DNA of 50,741 bases from Candidatus Woesearchaeota archaeon (GTDB lineage: Archaea; Nanobdellota; Nanobdellia; Woesearchaeales; SM23-78): contig JAFGRK010000035.1 of assembly GCA_016935175.1 (NCBI GenBank), forward strand, positions 1 through 50,741. The letters run 5' to 3'. Position numbers and translations under genes: made by a program. The notes under the pieces were generated by a model that ran no database searches, had not been told where the DNA came from, and saw nothing but the letters and a program-made list of their open reading frames with translations. Positions within the stretch are counted from its first letter, which is position 1; each line of letters opens with the position of its first letter. Shown piece after piece: positions 1-50,741 of the stretch.

Positions 1-1
1 G

Positions 2-1519
2 TTTGTAATGATGGTTTCAATGCCAGCAATTGTGAGTGCTGCAACCATCAACGCAGCATCATGCAGTTCTGCTGATGTGCAAGCAGCTGTCAATAGCGCA
101 GTAGATGGTGATATCATTTCTATACCTACGGGAGCGTGCACTTGGTCCAACAATGTCACAATCCCTAACACCAAGGGCTTGACCTTATCAGGACAAGGTC
201 CGGGAAACACTGTTATTTCAGGCCCTGCTTCCCCTAAATTCATCTTGAATGTCCGGTCTGGTTACTATGCTGAGCTTAATAACATGGAATTCAGGGGCCC
301 TGGCAGATGCATAGAAGTGGCTGGCTCAGGGACGAATGTTTTCCGCATAACAAGACTGAAGTTTGATAATGTTTCCTTTGCCATACATACTGCGGGATTA
401 GTCTATGGAGTGGTCGACCATTGCGAATTCATAGGGCCATCACCTTATCCTGTTGTAGGCACCGGTGATGGCAATGCAGGCGTTGATAGCTGGTATGCTC
501 AGCTTGATTTAGGAGGTCCTACTGCAGTATACCTTGAGGATTCAACAATAAACATTTACAATCCAATAACCGGAGTAGGCATGTCTGACAGCAATGACGG
601 AGGCAGGATTGTGATAAGGAATAACAACATTACTAACCATTGGTGGGGCATGCATGATGCCTGCCCTAACTTTAGGATGGGTGGCCGTAAGTTTGAGATA
701 TACAATAATAACTGGTACTTCACTTCCTCCATCTGGACTAGCAGCTATCATCGAGGTGGAACAGGGGTGGTGTTCAACAACACCTTCAGGAGTGCGGGAG
801 TAATCAATGCAGGCACTCCTCTGCGTTTGAACAGGGCTTTTTATAGGGGAATCTCCATGAGCTGCCAGTTCCTCTGGGAGACCGACTGCGACAGTATAGA
901 TGAAATGATGTGCAGCGACGGAAATGGAAAAGTATGGCCATTGCCTTGCACCACTGATGCTGACTGCTCAAGGCATGGAGGGCATTGTGATACTGTTGTT
1001 GATGAGCCAGGAGTGGGATATCCGTGCAGGTCCCAGACAGGCACTGACACTGGCAGGGTTAACCATCCAATAGTTGGCTGGAATAACTACTTCTGCCAAA
1101 CAGGTTTGTATTGTAACCCTACAACTCTTGCACCCATGAGGGTTAATGATGACGCATACCAATATGTTAGGGAGGAAAGGGATTTCATTGATGATACGAC
1201 CTGCTCTGATGGTGTGGACAATGATGAGGATGGGCTGATAGATATGGATGACCCTACCTGTTCAACATGGTGGGCGGACACACAGAAAAAAGATTACACA
1301 CCTTACACCTATCCTCACCCTTTAGCTGGTGGCTCCATACCTGAGACGATTCCTGGTGACTTGAACAATGATAGAATAGTTGATATTGCTGACCTAGTGA
1401 TTGTAGTTGGAGACTTTGGGAAGGAAGAGGGATTTATTGATGAGGATTCAGACACCAATGCTGATGGGACAGTTGATGTTGCTGATTTAGTTTTCGTAGC
1501 AAGAAGATATACTGGGTGA
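2..1519 (+). CDS. Secreted beta-helix protein with C-terminal dockerin-like domain (5' end cut by window edge)
   Basis: The open frame runs off the left edge. The first ATG is at base 8, but the residues before and after it (FVMMVSMPAIVSA, then ATIN) look like the hydrophobic end of a signal peptide cleaved near VSA, so the real start probably lies upstream. The body is rich in Asn/Gly ladder patterns (NNNITNHWWG, IYNNNWYF) typical of right-handed parallel beta-helices that bind or cleave polysaccharides; no catalytic site can be named. A Cys-rich insert lies around residues 290-400. The last 55 residues hold two Ca-binding repeats, DLNNDRIVDIADL and DTNADGTVDVADL, with Asp/Asn at positions 1, 3, 5, 9 and 12 as in type I dockerins. 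It is followed in the same orientation by a similar protein and a cohesin-like scaffold. Confidence 0.82.
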   Translation, partial: FVMMVSMPAIVSAATINAASCSSADVQAAVNSAVDGDIISIPTGACTWSNNVTIPNTKGLTLSGQGPGNTVISGPASPKFILNVRSGYYAELNNMEFRGPGRCIEVAGSGTNVFRITRLKFDNVSFAIHTAGLVYGVVDHCEFIGPSPYPVVGTGDGNAGVDSWYAQLDLGGPTAVYLEDSTINIYNPITGVGMSDSNDGGRIVIRNNNITNHWWGMHDACPNFRMGGRKFEIYNNNWYFTSSIWTSSYHRGGTGVVFNNTFRSAGVINAGTPLRLNRAFYRGISMSCQFLWETDCDSIDEMMCSDGNGKVWPLPCTTDADCSRHGGHCDTVVDEPGVGYPCRSQTGTDTGRVNHPIVGWNNYFCQTGLYCNPTTLAPMRVNDDAYQYVREERDFIDDTTCSDGVDNDEDGLIDMDDPTCSTWWADTQKKDYTPYTYPHPLAGGSIPETIPGDLNNDRIVDIADLVIVVGDFGKEEGFIDEDSDTNADGTVDVADLVFVARRYTG

Positions 1520-1525
1520 AATAGT

Positions 1526-3406
1526 ATTATAAAAAAGATTTCGTTTTTAGGAATATTAAGTCTGGTCTTATGCTCTTTTTATGTAAGCGCAGCTACTTAT
1601 TATGTTTCTCCATCAGGCTTTGCTTTGTGGAGCGAATGCGCTGATATTAGCAAGCCTTGCTCTTTAAGCACTGCTAATGCCAATGCAGCTGCAGGAGACA
1701 CTATCATTCTCCGGGGAGGAACCTATAACACGCCTATCCAGCCATCACATTCAGGCTCAGGGATGAATTCAAGAATAATTTACCAGGCTTTTGAGGGAGA
1801 AAAGCCAGTCATCTCCCAAACTGGTGATATCGACACTAATTTCGCAGCCATCTGGCTGAACTCTAATTCATATGTCAAGATAAGCGGCATCACTGTTGAG
1901 CATGTTGGCAGGTGGATGCTCATCTCGCGTGGGTCTTCCTACAATGAGATAAGTTATTGCGAATTCAAGCCGCCAGCCCTCATCTCACTACGAATATACC
2001 GAACAGAGGGTGACGCTTGCACTAATAACTGGATTCACCATAATCTCATCCACGAGCAAGGCTCTGTGTCAAGCAACTGGAATGATGAAGGTAACCTGAT
2101 GCAAGTTGGTGACCCAGGTTACGACGGGATCAGCGGCCATAATACCATAGAGGATAATGTCTTCTGGTACGGAGGCCACCACACCCTAGAGACCAACACT
2201 CAGTTTAATGTAATAAGAAATAACTATATGCATAATGATTGCTGGATGCCAGACCCTTCCAATCCTTCAGTGCCGAGGGTTCAGCAGCCTTGCACCAATG
2301 GCTTATATGGCAATAGGTGCCTGAGCCTTGGCGCGCAGTCCGGCAGCTTGGCAGCAACAGAAGGCGCATTCAATCTCGCTGAAGATAATCGCTTTGGCCA
2401 CGCAGGAAGGCCGCCTGATGATGATGGCGCTGACAATGTAGAGTTGGCCTCATACAGGAATATTTTCAGGTACAACTACATCTTCAATGCTGCAAAGGAC
2501 GGGCTATATTTAAGAGATGAGGCTGGCGGCACTATTTTCGGATCTTACAATCAAGTCTACAATAACGTCGTCTATCTGAGCGGAGTGAATGAGGCTCAGG
2601 ATTATAACTCTATATACAGGAGGACAGGGATATTCCTCAGGACCCAGTGCACTGGCAATGTGATAAAGAACAATATAGCCTATGCCAACTATAATAAGGA
2701 TATCTACACAGGACATCCTGTGGCCTTGTATGGAAACACCATTGAGAATAACTGGCTTACGAGTGTTGAGAAGAACGACCCTTTATTCATCACTCCAGGG
2801 CTTGTCGGAGACCCGAAATTCAGGGATACAGACGTATCTTACCCTTTTGATATTGCCTTGCCTGACCTGAGGCTTCAGCCTGATTCCCCATGCATAGATG
2901 CAGGCACCCACTTGACACAGGCTAGCAGCCCTGGCTCAAGCTCAGCCACCATCACAGTTGATGACGCGTTTTACTTCCAGGACGGCACATGGGGTTCTTC
3001 CCTGACACATGGTGTGACCCTTTTCCCTGACTGGATAGCTATCGGCTCTGTCAGCAATTTTGTGCAGATACAGTCAATAGATTATTCTACTAACAGGATT
3101 ACTCTCGCATCACCTATGAGCTGGGCAGACAATGCTCCCATATGGCTTTACAAGAAGTCAGATGGAGAGGTCGTGCTTTACGGCTCAGCGCCTGACATCG
3201 GAGCCTACGAGTATGCTGGGACAGTTTCCCAGCCAGTTGCTGGAGACTTGAACCTTGATGGTGTTGTTGATGTTGCTGACTTAGTAGTTGTTGTGGGTGA
3301 TTTTGGCAAGGCTAGCGGATTTAATAATCCTGGATCAGATACTAATGCTGATGGTGTTGTTGACATACTGGATTTGGTTTACGTTGCGAGAAAATACACT
3401 GGCTAG
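1526..3406 (+). CDS. Secreted beta-helix protein with C-terminal dockerin-like domain, apparent ATT start
   Basis: The protein is about 626 residues. In-frame sequence from 1526 encodes a convincing signal peptide (KKISFLGILSLVLCSFYVSA, cleaved before ATYY), yet no ATG, GTG or TTG lies between the upstream stop (1517-1519) and this peptide. ATT at 1526 sits 6 bases after GGGTGA (1514-1519), a good archaeal ribosome-binding site overlapping the upstream stop codon. The TTG at 1625 would discard the signal peptide. The body shows beta-helix repeats (NTIEDNVFWYGG, NVIRNNYMHND, NVIKNNIAY), and the C-terminus has paired dockerin-type loops DLNLDGVVDVADL and DTNADGVVDILDL. The fold suggests carbohydrate binding or cleavage; the substrate is unknown. 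It probably shares a transcript with its neighbour. Confidence 0.78.
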   Translation: MIKKISFLGILSLVLCSFYVSAATYYVSPSGFALWSECADISKPCSLSTANANAAAGDTIILRGGTYNTPIQPSHSGSGMNSRIIYQAFEGEKPVISQTGDIDTNFAAIWLNSNSYVKISGITVEHVGRWMLISRGSSYNEISYCEFKPPALISLRIYRTEGDACTNNWIHHNLIHEQGSVSSNWNDEGNLMQVGDPGYDGISGHNTIEDNVFWYGGHHTLETNTQFNVIRNNYMHNDCWMPDPSNPSVPRVQQPCTNGLYGNRCLSLGAQSGSLAATEGAFNLAEDNRFGHAGRPPDDDGADNVELASYRNIFRYNYIFNAAKDGLYLRDEAGGTIFGSYNQVYNNVVYLSGVNEAQDYNSIYRRTGIFLRTQCTGNVIKNNIAYANYNKDIYTGHPVALYGNTIENNWLTSVEKNDPLFITPGLVGDPKFRDTDVSYPFDIALPDLRLQPDSPCIDAGTHLTQASSPGSSSATITVDDAFYFQDGTWGSSLTHGVTLFPDWIAIGSVSNFVQIQSIDYSTNRITLASPMSWADNAPIWLYKKSDGEVVLYGSAPDIGAYEYAGTVSQPVAGDLNLDGVVDVADLVVVVGDFGKASGFNNPGSDTNADGVVDILDLVYVARKYTG

Positions 3407-3468
3407 CTAAAACAATAAGATTTATATTTACTACGTGAATAAGTATGGCTGAGAGGGAGTGAGGTTTC

Positions 3469-5457
3469 ATGGATCAGATCTTTTTTAGATGGAAAGGGTT
3501 TAACTCTGTATTGCTAGCTTTAATCTTTATCATCGGGCTATCTAATGCCTCTGCCTTGGTTTCAGTGTTTCCAGACTCTTCCACTCTTGATGTTTGCCCT
3601 GGGAATAACGTGTCAATTAATATAACCATCAGCGGTGTTTCAGGGGTTTATGGATTCCAGTTCGACCTGAATTACAACTCCTCGATTCTTGATTTAGTCA
3701 GCGTCGCAAATGGAACCTTCCTAAGCAATAACGGCCAGAATAGTGTGTTCTGCCTTCAGCCAGACCTCTCGTCTGCTGGATTGATAGATGATTTTGCCTG
3801 TTCTATCATGGGCGAATCAGGCTCAACCCCTGTAAGTGGAGTGCTGGCTACTATTAATTTCAGGTTGAAGGAAGTATCTGCCTATCCTGCCACCAGCATT
3901 TTCACTTTGAGCGATGTGAAGCTTTCAGACATGGATTCCAATGCCCTTGATGATTCCAGCGCTGACGGCCAGGCATCCATTACTTGCACCTGTGTTGAAG
4001 GAGATATTGTCAGCTGCAATGATGCTAACGGCTGCCCTGGCAACAGGACTTGCTCAGATGGAGAATTAGGTGCGTGTGTGACCCCTACTTCGTTCTTTTG
4101 TGATGCTGATTGTGATGGGGACAATGATTGCGTAGAGGAAGAGTGCGATCGTTGCGATTGCATAGGCTCTGCGCCTGTTAGCTGTACCACTGATGATGAA
4201 TGCCCTGGCAATAGGTCTTGCACCAATGGAACCCTTGGGCCTTGCCAGATTATAGGCTATTATTGTGATGCTGATTGTGATGGGGACAATGATACTTGCA
4301 GCGACACTCCTTGTGAGGATTGCGGTTGCATAGAGAACTGGTACTGCGAAACATGGGATGCTTGCGTAGATGGCTACCAGTCAAGGGAATGCTATGACAT
4401 AAATGATTGCGGCACAGATGACCGTAAGCCTACTGATGAAAGGACTTGCACAGTAGTCAGCAGCAGCGGAGGTGGTGGAGGCGGTGGAGGAAGCATCCCT
4501 TCCAGCCTTGCTTCTTGTGACGAGGCATGGGTTTGCGACAATTGGGATGCTTGCAGCCCTGATGGCTTCAGGAGAAGGACATGTGCTGATGCTAATAGCT
4601 GTGGCACATCAGCCAATAAGCCTATTGAGCTTGAGGTATGCTTTTACGAGGGAAGTTGTGATGATGGCATCATGAATGGCCAGGAAGAAGGAGTTGATTG
4701 CGGGGGAGCATGCCCTAACCCTTGCGTTACATCAGAGAGTGCTGGCTTGCCTATGATTAGCCTCTTGGTCCATGCTGACCCTATAGTTGCTGAGATTCTT
4801 GACCAGTACCCATTGAAGGTAACCGTGGAGAACACTGGAGAGCAGGAATTATTGGATTTGGAAGTGGTCGCTAGCAAATGGAGCGCGACACCATCACTCA
4901 TCAGGAGCATCCTTCCAGGGCTGTCTGAGCAGTCAGAAATATTGCTGAGCCTGCCGATTGAAACTGATGAGCCCTCAATTGACATCCATATAGTGTCTGA
5001 AGGAGCTGTTCTCGCATCAAAATCAATCCCTATAACCCTTTCTATCCCTGAATACAGTATCAAGATTAACCATGACCCTGAAACTCAAAGGACTTACCAG
5101 GCAGTCATAGTCGACAATAGAGGGAAGCCAGCCAGAACCATAGAGGTAGACTTTACCATCAACAAGGGCAAGGAGACTTACCTAATTGAGGCTGGCAAGA
5201 GTTATCATCTAGATGAAGATACCTTATTCAACCAGGTTGATTACCTTTACCAGACCTTGCCTGCTGGCAGCTACGAGGTTAAGTCAGTCTTTTATGAGAA
5301 CGGCCAGGAGGTTGCTGAGTCAACTTCAAAGGTGACCATTGGCGGTGACAAGAAGGCTCTCAATGTCCAATACTTTTTTTACGCTTTGCTATTAGTTATA
5401 GTGGGTTTTTCAGGCTATATGTTTTTCATAAGCCAGAAAAAAAACAAGTATGATTAA
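3469..5457 (+). CDS. Membrane-anchored surface protein with N-terminal cohesin-like domain
   Basis: The protein has 662 residues. A signal peptide (residues 8-30) is followed at about 31-172 by a domain with cohesin hallmarks: a VSVFPDSSTLDVCPGNNVSI strand, then GVYGFQFDLNYNSSILDLVS, then GVLATINFRLK. Two Cys-rich repeats with the shared block CDADCDGDND follow (about 173-300), then two thrombospondin-like repeats (WYCETWDAC and WVCDNWDAC, each ending with CGT..KP....C) separated by a poly-Gly linker, then a CARDB/Ig-like region and one C-terminal TM helix (about 628-652) with a short Lys-rich cytoplasmic tail. This makes it a plausible scaffold for the two dockerin proteins upstream. The start is set by GAGTGAGG just before ATG 3469. 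The cohesin call rests on pattern recognition only. Confidence 0.75.
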   Translation: MDQIFFRWKGFNSVLLALIFIIGLSNASALVSVFPDSSTLDVCPGNNVSINITISGVSGVYGFQFDLNYNSSILDLVSVANGTFLSNNGQNSVFCLQPDLSSAGLIDDFACSIMGESGSTPVSGVLATINFRLKEVSAYPATSIFTLSDVKLSDMDSNALDDSSADGQASITCTCVEGDIVSCNDANGCPGNRTCSDGELGACVTPTSFFCDADCDGDNDCVEEECDRCDCIGSAPVSCTTDDECPGNRSCTNGTLGPCQIIGYYCDADCDGDNDTCSDTPCEDCGCIENWYCETWDACVDGYQSRECYDINDCGTDDRKPTDERTCTVVSSSGGGGGGGGSIPSSLASCDEAWVCDNWDACSPDGFRRRTCADANSCGTSANKPIELEVCFYEGSCDDGIMNGQEEGVDCGGACPNPCVTSESAGLPMISLLVHADPIVAEILDQYPLKVTVENTGEQELLDLEVVASKWSATPSLIRSILPGLSEQSEILLSLPIETDEPSIDIHIVSEGAVLASKSIPITLSIPEYSIKINHDPETQRTYQAVIVDNRGKPARTIEVDFTINKGKETYLIEAGKSYHLDEDTLFNQVDYLYQTLPAGSYEVKSVFYENGQEVAESTSKVTIGGDKKALNVQYFFYALLLVIVGFSGYMFFISQKKNKYD

Positions 5458-5539
5458 AGCTTATGATTCAAAAAGATAAGAAAATGCAACAAGATTAGGA
5501 AATTTAGCATAAAAAAGCATAAGACGAGGTGGTTTTAAG

Positions 5540-5875
5540 ATGGCGTTTGTTTTCGGAGTCGAGGGAGTGCCTATATTTGAGATGTTGTTTGTCATTAGCT
5601 TGCTGCTATTGATAGGGTTGATATTCGTCCTGCTAGAGCTAAGGAAGCTCACCTCCTTAATCAGCAAGGAGAAGGGCGAGCTTGAGAGGTTTGAGAAAGA
5701 CCTTTCTGAGCTTGAGGCTGACACAGGCAAGAAGAGCACTAGCGAGATTATGGGCTATATCCAGGACTCGATTGCCAAAGGCATAACCCCTGACCAGATA
5801 GAAGCCTCTCTTGTCAAGCGCGGCTGGCCTAAGAAAGAAGTTGATAGTATCCTTAGCAGCCTTACCAAGAAGTAG
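5540..5875 (+). CDS. Small membrane-anchored coiled-coil protein
   Basis: The 111-residue protein is not a family I can name. It has one N-terminal TM helix (about residues 14-34, MLFVISLLLLIGLIFVLLEL), then a charged heptad-like coiled coil (about 35-66, KEKGELERFEKDLSELEAD). The C-terminal helical module ends QIEASLVKRGWPKKEVDSIL, a pattern seen at the end of many small archaeal membrane proteins and resembling a UBA or helix-turn-helix fold. GAGGTGG upstream of the ATG serves as ribosome-binding site. A T-rich stretch follows the stop. Confidence 0.75.
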   Translation: MAFVFGVEGVPIFEMLFVISLLLLIGLIFVLLELRKLTSLISKEKGELERFEKDLSELEADTGKKSTSEIMGYIQDSIAKGITPDQIEASLVKRGWPKKEVDSILSSLTKK

Positions 5876-5885
5876 GGTGTAGAAT

Positions 5886-5899
5886 CTTTTTTTCTTTTG
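5886..5899 (+). terminator. T-rich terminator-like run
   Basis: A run of seven T, then C and four more T follows closely after the stop of the small coiled-coil gene, as expected for factor-independent archaeal termination on U-runs. There is no strong hairpin. Confidence 0.4.
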
Positions 5900-6039
5900 C
5901 ATTTCCCTTTTGGCAGGCCATCCTGCTAATATTCTTTTTGTGCCCATCCAAGGATGTGCCTATGCAGGGAACATGCCTTATTTACCCTTCAAAAGCCTGC
6001 CTGCATAAAAACATTTTTAAACTCATCTCCTTGCTTGGT

Positions 6040-7380
6040 ATGCTTATGGGACTACAAATAATACCTATTGGCGGATTTTCTGAAGTCGGCAGGAACTGCA
6101 CCCTTGTGAAAGTGGATGATGAGGCAGTCATCCTTGACATGGGGTTGCACATGGACAACTACATAGCTTATACTGAGGACTTGGAGGAGCTTCACGGCTC
6201 AAAAGACATGACAGCAGAAACACTCATAAGAGTCAATGCTGTGCCTAACATCAACCAAGTCAAGGACTTATGGCCTAAGGTAAAAGCTATCTGCATAACC
6301 CACGCCCACCTAGACCACGTAGGCGCTGTGCCTTTCATAAGCAACAAGTTCAAGGCAGACATACACGGCACAAGATACACGATAGAGGTGCTCAGCACCA
6401 TTTTGAGGGATGAGAAGATAAGCTTAAGGAATAGCCTCGTAGCCCATCCTGTGAATTCCAAGTTCAAGGTCTCAGGCAAGATCACAGTGGAGTTCATCAA
6501 CATAACCCATTCTGTTCCGCAGACAGTGGTCATAGCAGTGCACACACCATATGGCACTGTTGTGTACGCCAATGACTTCAAGCTGGACAATGCCCCTGTT
6601 ATTGGGGAGAAGCCTAATTTCAAGAGGCTAGAGCAGCTAGGCAAGGAAGGGGTAAAGGCGCTTATACTCGACTCATTGTACGCTCACACAGCCATGAAGA
6701 CTCCTAGCGAGAACATAGCTAAGGAGATGCTGAAGGATGTCATGCTAGGGGTGAATTCCCAGGGAAAAGCAGTCGTTGTCACTACCTTCTCAAGCCATAT
6801 CGCAAGGCTCAAGAGCATAACAGAGCTAGCCAGGAAGCTCAGGAGAAGGACAGTCTTCATAGGAAGATCCCTGAGCAAGTACATACTCGCTGCTAAGGAC
6901 GCAGGCATAATCGACCTTACCAAGAACGCAGATATGGTGAGGTACGGCAGCAAGGTTGAGAAGTTCTTCAAGAAAATCAAGAACCCTAGCAAATACGTGT
7001 TTGTGGTCACAGGCCACCAGGCAGAGCCTCGCGCTGTGCTCCCAAGGATGGTCAACAACAACCTTTACCGCTTTGATGAGGAAGACCACGTCATATTCTC
7101 ATGCAGTGTTATACCAGTGGAGAACAATATCATCAACAGGGAAAAGCTGGATGCTGCCCTTAAGAAGAAGAAGATAAGGCTGTTCACAGACGTTCATGTC
7201 TCAGGGCACGCCTTTAGGGAAGACCACAGGGACTTCATACGCCTGCTTAAGCCCACCCATATACTGCCTGCCCACGCAGAACCAAAAGTCATGGAGGATA
7301 TGAAAGAATTAGCCTTGGAGATGGGCTACAAGCCAGACAAGGTGCACATCCTCAAGAACGGGATGCAGCTTAATCTCTAG
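6040..7380 (+). CDS. rnj: Ribonuclease J (beta-CASP metallo-beta-lactamase RNase)
   Basis: The enzyme belongs to the beta-CASP metallo-beta-lactamase group that degrades RNA 5'-to-3' and/or endonucleolytically in the cytoplasm. The N-terminus reads MGLQIIPIGGFSEVGRNCTLV, and the zinc motif THAHLDHVGAVP lies near residue 86. The beta-CASP region follows, then VTGHQAEPRAVLPR, and the C-terminal HVSGHAFREDHRDFIRLLKP and LPAHAEP histidines. The longer open frame from 5938 adds residues with no family similarity, so I place the start at ATG 6040 (or 6046). A TTTTTAAA box lies about 26 bases upstream, suggesting a leaderless transcript. At about 446 residues it is normal for archaeal RNase J. Confidence 0.92.
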   Translation: MLMGLQIIPIGGFSEVGRNCTLVKVDDEAVILDMGLHMDNYIAYTEDLEELHGSKDMTAETLIRVNAVPNINQVKDLWPKVKAICITHAHLDHVGAVPFISNKFKADIHGTRYTIEVLSTILRDEKISLRNSLVAHPVNSKFKVSGKITVEFINITHSVPQTVVIAVHTPYGTVVYANDFKLDNAPVIGEKPNFKRLEQLGKEGVKALILDSLYAHTAMKTPSENIAKEMLKDVMLGVNSQGKAVVVTTFSSHIARLKSITELARKLRRRTVFIGRSLSKYILAAKDAGIIDLTKNADMVRYGSKVEKFFKKIKNPSKYVFVVTGHQAEPRAVLPRMVNNNLYRFDEEDHVIFSCSVIPVENNIINREKLDAALKKKKIRLFTDVHVSGHAFREDHRDFIRLLKPTHILPAHAEPKVMEDMKELALEMGYKPDKVHILKNGMQLNL

Positions 7381-7384
7381 TTAG

Positions 7385-7480
7385 TGAGGCCCGCCGCCGA
7401 GGCGCAAATAATAAAGCGTTACATTATGTTTTTGTGTCCCCTCGCCGGGGAGTGCTTACTGTTCGCCTATCCCCACCACA
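7385..7480. other. GC-rich structured intergenic stretch, possible small RNA
   Basis: The gap between the RNase J gene and pcn is unusually GC-rich for this window. It can form a CCCC/GGGG hairpin (7438-7441 with 7447-7450), and AGGCG at 7400-7404 can pair with CGCCT at 7464-7468. The pcn TATA-like box (ACTTAAATATT, about 7485-7495) lies just beyond it. I see no tRNA or known riboswitch consensus. It could be a small RNA, the RNase J 3' UTR, or a REP-like repeat. Confidence 0.35.
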
Positions 7481-7546
7481 AAACTTAAATATTAGTGTTC
7501 TGTCTCTTTGTGTATAGGGGTTATTATAAGTTAAGGGGGTATTAGT

Positions 7547-8284
7547 ATGAAATTAACAATTGCTGATCCAAAGTACTTAAAAGAGAGCGTATCAATAATT
7601 TCTGAATTAGTGTCAGAGGGCACCTTCAAGGTGACATCAGATTGTGTAGAGCTGATAGCCATGGACCCTGCCAACGTGGCAATGGTGGTTTTCAGGCTCA
7701 TGGGAAGCACCTTCACAGAGTATGAAGTAGACAAGACAGAGAGCCTGGGGCTTGCGCTGGCTAATTTCAAGCAGGTTCTTAAGAGAGCCAACCCTAATGA
7801 CAGCATAACCCTTGAAGTAGATGAGAACCAATTAAAAGTCACTATCAAGGGCACCAGCACCAGGACTTTTCACTTGCCCCTCATAGACATCGAGGCCAAG
7901 GAGCAGAAAGTGCCTGAGCTCAAGTTCAGCGCTACCATAACCACTGACTCAAGCGTGCTTAACGAGGCTATTGAGGATGCAGGCATTGTCGGGGAATCAG
8001 TCAGCTTCATAGCAGAGCCTAAGAGATTCGTGGTGAGCGCATCAGGAGACCTTAACAAGGCCAACATAGACATTGATGCTGGTGATGGCACCAAGATAAC
8101 AGCCGCAGACAAGGTAAGGGCGAAATACTCAATCGAGTACCTCAAGAAGATGATAATGGGCAGCAAACTCAGCGACAAGGTAAGGCTTGACTTCAGCAAG
8201 GACTACCCCTTGAGGATGGAGTACCTGGAGAAGAACAAGGTGCAGCTCGCATTCATCCTTGCTCCAAGAGTGGATAATGACTGA
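7547..8284 (+). CDS. pcn: DNA polymerase sliding clamp (PCNA)
   Basis: The 245-residue protein is a full-length archaeal PCNA, the ring clamp that tethers DNA polymerase, FEN1 and ligase to DNA. The N-terminus MKLTIADPKYLKESVSIISE and the segment DCVELIAMDPANVAMVVFRL match the first clamp domain. The interdomain connector region follows around residues 110-130, and the C-terminal segment LRMEYLEKNKVQLAFILAPR carries the site that partner PIP-box proteins use. It has its own promoter (ACTTAAATATT near 7485) and is followed by a T-rich stretch. Only one clamp gene is seen, consistent with a homotrimer. Confidence 0.97.
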   Translation: MKLTIADPKYLKESVSIISELVSEGTFKVTSDCVELIAMDPANVAMVVFRLMGSTFTEYEVDKTESLGLALANFKQVLKRANPNDSITLEVDENQLKVTIKGTSTRTFHLPLIDIEAKEQKVPELKFSATITTDSSVLNEAIEDAGIVGESVSFIAEPKRFVVSASGDLNKANIDIDAGDGTKITAADKVRAKYSIEYLKKMIMGSKLSDKVRLDFSKDYPLRMEYLEKNKVQLAFILAPRVDND

Positions 8285-8398
8285 TTTTATTGTTTTTTAG
8301 CTTATTTTTAGGTTATAATTATTTTTAAAATATTTTTCTGGAAAAGAGGGGTGGGGGAGTCGAGGCTTTAAGCATTAAACTATCAGGGGGTGGTTTTT

Positions 8399-8887
8399 GT
8401 GTGGCAAAGGCAAATAGACAAGTCAAAGAGTATAGACTCTAAACCAATTTATTCTTGTACTGTGCATCATGTCAATGGAGTGATTGTTGGCGAAGGCCCT
8501 GATGTTATGTGGGGTCAAAAACATCCGTACGGGTGGGATAAGCTGGACCAGGTGACTAGTTTCTTGTATGATAGATTGAGTGCTGAAGGTTTTACATTTG
8601 ATGAGCATAAGCGCAAAAGTTTGTTAATAAGCATGAAGGAGAAGTATGGTAGCATAAGATTAAGCCTTAATCTTTATGATGAAGACATAACTGCCTATAA
8701 GTCAATACTTACCGAGGCATTGGAAAAATTTCCAGGGGTAGCGCCTTTTTTTGAACCCAGTTATGTTGATGAAGCAGAAGTCTTTGTCGGCACAGAGAAG
8801 GATTTCAAGAAATGGGCTTCAAAGCTCAAGCCAGGGGACTTGGAAAGGATAGTTGATAATTACAGGCCAAAACCATCAAAGGCATAA
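8399..8887 (+). CDS. Conserved-looking protein of unknown function
   Basis: I do not recognise this protein of about 162 residues. It looks soluble, with no signal peptide or TM segment, has a Trp- and Gly-rich middle (VMWGQKHPYGWDKLDQV), and is acidic and helical towards the C-terminus, ending in a basic tail. The open frame begins with GTG at 8390, but GGGGGTGG (8386-8393) looks like the ribosome-binding site, which puts the start at GTG 8399. It stands alone with a TTTTAAAATATT box upstream. Confidence 0.6.
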   Translation: MWQRQIDKSKSIDSKPIYSCTVHHVNGVIVGEGPDVMWGQKHPYGWDKLDQVTSFLYDRLSAEGFTFDEHKRKSLLISMKEKYGSIRLSLNLYDEDITAYKSILTEALEKFPGVAPFFEPSYVDEAEVFVGTEKDFKKWASKLKPGDLERIVDNYRPKPSKA

Positions 8888-8962
8888 TCATAATCTTTGC
8901 ATTGAATCAAGCTGAAAGCTAAAAGAAAAACCTTAAATAATAATGGAGAATACTGATTTAAA

Positions 8963-9343
8963 ATGAACAAAATCCTTTTGTTTGCAATAGTGCTGGTTTT
9001 CATCCTTATACTGGACTTTATCTTTCTAGGACTTATTATGAAGAAGTTCTATGATGCCCAGCTATCATCGTTCGGAAGGACCCTTAGGCTTGGCTCTGGA
9101 TTGATAGCTTGGTCGCTCATTGCCCTTGGCGCAGTGGTCCTGGTATTGCCTTTTGCCAAGGGCTACCAGACAGCAGCGCTCTATGGCGCTCTTTACGGAT
9201 TGATACTTTACGGAGTCTATGACTTCTCTAACTTTGCCATACTCAAGGATTATACCCTGGCGATGACTTTGGTTGACTGGGCCTGGGGGACTTTCCTTTG
9301 CACTATGACATCAATATTCGCTTACTTCATGAACTCTCTTTGA
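8963..9343 (+). CDS. DUF2177 family membrane protein
   Basis: The protein has 126 residues and four predicted TM helices. Family markers are LDFIFLGLIMKKFYDAQL near the N-terminus, then ALYGALYGLILYGVYDFSNFA and the C-terminal MTLVDWAWGTFLC. DUF2177 proteins are small integral membrane proteins of unknown function. The likely TATA box is CTTAAATAATA about 28 bases upstream, which would give a nearly leaderless message. Confidence 0.85.
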   Translation: MNKILLFAIVLVFILILDFIFLGLIMKKFYDAQLSSFGRTLRLGSGLIAWSLIALGAVVLVLPFAKGYQTAALYGALYGLILYGVYDFSNFAILKDYTLAMTLVDWAWGTFLCTMTSIFAYFMNSL

Positions 9344-9431
9344 ATAAACACCAGATGATTAGGTTATGAAAGATTTATAAACAGGCCCTTTCCACATGTT
9401 CTCAAGGCGGTTTAAAAAAAGGTGATTTATC

Positions 9432-9740
9432 ATGGCAAAGGCTAAAGCAAAGGCAAAAGCATCTAAGAAGGCTTCAAAGCCAGCAAAAAAAGTGGGAAAG
9501 AAAGACTCAAAACAGGCTGCACAGCATCTTATCACAAAAGACATGCTCATAGGAGAAGTCGCAAGCAAGTACCCTGAGGCTGTTGAGATAATGTTCAAGC
9601 ATGGAATGCACTGTATTGGCTGCAGCATGACTGCATACGAGACTATTGAGCAGGGCTGCATGGGACATGGCCTGACAGGGGAAGAGATTGACAAGATGGT
9701 AGAGGAGATGAACCAGGTTCTTGCCAAGAAGAAAAACTAG
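9432..9740 (+). CDS. DUF1858-domain protein with lysine/alanine-rich N-terminal tail
   Basis: The protein has 102 residues. The first 30 or so are almost only Lys, Ala and Ser (KAKAKAKASKKASKPAKK), like a histone H1 tail and probably nucleic-acid binding or disordered. Residues about 37-95 form a DUF1858 domain (DMLIGEVASKYPEAVEIMFK, then GMHCIGCSMTAYETIEQG), the redox-disulfide domain often linked to hybrid-cluster or ScdA-type proteins; CIGC is the putative redox pair. The start is fixed by GGTGAT five bases before ATG 9432, and a GATTTATAAAC promoter lies upstream. A ferredoxin gene follows, consistent with a redox role. Confidence 0.85.
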   Translation: MAKAKAKAKASKKASKPAKKVGKKDSKQAAQHLITKDMLIGEVASKYPEAVEIMFKHGMHCIGCSMTAYETIEQGCMGHGLTGEEIDKMVEEMNQVLAKKKN

Positions 9741-9827
9741 GAAATAAAAACTAGGAAGTAAAAGCCCGGAGATAACAATAACCTTTATATACCTCCCTTT
9801 ACCCTTCATTATTTCAGGAGGAAACTT

Positions 9828-10058
9828 ATGGCGAAATACAAGATTGAGATTGACCAGGAGCAGTGCACTGGCTGCATGGCTTGCAATGCCAGCTGCCCTG
9901 ATAACTTTGAGATGAAGGATGATGCTAGCGGCATGCCCAAGGCCAAGCCTAAGAATCCTGATGTTGATGAGCTCGGCTGCGCCATGGACGCTGCCCAGGT
10001 GTGCCCTGTCAACTGCATCCATATCACGGAGATGGAGACTGGCAAGAAGCTAATCTAA
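9828..10058 (+). CDS. [4Fe-4S] ferredoxin
   Basis: The 76-residue small electron carrier has the CTGCMACNASCP motif (Cys13, 16, 19, 23) and a distal CAMDAAQVCP (Cys51, Cys59). In single-cluster archaeal ferredoxins the first three Cys plus the distal CP Cys bind the cluster, while the other two (here 23 and 51) can form a disulfide, so one [4Fe-4S] cluster is most likely. Cys63 is extra. The start has a strong AGGAGGAAAC site, and CTTTATATAC upstream is a good TATA box. It could donate electrons to the radical SAM enzyme just downstream. Confidence 0.93.
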   Translation: MAKYKIEIDQEQCTGCMACNASCPDNFEMKDDASGMPKAKPKNPDVDELGCAMDAAQVCPVNCIHITEMETGKKLI

Positions 10059-10150
10059 CCGCCTATTCTTTAATTTTTAAAACAAAAAACTACTCTTAAG
10101 TGGTAGTGCTAATAACTTTTTTAAACAGAATAGCGTTCTCCTTTGCAATT

Positions 10151-11059
10151 ATGAGAAAATCAGAAGTGCACATACCTGGCATCTACTTTGTAACAACCCT
10201 TAACTGCACTGCTGAATGTGGGCACTGCTACCTCTCTGCAGGCCCAGGGAAAGCGCACACAACAATATCACATGATGATTTTGTCAGGGTCATAAATCAT
10301 CTCCCCAAAAAATCATGCGACCTTACTATCGCTGGCGGAGAAGTTTTTACTATGAAAAATCAGCTTTATGCTTTTCTTAATTATATTAAGGAAGAGAACA
10401 GCAGGAGAGAGAAAAATAGGAAAGGAAAAATAATTGTTGAATTGCAAACCAATGGCTTTTGGGCAAAAACAACTAATAAAATTAAGAGGACACTTGAGGA
10501 ACTGGCAGATCTAGGAGTGAGCAGCCTAGACATATCTTCTTACGATAAACATCATGAAGCAGCAGGCATAAATCAATATAATCTTGAAATGCTACAAGAG
10601 CAAATGGATTCAAAATTGGCTGAACTGGAAGATATGTCTTTGCTTACAATACCTTTGATTGAAATACGAGGAGCATCTCCTCATAAATATAATCTGATGC
10701 CTATAGGGAGAGCAAATAATTTCAAAGTGCCTTTATCCAGGCTTTATTGTGATTTTGATGTCCTTGGCTGCAAAAATTTTCTTAAAGAGGGTGATGTTAA
10801 TATACGCGAAGATGGCTCAGTATATGCGTGCTGTTTCTCCCTTTTCAAGCTTCCTGGCAACATATTTGAAGATTCACTGGAGGTTATCCTTGCCAGGGCT
10901 GCTAAAGATAAAAAGTTTCAGGCTTTGGATGCACAAGGCATTAAAGGCTTGGCATTGCTGGACGGATACTCTGCAAAGCAGATCAATTCCTCAATTAAAA
11001 AAATGGGTAAATGCGGATTTTGCTATTCAGAATATGTTCGCACAGGCAAGGCTGCTTAA
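10151..11059 (+). CDS. Radical SAM protein with SPASM-like C-terminus
   Basis: The N-terminal CTAECGHC (Cys19, 23, 26) is the CxxxCxxC motif binding the SAM-cleaving [4Fe-4S] cluster. TIAGGEVF is the usual GGE strand for SAM binding. The C-terminal half has further Cys (CDFDVLGC, VYACC, CGFC) that may bind an auxiliary cluster, as in SPASM/twitch enzymes that modify peptides or cofactors. The frame is open from 10100, but TTTTTTAAA at about 10115 is a TATA box and the next ATG, at 10151, gives the family-like start MRKSEVHIPGIYF. The substrate cannot be told; no obvious precursor peptide gene is adjacent. Confidence 0.85.
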   Translation: MRKSEVHIPGIYFVTTLNCTAECGHCYLSAGPGKAHTTISHDDFVRVINHLPKKSCDLTIAGGEVFTMKNQLYAFLNYIKEENSRREKNRKGKIIVELQTNGFWAKTTNKIKRTLEELADLGVSSLDISSYDKHHEAAGINQYNLEMLQEQMDSKLAELEDMSLLTIPLIEIRGASPHKYNLMPIGRANNFKVPLSRLYCDFDVLGCKNFLKEGDVNIREDGSVYACCFSLFKLPGNIFEDSLEVILARAAKDKKFQALDAQGIKGLALLDGYSAKQINSSIKKMGKCGFCYSEYVRTGKAA

Positions 11060-11130
11060 ATTTTGCCAATCATTATTTTTCAAATCATATATTATAATAA
11101 TCACCTTTCCAAATTATATCTTTGAGTATG

Positions 11131-11153
11131 AAAATATTTATAAACACTAGTGT
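11131..11153 (+). promoter_or_regulatory. nrdR-nrdJ promoter with palindromic NrdR-box-like operator
   Basis: AAATATTTATAA (11132-11143) is a TATA box, immediately followed by the perfect palindrome ACACTAGTGT (11144-11153). NrdR boxes are ATP-cone-repressor sites with outer ACAC and GTGT, so this would let NrdR repress its own operon by blocking polymerase. Known consensus boxes are longer (16 bp), so this match is partial. Confidence 0.5.
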
Positions 11154-11172
11154 AGCACAAGATATGGGGTTT

Positions 11173-11198
11173 CTACTCGGGTAATACGCTACGGGTAG
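11173..11198 (+). promoter_or_regulatory. Hairpin in the nrdR leader
   Basis: CTACTCG (11173-11179) can pair with CGGGTAG (11192-11198), leaving a 12-base loop, directly before the GGGGTGAG ribosome-binding site of nrdR. It could modulate translation; it is too small for a cobalamin riboswitch. Confidence 0.35.
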
Positions 11199-11207
11199 GG
11201 GTGAGTT

Positions 11208-11711
11208 ATGAAATGCCCATTTTGCCATTTCAAGGATACACAGGTGGTCGAGACCAGGGAGACTGGCGATGACACCACGCGCAGGAGAAGGGAATGCCTG
11301 AAGTGCAAGAAGCGCTTCACAACCTATGAGAAGCTGGAATCCTTCAGCCTCAGAGTCATCAAGAAGGATGGCAACAGGGAATCGTTTGACAAGGAAAAGC
11401 TAAAGAAAGGCATACTCCGAGCCTGCGAGAAGAGGCCTATCACCCTGGAAGAGATAGAAAAGACTGTTGATGACATAGAAAAGGAGCTCAGGAACAAGGC
11501 ACAAAAAGAAGTTAAGACCAAGCTGATAGGTGACTTGGTGATGAAGCACCTGAAGAAGCTTGATTCTGTTGCTTACATACGCTTTGCATCAGTTTACAGG
11601 GCTTTCCAAGACATAGGGGAGTTTGAGAAAGAGGTGAAATTGCTCAAGTTTAGGAATAATAAGAATCATTCAAGCAAGAATCCAAATACAAAAAAGGGGG
11701 CGCGCGCATGA
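11208..11711 (+). CDS. nrdR: Transcriptional repressor NrdR
   Basis: The 167-residue protein has an N-terminal zinc ribbon (CPFC at 3-6 and CLKC at 31-34, with RRRRECLKCKKRFTTYE) that binds DNA, and an ATP-cone domain (about 47-140; RVIKKDGNRESFDKEKLKKG) that senses ATP/dATP. NrdR shuts off ribonucleotide reductase genes when dATP is plentiful. It overlaps nrdJ by ATGA (11708-11711), so the two are co-translated, which supports the role. The C-terminal tail is basic. NrdR is mainly bacterial, so an archaeal copy suggests ancient transfer. Confidence 0.95.
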   Translation: MKCPFCHFKDTQVVETRETGDDTTRRRRECLKCKKRFTTYEKLESFSLRVIKKDGNRESFDKEKLKKGILRACEKRPITLEEIEKTVDDIEKELRNKAQKEVKTKLIGDLVMKHLKKLDSVAYIRFASVYRAFQDIGEFEKEVKLLKFRNNKNHSSKNPNTKKGARA

Positions 11712-14203
11712 AAGTTAAAGCAGAGCCAGAAGAGCTAGATAAGATAAAGAAAGAGCTGGTAAAGGAAAAAATCAAGATAACAGATAATGCAAGGACAGTG
11801 CTGGAAAGGAGATACCTGGCCAAGGATGAGCATGGGAAGATAATGGAGGCGCCTGAAGGCTTGTTCTCAAGGGTTGCCATCAACATCAGCCTTGCAGACA
11901 GGCTCTACAATCAAAAGGCAGACCTGAAAAAGATTGCCAAGGAATTCTATGACATGATGGCTAATTTTGACTTCATGCCCAACTCCCCAACCCTCATGAA
12001 TGCAGGCAGGGAGCTCCAGCAACTATCAGCATGCTTTGTGCTGCCTGTTGATGACGATATGGGAAGCATAATGCAGACCTTGTTCGACACAGTCATGGTT
12101 CACAAGTCAGGGGGAGGCACAGGCTTCAGCTTCTCAAGGCTAAGGCCCAACGGCGCCCGCATCAAGACCACTAACGGCACCTCGCCAGGGCCAGTATCAT
12201 TCATAAGGATGTACAACAACACAACAGAGGAGATAAAGCAAGGAGGCACAAGGCGAGGGGCTAATATGGGTGTGCTAAGGGTAGACCACCCTGACATCAT
12301 CAACTTTATCTATGCAAAAGAAGACAACAAGGCAATCACCAACTTCAACCTCTCAGTGGCTGTTACTGACAAGTTCATGCAGGCAGCTGGCAGGAACCAG
12401 CACTATGCCTTGATAAACCCCCATACCAAGACGCATTTCACAGTTGAGCAGCTAGAGGTGATACAGCACCAGACCCATAAGGATGCAGCTTCACTTAGGC
12501 TTAGCTCTGACAACAAGAAAGTGGTCGATGTCCACACAGGGGATGAGATTGGCGTGGTAAGGGATGGCAGCGTGCTCCTCAATGCCAGGAAAGTGTTTGA
12601 CCTGGTCATAAAAAGGGCTTGGAGCAATGGCGAGCCAGGCATAATATTCATTGACAGGATCAACGAGCTCAACCCCACGCCAGCTGTAGGGGAGATAGAG
12701 AGCACTAACCCTTGCGGTGAGCAGCCTCTCCTGCCCTATGAGTCCTGCAACCTTGGCTCTATCAACCTTGCCAACTTTGTTAAGAAAGGCGAAAAGCCAG
12801 AGGTGGACTTTGACAGGCTTGCCAAGACAGTTCATTCAGCAGTCCATTTCCTGGACAATGTTATTGACATGAACAATTATCCGCTCAAGCAGATAGAGAG
12901 CATGACTCTTGCCAACAGGAAGATAGGATTAGGGGTGATGGGATTTGCAGACATGCTCCTGATGCTAGGGATACCTTATAATTCTGAAAAGGGTGTGAAG
13001 CTAGGGGAGAAAATGATGAAGTTCATTGATGACGAGTCCAAGAAGGCATCTGCTGCCTTGGCAGAGCAGAGAGGCGTGTTCCCTAACTTCAAGGATAGCA
13101 TATTTGACAAGGGCTCAAAGAGCTTCAAAGGAAAGAACCTGATGCTCAGGAATGCAACTACCACCACCATTGCGCCTACAGGCACTATCAGCATCATATG
13201 CGGCTCATCAAGCGGCATAGAGCCATTGTTCGCCATTGCCTTCAGGAGAAGCAACATCTTGCACAAGGGAGATGAGCTTGTCGAAGTCAACCCTCTTTTT
13301 GAGAAGAAGGCAAAAGAGGAAGGGTTTTACTCAAAGGAGCTCATGAAAGAGGTTTGCGAAAAAGGGAGCTTGCATGAAATAGAGTCCATACCCAAGGACG
13401 TAAGGAAGGTCTTTGTGACTTCGCATGACATAAGCCCTGACTACCACATAAGGATGCAGGCAGCTTTCCAGAACTACACAGACAATGCTGTTAGCAAGAC
13501 AGTTAATTTCTCCAATAGCGCAACAGAGGAGGACATAAGAAGGGTTTATGAGCTGGCGTTTGAGCTCAGCTGCAAGGGGGCGACTGTCTATAGGGATGGG
13601 AGCAGGGACGAGCAGGTGCTCAACATCATGAAAGCCAAGGAAGCAACAAAGGCTGCAGAGGAAGAGAAAAAAGCAGTGCTTACCAAAAGGACCAGGCCAT
13701 CAGTGACTTTTGGGGCTACTCGCAAGGTCAAGACTGGCTGTGGCAATCTCTATGTCACCATAAACCAGGATGATAAGGGAGAGCTTTTCGAGGTCTTTAA
13801 CCAGATGGGAAAGGCAGGTGGCTGCGCAGATTCCCAGGCAGAAGCAATAGGCAGGCTGACATCATTGGCACTTCGTTCAGGAATCCATCCTCAAGAGGTA
13901 ATCAAGGAGCTGAAAGGCATAAGCTGCCACAGGCCCTTTGGCTTTGGGGCTGCAAGGATTCTTTCATGCGCAGATGCCATAGGCAAGGCTATTGAGCAGC
14001 ACATACAAGAGATGGGAGTGAAGACTCCTCTTCCCCCATTGCAGGCTGACTTGAGCACTTTCACAGAAAAGCCAGAGGAAAAAGGCTCTGAGCATGGAGA
14101 GGTCAGATTGACAGGAGCCTGCCCTATTTGTGGAGGGCCGCTAATACACGTCGAGGGCTGCGTTAAGTGCGCTGCCAATTGCGGCTACAGTGAATGCTCA
14201 TGA
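11708..14203 (+). CDS. nrdJ: Adenosylcobalamin-dependent (class II) ribonucleotide reductase
   Basis: The 831-residue enzyme reduces ribonucleotides to deoxyribonucleotides using a B12 radical, independent of oxygen. Key blocks are PNSPTLMNAG and the first redox Cys in LSACFVLPV (about residue 108), the radical-site loop NPCGEQ with SCNLGSINL (about 333-351), and ATTTTIAPTGTIS in the barrel. A TSCPD-like domain (CGNLYVTINQDDKGELFEVF, about 676-760) is typical of NrdJ. The last 27 residues form a Cys cluster (CPICGG, CVKC, CGYSEC) that delivers electrons or binds zinc. No intein is present. It starts inside the nrdR stop, and the adenosyltransferase gene that would make its cofactor lies 101 bases downstream. 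Confidence 0.97.
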   Translation: MKVKAEPEELDKIKKELVKEKIKITDNARTVLERRYLAKDEHGKIMEAPEGLFSRVAINISLADRLYNQKADLKKIAKEFYDMMANFDFMPNSPTLMNAGRELQQLSACFVLPVDDDMGSIMQTLFDTVMVHKSGGGTGFSFSRLRPNGARIKTTNGTSPGPVSFIRMYNNTTEEIKQGGTRRGANMGVLRVDHPDIINFIYAKEDNKAITNFNLSVAVTDKFMQAAGRNQHYALINPHTKTHFTVEQLEVIQHQTHKDAASLRLSSDNKKVVDVHTGDEIGVVRDGSVLLNARKVFDLVIKRAWSNGEPGIIFIDRINELNPTPAVGEIESTNPCGEQPLLPYESCNLGSINLANFVKKGEKPEVDFDRLAKTVHSAVHFLDNVIDMNNYPLKQIESMTLANRKIGLGVMGFADMLLMLGIPYNSEKGVKLGEKMMKFIDDESKKASAALAEQRGVFPNFKDSIFDKGSKSFKGKNLMLRNATTTTIAPTGTISIICGSSSGIEPLFAIAFRRSNILHKGDELVEVNPLFEKKAKEEGFYSKELMKEVCEKGSLHEIESIPKDVRKVFVTSHDISPDYHIRMQAAFQNYTDNAVSKTVNFSNSATEEDIRRVYELAFELSCKGATVYRDGSRDEQVLNIMKAKEATKAAEEEKKAVLTKRTRPSVTFGATRKVKTGCGNLYVTINQDDKGELFEVFNQMGKAGGCADSQAEAIGRLTSLALRSGIHPQEVIKELKGISCHRPFGFGAARILSCADAIGKAIEQHIQEMGVKTPLPPLQADLSTFTEKPEEKGSEHGEVRLTGACPICGGPLIHVEGCVKCAANCGYSECS

Positions 14204-14208
14204 ACAAG

Positions 14209-14248
14209 GGCAAATAAGGACAAACAAGGACAAATAAGGATAAATAGA
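14209..14248 (+). repeat. Four-copy 10-bp imperfect tandem repeat
   Basis: Four 10-base units of the type GGACAAATAA, with one to three changes each, follow the nrdJ stop. They are probably replication slippage; no function is evident. Confidence 0.7.
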
Positions 14249-14304
14249 ACTTAGCAATAACTAAAAATAACGTAAAACAAAAAAGCGAAAAAATAAATGC
14301 CCAT

Positions 14305-14826
14305 ATGAAAAAAAGCTATGTGCACATCTACACTGGAGAAGGAAAAGGCAAGACCACTGCAGCCATTGGCTTGGCAGTAAGGGCTAGCGGCTGGAACCTC
14401 AGCGTACTAGTAGCTCAGCTCTTCAAGAATAGGACAAGCGAGGCTGGGCAGCTTGAAAAGCTAGGGATAAGATACCTTTCCTACTCATCAACCCATCCTT
14501 TTTTCAAGAAATACTCAGAAAAGGAAATAGGCAGTGAAGCAGCCAGGTGCCAAGCTTTTGTCAGGAATATCTTTGCTGTAATCAAGAAAGAGCACTATGA
14601 CTTGGTTGTGATTGATGAGATAGGTCCTGCCCTTTCTTTTAGCCTATTCCCTGAGCAGGAGCTGGCTGAGCTTGTCAAGTCAAAGCCAGAAGCCACTGAG
14701 CTGGTGCTGACAGGCAGGGGATTCCCAGATAGCATCTTGAAGCTGGGGCATTATGTCACTAACATGTCAAAGGTCAGGCATATCTATGACCAGGGTGTGC
14801 AGGCAAGAAAGGGCATTGAGCTTTAG
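14305..14826 (+). CDS. cobO: Corrinoid (cob(I)alamin) adenosyltransferase, CobO/BtuR family
   Basis: The 173-residue enzyme transfers adenosyl from ATP to reduced cobalamin, making coenzyme B12. The N-terminal P-loop GEGKGKTTAAIGLAVRA (about residues 10-26) is characteristic of the CobA/CobO type, as are the central VVIDEIGPAL and the late LTGRGFPDSI, all normally placed. No B12 synthesis genes are in the window, so the cell probably salvages corrinoids. Its position after nrdJ suggests that it serves the class II reductase. Confidence 0.93.
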   Translation: MKKSYVHIYTGEGKGKTTAAIGLAVRASGWNLSVLVAQLFKNRTSEAGQLEKLGIRYLSYSSTHPFFKKYSEKEIGSEAARCQAFVRNIFAVIKKEHYDLVVIDEIGPALSFSLFPEQELAELVKSKPEATELVLTGRGFPDSILKLGHYVTNMSKVRHIYDQGVQARKGIEL

Positions 14827-14860
14827 CTTGAAGAGGCTTTTAGCTTAAATAATTTTTTAG

Positions 14861-14900
14861 CTTAGATGATAGCAATAATACTTAGATGATAGTAATAATA
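14861..14900 (+). repeat. 20-bp tandem duplication
   Basis: Two adjacent 20-base units beginning CTTAGATGATAG differ at one base (C/T at unit position 13). The duplication lies just upstream of the small membrane protein gene and contains an ATG (14886) that extends its frame. Confidence 0.85.
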
Positions 14901-14921
14901 ACATCGCGGGGGATTTTATCA

Positions 14922-15209
14922 ATGGTTTTTTTCCTTTTTCTTGGGCTGTTGGACTCTTTGGTGGCAGCCTTGATGCTGGCAACTCATTTCGGATTGCTGC
15001 AGGAATGGAGGATTGCTTTTATGGGAGCTGCTTATCTTATAGGCAAAGCAATCTTGCTAAGGGGTAGCTTCCTAAGCTATCTGGACATTGCCGCAGGCAT
15101 ATACTTCATCCTGATAATGTTGGGAGTACATACATTCCTTGTTTATGTTTTCGCATTATTGCTCTGCTACAAGTTCATTACAAGCCTATTGATGAGGGGC
15201 TGGGGATAA
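14922..15209 (+). CDS. Small integral membrane protein, unknown function
   Basis: The protein has about 95 residues and three predicted TM helices (FFLFLGLLDSLVAALMLA, then FMGAAYLIGKAILL and YFILIMLGVHTFLVYVFALL). I do not recognise the family. The frame is open from ATG 14886, but that codon lies in a recent tandem duplication, whereas ATG 14922 has GGGGGA nine bases upstream and begins directly with the first TM helix. Confidence 0.6.
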   Translation: MVFFLFLGLLDSLVAALMLATHFGLLQEWRIAFMGAAYLIGKAILLRGSFLSYLDIAAGIYFILIMLGVHTFLVYVFALLLCYKFITSLLMRGWG

Positions 15210-15216
15210 ATAATTT

Positions 15217-15486
15217 TTAGAAATAGTTTCGAAAGGTTGAGGGTGAAGTTTTAGATTTTTTGCAACGATGACCTCTTTTGTCCCTGAGGGTATCTAGGAA
15301 CTCGAGTTCAGACTTCGTTAGTCCACGGAGGTGTTCTGGGAAGTCCAGGTCAAACCCGGCCACCTCATTACTTTTTCTAGGCTCAATAGCTAAGAAAGTA
15401 TTATGATAGCAATCAATATCCTTATCATCGCAGAGACAGCCATTGAAGGCTGCCTCGGCATAATCCTGGAATTTTGCTGCCATCAT
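15217..15486 (-). CDS. Small hypothetical protein
   Basis: The 89-residue frame begins MMAAKFQDYAEAAF and is Cys- and Asp-rich (CLCDDKDIDCYH), with a Lys-rich C-terminus. No domain is recognised. In its favour, a TTTATAA box lies about 26 bases upstream of the start on the minus strand, it is divergent from the next gene, and without it the region would be an unusually large gap. Against it, the composition is not distinctive. Confidence 0.45.
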   Translation of the reverse strand: MMAAKFQDYAEAAFNGCLCDDKDIDCYHNTFLAIEPRKSNEVAGFDLDFPEHLRGLTKSELEFLDTLRDKRGHRCKKSKTSPSTFRNYF

Positions 15487-15521
15487 ACCACTAATCTTGG
15501 CAAAGCCCTTATAAATAAGCT

Positions 15522-16295
15522 ATGAAGCAATTTTCCATAGTTGAATACCACAAGCTTTTTAAACCATCAATCACCTTTCACTACTCTATGGTTTATTGGC
15601 TGGATTTTGTGTATAGTCCACCAGGATTCTATGGCAAGGACATAGCCATTGACATAATCAGCGCGATAGTTGTTATCATGATAGGGCTATTTGCCTTTAG
15701 GAATTTCCTGATTGACAAGAAAAACCATAGGCACCTGCTCTTGTCAACAGCCTTTGTTCTTTTAGGAGGCTCTTTTTTTGTCAAGGTTGTGACTAACATA
15801 ATGTCCCATCACCAAGTCGGCTTGACCAAATACATGACAGGCTTGCTCATCCCTAACATCATACCTAAGTTCTCGCTCTTGCCGGCATTTGGATTCCTGG
15901 CCTATGCAATCCTGACCTTATTTGGCTTCTACATATTATATACTCTGACTTCAGATAAGGAAGTGCTAAGCTTTGACTACCTTGTCATCGCTTATTTCAT
16001 AATCATATCCACCTATTTTGCCAGGTTCAACTACTCGCTCTTCTATGTCACAGCAACATTATTCCTGGCAGCCATCACCAGGAGATACTACCTATCCTAC
16101 AAGAAGAGCCAATACAATAACACTATCCTGCTTTGCATGAGCTTCGGAATAATCACTCTAAGCCAGTTCGCCTTTATATTCACAGCATCAAACCACGCAC
16201 TATACGTGGCTGCTGAGATAATACAATTGGTAGGATACCTTTTCCTTCTCTATACATTCATGATGGTGCTAAGAAATGCAAAGAAAAAGAAGTAG
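15522..16295 (+). CDS. Polytopic membrane protein, possible sensor
   Basis: The 257-residue protein has about seven predicted TM helices ([57 protein letters not shown]; four more to the C-terminus), which ends in NAKKKK. There is no named family. The stop overlaps the start of a winged-helix gene by 20 bases, so the two are co-expressed; membrane proteins paired with a small wHTH protein recur in archaea and may act as one-component sensor pairs (inference). Confidence 0.72.
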
Positions 16296-16548
16296 GCTAG
16301 ACATAATTTATGACATGCTGCAGACTATCAGCAATAAAGGCGGCAGGATCAAGCCCACCCATCTCATGTACAAGGCCAATCTCTCCCATATCCAGATGAA
16401 GCAATATCTTGAGGAGCTAATGGCCAAGAGCCTGGTGGAAGAGGATAAGAAGAATGAGCGCTCCATGCTAGTGCTCACCCAGAAAGGCTATGCCTTTATC
16501 CAGCAGTTCAACCAGATGAGAGAGTTTGAGAAGACCTTTGGGCTTTGA
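16276..16548 (+). CDS. Winged helix-turn-helix DNA-binding protein
   Basis: The 90-residue protein is a single wHTH domain: [12 protein letters not shown], then [20 protein letters not shown] (recognition helix region), [15 protein letters not shown], and the wing [14 protein letters not shown]. It resembles the common small archaeal regulators with the 'T.. G..YL' wing. It overlaps the upstream membrane protein gene, which could be its sensor or anchor. Confidence 0.82.
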
Positions 16549-16565
16549 TGTTTTTCTATGGTTAA

Positions 16566-16757
16566 TATTGAAAAGTTCTGTGCCAGTTCGCTGCGCCTTT
16601 TTCTAGTTTTTTTCATTTTTCGAAGGAAAAAGTAACTGGCTTGTCTTACGAGGTTATGTCGTATTTATTGACGAAATCAATAACATGACATTCAAAAAAC
16701 CTGTTTTTTGTTAACCAGCTTGCTCACATAAGAAGGCACAGAACGAACTTTTCAATA
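16566..16757. repeat. 190-bp element with terminal inverted repeats
   Basis: TATTGAAAAGTTCTGTGCC (16566-16584) is matched in reverse by GGCACAGAACGAACTTTTCA and ATA (16735-16757), with a 4-base GTTC duplication in one arm. Inside lie a second inverted pair, GCCAGTT/AACTGGC (16582-16588 and 16632-16638), and a hairpin with stems ATGTC/GACAT (16656-16660, 16687-16691) and TTATTGA/TCAATAA (16665-16671, 16677-16683). It sits between two converging genes, so it may be a bidirectional terminator, a MITE-like remnant or a structured RNA. No ORF is inside. Confidence 0.6.
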
Positions 16758-16767
16758 CATATTATAA

Positions 16768-17598
16768 CTACGGCAACGGTGTATTACTGCATCCGCTGCT
16801 GTCAATCTGGCACTCTATGCATTGCAGGTCGCCGCTAATATAGCCAAAGTATGAGCAGTCATAAACCCCGAACTCATCCCCATCACATTCTTCACCCTCA
16901 TCAATCACTCCATTGCCGCAGGGAGGCATGATGTTCTTGCCTTCGCAATCTGGTGGAGGGGAGATAGATAATATTCCCCATATATAGCACCCTTCATTTC
17001 TTTCCACCCAATTCGTCCCGATGACTTCATCATAATCAGGGTGCATGAGAGAATAGACAGTGAAGCTTATGTTAACAGGCTTGTTGCTCTTTGACCAGCG
17101 GGTGCTAAATGAGCTGAAGGAATAATTAACAAGGAAATTAAGCTGAAGAGTGTCATAGTAAGGCTGCTCCACGCTTTCCAGCACATAGCTGAATTCCAGG
17201 CTTTCAGGGTCAAAGGTGAGAGTGCCTAATGCCTGATGGAAATTATCATTAGTTGCTAGCAATGGGTTTATCATTATGCTGCCGGTCTCCCCATCCGTCA
17301 TCAGGTCAACCACAGCTTCCTTGCTGAAGCGGGCAAAAGGCAAGGCGCTGGTAAGCTCAATCATCGCAGGCTTGGCAGCAGTTGCAAGTATCTCCTGAAT
17401 GTAATAGTTGTCAAAGTCCCTGACAAAATGGTCCATCACTATCAGCCTGACCCTCTCAATATGGAACTCATCTTCCTTTTTCTGTATGTCTGATGCAGTG
17501 TTGAAATACACAAGCAGGAATAGCATGAACAATAGCACGGTTATGGAATAGAATATCCCTTTCTTGCCCACTTTTGCTTTTGAAAACAATCCTTGCAT
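16768..17598 (-). CDS. Pilin-like membrane protein with Cys-rich C-terminus
   Basis: The 276-residue protein has an N-terminus, KVGKKG then IFYSITVLLFMLFLLVYF, that looks like a class III (prepilin) signal: a basic stretch ending in Gly before a hydrophobic helix. The extracellular part ends in a Cys-rich module (CGNGVIDEGEECD) like the DUF4215 repeats of the large neighbour. It is the last gene of the pilus operon; its GAGGTGATTT site overlaps the stop of the VWA gene. It is probably a minor pilin or an assembly factor for the large adhesin (inference). Confidence 0.65.
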   Translation of the reverse strand: MQGLFSKAKVGKKGIFYSITVLLFMLFLLVYFNTASDIQKKEDEFHIERVRLIVMDHFVRDFDNYYIQEILATAAKPAMIELTSALPFARFSKEAVVDLMTDGETGSIMINPLLATNDNFHQALGTLTFDPESLEFSYVLESVEQPYYDTLQLNFLVNYSFSSFSTRWSKSNKPVNISFTVYSLMHPDYDEVIGTNWVERNEGCYIWGILSISPPPDCEGKNIMPPCGNGVIDEGEECDGDEFGVYDCSYFGYISGDLQCIECQIDSSGCSNTPLP

Positions 17599-17601
17599 AA
17601 A

Positions 17602-20600
17602 TCACCTCAGCCATACCTTGGATGTGAAAATAAAGGGGCCTTTGCTCCTAAGCCCTCCCCATTCATAAAATCCTGTTATTGCCCTTGAGCCGGTTATCAA
17701 TAGGTCTGTAATGGGGTCCTGGCTTTCCTCGCCTATAGTGTATTCAAGCCTTACTAGCATGGGGCACACCCTTGTTGAGCCAACAAACCCATTGAATGTG
17801 TAAGCCATGACTGACGCGTTCCTTGTGCCATGGGTTAATCCAATGCCAGTAACATTGAATATTTCATTGCTTCCGCTGCCAGATAAGGGCTCTATCCTAA
17901 AGCCAGAACCAGGCAAAGGCTCGAAGTCAGCCTCATAGCTAAGAGGGGCTGATGCAGGGACATACCTTGAAGCCCTGACAGGAGTGAAAGGGTTAAGCAC
18001 GATGATTGGGCTTTCAGCCAGGCAATCATGGGCTACAAAGCAGGCAAGGTCCCTGTTATTTATGCAAGTGGTGCACTCGTCCTTATCGCAATTGGAGTTC
18101 ATGTCAAAGAAAGTAACAGGGCAATACCTTGAATAAACACCATTGTCAGTAAAGACTCTCACTGGAACAGTTTCAAATACAGGTCCGAAACCTACACTTC
18201 TGGCAAATATACGGCTATTACCTGGAGAGCCTCCGAGGTCAGATGTTATGATAATTCTGTCGCTTGAGCCTTCTCTGAAGTCATTAATATTACCATAATC
18301 ACCTTCGAAATCAAAGATTTCATCCAATCCAATCTCAACTTGGCTTCCGCTATGGAGCAAGTATCTGGGTATTGGTAAGACACAGTCAATGTTGCCATTA
18401 GGAGCCCCTTCGCCAGTATATATGATCATGAGATTAGCCTCGTTTGTGTGCTCCTCCCCGCTTTCCCAGCAGCTGACGCTTACAATGTGCTCTTGCGAAG
18501 TTGACTCAGACCAGTCAGGATTATCAGGCACAATATGTATTTTTCCAAGAGGGTCTGTGATATCAGGCCCGGTTATGGAGAAGTTAACAGAACTGGACAT
18601 GCTGAACTGAAGGCTGTCATCAGAACAAGGCAGTGTAGCGTATCTTCTTGAGACCATGCTCTCAAGCAGGTACTCATAGTAGCCTATTGGAAAGTATGAA
18701 TAATCAAAAGATATGGTGGTATCATCCAATAAAAGCACAGGCTCTTCCTCAAGCATGCAAAACTGGTCACAGCCATCCCCGTTGTCTGCCAGCTCGCACA
18801 GAACAGGGTTTCCTCTCCTGCACCCATCATCGCACTCTTCCCCTACATCTGATGAATTATCACCACATCTTGGAGGCTCTGGAACACCTCTCATGCAATT
18901 TTCAAGGCACTCATCATTGAAGTAGCCAAACCCATTGTCACACTGCTCTCCGAGGCCTGGCTGGGCTATCCCATCGCCGCAATATTGGGAGATGCATTGG
19001 TTGTTGCAGCTATCACCGTCAAAAGTGTTGCCGTCATCACATTCTTCAAGCAAGCTATCCCTTCCATTGGGCTGCTGCACTGTGCCGTCATTGCAGAAAG
19101 TCCACCTGCAGATATTAGAGCACTCGTCAGAGTTGTCATCATTCATATCATCGCACTGCTCTCCAGAATCAACCACCCCGTTGCCGCAATTGGCTCCGCT
19201 AGGTGCCACGTAGTTGATGGTCAATACTGCACTGTCATTGATTGCGCCTGTTATACTGTACTCCGAGCTTACTCTTGTGAGCTCAAGAATCCTATAACCA
19301 ATCTCCTGGTATATCTCCCTTAGCTTGTCGACGTTGCTGCTGTGGTTGTACACTCCGTCATTCATCTCAGCAATAGGCCTCATCAAGTACTCTGAGCGCG
19401 GGCAGTTCTCAATAAGGCCAAAGCTAATGGTATAAAATATTACGTTCAAGTCCTGGATGGCCCTTCCTGCAGAGAACATAGTATTAACCTCAGCCTGGCT
19501 GCAGCCCTCATCATCAAGCAAGCAGCCACCTATTCCCCCATAATAATAATCGTCCTCATCACAATAGTTCTGGCCTTGGGTGTCACAGAAGCCAGCGCAC
19601 ATCTCTTCCCCAAAAATGCTTGATATACTGACACAAGAGCCTTCCGCGCAATGCGTTGGCACTCCGTCTGTCATGAGCACTATGAATTTGACCCTATCCT
19701 CTCCGCTATTCTGGTTTAGGATATCATAACCTTCATTGATTGCGCAGGAAAGGCAAGTCTGGTCCATGCCTTGAGGGTAATTGAACAAGTAATCCAATAT
19801 GGCGGAGAGGTCCTGAGGGTCTCCTCCATAGCTCATTATCTCATCCCTCATTATGAACAAAGGCCAAACCCTGTTGTTCTCATAGCTGAGCACGATTTCT
19901 GCTAATTCACTATCAAGGCATCTTGCAATGTGTGTTTTTCTTGTGTCATCCTCAAAATAAGTCCTGGTGAGGCAATCAGAGTACTGGCTGCCGACGCTAG
20001 TGCCTTCTCTCCAGCTGTCAACATCCTTTTTCATGCTGCCAGAGAAATCAGTAACCAATATGACATCTCCGTTGCCATATATAGTGATGTCCTCTGTGCC
20101 GCCAAGGCTCTCATCAACACAGTAGATGGTAACATCAAGGTTTTCTGATGTTGGGCTGTACCAGTCAGGAAGGTTGGTTTCGGGGTTTTTCGGTATGACT
20201 ATTATCTCTCCTGCATCATTAGGGCCTATTACTCTGAAGTTCTCAGAGTCGGAGATGATGTAGCCAAGCTCATCCATGGAGCAAGGCAGGTCTGCTGTAG
20301 GAGGGATATCAATCATGTCATGCAAATCATAGAGCCTGCCAGATGGGTAATATGATATGTCGAACTCTATTGTCCTGTCAGAGATGTCAAGCACAGGATT
20401 GCCTGCTAAGCAGCCATAATAGCTTATGTTGATGCAGGCAGTAGTGGTCTCACCCCAAGGGTCTGTAACGTTGAAATAGAACACTTCCCAGAAAGTTTCT
20501 TCTGTATGGGCAGGGTCAACAGTAAAGATTAGCTGCCTGCTGGTGTCAAAGTCGCTGTTCATGTCAATATAGGCTCCGCCAGCTGATTCTGTGGAGTGGT

Positions 20601-21969
20601 GGAAAGTCCACGAAAGAGTGTCTAGGTCATCATTAGGGTCAGTGACCAAGGCTTCTTCTTCATCATCAATGTTCACTAGGTATGTGCTCTGGCCGCAGAA
20701 TATGCTTCCTTCCTGGCAGACGCCGCTAGGTGGGAGATTGATAGGAGCAGGAGGCTCATTTATTTCAATGTAAAGGTCTGAAAGGGTGAGCATGCCCACA
20801 GTGGTTGAGTGGGCTGAGAACTGTATATCACAAGGGTCGCTGCTGCACACATCTAGGTTAGACTGGACCAGGCTCCTGAAATCAGAGCAAGTCGCAGATG
20901 AAGCCCCGCAGCTAGAGCCGTCCCATTGGGAACTCATTGCAAGCTGTGAAGGGTATCTCCATCCGAAAATATTGAGTGGGCTTGTGGAATTAATCCTCGG
21001 GGTTGGAAAATCCTGGACGCTGATGCTCTGGGCAATTTCGCTGTAAATCTGGGCTAGAGTTGCTGCATCAGGGGCGTGGTATAACAGGCCGTTAGTTGTT
21101 ATCCTCTGCACTAGGGTCAAGTTTACATCATCAGCTTCACCAAACGCAATGCCATATATTGTTATTCCATTGGCTTCTGCGAGGTCTGATATGTTGATAG
21201 TATACCCTGTGGCTGCAGCTATACTTGCGCGATCAGTTCCTCCTAAGCAGCTGCCGCCATCATAATACCCTAATCTGTTATATCGGTAATTAGCAAGCCC
21301 ATCAGTCATTACTATTATGTATTTAGGCGTACCTGGCTGCGCTCTAGAGCTCATAAGCTCATGCATAGCTAGCTCTATTCCACCGCCTATGTTGGTGAAT
21401 TGTTCAGTCGAGTAATGATTAATAATGTTTTCTAGAATAGTCCTGTCACTGGTAAGCTGTAGGACGTTTTGTGGGTCTCTTGGGCATGTTGAGTAATTTA
21501 CCAGACCTACGTGTATTGCGTTTAGGTTGACATTGTTCAAGAACTCTATAGCAGCTGTTTTCGCATCATTAATCTTACAAGGGTCGTCGATGCTGTAAGG
21601 TCTTAAATAATAAGGGCAATAGCCATCATCTGAAGGACTACCATCGAGGCAGTGGCAGTCATCATCCATGCTCCCAGATACATCTGTGACAAGTATCACG
21701 TCGGCTGGTTGGATGCTATTGCCTAGAAGGTCAAGACCTTCAATTACCATTCTGGCCTCAGTAACTGTCCCGTTTGGGATGCTTACAAAGAAATTACGCG
21801 TTAGATATGCTGTTTCATAAGAAAGGCTTATTTCGCTTGAGCCACCATTAAAAACAGTTACTTGTGCATAGGCAGATACAGAGAATATTATTATGATTAT
21901 CATGCTGATTATGATATTGCTCCATAATTTATTGCTGTTTCCCATTTTAGTATTTTTTATCTTATTCAT
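17602..21969 (-). CDS. Giant secreted protein with two von Willebrand factor A domains and DUF4215 Cys-rich repeats
   Basis: The protein has about 1455 residues. A signal peptide (NIIISMIIIIIFSVSAYA) is followed by VWA domain 1 with MIDAS motif DVSGSM (about residue 96) and MTDG, then a linker with cadherin-like stretches. VWA domain 2 follows with DFSGSM (about 640) and MTDGVPTH. A run of DUF4215-type Cys repeats lies at about 926-1066 (CGNGVVDSGEQCDD, CGDGIAQPGLGEQCD), then further beta-rich domains. Metal-dependent adhesion is the usual role of such domains. The position among pilins suggests a tip adhesin, by analogy with PilY1 (inference). The start is ATG 21969, overlapping the upstream stop as ATGA; the longer frame from 21987 is unlikely. 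Confidence 0.85.
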   Translation of the reverse strand: MNKIKNTKMGNSNKLWSNIIISMIIIIIFSVSAYAQVTVFNGGSSEISLSYETAYLTRNFFVSIPNGTVTEARMVIEGLDLLGNSIQPADVILVTDVSGSMDDDCHCLDGSPSDDGYCPYYLRPYSIDDPCKINDAKTAAIEFLNNVNLNAIHVGLVNYSTCPRDPQNVLQLTSDRTILENIINHYSTEQFTNIGGGIELAMHELMSSRAQPGTPKYIIVMTDGLANYRYNRLGYYDGGSCLGGTDRASIAAATGYTINISDLAEANGITIYGIAFGEADDVNLTLVQRITTNGLLYHAPDAATLAQIYSEIAQSISVQDFPTPRINSTSPLNIFGWRYPSQLAMSSQWDGSSCGASSATCSDFRSLVQSNLDVCSSDPCDIQFSAHSTTVGMLTLSDLYIEINEPPAPINLPPSGVCQEGSIFCGQSTYLVNIDDEEEALVTDPNDDLDTLSWTFHHSTESAGGAYIDMNSDFDTSRQLIFTVDPAHTEETFWEVFYFNVTDPWGETTTACINISYYGCLAGNPVLDISDRTIEFDISYYPSGRLYDLHDMIDIPPTADLPCSMDELGYIISDSENFRVIGPNDAGEIIVIPKNPETNLPDWYSPTSENLDVTIYCVDESLGGTEDITIYGNGDVILVTDFSGSMKKDVDSWREGTSVGSQYSDCLTRTYFEDDTRKTHIARCLDSELAEIVLSYENNRVWPLFIMRDEIMSYGGDPQDLSAILDYLFNYPQGMDQTCLSCAINEGYDILNQNSGEDRVKFIVLMTDGVPTHCAEGSCVSISSIFGEEMCAGFCDTQGQNYCDEDDYYYGGIGGCLLDDEGCSQAEVNTMFSAGRAIQDLNVIFYTISFGLIENCPRSEYLMRPIAEMNDGVYNHSSNVDKLREIYQEIGYRILELTRVSSEYSITGAINDSAVLTINYVAPSGANCGNGVVDSGEQCDDMNDDNSDECSNICRWTFCNDGTVQQPNGRDSLLEECDDGNTFDGDSCNNQCISQYCGDGIAQPGLGEQCDNGFGYFNDECLENCMRGVPEPPRCGDNSSDVGEECDDGCRRGNPVLCELADNGDGCDQFCMLEEEPVLLLDDTTISFDYSYFPIGYYEYLLESMVSRRYATLPCSDDSLQFSMSSSVNFSITGPDITDPLGKIHIVPDNPDWSESTSQEHIVSVSCWESGEEHTNEANLMIIYTGEGAPNGNIDCVLPIPRYLLHSGSQVEIGLDEIFDFEGDYGNINDFREGSSDRIIITSDLGGSPGNSRIFARSVGFGPVFETVPVRVFTDNGVYSRYCPVTFFDMNSNCDKDECTTCINNRDLACFVAHDCLAESPIIVLNPFTPVRASRYVPASAPLSYEADFEPLPGSGFRIEPLSGSGSNEIFNVTGIGLTHGTRNASVMAYTFNGFVGSTRVCPMLVRLEYTIGEESQDPITDLLITGSRAITGFYEWGGLRSKGPFIFTSKVWLR

Positions 21970-22655
21970 TCTGCTGTTAATAAGCATTCAGCTCTCAATT
22001 CAGGATTAACAATCACCTCACAGAACGCCTCCCTTTTTTCCACACCCATATTGAAATAATATTGGTCTAGACATTCCGCTTTTTTATCTTCGATAAGGCT
22101 TAAGCATTCGCTTTTAATTTGCATAAGGCTAGCGTCATCATTCAGGAAATAAACCTCAAAGCATTCTAGTTTTTTGCTTATGTCCGAGTTTAGGTTACAT
22201 TCATACAAGTAATCCCTTATTATGGTATAAGCTTCCATTTCAAGTCCCTCAGGCACTTCCTCCAGCTTCCCTGTTATGATATCCATCTTTATCTGTTCAA
22301 TCTCTTCTGGGCTTAGCTCCTGGCTTGTTGTCTTCTGCTCTGGCTCTGGCAGAACTGCCTCTGATTGGGTGCTGCCTCTGCTGCTCTCAATGCCATCTTG
22401 GCTTTCTTGGGTAGCTGACCCTGTTTTTTCGTTAGGAATCCCTGTTTCCTGATTGGGATTATCCGCAACACTCACTGCCCCTTTATTCTCAAGGTGAAGC
22501 ATCAGTATAAGGGACCATAATATGATTAGAAATATCACTAGCACTATAATCAGCCACTTATGGCTTATGCGCCTGGTTTCAATGCGCTCTTCTAGGCTCT
22601 TAATTTGCCCAGGATTGGCTGGCTGCGCTGTTGGTGTAGTTGTTATGCTTTCCAT
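21966..22655 (-). CDS. Single-TM protein with acidic linker, pilus operon
   Basis: The protein has about 229 residues. A short Thr/Pro-rich N-terminus and basic stretch precede one TM helix (WLIIVLVIFLIILWSLILML), then a low-complexity Gln/Glu/Ser linker (about 65-115), then an alpha-helical Cys-containing domain (CNLNSDISKKLECFEVYF, ECLSLIEDKKAECLDQYYF). The family is unknown. I prefer ATG 22655 over 22661 because GAGG lies about 7 bases before it but only 1-2 before the other. It overlaps the VWA gene by four bases, so it likely functions with that adhesin. Confidence 0.68.
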   Translation of the reverse strand: MESITTTPTAQPANPGQIKSLEERIETRRISHKWLIIVLVIFLIILWSLILMLHLENKGAVSVADNPNQETGIPNEKTGSATQESQDGIESSRGSTQSEAVLPEPEQKTTSQELSPEEIEQIKMDIITGKLEEVPEGLEMEAYTIIRDYLYECNLNSDISKKLECFEVYFLNDDASLMQIKSECLSLIEDKKAECLDQYYFNMGVEKREAFCEVIVNPELRAECLLTAE

Positions 22656-22664
22656 TATCATTCC

Positions 22665-23156
22665 TCATGGCATAATGTACCTTTCGCTGTTGAAGAGCTC
22701 CAATGGTATGTCAGGAGCTGTTATCAGGGAGGTATAGAGTATTGCAAACCCGAACCTCCTGCTGTCAATAACCCTCTTCTCAACGAATATCTCGTTGATT
22801 ATTGCCTTAACATCATCACCTGAATAGGCTCCTGTCTCTATGAGTTCAGTCATCACTGAAAGCAGGTTGGTATCCTTGTCCTGTAGGTATTCTCCGCAGA
22901 CAACCTGCTCCAGCTCATCATAATTAGGGCAGGTGCAGGTGCTTGTATTATCAAGGTTAAGGCATAAGTCATGCGTGCTAGTGTAGGCAAGCACCCCTAT
23001 AATGTCCTCTGATATCTGCTCTGTGAAATAGATGGTCTTGTTGACTGATGAGAACTTGTAGAACAACAGCGCCAAACCTATTATCAAGGCTATTATGGCG
23101 ATTACCAAGTCTACTGTGAATAGATACGCTCTCTTGTTCTTTCTTAGCCTGTTCAT
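22665..23156 (-). CDS. Type IV pilin-like protein
   Basis: The 163-residue protein has an N-terminus, NKRAYLFTVDLVIAIIALII, that is class III signal-like (basic, Ala, then a long hydrophobic helix), although Tyr replaces the usual Gln/Gly at +1. The Cys-containing middle (CLNLDNTSTCTCP) may be disulfide-linked outside the cell. The domain after it, LLSVMTELIETGAYSGDDV, is acidic. It is the fifth pilin-like gene in the same-strand series; its stop TGA is followed after three bases by the next ORF. Confidence 0.72.
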   Translation of the reverse strand: MNRLRKNKRAYLFTVDLVIAIIALIIGLALLFYKFSSVNKTIYFTEQISEDIIGVLAYTSTHDLCLNLDNTSTCTCPNYDELEQVVCGEYLQDKDTNLLSVMTELIETGAYSGDDVKAIINEIFVEKRVIDSRRFGFAILYTSLITAPDIPLELFNSERYIMP

Positions 23157-23218
23157 ATTGCTTTTTTATTATTTTTCAGCTTATTATTTTAGCCTAGTCA
23201 TTGCTTAATTTGCTTTAA

Positions 23219-23785
23219 TCATTTCTTGCAGATGACTATATTCATCTGCACTATCCTGTTATAATCAGGGCTTCCCTGGTCAAAGAGCACTGGCTTGAAA
23301 AGTGAGATGGCTTGCTTATACTCTTCGCAAGGGTTTTCTCCTGAGGCAATAACCTCATCACAGCTCCTAGCAGGCTGGCTTAGCTCGCCTAAAACCCTTA
23401 ATCCTGCTCCGTTCATTCTTATGAAAGTGCCGTCGTTGTCTGTGAAGTAAAGGCATGTATCATAGCCAGCAGCATCCATGCCTATTCCGTGCGCCCCATT
23501 GATTTCCCCGACTGTATAATTGTCGATGCTCTGCACCTCATCTGCAAACTCAGCCAGCTTGTCAGAGTCAATACGATAGTTGCTCATGAACCTCCTGTCT
23601 TCATCATCAAACCTAAGGTTGTTCTCAAGATTGGCAAAGACATACTCCAGCTCAAACTCATGCTTCTGTATAGTCCTTTGGGATAAGAAGAAAGCCCCTA
23701 TGAAAATCACTATGAAGATGACGAATATCACTAGGGTAGTGGTCATGTCAAAGGTTATTATCTGGGCTTTTTTTGACTTGTCCAT
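23219..23785 (-). CDS. Type IV pilin-like protein
   Basis: The 188-residue protein begins MDKSKKAQIITFDMTTTLVI: a basic segment, then Ala|Gln as the likely prepilin cleavage site, then a hydrophobic helix FVIFIVIFIGAFFL. The exported domain has four Cys (CLYF, SCDE, PCEE, ICKK) that may pair. It is in the pilus operon between two other pilin-like genes. The exact function (major or minor pilin) is unknown. Confidence 0.75.
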   Translation of the reverse strand: MDKSKKAQIITFDMTTTLVIFVIFIVIFIGAFFLSQRTIQKHEFELEYVFANLENNLRFDDEDRRFMSNYRIDSDKLAEFADEVQSIDNYTVGEINGAHGIGMDAAGYDTCLYFTDNDGTFIRMNGAGLRVLGELSQPARSCDEVIASGENPCEEYKQAISLFKPVLFDQGSPDYNRIVQMNIVICKK

Positions 23786-23806
23786 TGGATTACTCCCATT
23801 TTCCTA

Positions 23807-24214
23807 TCATGATAGCTCTATGTCAAGGGTGTTGGCATCAGCATCCTTTCTTATGGTGACTGTCAAGCCAGAGCCGCTGGTTGAATTGATTACTGGAAGG
23901 AAGGTTTTGGCTAAAATGGCTCGTGTATCATTGTTCCTTATTATTAGCATGTTGTCAGGGTCATCCCTGACTTCTATGTCTATTGTGACTTCATTTACCC
24001 TCTTGTTGAGGGTTATGTTAGATTCAAAGTCAGCCTCTGAAAGCGAGGCAGTGATAGCCCTGGTCTTGATGTCTCTCACTATCTTTTCAGGAAGGTTCCT
24101 GGCCTCAGAAGTCTTCTCAAGCCAGCCAGGCAAGAAAGCTATGAGCACAGCCAGCATGAACAATATTATGGTGAAGAGTGCAATGAATTCAACTGAGATC
24201 TGTGATCGCTTCAT
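23807..24214 (-). CDS. Type IV pilin-like protein
   Basis: The protein has about 135 residues. The frame opens at 24262, but the prepilin signature MKRSQISVEFIALFTIILFM starts at ATG 24214, which I take as the start: a short basic head, Ser|Gln cleavage, Glu at +5, then the hydrophobic helix. The Glu at +5 of the mature protein is a classic type IV pilin residue. The globular domain is beta-rich with many Asp/Asn/Thr (VTIDIEVRDDPDNMLIIRNN). The neighbours are other pilins. Confidence 0.78.
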   Translation of the reverse strand: MKRSQISVEFIALFTIILFMLAVLIAFLPGWLEKTSEARNLPEKIVRDIKTRAITASLSEADFESNITLNKRVNEVTIDIEVRDDPDNMLIIRNNDTRAILAKTFLPVINSTSGSGLTVTIRKDADANTLDIELS

Positions 24215-24294
24215 TTTAATCAAGGAGTAGTCAGTTTGTGGTGATGTTGCGATAATAATCAATAATTAACTATTTTTGGCTGTTTGGTGATCGC

Positions 24295-24870
24295 CTAGGT
24301 ATTGTCCACTGGGTTAATGAATACTTTGGCTTCGCTGGTCAAAGGAACATACTTAGTCTCTATCTTGAACTCTTTCTTGCCAGGCTTAAGCACATATCCC
24401 TTGAAATTATAAAACTTGCACTTAGCATCTGGCTCATTGCACTCAGGCACATAGGCTTTGGTGCTGCCATCTGCATCATCTGGGTCTACCAGGTCTGGAT
24501 GGTCTGCTATCAAGGGAACATTCGAGGGGAAGAACATCCTAAGCACCTCTTTCCTGTCATTTATGATGATGCCTACGTAAGAATAGTTTTTGGAGCCCAT
24601 GCTCATGTCCATTATGAAAATCTTCTCAACATTCTCAGGAACATCATAAGCAACTATCTTCTTGGAGTAAATGCCTAGGTAATAAACCTGCTGGGCGTTG
24701 TTCACCAAGCCATTGCCAAGCTCATTGGCTTTCTGGGCATTGATACTGCCATAAACCCCTTTGTTGGTCATTGAGTAAAGGAACACCACTGACGGGACAA
24801 TTATTATGAGCAGCACAAACCCAGTCAGAATCATGTACTCTATGGACAATTGTGATTTACTATTTAGCAT
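24295..24870 (-). CDS. Type IV pilin-like protein
   Basis: The 191-residue protein has N-terminus MLNSKSQLSIEYMILTGFVL, a textbook archaeal class III signal (Ser|Gln-Leu-Ser-Ile-Glu) followed by the hydrophobic assembly helix LLIIIVPSVVFLYSM. The exported domain is about 150 residues with a Cys pair (CNEPDAKC) and is mainly beta. It lies second in the pilin series. Confidence 0.82.
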   Translation of the reverse strand: MLNSKSQLSIEYMILTGFVLLIIIVPSVVFLYSMTNKGVYGSINAQKANELGNGLVNNAQQVYYLGIYSKKIVAYDVPENVEKIFIMDMSMGSKNYSYVGIIINDRKEVLRMFFPSNVPLIADHPDLVDPDDADGSTKAYVPECNEPDAKCKFYNFKGYVLKPGKKEFKIETKYVPLTSEAKVFINPVDNT

Positions 24871-24950
24871 GAATATTAGCTCCCTCTTTTTAGTTCACCC
24901 ACCTTTAACTGAAAATTGAAAAATAAAAATAATTTAAAGAATATTAGGCC

Positions 24951-25439
24951 TTAAGAAGTGCCTGCTGTGCCCCCTGATGACTTGACTCTTATGGAACCAG
25001 TGGTCTCCATCTCTATGGCACCACCCTGGAATTCGTACTTGAGTGTTAATGGCCCTCTTAGTATTTTACCAGCCTCTCCACCACCATCAGTGAATTCAAC
25101 AGCTCCAATGTCTCCGGGAGCTATAGTAGCTGTGTTAGTGTCTGATGATATACTGCCATCAAAGTTAGTGCCAACTTCATCAGTAACAAAAGCCTGCATG
25201 CTTACTATTGGTTTTTGCCCTGTGTTCCTTATGCCAAGCTTTAATCCATCTGCTGTGTATGCCCACTCCTCGCACTTCACGTCACCGCTGCCTCCAAGGT
25301 CGCACTTGTCTGGCAGGTAGGCTGTTACATCAAGCACCTTGAAATACAGCAATCCTCCGATAACTGACAGTGTCACCAATATGACCAAGCCATAGATAAT
25401 CATGGTCTCAATCGATAACTGGCCTTTTTTATCTCTCAT
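24951..25439 (-). CDS. Type IV pilin-like protein, first of the operon
   Basis: The 162-residue protein begins MRDKKGQLSIETMIIYGLVI, a canonical class III signal cleaved at Gly|Gln with Glu at +5, then a hydrophobic helix. The exported part (CDLGGSGDVKCEEW, LKLGIRNTGQKPIVSMQAFV) looks like the beta-sandwich common in archaeal pilins and in archaellin-like proteins. GGGTGATGTG precedes the ATG, and AT-rich promoter elements (about 25475-25500) lie upstream. Its first position and strong start site make it the best candidate for the major pilin (inference). Confidence 0.85.
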   Translation of the reverse strand: MRDKKGQLSIETMIIYGLVILVTLSVIGGLLYFKVLDVTAYLPDKCDLGGSGDVKCEEWAYTADGLKLGIRNTGQKPIVSMQAFVTDEVGTNFDGSISSDTNTATIAPGDIGAVEFTDGGGEAGKILRGPLTLKYEFQGGAIEMETTGSIRVKSSGGTAGTS

Positions 25440-25665
25440 TCACATCACCCTTTTTGCTTTTTTATTTCTCTATATAGACATATTATATTTACTATATTAT
25501 TGTAACTTTAAATATTGAGAATACCCCTATTTAAAAGTTTCGATAGTCAGGATTATTAAAAGATTTGCGCCTTGCGAGCCTTTGGGAACGATAGCGAAAA
25601 CAAAACACGCGGTAAAAGAACCTATTAGGAATTCGATGCGAGCGCGCTACGAAATACTACTTTAC
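25440..25665. other. Intergenic region with pilin-operon promoter
   Basis: This gap separates the pilin genes from the pilus ATPase operon. The part near 25470-25510 is AT-rich (TATATTTACTATATTATTG) and fits the promoter and leader of the first pilin gene on the minus strand. The part at 25570-25660 is GC-rich with a GCGAGCGCGC block and no ORF. Confidence 0.5.
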
Positions 25666-26697
25666 CTATCTCCTCAGCACCAAGGCTCCTGATGAGCAGT
25701 CATAGTTGGCTGTCACCAAGGCTATTATGTCAAGGTTCTTCAGGTTAGGGCTCTTGAGTGTGGTGTGCAGGTTGTAGAGGATGTCTGCATGGCCAAGGTG
25801 GCCTTTCTCTGACGAGGCATTATATATTTTTGCAGTGTCAATCTTCAGCCTCTCTCCCAATAGCTTGGTCTCTTTTACTGATAGCTGGGTCTTGATGAAG
25901 TGGTTGATGTCGCTCACATCAAGGTTGATGGACTTCATGCAGAAATCAACCACCTTGTAAGCGTTCTCCACCCATCTCTCAGTCATCTTGGAGATTATTT
26001 TCTGGTTCTGAACGTTCTTAACAATGGCTGTTGTCTTGAACCTTTGCATGAAATGCTGCAGCTTGGAGTCTTCATGCAGGCTTTTGAGCAGTATGTCATC
26101 TATGAAGTTAGTGTAATGGTCAATGACGAAGTTTGATGCAAGGATCTTGTTGTTGTTGGCTTCCTTGCTCAGCACCACTGCTGCTGAGCCGTCCCCGAAT
26201 ACCATGTGGTTAATCCTTGATGTGTTGCCCTTGAACAGGTATAGCTCGTCAAACTCCTGGGCAGCCACCACTACTGCATTTATGATGTTGTAGTTGTTCT
26301 TGATAAGGTCGTTTGCGACCTGTATGCCTATCAGGCCTCCTATCAATCCCCCGTCGATGTCAAACCCGTATGCTGCTTCCTCTGCCTTCAGGTTCTCTAT
26401 TATCATGGATGAGAAAGTCCTGGCGGTCTTCTGCCTGGTTATGCCCTTGCAGAATATTACCACGTCAATGTCTTTTGCATTTATCTTGGCATCCTTCAAG
26501 GCTTCTTGCACTGCTTTGGTAGCCATGAAAAGCTCATCTTCCTTTGGTCCTGCTATGTGTATCTGCTTGACCCCGTGGTCATTGAGGAGGGAATGATAGT
26601 TGAACTTGTACTTGTTTGCCAGCTCCTTGATGTCCAGCTTTTCCTTAGGGAAATATGCTCCAGTCCCCTTTATCCCTATCATTGCTGATGTTGGCAT
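25666..26697 (-). CDS. KAS III/HMG-CoA-synthase-like thiolase-fold protein, probably catalytically inactive
   Basis: The 343-residue protein has family features: MIGIKGTGAYFPKEKLDIKELANK at the start (read in two blocks), KDIDVVIFCKG, YGFDIDGG, MVFGDGSAAVVLS and a C-terminal SSGALVLRR. By hand alignment with FabH, the catalytic Cys position in FDxAAACxGF is Leu (FDIDGGLIGG), the His of the HQAN motif is Thr (IKTQLS), and the Asn is His (KGHLGH). Loss of all three suggests a pseudoenzyme with a binding or structural role. It starts 9 bases after the TadC-like gene with a GAGGGGA site, so it belongs to the pilus operon. An odd HMG-CoA synthase relative is the alternative. Confidence 0.72.
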   Translation of the reverse strand: MPTSAMIGIKGTGAYFPKEKLDIKELANKYKFNYHSLLNDHGVKQIHIAGPKEDELFMATKAVQEALKDAKINAKDIDVVIFCKGITRQKTARTFSSMIIENLKAEEAAYGFDIDGGLIGGLIGIQVANDLIKNNYNIINAVVVAAQEFDELYLFKGNTSRINHMVFGDGSAAVVLSKEANNNKILASNFVIDHYTNFIDDILLKSLHEDSKLQHFMQRFKTTAIVKNVQNQKIISKMTERWVENAYKVVDFCMKSINLDVSDINHFIKTQLSVKETKLLGERLKIDTAKIYNASSEKGHLGHADILYNLHTTLKSPNLKNLDIIALVTANYDCSSGALVLRR

Positions 26698-26706
26698 AGT
26701 GTCCCC

Positions 26707-27834
26707 TCATACATTGAACATCTGGAAGAAATAACTGAAAAGGTACATGAATATCCTGTAGCTTAGGATGGTCGCTACGGCATAGAATATCATCTGCTTA
26801 TACCCTTCCTTGATGCTTCCGTTCTTAATTATTGAAACAATCATGGCTGTAGTCACTGCTATTATCATCAGTGCAAGGGCTGAGAACCATATGAAGTGCT
26901 CATTGTTAAGCCTTACTTCGCTCAGGGCAATAGGCAGCACAACATTGGTAGTGACATCAGTTATCTTGGCAAGCATGGTCTTTATCAAGTCTATCAAGTG
27001 GTAAGACAGCGCAAACATGGCAGGGGCTATTATGATGGTGACAACCCCCAGGAATATCCTGTAGCTGGCAACGCTGGCTACCACCTTTTTCTTGAGGTAC
27101 CTGGTCACTTGCAGGTTATCATACACCCTGCTTACCAGCTGCGCTGTCTGCGCACCTTTTTTCCAGCTAGTGGTTATAAGGTCAAAAGTCTCCTCAATCA
27201 CATCTGAGTCGAAGCTGTTGGTGAACTCCTTGATGGCAGCGTCAGTGTCATGCCCTAGCCTTATCTTCTTGCAAACTCTGCCTATCTCCTCAGTCAGGTA
27301 GCCAAACTCTTTTTCAGTGGAGTTTTCAAGAGCCTCTTCAAGGCCTTGGCCTGCCTTGAGGTTGAGCGAGAGCTCTGAAAGGAACTCTGGAAAGACATCC
27401 TCCATTTTCTTGGTCTTGTAGAATATCTTGGCATCTAGGTAGAGCTTGTAGCTGAAAGTGGCTATGGCCAGCAGCAAAAAAAATATTATAGGTATGAAGA
27501 TGATGGAGAATACTACCTTGGCAATTATGTTAAAGTTGTACGCGTAGCGAGTGGTTAGGAAGAACAGGTCAATCCCTATTGAAAGAATGATTAGGCAGTA
27601 AACTGCCAAGCCAAACCCATGGTAAGGCACCTCAGGGATGCTGGCCCTTTCAAGGTAATGTATCACTGTCTTCCTTTGCTTTTTCGGTATGATTGCATCA
27701 CCAATAGTCTCAGTGAGCAGGAAGCCCTTGTTCTTCTTTTTGTAAGGCTTTTTCTCCTCCAAGTCATTTTTAGCCTTATCACTAACTTGCAGGTTCGCAC
27801 TTTCACTATCCGGAATCATTTCTCCAGGACTCAT
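26707..27834 (-). CDS. Type II/IV secretion (TadC-like) membrane platform protein
   Basis: The 375-residue protein has a cytoplasmic N-terminal basic region, then a first TM pair (FGLAVYCLIILSIGIDLFF; VFSIIFIPIIFFLLLAIATF), the T2SF cytoplasmic domain (FPEFLSELSLNLKAGQGLEE, GAQTAQLVSRVYDNLQVTRY), and four more TM helices. Such proteins form the inner-membrane core on which the ATPase acts to add pilins. It overlaps the next platform gene by ATGA. Archaeal pilus systems often use two such half-proteins, as here. Confidence 0.85.
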   Translation of the reverse strand: MSPGEMIPDSESANLQVSDKAKNDLEEKKPYKKKNKGFLLTETIGDAIIPKKQRKTVIHYLERASIPEVPYHGFGLAVYCLIILSIGIDLFFLTTRYAYNFNIIAKVVFSIIFIPIIFFLLLAIATFSYKLYLDAKIFYKTKKMEDVFPEFLSELSLNLKAGQGLEEALENSTEKEFGYLTEEIGRVCKKIRLGHDTDAAIKEFTNSFDSDVIEETFDLITTSWKKGAQTAQLVSRVYDNLQVTRYLKKKVVASVASYRIFLGVVTIIIAPAMFALSYHLIDLIKTMLAKITDVTTNVVLPIALSEVRLNNEHFIWFSALALMIIAVTTAMIVSIIKNGSIKEGYKQMIFYAVATILSYRIFMYLFSYFFQMFNV

Positions 27835-28655
27835 AGCTTCACCATCGGCCTAGTGCTCTGGAATATCTTTACAAAAAACAGCTGCAATATGATTATGAGT
27901 ATCAGCAGGATTAAAAATACAGGGAAGAACTCAATCTTGAAGCCAATCACTGAAAGTATCAGCACCATCCCTACAACCCCTATGGCTGGCAGCACAGTGC
28001 CGAATATCATGTAGAACATGGACAAGGGATTAAGCCTTTTCTCGTACTGCTCAATCTCAACTATCTTCTGCTCTGACAGCTGCTGAAGGGTAGCCTGCAG
28101 GTTGACCTGTATGTCAGTGCCTGTCTTAAGGGATTTCTTGATAGGCTCAAGCACCATCCTGAAGCTATCACTAGGAGTGTACTTGATAGCATCCTCGATT
28201 GCCTGCTCGATGTTCTTGCCAAGGTATATCTCAGAGGCTATCTTGCCAAAGTACTTGCTTGACTTGGCCTTGGTATAAGAGACGTTCTCCAAAGCGCTTA
28301 TTAGGGAATTGCCTGACTCAAGCAAGGTAAGCATCATCCTGCTTGGAGTGAAGATATCGCTCTCAATCTCCTGCCTGACCTTGGCTATGTTGAATTTCGG
28401 GATTTTAATGCAAATAGTAAACATGATTATGAAAAAAAACACAAATACAGGTATGGTCAGGAGGTAAAGCTTTCTCTGTATGAGGATTATGACGAATATA
28501 AGAGAAAGGTTGAAGGCAAAGACTAATGACATCAATAGGCACTTGTTCACAAAAGCGCCTACATCAGTCTTCATCTGCGCCATCCTTAAGTCTTCCTTAA
28601 GGTTAGGGAAGAGCTTGTTTGCAAATGCTTCGCTTTCCTCAGTTATCTTTATCAC
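27831..28655 (-). CDS. Type II/IV secretion (TadC-like) membrane platform protein
   Basis: The protein has about 274 residues. TM segments at about residues 36-85 precede a T2SF domain (SRMMLTLLESGNSLISALEN, FRMVLEPIKKSLKTGTDI, LQQLSEQKIVEIEQYEKR), then two C-terminal TM helices (MFYMIFGTVLPAIGVVGMVL; FFPVFLILLILIIILQLFFV). It partners the TadC-like protein downstream. The start is not certain: TTG 28658 or GTG 28655, both inside the end of the ATPase gene, with no clear ribosome-binding site. Confidence 0.82.
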   Translation of the reverse strand: MIKITEESEAFANKLFPNLKEDLRMAQMKTDVGAFVNKCLLMSLVFAFNLSLIFVIILIQRKLYLLTIPVFVFFFIIMFTICIKIPKFNIAKVRQEIESDIFTPSRMMLTLLESGNSLISALENVSYTKAKSSKYFGKIASEIYLGKNIEQAIEDAIKYTPSDSFRMVLEPIKKSLKTGTDIQVNLQATLQQLSEQKIVEIEQYEKRLNPLSMFYMIFGTVLPAIGVVGMVLILSVIGFKIEFFPVFLILLILIIILQLFFVKIFQSTRPMVKL

Positions 28656-30522
28656 CAAAAAGCTTTTTCATAAGGTATTCCTTGTTGATGTAATAATAGC
28701 TTATAAGCAAGGCTATCTCCTCATTGCTGGTTATGTTGTTCTGTGTCAAGTACTTGAGGATTTTCACCTTGTCGTTTATTTCCCTGTCAACCTCTGACTT
28801 GCTGAGTCCAGCGAAAAGCTCCAAGGTCTTGTAAAACATTATAGGCTCCTTGATCTTTACGAGCTTGTCATCCTTGAAATTATAGCTGAAAAGCAGGTTA
28901 TAACCTCCGTCCTCAAGCACCTCTGCCACCTGGAAAGTCCTCCTGGTGTTAGTCCTCCTGTTCCTGTTCTGCACAAAGATGAGGTCCACTGCTGAGAGCA
29001 AGGTCTTGGCAATGCCTATGGGCTCTGTTGTGAGCCTGATGATAGCCTCATGAACTGTGTTGGCGTGCAAGGTGGCATAGACAGAGTGGCCTGTGTGCAT
29101 GGCTTCGAAAAGAACTTCAGCCTCTCTCTTTCTCCTGATTTCTCCGACAATAATCCTGTCAGGCCTCATCCTAAGGGAGTTGACAATCAGGTCAAGCATA
29201 GAAACCTCTCCTTTTCCTTCGGGATTGGGAAGCCTGGTCTCCATAGGTACCCAGTGAAGGGTCCTGGGAAGCCTTATCTCCCTTGTGTCCTCAATGCTCA
29301 CCACCCTGTGGTTAGGTGGGATGAAGATGGTAAAGACATTAAGCGTGGAAGTCTTTCCAGAGCCTGTGCCTCCAACAATCAGGATTGACAGCTCATACTG
29401 GATGGCAGTCCAGACCAAGGCTGCAGTGTAATAATCAATGGTGCCGCTGATGATGAAGTCAGTGATGGACCAGGGTGACTCTGCAAACTTCCTTATGGTA
29501 ATGGTGTTTCCTTTTGTAGTGATTGGTGCTAGAGTCGCGTTGACCCTGTCCCCGGTCTTAAGCCTGGCGTCCAGCAATGGAGTAAGGGTGGTTATCATCT
29601 TGTCCATGTTCCTGCCTGCCAAGGTGGCATAATGCACTACTTCTGCCTCATCATCAATGATGATATTGCTCTCTAGCCAGCCGAACTTCTTATGATAGAC
29701 CCAGATGGGCTCAAAGGCGTTGTTGATGACAATCTCCTCCAAGTGCTTGTCCTTGAGCAAGAACTCAACTTCGCCCATGCCAAGGCTTGTCAGGATGATG
29801 TAGTCAGCAAAGATGTGCAGCCTGTCATCAGGAAGGTCAGGGAACACTTCCTTCATCACTTCCAAAATCTTTTTCCTGTACTCCAGCCTGACCACATTCT
29901 CTTCCTCATGGCTCTTGAACACTATGCTAAAGGTAATCTTGCTGATGACCTCTTCCTTTATCTTCTCAATAACCTGTTGGGTAACATCACTAACCCTGAG
30001 CAAGGAGACAATATAGAAAGGCACAGCCTCCAGCTCCTGCTTGATTATCTCCACTTCCACCACCATCTTCTCTACATCTATATTATAGCTGTCCATCTTG
30101 GTGATAGGGTCTGTTATCTTCTTATCCATGTTCTTCATGAAGTTAGCCAGGTAGTACTTGCGCACATTCAGGTAAGTAGCCTTGGTCTCCTCGTCATCCC
30201 TATGCCTTAGGTAGCGGTAAAGGTCATAGATGAGCTTGTTGGCAGCCTTGACGTTCTGGAAGCTCTTGAAGAACTTGAGCTTGTTGATGAGCTCTGTCTC
30301 ATCCACGTTCTTGAACTCAGGCTCAGGGCTGCTCAAATACTTGATAGTAGGTCCCTGTATGTTCTTGTAGTCAATGTCCACCAGCCCTAGCTGCTCAAGG
30401 TACCTGCTTATCTTGGTGACGCTAGAAACAGGTATGTCCAAGGCCTTAGCCAGGCTCAGAATTGAGACGTGCTTTTTTTCCTCTACAATACTGAATAGAT
30501 TATCGATTTTTGTTAAAAACAT
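28639..30522 (-). CDS. Pilus assembly ATPase (TadA/VirB11 type) with N-terminal winged helix
   Basis: The 627-residue protein has a C-terminal motor with Walker A GGTGSGKTS (about residue 386), the Asp box VVSIEDTREIRLP, Walker B/His-box VGEIRRKREAEVLFEAMHTGH and TLHANT, as in type II/IV secretion ATPases that drive pilin polymerisation. The unusual part is residues 1-70: HVSILSLAKALDIPVSSVTK then ISRYLEQLGLVDIDYKN, a good winged helix-turn-helix. A helical region (75-200) links the two. It is the first gene of an operon with both TadC-like proteins and the thiolase-fold protein. Confidence 0.9.
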   Translation of the reverse strand: MFLTKIDNLFSIVEEKKHVSILSLAKALDIPVSSVTKISRYLEQLGLVDIDYKNIQGPTIKYLSSPEPEFKNVDETELINKLKFFKSFQNVKAANKLIYDLYRYLRHRDDEETKATYLNVRKYYLANFMKNMDKKITDPITKMDSYNIDVEKMVVEVEIIKQELEAVPFYIVSLLRVSDVTQQVIEKIKEEVISKITFSIVFKSHEEENVVRLEYRKKILEVMKEVFPDLPDDRLHIFADYIILTSLGMGEVEFLLKDKHLEEIVINNAFEPIWVYHKKFGWLESNIIIDDEAEVVHYATLAGRNMDKMITTLTPLLDARLKTGDRVNATLAPITTKGNTITIRKFAESPWSITDFIISGTIDYYTAALVWTAIQYELSILIVGGTGSGKTSTLNVFTIFIPPNHRVVSIEDTREIRLPRTLHWVPMETRLPNPEGKGEVSMLDLIVNSLRMRPDRIIVGEIRRKREAEVLFEAMHTGHSVYATLHANTVHEAIIRLTTEPIGIAKTLLSAVDLIFVQNRNRRTNTRRTFQVAEVLEDGGYNLLFSYNFKDDKLVKIKEPIMFYKTLELFAGLSKSEVDREINDKVKILKYLTQNNITSNEEIALLISYYYINKEYLMKKLFGDKDN

Positions 30523-30578
30523 AAGTACCCGCCTCTTTTTTGCTTATAATACCCTTATTCCTATTTCTTGCCCTTAGA

Positions 30579-30618
30579 AGCTTATATATTTTACGCAAAA
30601 GCCTTTGTTTACACAAAG
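30579..30618 (-). promoter_or_regulatory. Pilus ATPase promoter with upstream palindrome
   Basis: On the minus strand AAAATATATAAGC (30580-30592) is a TATA box about 60 bases before the ATPase start. Just upstream lies the inverted repeat CTTTGT-TTAC-ACAAAG (30603-30618), embedded in a direct repeat of AAAGCCTTT. The position fits an operator or BRE-flanking activator site. Confidence 0.45.
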
Positions 30619-30633
30619 CCTTTAGGGAAATCA

Positions 30634-30674
30634 GGGACATGCGCTCGCTTCGCTCACTTAGTCCCAATTTTTTT
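30634..30674 (+). terminator. GGGAC/GTCCC hairpin followed by T-run
   Basis: GGGAC (30634-30638) pairs with GTCCC (30661-30665) around a GCGCTCGCTTCGCTC core, followed by AATTTTTTT. It has terminator shape on the plus strand, but no plus-strand gene precedes it, so it may instead be part of the ATPase upstream region or a REP-like repeat. Confidence 0.35.
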
Positions 30675-30693
30675 ATCGTCGGAAAATATTAAA

Positions 30694-30802
30694 AAAGTCG
30701 CTGCAACCGCAGACAAGTGCAACGTCATGAGCAAAGGCGAGTGACTTGCACTGTGGTTGCTTGGGCTGGGGTTGGGCCCTCCGGGCTGCCCAAAGCGACT
30801 TT
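30694..30802. ncRNA. Predicted three-way-junction structured RNA
   Basis: P1 is nine Watson-Crick pairs, AAAGTCGCT (30694-30702) with AGCGACTTT (30794-30802). Arm A begins at once: GCAACC (30703-30708)/GGTTGC (30755-30760), then AGTGCAA (30716-30722)/TTGCACT (30746-30752) and GTCA/TGAC (30724-30727, 30742-30745). Near its tip is a UGA/GAG internal loop, possibly tandem sheared G-A pairs. Arm B follows at once: TTGGGC (30761-30766)/GCCCAA (30788-30793) and GCCC/GGGC (30776-30779, 30783-30786). No base is unpaired at the junction. T-runs flank it on both strands, so the strand is undecided; an inverted-repeat DNA element is the alternative. No known RNA class is recognised. Confidence 0.6.
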
Positions 30803-30820
30803 GCGGCTTTTTTGCCTTGC

Positions 30821-31570
30821 CTACAGTTTTCTCGTCATTTCTTTCAGCCCGGCAATGTACTTTTCAACATCAGCACAGAATGCTACCATCTCATCCCAGC
30901 CAGCCTTCCTGCGGCGCAAATCCATTGCCTTATGGATGATATGGCTTTCCTGTTTTCTTAGGAAATGCTGGAGCCTTTTCCTGTCAGGATGATAATTGTA
31001 TCCTTGGAACATCATGGCTTCTACTCTTATAAGCTCAATGATGAATTTTGGGAAATCCTCAACAGGAAACTTCTGCTTTTTAGCCCTAAGGTCTTTTATG
31101 GCCTTTTCTATGAACTCAATGAGAAAATTAGCTTCGTCTTTTAGCTGCATTGGCTTGACAAAATCTTTCTTGTAATTGAATTTCTTTCCCCATACTAACT
31201 TGAAAAAAGGAAACCTTTGGGCCAGCCTTTCAGGCCGCATCAACTTTCCAACCATGCTTCTTGGCTTGCCACTTTGCAGCTCATCAAGGAAAAAGCCCCT
31301 GAACCTGCATTCGAATCCCTTACATAAGCTCTCTTTTTGCTTTTCAAGCTCTGAATTGATTGCTTCTTCCTCTGCTGGATTAAAATCCGAGCTCATGACT
31401 CCAAAGAAGTCAATGTCGCTGTCAGGAACCCTTTCTTTCCTTGACAATATTGTTCCTGCAAGATAAAGCGAGATGAGCCCCCTGCCCTCTAGCCTACTGA
31501 CAATAAACTCGGCAATATTAGAAACAGTAGCGTTTATTTTTTTATCTTCCTTGTTTGCAAAAGGCCACAT
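30821..31570 (-). CDS. Nucleotidyltransferase-fold protein
   Basis: The 249-residue protein has an N-terminal polymerase-beta-type nucleotidyltransferase motif, LAGTILSRKERVPDSDIDFFG (a GxxxSR...SDIDxxG pattern; the two Asp bind metal), at about residues 39-60. The remainder is helical and basic with a substrate-binding helical look (KPMQLKDEANFLIEFIEKAI; KLVWGKKFNYKKDF). It could transfer a nucleotide to a small molecule, RNA or protein; no HEPN partner gene is adjacent, so it is not an obvious MNT/HEPN toxin pair. Confidence 0.78.
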   Translation of the reverse strand: MWPFANKEDKKINATVSNIAEFIVSRLEGRGLISLYLAGTILSRKERVPDSDIDFFGVMSSDFNPAEEEAINSELEKQKESLCKGFECRFRGFFLDELQSGKPRSMVGKLMRPERLAQRFPFFKLVWGKKFNYKKDFVKPMQLKDEANFLIEFIEKAIKDLRAKKQKFPVEDFPKFIIELIRVEAMMFQGYNYHPDRKRLQHFLRKQESHIIHKAMDLRRRKAGWDEMVAFCADVEKYIAGLKEMTRKL

Positions 31571-31658
31571 GCCCTTTACTGCTGCTGCATGGATTTTAAT
31601 ACTTATCGTTAAATTTTAATATCTTGAGTATTTACTATGCGTATCAGGGGGTGATTTT

Positions 31659-31916
31659 TTGGCAGAGGAAAGGGAAATTGGGAAGATATCGCATTTTTAC
31701 AGCAAGATAATGGTCGCTGTGATTGAGCTCACAGACACCTTGAAGGTAGGGGATACCATCCATGTCAAGGGAGCCACGTCTGATTTCACCCAGAAAATTG
31801 ACTCCATGCAGATAGAGCATGAGCAGGTGCAAGAGGCAGGCGCTGGCCAGAGCATAGGCATGAAGGTGAGCGAGCCTGTAAGGCAGCATGACGCGGTGTT
31901 TGTTGTCGAGGAATAA
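31659..31916 (+). CDS. Translation elongation factor-like small protein (EF-Tu domain-2 fold)
   Basis: The 85-residue protein is a single beta-barrel like domain 2 of translational GTPases: EIGKISHFYSKIMVAVIELT, LKVGDTIHVKG, FTQKIDSMQIEHEQVQEA and IGMKVSEPVRQHDAVF. There is no GTPase domain. The start is TTG at 31659, with a GGGGGTGAT site just upstream (31647-31655). Stand-alone copies of this domain occur in archaea and bacteria with unknown role, possibly ribosome or RNA binding. Confidence 0.8.
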   Translation: MAEEREIGKISHFYSKIMVAVIELTDTLKVGDTIHVKGATSDFTQKIDSMQIEHEQVQEAGAGQSIGMKVSEPVRQHDAVFVVEE

Positions 31917-32008
31917 AATCAATTTTACGGGCTCATAGGAATTTTTTTCTTCTTGTAGAACCCTTTTTCATTAAACTTATAAATAAATAAATAACTTGTG
32001 AGGTTAGC

Positions 32009-32944
32009 ATGGAAAAAGTTGTGGTTATTGGTGGGGGAACAGGCTCTTACACAGTCCTGCGAGGATTGAAAAAATACGATATTGAGCTCACAGCAGTAGT
32101 CTCGATGATGGACAGCGGAGGGAGCACTGGCAGGCTAAGGGATGAGTTTGGCTTCTTGCCGCCAGGAGATGCTAGGAGGTGCCTGATAGCCTTGAGCCCA
32201 GATACTGGAATGCTAAGGAATCTTTTTGAGTACAGGTTCAACAAGGGCACAGGCCTTAATGGGCATAACCTAGGAAACCTTCTTCTCACTGCTTTGCGTG
32301 ACATAACCGGAGCTGAAGAGGCTGCAATACAGGAAGCAGCCAAGATTCTTAATGTGAAGGGAAAGATACTTCCAGTCACTACCAAGAACTGCCATCTCGG
32401 AGCTGTGCTTGAGAATGAGCAGGTTGTTGTCAGCGAGACTAACATAGATATCCCAAGGCATGATGCTGGCTTGAGGATAAAGGAATTGTTCCTTGCCCCA
32501 AGGCCTCCCAAAGCCTATGAAGGGGCTGTGAAGAGCATTCTTGAGGCTGATAAGATTGTTATCGGCCCTGGCGACTTGTACACTAGCATCATACCCAACC
32601 TGTTGATTTCTGGCATACCTGAAGCTATAAAAGAATCAAAGGCAAAGAAGATTTATGTTTGCAACATCATGACCAAGCACGGAGAGACGACCGGCTTCAA
32701 GGCTTCTGACTTTGTAAAGGAGCTAGAGAAATACCTTGGCAAGGGAGTGCTTGACTATGTGGTATGCAACAACAAGAAGCCTGCTCCTGACTTGATGAAA
32801 GAGTACAAGAAGGAAAAGGCAGAGTTTGTAGAGCCAGACCTGAAGAGCAACGGCTACAAAATCGTTAAGGCTGACTTGCTTGACAAGATTGACCTGGCAA
32901 GGCATAATCCTGATAAATTGGCAAAGACCATAATGAATATATGA
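32009..32944 (+). CDS. YvcK/CofD-family protein
   Basis: The 311-residue protein has N-terminal VVVIGGGTGSYTVLRGLK (nucleotide-binding loop), then VVSMMDSGGSTGRLRDEFG, LPPGDARRCLIALS and later KIVIGPGDLYTSIIPNLL. These are marks of the YvcK branch, UDP-sugar binding proteins needed for gluconeogenic growth and envelope homeostasis in bacteria, rather than of the F420-making CofD branch. A TATA-like TTATAAATAAATAA and GTGAGGTTAGC precede the ATG. In archaea the role is unknown; the surface-glycan genes further downstream are compatible with a UDP-sugar link, but this is inference. Confidence 0.88.
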   Translation: MEKVVVIGGGTGSYTVLRGLKKYDIELTAVVSMMDSGGSTGRLRDEFGFLPPGDARRCLIALSPDTGMLRNLFEYRFNKGTGLNGHNLGNLLLTALRDITGAEEAAIQEAAKILNVKGKILPVTTKNCHLGAVLENEQVVVSETNIDIPRHDAGLRIKELFLAPRPPKAYEGAVKSILEADKIVIGPGDLYTSIIPNLLISGIPEAIKESKAKKIYVCNIMTKHGETTGFKASDFVKELEKYLGKGVLDYVVCNNKKPAPDLMKEYKKEKAEFVEPDLKSNGYKIVKADLLDKIDLARHNPDKLAKTIMNI

Positions 32945-32951
32945 TGTGCAG

Positions 32952-33065
32952 AGCGAAATAATCCCGTCGTTGCCTGCTTATGCAACGTTTACGATAGTAA
33001 ACTTGCATGGCACGGCGAAGATGAGCGAGCTTGTGCGAGCGAATCTGAGTAGGGCTTATTTCGCT
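32952..33065. ncRNA. Predicted structured intergenic RNA or inverted-repeat element
   Basis: AGCGAAATAA (32952-32961) pairs with TTATTTCGCT (33056-33065), continuing after one mismatch with CCC/GGG. Inside is a long hairpin: TGCC (32971-32974)/GGCA (33009-33012), ATGCAA (32980-32985)/TTGCAT (33003-33008) and GTTTAC/GTAAAC with a GATA loop. A second GC-rich arm (33020-33044) holds GCGAGC repeated twice. It fills most of the gap between the YvcK-like and HAD genes and resembles the element at 30694-30802 in plan though not in sequence. Confidence 0.5.
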
Positions 33066-33078
33066 AACTGGTGATATT

Positions 33079-33708
33079 ATGATAAAGCTCATCATCTTTG
33101 ACCTTGACAACACGCTTTTTGACACTTACAACCAGCTTGGTGTTGAAGTTCTTGATAAGATGATTGCCAGGATGAGAAAGGTTGGCTTGACCAAGGAACA
33201 GGAGAGGCTTCTTAGGAAGAAATACATAATAACAGGCTTCAGGATAATCGCCAAGGAGCTTGGGCTGTCAGAAAAAGTGAAGAAGATAGGCATGGGCACT
33301 TACACTAATATGGATCTTTCGCATATAACCCCTTACAAGGACGTGAAGCTAATAAGCAAGCTAAAGCAGAAAAAAGCACTGGTGACTTCTGGCTCTGGCG
33401 AGGTGCAGCTAAAGAAGGTCAGGATCCTGAAGATAGGGGGCTTGTTTGGTGATATTGTTGTTGACAAGTCAAGCAGCCCTGACAACAAGCAAAGGATATT
33501 CGCAAGGCTGATGAAAAAATACAGGCTAAAGCCCAAAGAAATAATGGTAGTAGGAGATAACCCTGACTCAGAGCTGGCTGCAGGAAAAGCCCTTGGCATG
33601 GTGGCTGTGCAGATATTAAGGAGGCCTGGCATGCTGAAAGGAAAGGCTGATTACTATGTCAAGGGGTTAGATGAGGTTAAAAAGATAGTTGAAAGCATGG
33701 TTGACTAG
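33079..33708 (+). CDS. HAD-family phosphohydrolase
   Basis: The 209-residue protein has motif I FDLDNTLFD (nucleophile Asp at about residue 8), a helical cap, motif II Ser/Thr in ALVTSGS, motif III Lys in the following helix, and motif IV VGDNPDSEL (about 161). This is the phosphoglycolate-phosphatase-like group; the substrate is unknown. GGTGATATT lies right before the ATG. It converges with the RelE-like toxin gene, overlapping it by four bases at the 3' ends. Confidence 0.88.
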   Translation: MIKLIIFDLDNTLFDTYNQLGVEVLDKMIARMRKVGLTKEQERLLRKKYIITGFRIIAKELGLSEKVKKIGMGTYTNMDLSHITPYKDVKLISKLKQKKALVTSGSGEVQLKKVRILKIGGLFGDIVVDKSSSPDNKQRIFARLMKKYRLKPKEIMVVGDNPDSELAAGKALGMVAVQILRRPGMLKGKADYYVKGLDEVKKIVESMVD

Positions 33709-34061
33709 CGCTTTCTATATTTGAACCTCTTATTGTATTTCTCGTGGTCTAGGATTTCTATGATGAAGGCTATTATTTTTATCTTGTTTTCATTATCTCC
33801 TGCTGTATAAAGCATTCGCCAGAAGCATGGAAGTTCCACTCGCAATAAGATATCCACTGAATAAATCCTTTTGTATTCTTTCGGAATAAGCTTTCTTGGG
33901 ATAATCTCCCCGTAAAAAACATTTGACTTTATCAAGTCTATTTTTTTGTTTATGGCATCGAATAGCATCCTGTCTGCTTTTGAAGAAAGCGCTCTTTGTC
34001 CCAGCTCGCCATAAACCTTTTGGGCTTCATCAGAAAATTTTATTTCAACTGGTTTTTTCAT
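33705..34061 (-). CDS. RelE/ParE-superfamily toxin-like protein
   Basis: The 118-residue protein begins VEIKFSDEAQKVYGEL, has the central basic strand FYGEIIPRKLIPKEY, then RVELPCFWRMLYTA, and ends IIEILDHEKYNKRF. This is the pattern of RelE-fold mRNA interferases, in which the late Lys/Tyr/Arg residues act. It lies 34 bases after a small Lys-rich helical gene on the same strand that could be its antitoxin. It overlaps the 3' end of the HAD gene by four bases. Confidence 0.78.
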   Translation of the reverse strand: MKKPVEIKFSDEAQKVYGELGQRALSSKADRMLFDAINKKIDLIKSNVFYGEIIPRKLIPKEYKRIYSVDILLRVELPCFWRMLYTAGDNENKIKIIAFIIEILDHEKYNKRFKYRKR

Positions 34062-34095
34062 GAAAGGATATTGTTTAAGAACTCATTTATATAAT

Positions 34096-34410
34096 CTATC
34101 TGTTAAATTTCGCAAGAATTTCCTCGTAAGTAGAAGCTTTTCGGAGTGCTTCCTGGAATTTCAGGCTTGGATTATGAATCCAAAGCATCCCTTTGACACC
34201 TATTGCTATCTTATTGCTCTTGTCAAGATAATCCAGGACCTCGATCAAGGTGTTATGATTAACTTGCTTTGGAAGAGCCTTCTTAAGCTGAGCCACAGTC
34301 AATAATCCTGTCTCAGAGTCCTTAAAGGCCTTCTCAACCATGAGGATAGTCTTAAGATTAGGATAATGCGAAGGCTTGGGCTTGTTTGCTTTCTTTTTCT
34401 TTTTAGCCAT
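34096..34410 (-). CDS. Small basic winged-helix-like protein, possible antitoxin
   Basis: The protein has about 104 residues. The Lys-rich head (MAKKKKKANKPKPSHYP) is followed by a helix-turn-helix-like segment: GLLTVAQLKKALPKQVNHNT, LIEVLDYLDKSNKIAIG, then WIHNPSLKFQEALRKASTYE. GTGATT (a GGTGAT-like site) precedes ATG 34410; the frame also opens at GTG 34419. It is upstream of and same-strand with the RelE-like gene, the usual antitoxin-first order, but it is not a known antitoxin family, so the pairing is inferred from position. Confidence 0.6.
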   Translation of the reverse strand: MAKKKKKANKPKPSHYPNLKTILMVEKAFKDSETGLLTVAQLKKALPKQVNHNTLIEVLDYLDKSNKIAIGVKGMLWIHNPSLKFQEALRKASTYEEILAKFNR

Positions 34411-34478
34411 AATAATCACAAAAAGTTATTAATCGATAACAGATAGATACTAATATGTATTTAAAGGTTGCGATTGCG

Positions 34479-35207
34479 CTAACTCTCTTTTGCCTTCTTC
34501 CATAGAATCTCAAAATAAGCTCTGTATGATTCTGCGTTCTTTTCGCTTGTTATCAGTACTGCTAAGGGTTCATTCTCCCAGATGATGTTTAGCACTTTGT
34601 CTTCGAAGACGCATATCGTGGTCGGCTGGATGAATTCTTCATCAAGATATCTTACCTTATAGGGAAGCTTTTCAGTTATCTTTGCCTTTTTGCTTACCAG
34701 AGCCCTGCCAGTAATATTGTTCTCTTTGAGCTTAAGATGCCACTGATTGTAATATGAGCCCAGTGTTTGTTTTGCGCCCCAGCCTGTGGCGAAAAGAAGC
34801 AGTTCTGTCTTGGAACGGGTTATGTCCTCAAGTACGTTCTTGACGCCTTTAAGCCCCTTATAGACTGTTGCCTCTTCTTGCTGCCTGGTTATCTTCCTCC
34901 TTGCTTCAAGTTCAGGGATGACCTGTTTCAGGAGCCTTTCCTTTGCTTCAAGCTCTTGCCTCTGCTTCTCTATATAATTGGTGAGCTCGTCTGCTTCTGC
35001 TGCCTGGAAGTGCTTGATGTTCTTGATCATTACAAATGTTGCCAGGCCTTTCTCTATGAGCCTGTCAAGATTGAAATAGACTATGTTCCTGTGATATTTG
35101 GTCTTCTTGATGATGCTACCCGCAGTGGTCAGGCCTGTGTCCAATAGGGCTAGATATACTGTTGCCTCATTCTCAGTCAAGCCTAGCTTCTCTAATTCCT
35201 CCTTCAT
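34479..35207 (-). CDS. TrmB-family transcriptional regulator
   Basis: The protein has about 242 residues. The N-terminal winged helix LGLTENEATVYLALLDTGLT, SIIKKTKYHRNIVYFNLDRL and GLATFV is the TrmB DNA-binding domain, followed by a coiled coil (EKQRQELEAKERLLKQVIPE) and an effector domain (GLKGVKNVLEDI, LFATGWGAKQ). TrmB proteins sense sugars or other ligands. The frame opens at 35273, but a TATA box and a palindrome lie at 35246-35282, so the start must be downstream; ATG 35207 with the family start MKEELEKLGLTENE is chosen. Confidence 0.88.
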   Translation of the reverse strand: MKEELEKLGLTENEATVYLALLDTGLTTAGSIIKKTKYHRNIVYFNLDRLIEKGLATFVMIKNIKHFQAAEADELTNYIEKQRQELEAKERLLKQVIPELEARRKITRQQEEATVYKGLKGVKNVLEDITRSKTELLLFATGWGAKQTLGSYYNQWHLKLKENNITGRALVSKKAKITEKLPYKVRYLDEEFIQPTTICVFEDKVLNIIWENEPLAVLITSEKNAESYRAYFEILWKKAKES

Positions 35208-35245
35208 AAGGCCTTTTTGGTCTGGGAAGTATATAATTCTTTCTA

Positions 35246-35282
35246 TTGTCACCCCATATGTGACAACTAGCATTTATATATT
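35246..35282 (-). promoter_or_regulatory. TrmB promoter with inverted-repeat operator
   Basis: TTTATATAT (35273-35281) is the TATA box for the minus strand. TTGTCAC (35246-35252) and GTGACAA (35260-35266) form a 7-bp inverted repeat across the expected transcription start, about 25 bases downstream of the box. This position suggests autorepression by the TrmB protein. Confidence 0.6.
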
Positions 35283-35374
35283 GAAACTACCATTAAGTAG
35301 TAATAAGAAGCTGAGAGGGCTTTGAAAGAAAAAAACAAAACAAAGAATCAAAACAAGAAAGGAGGCGATGAAAA

Positions 35375-35746
35375 ATGGTTGAAGAGCAAAAGAAAGCAGA
35401 GGATCTGGAGAAGAAACTCCAAGACCTAAGAATTTTGAGAAATATTGCTAAGATATATCTCTTCGATGATTTGAAAGATGTTTTGAAAGCGGCAGCAATA
35501 CCTGCAGGAGGATGCGTTGCAGGTTATGTTGCAGGACGGTTGTTTGGATTCCAAACGGTAGAATTAATTGGCAGTGGTGTCTTAGGAGCAGAATTGGCGG
35601 CCCTTATGGCATATATTGATCCAATGTGGGGGGATAACAAACTCAGAAAGAAACATGCTGAGGCCATCAAACGCATTCCTTCGGATATTGGTCATTATAT
35701 CGGAAGCATGTATGCAATTTACAAAGCAAAAAAGTCAGAGAAGTAA
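35375..35746 (+). CDS. Small protein with Gly/Ala-rich hydrophobic segment
   Basis: The 123-residue protein has a charged helical head (KKAEDLEKKLQDLRILRN), then a Gly/Ala-rich hydrophobic hairpin (AAAIPAGGCVAGYVAGRLFG; GSGVLGAELAALMAYI) and a basic tail. It is possibly membrane-inserted. No family is recognised. Its leader GAAAGGAGGCGATGAAAA is identical over 16 bases to that of the next gene, so they may be co-regulated. Confidence 0.6.
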   Translation: MVEEQKKAEDLEKKLQDLRILRNIAKIYLFDDLKDVLKAAAIPAGGCVAGYVAGRLFGFQTVELIGSGVLGAELAALMAYIDPMWGDNKLRKKHAEAIKRIPSDIGHYIGSMYAIYKAKKSEK

Positions 35747-35777
35747 AAAAGGAAAACAAAAAAGGAGGCGATGAAAA

Positions 35778-36155
35778 ATGAAATGTTTGGAACATTTAGT
35801 TTGTAAAGATAGGCTAAGAAAAGAATTCAAGCATTTGGTGTATGAAGGCATAAAATACCATGGCCAAGATTACCACTCTTCCTACTATACTTTAGCTAAG
35901 AAGTTGTTAATAGAACATAAAGAGGAGATTGGTCAGAAATATGCCTTGAAGCTGATTGCAAAGGGAATAAATCACCTTCGCAAGAAAAAAGGTCAGTATC
36001 CGGCAATGAGATTGTACTCTTATTTCGATGAATTGTTGCCAGAATTGCCTTATATGAAAATTCAAGTGCAACCCGCGTTCCAGCTTAAGAAAGAGAGAGA
36101 GCTAGAACCACAAGAACTAGTGGTTAAGGCAGGTTATCGTGTCTGTTGCCATTGA
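35778..36155 (+). CDS. Small protein of unknown function
   Basis: The 125-residue, basic, helical protein begins MKCLEHLVCKDRLRKEFKHL and ends in QELVVKAGYRVCCH. Cys and His at both ends could bind metal, but no motif is recognised. Its leader AAAGGAGGCGATGAAAA repeats that of the preceding gene and resembles that of the receiver-domain gene that follows. Confidence 0.58.
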   Translation: MKCLEHLVCKDRLRKEFKHLVYEGIKYHGQDYHSSYYTLAKKLLIEHKEEIGQKYALKLIAKGINHLRKKKGQYPAMRLYSYFDELLPELPYMKIQVQPAFQLKKERELEPQELVVKAGYRVCCH

Positions 36156-36220
36156 AAAAAGAAGTAATAAAAACATTGCTAGGATATAAGCTAAAGAATT
36201 AGGAATAAAGTCAAAAAAAC

Positions 36221-36234
36221 TTTTTTTCTTTTTT
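36221..36234 (+). terminator. T-rich terminator-like run
   Basis: Seven T, C, then six T lie after an A-run in the gap before the receiver-domain gene, as archaeal termination needs. The A7/T7 neighbours can form a weak hairpin. Confidence 0.4.
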
Positions 36235-36271
36235 CAATTAACTTTTTATAAGCAAAAAGGAGGGATGAAGA

Positions 36272-36838
36272 ATGTCACTTGAAGAAAAAATCAATGAACT
36301 GGAGATAAGGAGGATTTTGGTAGTGGATGATAAGCCTGAAAACATTGCTGCAGCAAAGCAATACTTCGGGGCTTTGGAGCAATATGGAGTGAAAGTTGAG
36401 TATGCACAATCTGCAAAACAGGCAGAGGAGATGATAAAGAGTGCATTCCAGGCAAAGGATAAGTACTCAATCGTCCTGAGTGACCTTGAAATGGAAAGTC
36501 CAAAATGTGGGTTGGATGTTATCAGGCAGGCAATCGAATATCTTGCTCAAGGATTTATTGTCTCGGGGTTTGATGGATCATCAACGGGCCACGGGATGTA
36601 TACTAAGATTTATCCTAAAAAAGTTTTACCATCATATATTGAAGGAACAAAACAAAAAGCTTGGGTTTGGGAAAAAGCTTTTGAAGCTGTTATTAAACAC
36701 ATCGCTACCGAAGGTAAGGCTTTATTTGATAGCACCGAAAGGTTTTACAGGTTGCTAAAAAAAGAAGTCACTCTTACAGATTATCTAGTGACCTCTGGTA
36801 TGTATCCATTTCGTGAGCTTGCTGGGCTTGAAAGATAA
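36272..36838 (+). CDS. Orphan response-regulator receiver-domain protein
   Basis: The 188-residue protein is CheY-like: RRILVVDDKPENIAAAKQYF with the acidic pair, the phospho-acceptor Asp in VLSDLEM, and the switch Ser in GFIVSGF (residues about 15-110). The C-terminal part (FEAVIKHIATEGKALFDSTE) is helical with no output domain I recognise. No histidine kinase gene is nearby. The leader AAGGAGGGATGAAGA resembles those of the two genes before it, hinting at a shared unit. Confidence 0.72.
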   Translation: MSLEEKINELEIRRILVVDDKPENIAAAKQYFGALEQYGVKVEYAQSAKQAEEMIKSAFQAKDKYSIVLSDLEMESPKCGLDVIRQAIEYLAQGFIVSGFDGSSTGHGMYTKIYPKKVLPSYIEGTKQKAWVWEKAFEAVIKHIATEGKALFDSTERFYRLLKKEVTLTDYLVTSGMYPFRELAGLER

Positions 36839-36886
36839 ACTATTTTTCAATTAACTTTTTATATTATGATGAGTTAGTCTGTTCGT

Positions 36887-38005
36887 ATGAAGACAGAACT
36901 CACATCGCTAGACCTGCATTACTTGGTCAAGGAATTCCAAGAGCTAGTCGGAGCTCGAGTCGACAAGTTCTATGAGCAATCCGAGGACAAGAAAGAATTT
37001 CTTTTCGTCTTCCATAAGTCTGGTGCTGGCAAGCTCATGCTCAGGATTCACCTTCCCAATATTGCTTACTTGACTGAGTACAAGCAAGTCTTCCCAGAAA
37101 CCCCTCCTGGCTTTTGCGTATTCCTGAGAAAGCACCTTGGCAGCGGGAAAATCAAGCAAGTGCGGCAGAAAGGATTTGACAGGATACTGGAGATTGTGTT
37201 TGACACAAAAGAAGGAGTGCGCATCTTGATATGCGAGCTTTTTAGCAAAGGCAACATGGTATTGGTTGATGAGGATTATAAAATCAAGGGCTTGCTTGAG
37301 AGCCAGAACTGGGAAGCCAGGACTGTAAGGGGAGGGGCTAAGTATGAATACCCTCCCAGCCAGGCAGCCACGTCCGAGCTAGGCGAGGACCAAATAAAAG
37401 AAATAGTAGCGAAATCTAACAAGGATTCAATAGTCAAGACATTGGCAATGGACTTAGGATTGGGGGGTTTATACGCAGAAGAAGCCTGCTCAAGGGCTAA
37501 TATTGGCAAGGACAAGAAAGAGCTTGGGTCTGATGAGCTAAAAAGAGTTGTTGGTGCTGTAAAAGAGCTATTCAATCATGAAATCAAGGCTAACAAAGTA
37601 AACGACGAAATCGTGCCTTTCTATCTGGCCGCGGGCGCAACGGACAAATCTGAGCGAGTTGATTATGACAGCTTCAGCAAGGCTCTTGATGACAGCCTAA
37701 GCATAAAAGCAATGCATGTTGCTGAGGATAAAGTAATCAAGGAAAAGCAGACCAAGCAGGACAAGACAAGGATTGTCATTGAAAAGCAAGAGCAAAGATT
37801 AAAAGAGCTTGAGCAAGGAATCGCTGACAACCAGCGCAAAGGAGAGATGATTTACGAGCATTACCAGGAAATAAAAGAATTGCTTGATAACATAAATCTT
37901 GACAGGAAGAAGATGGGTTGGGATGAGTTGAAAAAGAAATACAAGGACAACAAGCTGATAAAGAGCATCAATGAGAAAGAAGGGAAGATTGTTGTTGAGC
38001 TGTAA
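36887..38005 (+). CDS. NFACT-family (Rqc2/RqcH-like) protein lacking the C-terminal NFACT-R domain
   Basis: The 372-residue protein has the NFACT-N fold (LTSLDLHYLVKEFQELVGAR, KLMLRIHLPNIAYLTEY, FCVFLRKHLGSGKIKQVRQ, FDRILEIVF), then HhH-like and coiled-coil segments (KQEQRLKELEQGIADNQRKG). RqcH binds stalled 60S/50S-tRNA complexes and adds C-terminal tails. Full-length archaeal members are around 600 residues or more, with a C-terminal NFACT-R RNA-binding domain; this one stops at KEGKIVVEL, just where that domain would begin. No downstream fragment is in frame. Confidence 0.85.
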   Translation: MKTELTSLDLHYLVKEFQELVGARVDKFYEQSEDKKEFLFVFHKSGAGKLMLRIHLPNIAYLTEYKQVFPETPPGFCVFLRKHLGSGKIKQVRQKGFDRILEIVFDTKEGVRILICELFSKGNMVLVDEDYKIKGLLESQNWEARTVRGGAKYEYPPSQAATSELGEDQIKEIVAKSNKDSIVKTLAMDLGLGGLYAEEACSRANIGKDKKELGSDELKRVVGAVKELFNHEIKANKVNDEIVPFYLAAGATDKSERVDYDSFSKALDDSLSIKAMHVAEDKVIKEKQTKQDKTRIVIEKQEQRLKELEQGIADNQRKGEMIYEHYQEIKELLDNINLDRKKMGWDELKKKYKDNKLIKSINEKEGKIVVEL

Positions 38006-38020
38006 TACTATTGGCTTTAT

Positions 38021-38563
38021 TCACTCGCCTTCAAATTCTATCAGGTTAAAAACAGGATAGCCTTCTAGTTTTTTTCTACCTTTGAGCTCAGGAAGCTCCA
38101 CTACAAAGCAGCACTCCACGACTTTTCCACCCAGTCTTTCAACCAGCTTAATAGCCGCAAGCGCAGTTCCTGCAGTAGCCACTAAATCATCAACTATAAG
38201 CACTTTCTGGCCTTTCTTAATAGCATCCTCGTGAATCTCAATGGTATTCTTGCCGTACTCTAATTCGTACTCTTCTTTAATTGTCTTGTAAGGAAGCTTG
38301 CCTGGCTTTCTCACAGGCACAAACCCTACTCCGAGCATGTAAGCCAGCACTGCCCCAAAAACAAATCCCCTGCTCTCAATGCCTACAACAACATCAATCT
38401 TCTTGCCCTTGTACCTTTTGTACAGCTCGTCACATGTTTTCTTGAAGGCCTTGGGATGCTGAAGAAGCGTGGTGATGTCCCTGAACATTATCCCTTGCTT
38501 TGGAAAATGAGGTATGGTGCGGATGTGCTCCTTTATCCCTTCTGCTCCTTTTATTTTCTTCAT
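38021..38563 (-). CDS. apt: Adenine phosphoribosyltransferase
   Basis: The 180-residue enzyme makes AMP from adenine and PRPP. It has the motifs FPKQGIMFRDITTLL, VVGIESRGFVFG, the flexible-loop RKPGKLPYKT and the PRPP loop VLIVDDLVATAGTALAA. The gene starts directly after the mtnP stop (TGA then ATG), with GGTGA inside the mtnP end as ribosome-binding site. It salvages the adenine released by the phosphorylase encoded just upstream. Confidence 0.96.
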   Translation of the reverse strand: MKKIKGAEGIKEHIRTIPHFPKQGIMFRDITTLLQHPKAFKKTCDELYKRYKGKKIDVVVGIESRGFVFGAVLAYMLGVGFVPVRKPGKLPYKTIKEEYELEYGKNTIEIHEDAIKKGQKVLIVDDLVATAGTALAAIKLVERLGGKVVECCFVVELPELKGRKKLEGYPVFNLIEFEGE

Positions 38564-39313
38564 TCATTTCACCTTAGGAATAGTGGCCAAGAGTAGCTTG
38601 ATGACTTTATCCACATTCTCGCTGAATATCTTGAGCACAGCCTCCCAGGTTACTGGCTCTTCTCCCTCCCGCCAGCAATCATAGTCAGTGCTCATGGCAA
38701 CAGCAGCATAAGGCATTCCTGCCTCATTGGCAAGCCCGCATTCTGGAGCAGTGCTCATGTTAATCACATCAGCGCCCCACTGCCTGAACATATGGCTTTC
38801 TGCTTTTGTTGAGAACCTTGTCCCTTCAATAGTTATCACAGTTCCTTTTGCATGATGCTTTAGCTTCAATTCCTTGCAGCCTTTTATGAGCAATTCCCTT
38901 AGCTTCTTATCAAATGGCTCTGCCATTGAGCAGTGCAAGGGCTTGTGAGGCTCAAAACTATCCCTGAATGAGACACGCCTTAATCTTGTGAAGTCAATGA
39001 ACTGGTCAACTATTACCAGGTCTCCCCTGCCTATCTCTTCCCTTAGGCTTCCGACAGCAGTAGTGGCGATTATGTGAGTGCATCCGACTTTCTTGAGCGC
39101 ATGGATATTGGCCCTGCTGTTCACATGCGTCGGTGGGATGGTGTGCTCCCTGCCATGCCTTGCCAGTATCACAACTTCTACGCCGCCTATCTTTCCTGTC
39201 TTCAATGGGCTGCTGGGATTGCCATAAGGAGTCTTAACCTTGACATCCTTTGCATTCTTCAATATATCGGGGTTATCAAGCCCGCTTCCGCCGATGATTC
39301 CTATCTTAACCAT
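38564..39313 (-). CDS. mtnP: S-methyl-5'-thioadenosine phosphorylase
   Basis: The 249-residue enzyme splits methylthioadenosine, a by-product of SAM use and polyamine synthesis, into adenine and methylthioribose-1-phosphate. Motifs are IGIIGGSGLDNPD (phosphate loop), VVILARHGREHTIPPTHVNS, ATTAVGSLREE, and VINMSTAPEC in the nucleoside pocket. The start ATG follows the stop of the upstream gene without a gap, and apt follows the same way, making a three-gene salvage operon. It could also act on inosine/adenosine. Confidence 0.94.
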   Translation of the reverse strand: MVKIGIIGGSGLDNPDILKNAKDVKVKTPYGNPSSPLKTGKIGGVEVVILARHGREHTIPPTHVNSRANIHALKKVGCTHIIATTAVGSLREEIGRGDLVIVDQFIDFTRLRRVSFRDSFEPHKPLHCSMAEPFDKKLRELLIKGCKELKLKHHAKGTVITIEGTRFSTKAESHMFRQWGADVINMSTAPECGLANEAGMPYAAVAMSTDYDCWREGEEPVTWEAVLKIFSENVDKVIKLLLATIPKVK

Positions 39314-39649
39314 CTAATCACTTCCTGGTTTAGGGCTTTTGCTTTGGTAGTCCTGGAAAAACCCAACCAAGTACTTCTTGGTGTCATTGTCCTTTTTGCA
39401 GGTAAAGACGACTTTATCTTTCTCTACACTGCCAAGAAAATAAATGCCAACTGGCTTTTCTGCGTTTTCCTGGTTCCTGCCAAGAATTGTCTTTTTGTCA
39501 TTGTAATAAGTGTTTATCTCGACATAGAACTGGTTTTCCTTGTTGAACTGCATCATCTTTTTAGCCAGCTGGGAGACAGTGGTCTTCTCATTGAGTATTA
39601 TCTCAAGCTCAGACTTATCCTTGCGCCTTATCTGGAATCCTGATGCCAT
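39314..39649 (-). CDS. Small conserved-looking protein, first gene of the salvage operon
   Basis: The 111-residue protein has no recognised domain. It begins MASGFQIRRKDKSELEIILN and has alternating beta strands (FYVEINTYYND, GIYFLGSVEKDKVVF), ending in a Lys/Ser-rich tail. GGGGGTGG lies before the ATG. Translational coupling with mtnP suggests a linked job, but sequence alone does not show which. Confidence 0.65.
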   Translation of the reverse strand: MASGFQIRRKDKSELEIILNEKTTVSQLAKKMMQFNKENQFYVEINTYYNDKKTILGRNQENAEKPVGIYFLGSVEKDKVVFTCKKDNDTKKYLVGFFQDYQSKSPKPGSD

Positions 39650-39658
39650 GCTCCACCC

Positions 39659-39695
39659 CCGGATAATCCGGATAAGTTTCGGGCATTATTAAAGC
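39659..39695 (-). promoter_or_regulatory. Salvage-operon promoter with palindrome at the start site
   Basis: On the minus strand GCTTTAATAATG (39684-39695) is a TATA-like box. About 20 bases downstream lies the palindrome CCGGAT-A-ATCCGG (39659-39671), which would cover the transcription start and is a candidate repressor operator. The GGGGGTGG ribosome-binding site follows. Confidence 0.5.
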
Positions 39696-39825
39696 TTTTG
39701 CTTGCAAAACCTTCATTTATCGAAATCATTCCGAAGCAAGCTTTTTTTCTTCCGAAAAATCACCATAGCATTATATAAAACCCCTTCCGGGATATAATCC
39801 TTAAAAAACGTTTGGGGTGATATAT

Positions 39826-40062
39826 ATGGGATTAAGCAGCAAGAAAGAAGAGCAGCTCAGAAGGATGCCGCTCATACAGAACAGGATAAAGGCAAGCAGG
39901 AACGGCAGGTACATCATACAGCAGACTGTGATTACCAGCATAAAGCCAATAGAGTACTACAACGCCATCCTTGCCAACACCGTCAAGGTGACAGATGAGC
40001 CCATAGGCGATGATGAGCTCATGATAGAGGACGGCAGGGAGCTGGCAAAGGCATTGGCTTGA
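39826..40062 (+). CDS. Small basic protein of unknown function
   Basis: The protein has about 78 residues: MGLSSKKEEQLRRMPLIQNR, then KASRNGRYIIQQTVITSIKP and an acidic C-terminus. GGGGTGATATAT sits right before ATG 39826, so the ORF start at 39817 is rejected. A TATA-like TATATAAAA (39773-39781) is upstream. The high Arg/Lys/Gln content is compatible with RNA or ribosome binding, but no family is recognised. Confidence 0.6.
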   Translation: MGLSSKKEEQLRRMPLIQNRIKASRNGRYIIQQTVITSIKPIEYYNAILANTVKVTDEPIGDDELMIEDGRELAKALA

Positions 40063-40067
40063 AACTA

Positions 40068-40091
40068 TTTCTTTTTTCTTTTTTTCTTGCT
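40068..40091 (+). terminator. T-rich terminator-like stretch
   Basis: Three T-runs (TTTC, TTTTTTC, TTTTTTTC) directly follow the stop codon of the small basic protein gene. Confidence 0.4.
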
Positions 40092-40161
40092 AAAATAAGT
40101 TAAACTTTTTATTAAACCAAAAGTTATATAAACAAGTTATATATTATGAGAGGTGTCAGCA

Positions 40162-40419
40162 TTGGAAATCATATATGACAGCCATGCTTCAGGCAGGTTG
40201 GCTGAACGAGCTGACCAGTTAGGCATAAGCATAGATGATGCATTAGGCCGAGTTAAAGAGACCTTGTTATTGGGTAATGTTTCCAAGAGCAAGAGGTCAA
40301 GAAGAAACCTTGTTTACTGCAAGTATTTTCATGATAACACTTCATTTTTTGTTGTGTGCAAGAGGAGAGGTAGGCGAATCCTTATTAAGACTGTAATCAT
40401 AAAGGAAGGGAGAGAATGA
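40162..40419 (+). CDS. DUF4258/MqsR-like toxin candidate
   Basis: The protein has about 85 residues. It begins with EIIYDSHASGRLAERADQLG, then RVKETLLLGNVSKSKRSRRN, LVYCKYFHDNTSFFVVCKRR and a C-terminal strand with IKTVIIKEG. This is the short, basic RelE-related pattern (His and Arg early, basic strand, VV...VI ending) of DUF4258 proteins. The frame opens at GTG 40153, but GGTG (40152-40155) works as ribosome-binding site for TTG 40162. It overlaps the antitoxin-like gene by four bases (ATGA), supporting a toxin-antitoxin pair. Confidence 0.72.
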   Translation: MEIIYDSHASGRLAERADQLGISIDDALGRVKETLLLGNVSKSKRSRRNLVYCKYFHDNTSFFVVCKRRGRRILIKTVIIKEGRE

Positions 40420-40739
40420 AAAAAGAAAAATGCTTTGAATGCGGCGGCACGATGAAGATAGTTAATACTAGCTACAAAGGGGTTCCGATGGAAGCCTATC
40501 GTTGCACTAGGTGTAGAGAAACGATTCTTACGGAGGCACAGGTGAGTAAATTTGGGAATGCATTCCAGCAAAAGAAGCTAAAAGAGAAGTATATAAAAAG
40601 ACCAATAAAAATAGGTCACAGCTACGCGGTCACGTTTCCTCGCGACATAGTCTCTGTTTTCGGCCTCAGCTCTGACAAGACAAAGCTTGATATGCGTGCA
40701 GATGTAGACAATAACAAGATAGAGATAACTGTTCTTTGA
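40416..40739 (+). CDS. YgiT/MqsA-type zinc-finger antitoxin candidate with AbrB-like tail
   Basis: The 107-residue protein has an N-terminal zinc finger, CFECGG at about residues 6-11 and CTRCRE near residue 30, preceded by an ATG within the toxin stop. The C-terminal part (RPIKIGHSYAVTFPRDIVSV, GLSSDKTKLDMRADVD) looks like a SpoVT/AbrB swapped-hairpin DNA-binding domain. MqsA antitoxins have a similar zinc finger but an HTH tail, so this combination is less usual. It should neutralise the upstream toxin-like protein and autoregulate (inference). Confidence 0.72.
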   Translation: MKKEKCFECGGTMKIVNTSYKGVPMEAYRCTRCRETILTEAQVSKFGNAFQQKKLKEKYIKRPIKIGHSYAVTFPRDIVSVFGLSSDKTKLDMRADVDNNKIEITVL

Positions 40740-40817
40740 GCTGCCATCTTACTATACCTTATTTCTGATGCGCAAGTGCTCGAAACCTTTAAATTAGCAG
40801 CATCATTCCTCTCGCCA

Positions 40818-41699
40818 ATGACACTATTTAAGAAAGAAGAATTCAAGGGGATAGTTGTTCCATTGGCAACTCCATTGAAAGAAGATTATTCGTTTCACAG
40901 GCTAGCCATGGAAAGGCTTATTGAGCACGTCATTGAAGGAGGAGTTAATGGCTTGTTTGTGCTTGGTAGCGCAGGAGAGTTTCCTTTATTTGATGATGGG
41001 GAATCATTGAGCATAGTAAGGTTTGTTTTAAAGCAAACCAGCCAGAGAGTCCCTGTCTATGCCAATGCATCAAGGAACAGCACAGAGCACACCTTGAAGA
41101 TAGCCAGAGAGCTCAGGAAGGCAGGAGTGGATGCTGTAGTGCTGATGACTCCTTTCTATTATTCAGCAATAAGCCAGGATGACTTGGCAACGCACTTCCT
41201 GAGAATAGCAGAAGGCGGTCCTGCAGTTCTTTACAATCACCCCAAAACTACCAAGATAAACATTGAAGTCCCAACACTCGAACACCTCGTGAATTGCAGC
41301 AACATAATCGGCATGAAAGAAACTTCTGATGACTATGAGCGCTTCAGCCAAGTGGCTAGGCTACTGCCTACGTTACAGGGAGGGGATGATCGCTTGCTTG
41401 AGAGCATGAAAAGAGGAGGGAAGGGCGGAGTTTGCGGATTAGCAAACATTGCTCCTGGGCTTTTTGTCAGATTAATCAACGCTTATAACTCTGAAAGATT
41501 TGAGGAGGCAGAAGAATTGCAGAAAAAAATAGCTGAAATGAAGCAGACCCTATATAAGACTCCTGCCAACGCCCAGGTTGGTGTAAAGCAAGGATTAGCA
41601 TATATCGGAATCTGCCAAGCCACAATGAGGCCTCCAATGGCTCAGATAACCAAGGATCAGGCAGGGATAATTAATCAGTATCTTAGAGAGAAATTATAA
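40818..41699 (+). CDS. DapA-family (dihydrodipicolinate synthase/KDG aldolase-type) lyase
   Basis: The protein has about 293 residues: FKGIVVPLATPLKEDYSFHR, the pyruvate-binding GLFVLGSAGEFPLF, the Tyr in AVLYNHPKTT (about residue 137) and the Schiff-base Lys in IIGMKETSDDY (about 166). Family members cleave or form 2-keto acid aldols; the substrate (aspartate semialdehyde, KDG or sialic acid) cannot be assigned, and no lysine pathway genes are near. The ORF extends to 40776, but CTTTAAAT (40787-40794) is a TATA box 26 bases before ATG 40818, so a leaderless start there is chosen. Confidence 0.88.
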   Translation: MTLFKKEEFKGIVVPLATPLKEDYSFHRLAMERLIEHVIEGGVNGLFVLGSAGEFPLFDDGESLSIVRFVLKQTSQRVPVYANASRNSTEHTLKIARELRKAGVDAVVLMTPFYYSAISQDDLATHFLRIAEGGPAVLYNHPKTTKINIEVPTLEHLVNCSNIIGMKETSDDYERFSQVARLLPTLQGGDDRLLESMKRGGKGGVCGLANIAPGLFVRLINAYNSERFEEAEELQKKIAEMKQTLYKTPANAQVGVKQGLAYIGICQATMRPPMAQITKDQAGIINQYLREKL

Positions 41700-41740
41700 T
41701 ATTAACCATTAATAAATAAAACAAATAATTTCTAAAAAGT

Positions 41741-42901
41741 TTATCTATTAAAATCAGGACGCTCTGGCTGCCTGGTAACCGGCCTTGTCATATCAGTGAA
41801 TGTGTCATGGCAGTTCACTTCATCTGCCCTTACTATGCCTAGGACCATTCTTGAAAGCTTTTCACTCCAGTCATCTCTTAACCCGTCTTTTTTCCCATGA
41901 TAGCTCTTTACTGCGGAGAACAAGTGGTTTGCTGTGTGAATTACTTCCAGGCGAGGCTCATTGATATCAGCAGGCCCATTATTTTCAATATATCCTTCCA
42001 TGAATGCCTCCCTTGCCTTTTGCCTCGAATACTCTCCGTGATAAAATCCGAAAAGTGTAAGTGCGATGCCGCCTATCTCAAGATTAGGGTGAGCAGCTTG
42101 CCCGTATTCCAGGTCATAGAATCCTGAAACCAATCCGTCTGGGTCAACAAAGAAATTTCTGCTGTGAATATCATAGACGACCAATGAAGGCTTTAGTTTT
42201 CTCTCAGCCAATTCTGTGTTTGCGTATAATGTGCTTTTTTTGAAATAATCATCAATTTCCTTTAGATCGGCACTGTTAAAGTAATGCTGGAATATCTCAA
42301 GGTCCCCTTTGAAATGCCTGCCAATAATTGTTTCAAGATAATCTCCGTACTTCTCAGTTCCTGACATGATTACCGGTTTATTTCCCTCTAAATCAAGTTT
42401 TCCAAAATTGTCAAGGGGCACTGAATATGTTTTTCCATGTATTCTTCCCATAGCTTTTCCTAAGCTGCTCATGCCTTGCAAGAAGCAGCTGAATGAATGA
42501 GCATTATGGTCAAGATAATCCCTGAAAAGCTCTCCCGGCATTTTTTCAACAAGCATAACCTTGCCTTGCTCTCCTTTATCAGCAAACCCTATGACCTTGG
42601 GCGCGGGAACTCCTGCCTCGCGAACCAGCATCATGGTTGCAATTTCTCTCTCAATAGTTAATGGCCCTCCAAAATAATTATCATCTCCCCTGCCAGGGAC
42701 AGGATGCTCTCCTGATGGCAGGATTCTAAGAATCAGGCATCTTTTGTCAGTTGATATGTTGAAATTATAATGGCTTATGCCTTTAGCCCTGTCAATTTCG
42801 TTTGCATAAACTGCTTTTTCAGCGCGTCCGCTTTCGCGTAGAACCATGTTTGCCAAGTCAAGAGCTTCTTGTTCTGTAGGAATTATTTGTACCATAATCA
42901 T
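41741..42901 (-). CDS. Aminoglycoside phosphotransferase-like (APH family) kinase
   Basis: The protein has about 386 residues. The small-molecule kinase fold shows an N-lobe followed by KVMLVEKMPGELFRDYLDHN, then LGKAMGRIHG, the catalytic segment VVYDIHSRNFFVDPDG (Asp/His/Asn loop) and the DFG-like Asp in SGFYDLEYGQAAHPNLEIG. It could phosphorylate a sugar, choline or antibiotic; the context gives no clue. ATG at 42901 or, two codons on, 42895 is possible. A TATTTATATAAG box (about 42940) drives it on the minus strand. Confidence 0.82.
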   Translation of the reverse strand: MIMVQIIPTEQEALDLANMVLRESGRAEKAVYANEIDRAKGISHYNFNISTDKRCLILRILPSGEHPVPGRGDDNYFGGPLTIEREIATMMLVREAGVPAPKVIGFADKGEQGKVMLVEKMPGELFRDYLDHNAHSFSCFLQGMSSLGKAMGRIHGKTYSVPLDNFGKLDLEGNKPVIMSGTEKYGDYLETIIGRHFKGDLEIFQHYFNSADLKEIDDYFKKSTLYANTELAERKLKPSLVVYDIHSRNFFVDPDGLVSGFYDLEYGQAAHPNLEIGGIALTLFGFYHGEYSRQKAREAFMEGYIENNGPADINEPRLEVIHTANHLFSAVKSYHGKKDGLRDDWSEKLSRMVLGIVRADEVNCHDTFTDMTRPVTRQPERPDFNR

Positions 42902-43031
42902 CCCTATCTGTTATTGGGATGATGAATGAACAGCACTTATATAAATATTTCGTTTATTGACTATTAATCAGTAGTTACTAAATCCTGCTTTTTAAGTTTC
43001 AGAATAGCTTGAAGATGTTTTATTAGAAAGA

Positions 43032-43057
43032 CGGACAGCTTTCCGGGTCTCCCACAC
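43032..43057. repeat. 26-bp exact copy of the 5S rRNA 3' end (distal copy)
   Basis: This stretch is identical over 26 bases to 43806-43831, with AAAG also shared just before it (one mismatch between). It reproduces the 3' end of the 5S rRNA gene, on the same strand as that gene, 774 bases downstream of it. The pair brackets the homing endonuclease ORF like attachment sites. Flanking GACGGA and TCCGTC here can pair, so the copy could itself fold. Confidence 0.85.
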
Positions 43058-43112
43058 TAGCACTGGACATTCCGTCGTAAGGCTTTTAAAGAGTAAGGCC
43101 TATACTTTTAAA

Positions 43113-43802
43113 ATGATTTCTGAGAATTTCGCGAGATGCTTAGCAAAAATATGCGGTGACGGCAATATGAACTCAAAATATATTAGATACAGCAATACTT
43201 CTGAAATCCTATTGAATGAATTTAAGGATGACATCAGGAAAGAGTTTGGCGACGTACATTTTACAGTCGGAAAGGTCAATTCAGGCACTTCTTTTATTCA
43301 GATCCAAAAGAAGGAGATTATTGCAGCCTTTTCTTCTAATTTAGCCTCGTTTAAAAGCAATGAGATTTTCATTCCGGAATCTGTTAAGAATTCACCCCTA
43401 AATGTCAAAGTGGCTTTTGCGCGTGCTTTCTACGATGACGAAGGTTGTGCAGCCTTAAGGTTCAATGAACCAACCAGGGAATGGAAGCGAAACATAACTC
43501 TTTGCTCTAATTCATTAAGGATTCTTGAGGGAATAAAAGAGCTCTTGGCTTCTTTAGGTATATCATCGAATAGAATTTACAGGAATAGGGCTAATAGTTC
43601 CTATGATATCTCATTTATACTGGGCATAACTGGCAGAAGAAATTTGCTTCTATTCCAAGAAAAAATTGGCTTTAAGCATCCTGCGAAAGCTGCAATTCTA
43701 GATTTAATAATAAAAAGCTATGGCGCTACACCTAAAAGAAACCCATTTCTGTATGAAGAATTAAAAAAGAAAAAAATGAACCTAGCGTTCCCATTTGATT
43801 AA
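43113..43802 (+). CDS. LAGLIDADG homing endonuclease, free-standing next to 5S rRNA
   Basis: The 229-residue protein has two LAGLIDADG helices, each with its catalytic acid: FARCLAKICGDGNMN (about residues 6-20) and VAFARAFYDDEGCA (about 104-117). Two copies in one chain means a monomeric enzyme. Later blocks LCSNSLRILEGIKELLASLG and YDISFILGITGRRNLLLFQE fit the family. A TTTTAAAG box 26 bases before ATG 43113 gives its own leaderless promoter. The stop ends 2 bases before the 5S rRNA 3' end, on the opposite strand. With the repeats on both sides it looks like a self-contained mobile unit. Confidence 0.88.
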   Translation: MISENFARCLAKICGDGNMNSKYIRYSNTSEILLNEFKDDIRKEFGDVHFTVGKVNSGTSFIQIQKKEIIAAFSSNLASFKSNEIFIPESVKNSPLNVKVAFARAFYDDEGCAALRFNEPTREWKRNITLCSNSLRILEGIKELLASLGISSNRIYRNRANSSYDISFILGITGRRNLLLFQEKIGFKHPAKAAILDLIIKSYGATPKRNPFLYEELKKKKMNLAFPFD

Positions 43803-43805
43803 AGG

Positions 43806-43831
43806 CGGACAGCTTTCCGGGTCTCCCACAC
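43806..43831. repeat. 26-bp repeat, copy within the 5S rRNA gene 3' end
   Basis: This is the 5S-internal partner of the copy at 43032-43057. It covers the last helix I strand and part of the loop E/helix IV region of the 5S gene. Confidence 0.85.
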
Positions 43832-43870
43832 ATGAGTGCAGTACGCCCCGGAACGTTCGCGTGCTTAACT

Positions 43871-43899
43871 CTCACATGGGCTTAGGTTCCAAACCCAAT
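43871..43899 (-). other. Extra hairpin inserted in 5S rRNA loop B
   Basis: Between ACACAG (end of helix III) and AGTTAAGC (start of helix II 3' strand), normally almost adjacent, lie about 29 extra bases. They contain TGGGTTTGG-AAC-CTAAGCCCA (43877-43897), a 9-bp stem with two G-U pairs. It may remain in the mature ribosome or be removed. Confidence 0.75.
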
Positions 43900-44109
43900 C
43901 TGTGTTCGAAATGGGAACAGGTGAACCACGCGGCTATGACCGTCCAAGACTATAGAAATAGGGTTGATTTAAAAAGCTTTTCCTTTTTTCAGTCGTAGAG
44001 AACCTCCTATCACAACCTTTAAAAACGCTTCTTTGCTCTCTTTTCTCAATAATAATTTGTCGTAATTAACATTAAAACCATTACTTGTAGCTAAAAGGAG
44101 GTTTTTAAT

Positions 44110-45420
44110 ATGAAGCTATTATTCATCGGAAGCGGCTATGTAGGCCTAGTCACAGGCACTGGCTTTGCAGACCTAGGTAATGATGTAGTTTTGTATGACA
44201 TTGATGCAAAGAAGGTTGAGCAGCTTAGCAAGGGCATTGTCCCAATCCACGAGCTGGGCTTAAGAGACCTAGTTGAAAGAAACTTGCGCCTTGAGAGGCT
44301 TAAGTTCACCAATGAGCCCCAAAAAGCAATAGAGGACACAGAAGTCATCTTCATGTGCGTAGGCACCCCTCCTAAGATGAGCGGAGAGGCAGACATGAGC
44401 TTTTTCTACGCAGCTGCAGAGACCATTGGTAAGTTCATCAACAATTACAAGGTTATTGTGAACAAGAGCACTGTGCCAGTAGGCACCACAGAAAGGGTTA
44501 AGAAAATAATTAATGAGGAGCTTGCAAAGAGAGGCATGACTGTGGAGTTTGACGTCGTATCAAACCCAGAGTTCCTAAGGGAAGGGGCTGCTGTCAAGGA
44601 CTTCCAGAACCCAGACAGGATCATCATCGGCACCTCTAGCGACAGGGCAAGGGACATCCTTACCAAGCTTTACAAGGTGCTTGCAAGGACAGACAAGCCA
44701 ATAATGTTCACCACAGAAAAGAATGCTGAGCTCATCAAGTATGCAGCCAATGCAATGCTTGCCACAAGGATTAGTTTCATGAATGAGTTTTCCCAGTTGT
44801 GCGAGCACATAGGCGCAGACATAAAAGTTATTGCCAAAGGCATTGGACTTGATGATAGGATTGGCCCAAGGTTCTTGCAGGCAGGCTGCGGCTACGGAGG
44901 CAGCTGCTTTCCAAAAGACGTGAAAGCCCTTAGCCAGATGCTTGAGCAGTACGGCTTGACATCTAACTTGATGAGGACTATTGACTACATCAATGAGCGC
45001 CAGAAAAGAAGCATAGTGCCCAAGCTAAAGAGATTCCTGCCTGACCTTAGCGGCAAGACTGTTGCCATATGGGGGCTCTCATTCAAGCCAAGGACTGATG
45101 ACATAAGGGAAGCTCCGAGCCTGACAGTCATTGACCAGCTTCTCAAGGAGGATGCAGTTGTCAGGGCATACGACCCTGAGGCAATGGAACCTGCCAGCAA
45201 TTTCTTCAAGAAAGGAGTAGTATTCTGTAAGAATGGCTATGACGCAGTGGAAGGAGCAGACGCACTAATCATCCTCACAGAATGGGATGAGTTCAGGGAG
45301 CCTGACTTTGAGAAGATGAAAAGCGTGATGAAGCAGCCAATAATCATTGACGGCAGGAACATCTATGAGCCTGCTGAGGTAGAGAAGCTCGGGTTCAGAT
45401 ATAAAGGCGTTGGCAGGTAA
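44110..45420 (+). CDS. UDP-glucose/GDP-mannose dehydrogenase family protein
   Basis: The 436-residue enzyme oxidises a nucleotide sugar to its uronic acid in two NAD-dependent steps. It has the N-terminal Rossmann motif FIGSGYVGLVTGTGFADLG, then VSNPEFLREGAAVKDFQNPD, the catalytic Cys in GGSCFPKDVKAL (about residue 265), and the C-terminal SFKPRTDDIREAPS. The exact sugar is not clear; UDP-glucose is the commonest. AAAGGAGGT precedes the ATG. It opens the surface-glycan region, followed by a flippase. Confidence 0.95.
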   Translation: MKLLFIGSGYVGLVTGTGFADLGNDVVLYDIDAKKVEQLSKGIVPIHELGLRDLVERNLRLERLKFTNEPQKAIEDTEVIFMCVGTPPKMSGEADMSFFYAAAETIGKFINNYKVIVNKSTVPVGTTERVKKIINEELAKRGMTVEFDVVSNPEFLREGAAVKDFQNPDRIIIGTSSDRARDILTKLYKVLARTDKPIMFTTEKNAELIKYAANAMLATRISFMNEFSQLCEHIGADIKVIAKGIGLDDRIGPRFLQAGCGYGGSCFPKDVKALSQMLEQYGLTSNLMRTIDYINERQKRSIVPKLKRFLPDLSGKTVAIWGLSFKPRTDDIREAPSLTVIDQLLKEDAVVRAYDPEAMEPASNFFKKGVVFCKNGYDAVEGADALIILTEWDEFREPDFEKMKSVMKQPIIIDGRNIYEPAEVEKLGFRYKGVGR

Positions 45421-45472
45421 ATCAGACTGAAAGGCAATGATCACCATAGCAAATAGCAAGGCCTGATATTAA

Positions 45473-46954
45473 ATGTCCTATACCAAGCGAGCTGTCAAAG
45501 GATTCATGATTGTCTTTGTAATCAATATAATAGCAGCTTTTCTAGGATACCTGATAAGGATAGTGTTGGCCCGCAATCTCACTGTTGCTGAGTACGGGCT
45601 GTTCTTCTCAGTGTTCACGCTTATGAGCTTTTTAGGAGTCTTTATAAGCCTTGGAACCAACGAATCAATTGTTAAGTACATCCCTGAGTTCCTTGTGAAA
45701 AAGCAGCATAGCAAGGTTAAGAGTGCGCTTTTGATAACTGCTGTATGCACTCTTGCCACTGTGATTGTTTTTTCCATCATCATATTTTTCCTGTCGCAGC
45801 CCCTGGCAAATCATTATTTCAGGAATCCATTGGCTGAGCCAGTGCTACTGCTTTTCATAGCAATCCTGCTCTTTGTTAGCTTCAAGGGGATGCTTAGGCA
45901 GGCTTTCCAGGCTTTGCAGGACATGAGACTTTTCTCCTTTATGTATCTTGCTGAGAACTCATTGCTGCTGATAATGCTCTTTGCAGCCTTTGCTTTTTCT
46001 CAGACTATTTTCTCTGCTGCCTACGTTTATATCGCTGTGAACCTTCTTCTTATCATGATTTTCACCCTCTTCCTTAAGAAGAGCTTATATTCACTAACCG
46101 GCAAGGCTTCTATTGATAAGAAAGTGCTTAAGGACATGGTCAAGTTCGGGATTTTTGTAATTGGCTCAAACATAGGGGGGATAATGATACTTTACACTGA
46201 CACTTTGGTTTTGACCTATTTCAGGAGCCTTGCAGAAGTAGGGGTCTATAATGCGGTGGTGCCCACTGTCATGATGATACAGTTCTTTGCCACATCCATA
46301 GTCACAGTAATATTTCCAATGGTTTCAGAGCTATGGGCTAAGAAAAAGAAGGATTACCTGGCAAAAGGATTAGGGACTATCTATCAATACTCTTTTGCCA
46401 TAATGATACCTGCAGTGATAATAGCCTTGGCCTTCTCAGAGCCCATACTGGGGATAATGTTCGGCCCAGATTATATTGGCGGAGCTATCCCTATGCAGCT
46501 GTTGCTTGTAGGAATAGTATTCTTTGGGTTATACTCAATCACTTCAGCAGCGCTGAATGGCATTGGAAAGCCAGCCATAAGCACTAAGATACTATTGCAA
46601 GGGGCACTCCTCAACCTAATCCTTAATCTTCTGCTGATACCTACTATGGGGATGCTGGGAGCTGCCCTCTCCTCACTAATATCCTATGTATTTACAGGCA
46701 TTTACTCATCGCTTAAGCTAGCTAGGTTCATCGAGATAAGAATGCCGTGGCTGAGCTGGCTAAAGACAGTTGCTATTGGAATCATCATGCTCCTGCTGAT
46801 AATTTTCCTCAGTGACTTGCTGGTGATGAATGTCTATGCCAAGATCATCATGATATCAGCCATAGCAGGGATTCTTTACCTTGTGCTCGTAATCATTGCT
46901 AAGGTTATTGACTTAAAGGAGTTGGTAAGCTTGCTAGCTCATATAGTTAAATGA
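45473..46954 (+). CDS. Polysaccharide/lipid-linked oligosaccharide flippase (Wzx/MATE superfamily)
   Basis: The 493-residue protein has about 12-14 predicted TM helices: GFMIVFVINIIAAFLGYLIR at the start; YGLFFSVFTLMSFLGVFISL; SKVKSALLITAVCTLATVIV; a central IGGIMILYTDTLVLTYFRSL; and so on. The pattern fits Wzx-type O-unit or N-glycan flippases that move lipid-linked sugars across the membrane. It begins 52 bases after the dehydrogenase and likely shares its transcript. The substrate is probably a sugar made by the genes on the other strand (inference). Confidence 0.9.
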   Translation: MSYTKRAVKGFMIVFVINIIAAFLGYLIRIVLARNLTVAEYGLFFSVFTLMSFLGVFISLGTNESIVKYIPEFLVKKQHSKVKSALLITAVCTLATVIVFSIIIFFLSQPLANHYFRNPLAEPVLLLFIAILLFVSFKGMLRQAFQALQDMRLFSFMYLAENSLLLIMLFAAFAFSQTIFSAAYVYIAVNLLLIMIFTLFLKKSLYSLTGKASIDKKVLKDMVKFGIFVIGSNIGGIMILYTDTLVLTYFRSLAEVGVYNAVVPTVMMIQFFATSIVTVIFPMVSELWAKKKKDYLAKGLGTIYQYSFAIMIPAVIIALAFSEPILGIMFGPDYIGGAIPMQLLLVGIVFFGLYSITSAALNGIGKPAISTKILLQGALLNLILNLLLIPTMGMLGAALSSLISYVFTGIYSSLKLARFIEIRMPWLSWLKTVAIGIIMLLLIIFLSDLLVMNVYAKIIMISAIAGILYLVLVIIAKVIDLKELVSLLAHIVK

Positions 46955-46956
46955 TT

Positions 46957-47008
46957 TTTTGAAGCATAAGGGATTTTTGAGGCACAAGAAAGTTTTGAGG
47001 CATAAGCT
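46957..47008 (+). repeat. Three imperfect copies of a ~17-bp tandem repeat
   Basis: The motif TTTTGAGGCATAAG recurs three times with small changes just downstream of the flippase stop, between converging genes. It may be slippage or part of a termination region. Confidence 0.6.
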
Positions 47009-47028
47009 ATGACAGAACTGAATTAATA

Positions 47029-47775
47029 CTAGAGCCTGACATTTATTCCTGCATTCTTCATGTAGCTCTTTGCGCTCTTGATGCTTGTCTCTGTGAAATG
47101 ATAGATGTTAGTGGTGCAGACTGCAGATGCCTTTCCTTTCTCAAACCCATCGACAAAGTCCTGCCACTTGCCAGCCCCTCCGCATACAAGCACAGGGATG
47201 TCTACAGCTTCAGAGACCATCTTGTTTAGCTGATTATCGTATCCCTCAAGAAACCCATCCCTCTCAATCGAGGTTATCATTATTTCACCTGCGCCTAGCT
47301 TCTGTGCTTTTTTTGCCCATTCTTCAGGCTTCATTCCTGTTGGCTTAGTGCCAAATTCAGTGAATACTTCATAGCTGCCATCCTCATGCTTCTTGGCGTC
47401 AATGGAAACAACTACGCATTGCGCTCCAAAAAGATTAGCAGCCTCTGTTATGAGCTCAGGCCTCCTTACCGCCTCAGTGTTGATGATAACCTTATCTGCC
47501 CCTATGCTGAGCAGCTTCTTGAAATCATCTACAGTTCTCACTCCTCCGCCTGCAGCGAGCGGGACAAAGCACTTGCTTGCAAGGTGCTTTACCATCTTGT
47601 AAAAGTTCTCCTTGTCTCCCTGGCCAGGCCTTGTCACATCAAGGGCTACAATCTCATCAATAGACCAGGCGTCAATGAAATTATGGGTGTACCTATAGTC
47701 AGGGTTGAATAGCTTGGTCCGAAAAAGCACACCGTCATTGAAGGTGAGCACTGTGATAAGCCTTTTTCTTAGCAT
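47029..47775 (-). CDS. hisF: HisF-like cyclase subunit of an amidotransferase pair
   Basis: The 248-residue (beta/alpha)8 barrel begins RLITVLTFNDGVLFRTKLF, with strand-end phosphate sites VPLAAGGGVRTVDDF and VLVCGGAGKWQDF. The second catalytic Asp is kept (VVVSIDAKK), but the first Asp of true HisF (CLDV near residue 11) is Thr (VLTF). That pattern fits the HisF paralogues (WbuZ-like) that pass ammonia to nucleotide-sugar or glycan amidation rather than to histidine synthesis. It is encoded with a HisH-like and a WbpG/PseA-like gene on the same strand, supporting that reading. Confidence 0.88.
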   Translation of the reverse strand: MLRKRLITVLTFNDGVLFRTKLFNPDYRYTHNFIDAWSIDEIVALDVTRPGQGDKENFYKMVKHLASKCFVPLAAGGGVRTVDDFKKLLSIGADKVIINTEAVRRPELITEAANLFGAQCVVVSIDAKKHEDGSYEVFTEFGTKPTGMKPEEWAKKAQKLGAGEIMITSIERDGFLEGYDNQLNKMVSEAVDIPVLVCGGAGKWQDFVDGFEKGKASAVCTTNIYHFTETSIKSAKSYMKNAGINVRL

Positions 47776-47790
47776 TTGAATTTCAACTCC

Positions 47791-48405
47791 TCATCTCTTC
47801 TCTAAAAAGTTCCTCAGCAAATTCAAGCCATGCAGCTGGCTCTTCTCTGGATGGAATTGCGTCCCGTAAATATTGTTGTGGCAAAAAGCAGCAGTGAACA
47901 ATCCCCCATAGTCGCACTCCCCGAGGATGTCATTGACATTCTTACACTTGATATGGAAACTGTGGGTATAGTAGAATAATGCATCTTCAGGAATGCCCTC
48001 GAACAATGTGCTTTTCTTTCGCTGCAAAAGCTCATCCCATCCCACATGAGGTACTCTTAGCTCTTTATTCTCTGTCTCAAGCCTTATCACCGAGCCATCA
48101 ATCCATCCAAGGCCTTGGTTGTGGCCGAACTCATCGCTTTCTTTTGCCATCAGCTGGCAGCCAAGGCATATGCCTAGTATGGGCTTTTTATTCTCTACCA
48201 CAAGCTTGGTGAGAGGCTCAACAAGCCCTAGCTCATGCAGGTTTTTCATTCCATCAGAAAAAGCGCCTACCCCGGGGAGTATAAGCTTGTCAGCCTTTTC
48301 CATGTCCTTTATCTTGCTTGAAATCTTGGCCTTGAAGCCGAGCTTCTCAACTGCCCCAAGAACAGAGAAAAGGTTACCCAGGCCGTAATTAATTATGACA
48401 ATCAT
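47791..48405 (-). CDS. hisH: HisH-like glutamine amidotransferase
   Basis: The 204-residue class I glutaminase has IVIINYGLGNLFSVLGAVEK, LILPGVGAFSDGMKNL, the nucleophile Cys in ILGICLGCQLMA, and the His-Glu pair in GTQFHPEKSQ. It releases ammonia from glutamine into the HisF-like partner 15 bases downstream. No other histidine genes are in the window, and the sugar amidotransferase gene precedes it, so a glycan rather than histidine role is likely. Confidence 0.9.
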   Translation of the reverse strand: MIVIINYGLGNLFSVLGAVEKLGFKAKISSKIKDMEKADKLILPGVGAFSDGMKNLHELGLVEPLTKLVVENKKPILGICLGCQLMAKESDEFGHNQGLGWIDGSVIRLETENKELRVPHVGWDELLQRKKSTLFEGIPEDALFYYTHSFHIKCKNVNDILGECDYGGLFTAAFCHNNIYGTQFHPEKSQLHGLNLLRNFLEKR

Positions 48406-48436
48406 TTCCTTTTTTTCTTACTTTTTTCTTACTTTT

Positions 48437-49552
48437 TTATTGCAGTGGGTATCTCAGCTGCCACTTGCCATTTTCTTTTTTCCAAACCTCAGGGTTGCGG
48501 TGCTTATCAACAATAGCATTAAACTCTTTCCTGGTAAGGTTGATGTATTCCAGCATGTCCTTGAGGTATTCGCTGCAGAACTCGCCATCATATTTCTTTG
48601 CCAGCTCAAGGCCTTCCTCCCTGCTTATCTGGTTATTTTGTATCATGCGTGAAACATCGCGCACAGCCCTTCCAAAGCCGAACTTGATGAACTGCATGTA
48701 ATAATACAGGTTGTCTGACTTGTCATCCAGGCTGTCATAGCTTGTGACAGTGCCAGGAGTCCGGCCTTTTGGATGCACCTTGAAGTCAATCTTGTCTTTG
48801 ATGAACTCGTAATTATTCTGCATGCTCCACTTGAAGAAATATCCAAAGTACATTGCCTTGAGTCCTGCTTCCTTGAGCTCCTCGACTGCCGGATACGTGT
48901 AAGGGTTAAGGTCATTGATGGTGACCATGTCATCAACCCAGTTGCTAGGATCATCACCAATCTGGTGCTCAACCACCTCTGTGAAATCCCTCATCTTCCT
49001 GTGCTCCTCGCTGAGCACTTTTCCTCCGTATTCGCTCTCTCCATGCTCTGCATAGAACACCAGCGGTATCTTGAATTTCATCGCCACTTTCACAGGGATG
49101 GCATTGATGCCAGCAGTCCATGCCACCTTTTGGTCTCCTCTTTCTATGAAAAACCTCTTGGCAAGGTGCCTGTGGATTTTCTGGTCTGGCCTGAAATAGA
49201 TGTGGTCATAGCCCAGCTGTATCATGGCTTCCCTGTTATGGTTTCCTATCTCTGTCGGAAGCTGAGGTGAGAAAGTCACAAGCAAGGGGTGCATGCCGAA
49301 CTCGAACTTGAGCCTATAGGCAATGGCACTGCTGTCCTTACCCCCGCTCCAGGGAACAACGCAGTCCCAATAGCCGTCTTTGCGCCTATAAGGCTCTATT
49401 AGCTTTAGGAACTCCTCTCTTCTCGTATCCCAATTTATCTTCTCATATTTGTTCTCAGCATGCTTGCAGGCATTGCACACCCCTTCATTGTCAAAAACAA
49501 TCCTTGGCCTGGAGCTAGGCATCAGGCATTTCTTGCAATATTTTATTTCCAT
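48437..49552 (-). CDS. N-acetyl sugar amidotransferase (WbpG/PseA family)
   Basis: The protein has about 371 residues. CKKCLMPSS with a later CNAC forms a zinc site; the PP-loop VVPWSGGKDSSAIAYRLK activates the acceptor with ATP; later FYAEHGESEYGG and the C-terminal YGEF-like region fit the family. In bacteria WbpG or PseA, with HisH/HisF partners, turns an N-acetyl group into an acetamidino group on surface sugars. The start is ATG 49552 with GGTGG just upstream; the longer frame (GTG 49576) is less likely. Confidence 0.92.
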   Translation of the reverse strand: MEIKYCKKCLMPSSRPRIVFDNEGVCNACKHAENKYEKINWDTRREEFLKLIEPYRRKDGYWDCVVPWSGGKDSSAIAYRLKFEFGMHPLLVTFSPQLPTEIGNHNREAMIQLGYDHIYFRPDQKIHRHLAKRFFIERGDQKVAWTAGINAIPVKVAMKFKIPLVFYAEHGESEYGGKVLSEEHRKMRDFTEVVEHQIGDDPSNWVDDMVTINDLNPYTYPAVEELKEAGLKAMYFGYFFKWSMQNNYEFIKDKIDFKVHPKGRTPGTVTSYDSLDDKSDNLYYYMQFIKFGFGRAVRDVSRMIQNNQISREEGLELAKKYDGEFCSEYLKDMLEYINLTRKEFNAIVDKHRNPEVWKKENGKWQLRYPLQ

Positions 49553-49592
49553 GCTTCCACCTTGATTGTTACTCACCTTTACTATTGTCGTT

Positions 49593-50651
49593 TTAGTTTT
49601 GCTCTTTTCTAAGCCTCAGATCCTCTTTTATCGCCCATTCGCATCTTCTGCAGGCAAGTACTTTGTAAAACTCACCTTTGAAATGGCTATCTCGCAAACC
49701 TTTTAGCTTTTTTGAGTTCCACAGGTCCTTGAGCAGGCTGGTTTTGGCATTTCCCAGCTTTAGCTCACCGTCTATGTCCATGCAGCAGGGCATAACGTCA
49801 CCGTTCTCAAATATGGTTAACCTGGATATTATCTGGGCGCATATGAACTTGGACTTGTACCCTTCCTTGAACTCAACATCAGTTGTTTTTAGGTAATCAT
49901 CAAGGGCGAGCAAGCCTATGGAGTCACATATCGGCAAGAAGTTTTTCTTCATGTCACCCATCTCCTTCTCTGTGAGGTCTGGGAACTGTATCATATTTAT
50001 CCTTATGAGAGGGGTGATTGACTTGAGCTTTTTCCTTTCATCAAACAGGCCCTTGATGTTATCAAGCACTTGCTCATATCTTGCCCCTACTCTCAACTGT
50101 TCGTACTTTTCCTTGTAGGGAGTGTCAAATGAGATGACAATCCTGTCAAGGCCAGCAGCAATGAGCCTTTTGCTCATCTTCCTGCTCAGCAATACTCCAT
50201 TGGTATGAAAGAACACGTCAAGTATCCCTTTAGATTTGGCATAAGCCACCATCTCCACGATGTGTGGGTTCAGCAGGGGCTCTCCATAGTTATTAAGGTT
50301 GATGGCGCACAGCCCTTCTCTTGCTCCTTCATCAATTATCTTCTTGAAAAGCCCAAGGTCAAAGTGTTTGTTCTCTCGCCAAGTGCCTTTCTTGACCCTT
50401 ATGGTCCTGGCACAGAAAGGGCAGCTCAGGTTGCAGAAGCTGCTTGCTTCAAGGTCCATGTGCATTGGGAAGCCAGGGATCTTGAGCTCCTTAGGATACT
50501 CAACCCATCTTTTCCTGTACTCAGAGTAGGCCTTAGGCCTGGTCTTTTCCCATTCAATCGCCCGCTTGCTCTTTACTTCCCTATAGTTTGAGAATACGTT
50601 TGATGATTTTTTCTTTTTTCCCTTATTCTTCTTAACCTCTTTTTCTTTCAT
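49593..50651 (-). CDS. Radical SAM/SPASM protein
   Basis: The protein has about 352 residues. The CNLSCPFC motif (Cys73, 77, 80) binds the radical SAM cluster. The Lys-rich N-terminus is followed by the barrel (NNYGEPLLNPHIV; VFFHTNGVLLSRKM; RIVISFDTPYKEKYE) and a C-terminal SPASM-like Cys set (FICAQ, VMPCC, CRRCEW). It lies directly upstream of the amidotransferase gene in the same operon, so it may modify a sugar or a linked carrier, but it could act on a peptide. No target peptide gene is adjacent. Confidence 0.88.
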   Translation of the reverse strand: MKEKEVKKNKGKKKKSSNVFSNYREVKSKRAIEWEKTRPKAYSEYRKRWVEYPKELKIPGFPMHMDLEASSFCNLSCPFCARTIRVKKGTWRENKHFDLGLFKKIIDEGAREGLCAINLNNYGEPLLNPHIVEMVAYAKSKGILDVFFHTNGVLLSRKMSKRLIAAGLDRIVISFDTPYKEKYEQLRVGARYEQVLDNIKGLFDERKKLKSITPLIRINMIQFPDLTEKEMGDMKKNFLPICDSIGLLALDDYLKTTDVEFKEGYKSKFICAQIISRLTIFENGDVMPCCMDIDGELKLGNAKTSLLKDLWNSKKLKGLRDSHFKGEFYKVLACRRCEWAIKEDLRLRKEQN

Positions 50652-50723
50652 TTTACTTTTATGATTATCCTATGCTTTTCTTATTTTCTGCCCGTTACGA
50701 TTTCCTTTGCTTTTCTAGAATCT

Positions 50724-50741
50724 CTATACCTATATAAAAAC
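50724..50741 (-). promoter_or_regulatory. Promoter of the sugar-amidation operon
   Basis: GTTTTTATATAGG on the minus strand is a good TATA box, 75-90 bases upstream of the radical SAM start, implying a leader of roughly 50-60 bases. It touches the window end, so further elements may lie outside. Confidence 0.5.

Follow-up and report, generated by a model that had tools for sequence, protein, structure and literature searches.

A probable endonuclease-driven mobile module with a micro-intron and a replacement exon in the 5S rRNA genes of Woesearchaeota-group archaea

Bulge-helix-bulge (BHB) introns of archaeal 16S and 23S rRNA genes hold intronic LAGLIDADG genes, such as that of I-DmoI, and introns of this type are cleaved after the second base of each bulge. 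Replacement of part of an invaded gene is known from the mORF elements of fungal mitochondria, in which an endonuclease gene lies within a conserved gene and brings a replacement 3' part, and the native 3' part is displaced beyond it; such elements have been described in atp6 of Allomyces macrogynus, in atp6, atp9, cox2 and nad3 of Glomus sp., and in atp9 of Rhizopus (PMC3630166). In collaborative homing, the free-standing endonuclease F-CphI of cyanophage S-PM2 adjoins the intron-bearing psbA gene; the intron shields from self-cleavage and the enzyme mobilises the intron (PMC6083498; Zeng et al. 2009). In 5S rRNA, expansion segments are known in the helix III bulge, and the excision of some other 5S inserts has been left open (Stepanov and Fox 2021, PMC7812874). 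A survey of CPR genomes reported no 5S insertion of 100 bp or more (PMC11270868). We found no published 5S rRNA intron in the open-access literature searched; because the search was restricted to such literature, an earlier mention elsewhere cannot be excluded.

Here we report the analysis of a 50,741-nt stretch of DNA from a Candidatus Woesearchaeota archaeon (contig JAFGRK010000035.1 of assembly GCA_016935175.1; hereafter the window), in which a 28-nt insert divides the 5S rRNA gene and a homing endonuclease gene (HEG) adjoins it. We interpret this locus, together with related loci (L numbers) in other genomes (G numbers), as carrying a HEG-driven mobile module that inserts at one 5S position and that would comprise, in order, a BHB micro-intron, a replacement 5S exon 2, an opposite-strand HEG, and a right end meeting the displaced original exon 2. 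This interpretation as a whole, including the inferred splicing and cleavage, is in our assessment very likely correct; insertion with a replacement exon is near certain, and the doubt lies in the splicing and cleavage steps.

By analogy, the module works like the fungal mORF type, with an endonuclease gene within a conserved gene, a replacement 3' part and a displaced native 3' part, but we do not file it as a member of that type. Its host is an archaeal non-coding rRNA gene and not a mitochondrial protein-coding gene, its HEG lies on the opposite strand, and its junction holds a BHB micro-intron, whereas descriptions of the fungal cases examined mention no such micro-intron at the site of insertion (PMC3630166). 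With collaborative homing it shares a free-standing endonuclease beside an intron-bearing target gene, and also shielding and mobilisation of the intron, which were demonstrated for F-CphI and psbA and are only inferred for the 5S module. The S-PM2 system, however, pairs a group I intron with an Endo VII-type enzyme in a phage, whereas the 5S module combines a BHB intron, a LAGLIDADG enzyme and an rRNA gene, plus replacement and displaced exons. The archaeal 16S and 23S systems likewise have a BHB intron in an rRNA gene and a LAGLIDADG enzyme of the I-DmoI fold, but the host of the module is 5S, its introns are 22-31 nt long, and its HEG lies outside the intron, across the replacement exon. 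The original prediction, made from the window alone, had contrasted the HEG with the intron-borne homing genes of archaea; an intron-like insert is, however, present here too: at the insertion point lies a 28-nt insert of BHB type, outside which the HEG is located.

The 5S rRNA gene occupies positions 43,804 to 43,947 on the minus strand of the window and is the sole 5S gene of this genome. It was recovered by a permissive search with RF00001 (29.8 bits, E = 9e-4, with a gathering score of 38), and an Rfam search of the window at the gathering score found no 5S; the 28-nt insert is responsible for the low score. Compared with the intronless 5S genes of the same genus, the window gene has 28 additional bases between GAACACAGA and AGTTAAGC (43,871-43,898). 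From the RF00001 match and this comparison, exon 1 (TTGGACGG...GAACACAGA) is assigned to 43,899-43,947, and exon 2 (AGTTAAGC...CTGTCCGCC), which completes the 5S gene and which we interpret as supplied by the element, to 43,804-43,870, both on the minus strand. Predicted removal of the insert gives a normal 116-nt 5S, and this product shares 96.5% identity over 113 bases with the 5S of the congener G006. In G002, the assembly breaks within the 5S gene (contigs 35 and 46, with overlapping ends), perhaps reflecting strain variation at the site.

The insert (UUGGGUUUGGAACCUAAGCCCAUGUGAG; 43,871-43,898, minus strand) has the helix, bulges and hairpin of a BHB-type micro-intron. A 4-bp helix joins CACA of exon 1 to UGUG near the 3' end of the insert, the two bulges are of 3 nt each (GA|U and AG|A), and the inner hairpin has 7 bp (UGGGUUU/AAGCCCA). 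We scanned GTDB genome contigs for 5S genes with 20-50 additional bases at the same site, and found them in Woesearchaeota only, plus L085. The latter locus (MHMT01000023.1) is filed as Portnoybacteria, but is woesearchaeal by its 5S and neighbouring genes, pointing to a binning or labelling error. Matches to the intron pattern in Bacilli were rejected as ordinary 5S genes with a chance GTTAAGC further on. Together with genome searches, the scan gave 18 loci with an intron at this site, 22-31 nt in length among those seen; all genomes are metagenome assemblies. The 4-bp Watson-Crick helix between exon and intron is formed in each of the 18, with compensatory changes that give four helix types (CACA/UGUG, CUCG/CGAG, CACG/CGUG, and ACCC/GGGU), whereas shuffled introns form such a helix in 0.5% of cases and swapped exon/intron combinations pair in only 2 of 154. 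In an alignment of 12 sequences, 98.1% of cells are paired, both sides have changed in seven of the nine pairs, and the covariation score is 0.596 versus 0.280 for shuffled sequences, with none of 500 shuffles as high. Bulges of 3 nt, with a canonical 5S product from the BHB cut positions, are found in 16 of the 18 loci; in L063 and L125, where the 3' bulge is longer (5 nt), there is no clean canonical product and the predicted splice is therefore non-canonical. A gene for the splicing endonuclease EndA is present in the window genome (PF01974, E = 1.5e-28). The insert appears removable by the cellular RNA-splicing machinery, although splicing is inferred and there are no RNA data. A single large BHB intron covering the module up to the displaced exon was rejected, as no matching helix lies ahead of that exon. 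Micro-inserts of ~28-35 nt were also observed elsewhere in 5S helix III, in L128 (G258), L127 (G274), L092 (G015), L131 (G271) and L130 (G267), with two inserts within one 5S gene in both G258 and G274; these are possibly further BHB introns in the order.

The most serious alternative is that the insert is a permanent expansion segment of the 5S rRNA, kept in the ribosome as in Thermoanaerobacterium thermosaccharolyticum, in which case the module would simply bring along an expanded exon resistant to its own enzyme. Retained segments are known from the helix III bulge (PMC7812874), the insert forms a hairpin, and the 5S gene, being single-copy, must work either way. We nevertheless regard retention as unlikely: complementarity to exon 1 is not required of an expansion segment, but at all 18 loci the 4 bp that precede the 3' bulge pair with exon 1 and covary with it, and cutting at the BHB positions would give a canonical 5S at all but two of them. 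The known expansion segments resemble the insert in their location in the helix III bulge, but those demonstrated stay in the RNA, and the reported archaeal cases are haloarchaeal only (PMC7812874). The BHB covariation argues against retention in the mature 5S, in the absence of RNA data, and the micro-intron remains our preferred interpretation of the insert.

The HEG (43,113-43,802, plus strand) encodes 229 amino acids, is convergent with the 5S gene and abuts its 3' end. Its description in the original prediction, as a two-motif LAGLIDADG gene adjoining the 5S on the opposite strand, was borne out. The product passes the cut-off of the Pfam family LAGLIDADG_3 (PF14528, E = 2.8e-12) and contains two motifs, CLAKICGDG and AFARAFYDDEG, whose closing acidic residues are invariant; homologs lie at the same position in other genomes. 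A sequence-profile search of solved structures with this protein gave no match, but a Foldseek search of the PDB with its AlphaFold2 model (mean pLDDT 87, pTM 0.84) matched I-DmoI, I-Tsp061I and intein endonucleases with E-values of 1e-8 to 1e-11 (about 1e-8 for the first two), in agreement with an I-DmoI-like fold. By profile and modelled fold, the product meets the definition of a monomeric two-motif LAGLIDADG homing endonuclease; site-specific cleavage is inferred, without enzyme data.

A TATA-like box (GGCTTTTAAAGAG; 43,081-43,093, plus strand), recognised from its sequence, lies 20 bp ahead of the ATG of the HEG, and such boxes also precede the HEG start in L085, L063, L078 and L081. This placement is consistent with a leaderless promoter, for which there are no expression data. 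Upstream of the box, we identified a conserved module element, GCACTGGACATTC (43,060-43,072, plus strand), whose core CACTGGACA recurs in HEG loci and whose exact sequence occurs only once in the window genome. Is the CACTGGACA-containing element an operator or a functional right-end element? At the right ends of L078 (1810-1910), L081 (1045-1140), L122 and L063, ~130 nt of conserved sequence lie between this element and the displaced exon; no ORF was seen in this stretch, which is common to several families.

On the far side of the HEG, the predicted 26-bp exact copy of the 5S end was confirmed (43,032-43,057 = 43,806-43,831). It has the same orientation as the 5S end; with one mismatch allowed, it reaches 31 bp and takes in the T-run that follows the 5S (43,027-43,057 versus 43,801-43,831; blastn E = 4e-11 in the downstream 2.5 kb). 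Judged by the relatives, on which its identity rests, the repeat is an eroded remnant of the displaced original exon 2 (43,027-43,057, minus strand), of which only nt 40-70 remain. Complete displaced exons 2, starting at the intron insertion site, are found beyond the HEG in L078, L122 and L144. The displaced exon of L078 has 70 bp, 98.6% identical to the near copy; that of L081 starts 3 nt inside, from nt 4, and is 95.6% identical over 68 bp; that of L143 is degraded, and in L085, L063 and L145 it is lost. It is this second copy, persisting in L078, L081, L122, L144, L143 and partly in the window, that supports the assignment of the near copy as a replacement exon.

In none of the same-genus 5S loci scanned was the 3' end repeated downstream, and among ~35 intronless 5S loci scanned, a single one had a short partial copy, of another kind: in L095 (G067), which has no endonuclease gene, a 34-bp stretch 68 bp downstream is an 88% identical copy of the 5S 3' end. 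The possibility that the far copy in the window is the native 3' end, with CCGTC pairing with GACGG, was dropped, as the congeners show CTGTCCGCC-type ends. Its assignment to the nearby APH and DHDPS genes was also dropped, these being an unrelated flank difference. The DHDPS-family and APH-family genes (40,776-42,901) stand between the module and the gene order that is native downstream in the congeners, apparently as a difference separate from the module.

A scenario in which the 5S tail was first duplicated locally in tandem, and a HEG then landed by chance between the copies, would suit the near-identity of the two exons in L078 and the short duplication without a HEG in intronless L095. 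It is nonetheless very improbable, since in three separate genomes the intron site is where the duplicated part starts, and HEG, intron and duplication co-occur in several families. In L122, moreover, the near and far exons differ in their stem-loop (GTACTTACGTAC versus GTGCTCAGCAC) at compensating loop positions, as if the two copies derived from two sources, which is expected of a replacement exon and a displaced original.

The same HEG subfamily (44-72% identity) is found in the same position and orientation beside an intron-bearing 5S gene in L085, L063 (G154, from another family), L078, L081, L122 (G473), L143 (G519) and L145 (G528), where it is a pseudogene with stop codons. A profile search for this subfamily in 353 genomes of the order (E < 1e-60) identified it in eight, in seven of which it abuts an intron-bearing 5S; in the eighth, G501, the gene is truncated by the contig end. 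No member was found at any site other than an intron-bearing 5S in these 353 genomes, and none in the six same-genus relatives. An intact HEG is missing from the vicinity of about half of the intron-bearing loci, and most of these have a weak relic or none; intron and HEG are therefore not strictly linked.

Element-free sites were also identified. A comparison of the 5S loci of relatives, proposed in the original prediction as a search for an empty site, found one in G271 (L131), where exon 2 is joined directly to the neighbouring nucleotidyltransferase gene, and exon 2 with its flank is collinear over ~400 bp (80-87% identity) with the displaced exon 2 and flank of L078, L081 and L122. G274 and G162 keep the intron, and a relic of 12-14 codons of the HEG 3' end lies between their 5S and the nucleotidyltransferase gene. 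The upstream genes and the 5S of G209 align with those of G154, the alignment showing a gap where G154 has the insert, and G004 has the flanking genes of L085 without the intron or the HEG. The loci form a decay series in which the displaced exon passes from full length to remnant to loss, and the HEG from intact gene to pseudogene to short relic. From the displaced exons, element-free sites and relics, insertion, restoration and decay can therefore all be seen. In L035 (G003) and L081 (2234-4894), intein-like insertions were observed in the UDP-glucose dehydrogenase gene adjoining the 5S.

Since the displaced exon begins at the intron site and G271 lacks the element, the element is delimited as the micro-intron, the replacement 5S exon 2 and the HEG, inserted in the middle of the 5S gene. 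The insertion point falls between the paired As of GAACACAGA^AGTTAAGC, within the bulge of helix III. The original view, of an element that invaded the 5S gene and rebuilt the 3' part of that gene, is thus supported by the displaced exons of L078, L122, L144 and L081 and by G271, but entry at the 3' end, as first supposed, is not. At the level of sequence comparison, we regard as established the insertion point, the replacement and displaced exons, the element-free sites, the tight association of HEG with intron, and the decay. An integrase-type element, in which the direct repeats are att sites produced by a site-specific recombinase and the endonuclease is a passenger, can hardly be sustained: direct repeats of the 3' part of a gene with function restored do resemble integration at tRNA genes, but no integrase is present, as originally noted, no protein family other than that of the HEG being recognised from the 5S to the remnant, the insert at the crossover point does not repeat the sequence on its flanks, and the module spreads with one endonuclease subfamily found at the 5S site only.

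Endonuclease-driven mobility fits the architecture of the module and its lack of any other recognisable gene, although there are no cleavage data. In the proposed mechanism, the endonuclease would cut the uninterrupted, highly conserved 5S site, and repair from a donor would copy the intron, exon 2 and the HEG into the cut gene. Where the right side is joined to the broken end and not recombined, this one-sided repair would leave the old exon 2 displaced. Restoring exon 2 alone would recreate the cut site, leaving the enzyme to cut its own host; the micro-intron would prevent this by hiding the rebuilt 5S from re-cutting. EndA would then excise the intron from the transcript, giving the predicted junction GAACACAGA-AGUUAAGC, and the 5S rRNA would stay normal. 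Under this model, the window's site without the element would read exon 2 followed directly by TTTCTAATAAAAC, and the window element would be intact save for its right end and ~39 nt of the displaced exon, which are presumed deleted.

We consider it probable that these loci represent an undescribed type of mobile element of Woesearchaeota-group archaea, which invades the 5S gene as a combination of spliceable micro-intron, replacement rRNA exon and free-standing HEG. If so, the inserts would be the first known 5S rRNA introns, and the module would offer a new answer to the self-cleavage problem of replacement-exon elements; we have not found described elsewhere an arrangement of a replacement exon with a micro-intron that blocks recreation of the cut site. 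The comparative data provide a concrete, testable model of a 5S intron. Intron-bearing 5S genes score below the Rfam threshold and can escape annotation. The invaded gene is essential, the host is a tiny-genome archaeon, and the invading HEG is a selfish DNA-cutting gene. The decay series, from full element through pseudogene and relic to intron alone, is a natural record of the homing cycle, and suggests that tiny BHB introns may be leftovers of lost endonucleases.
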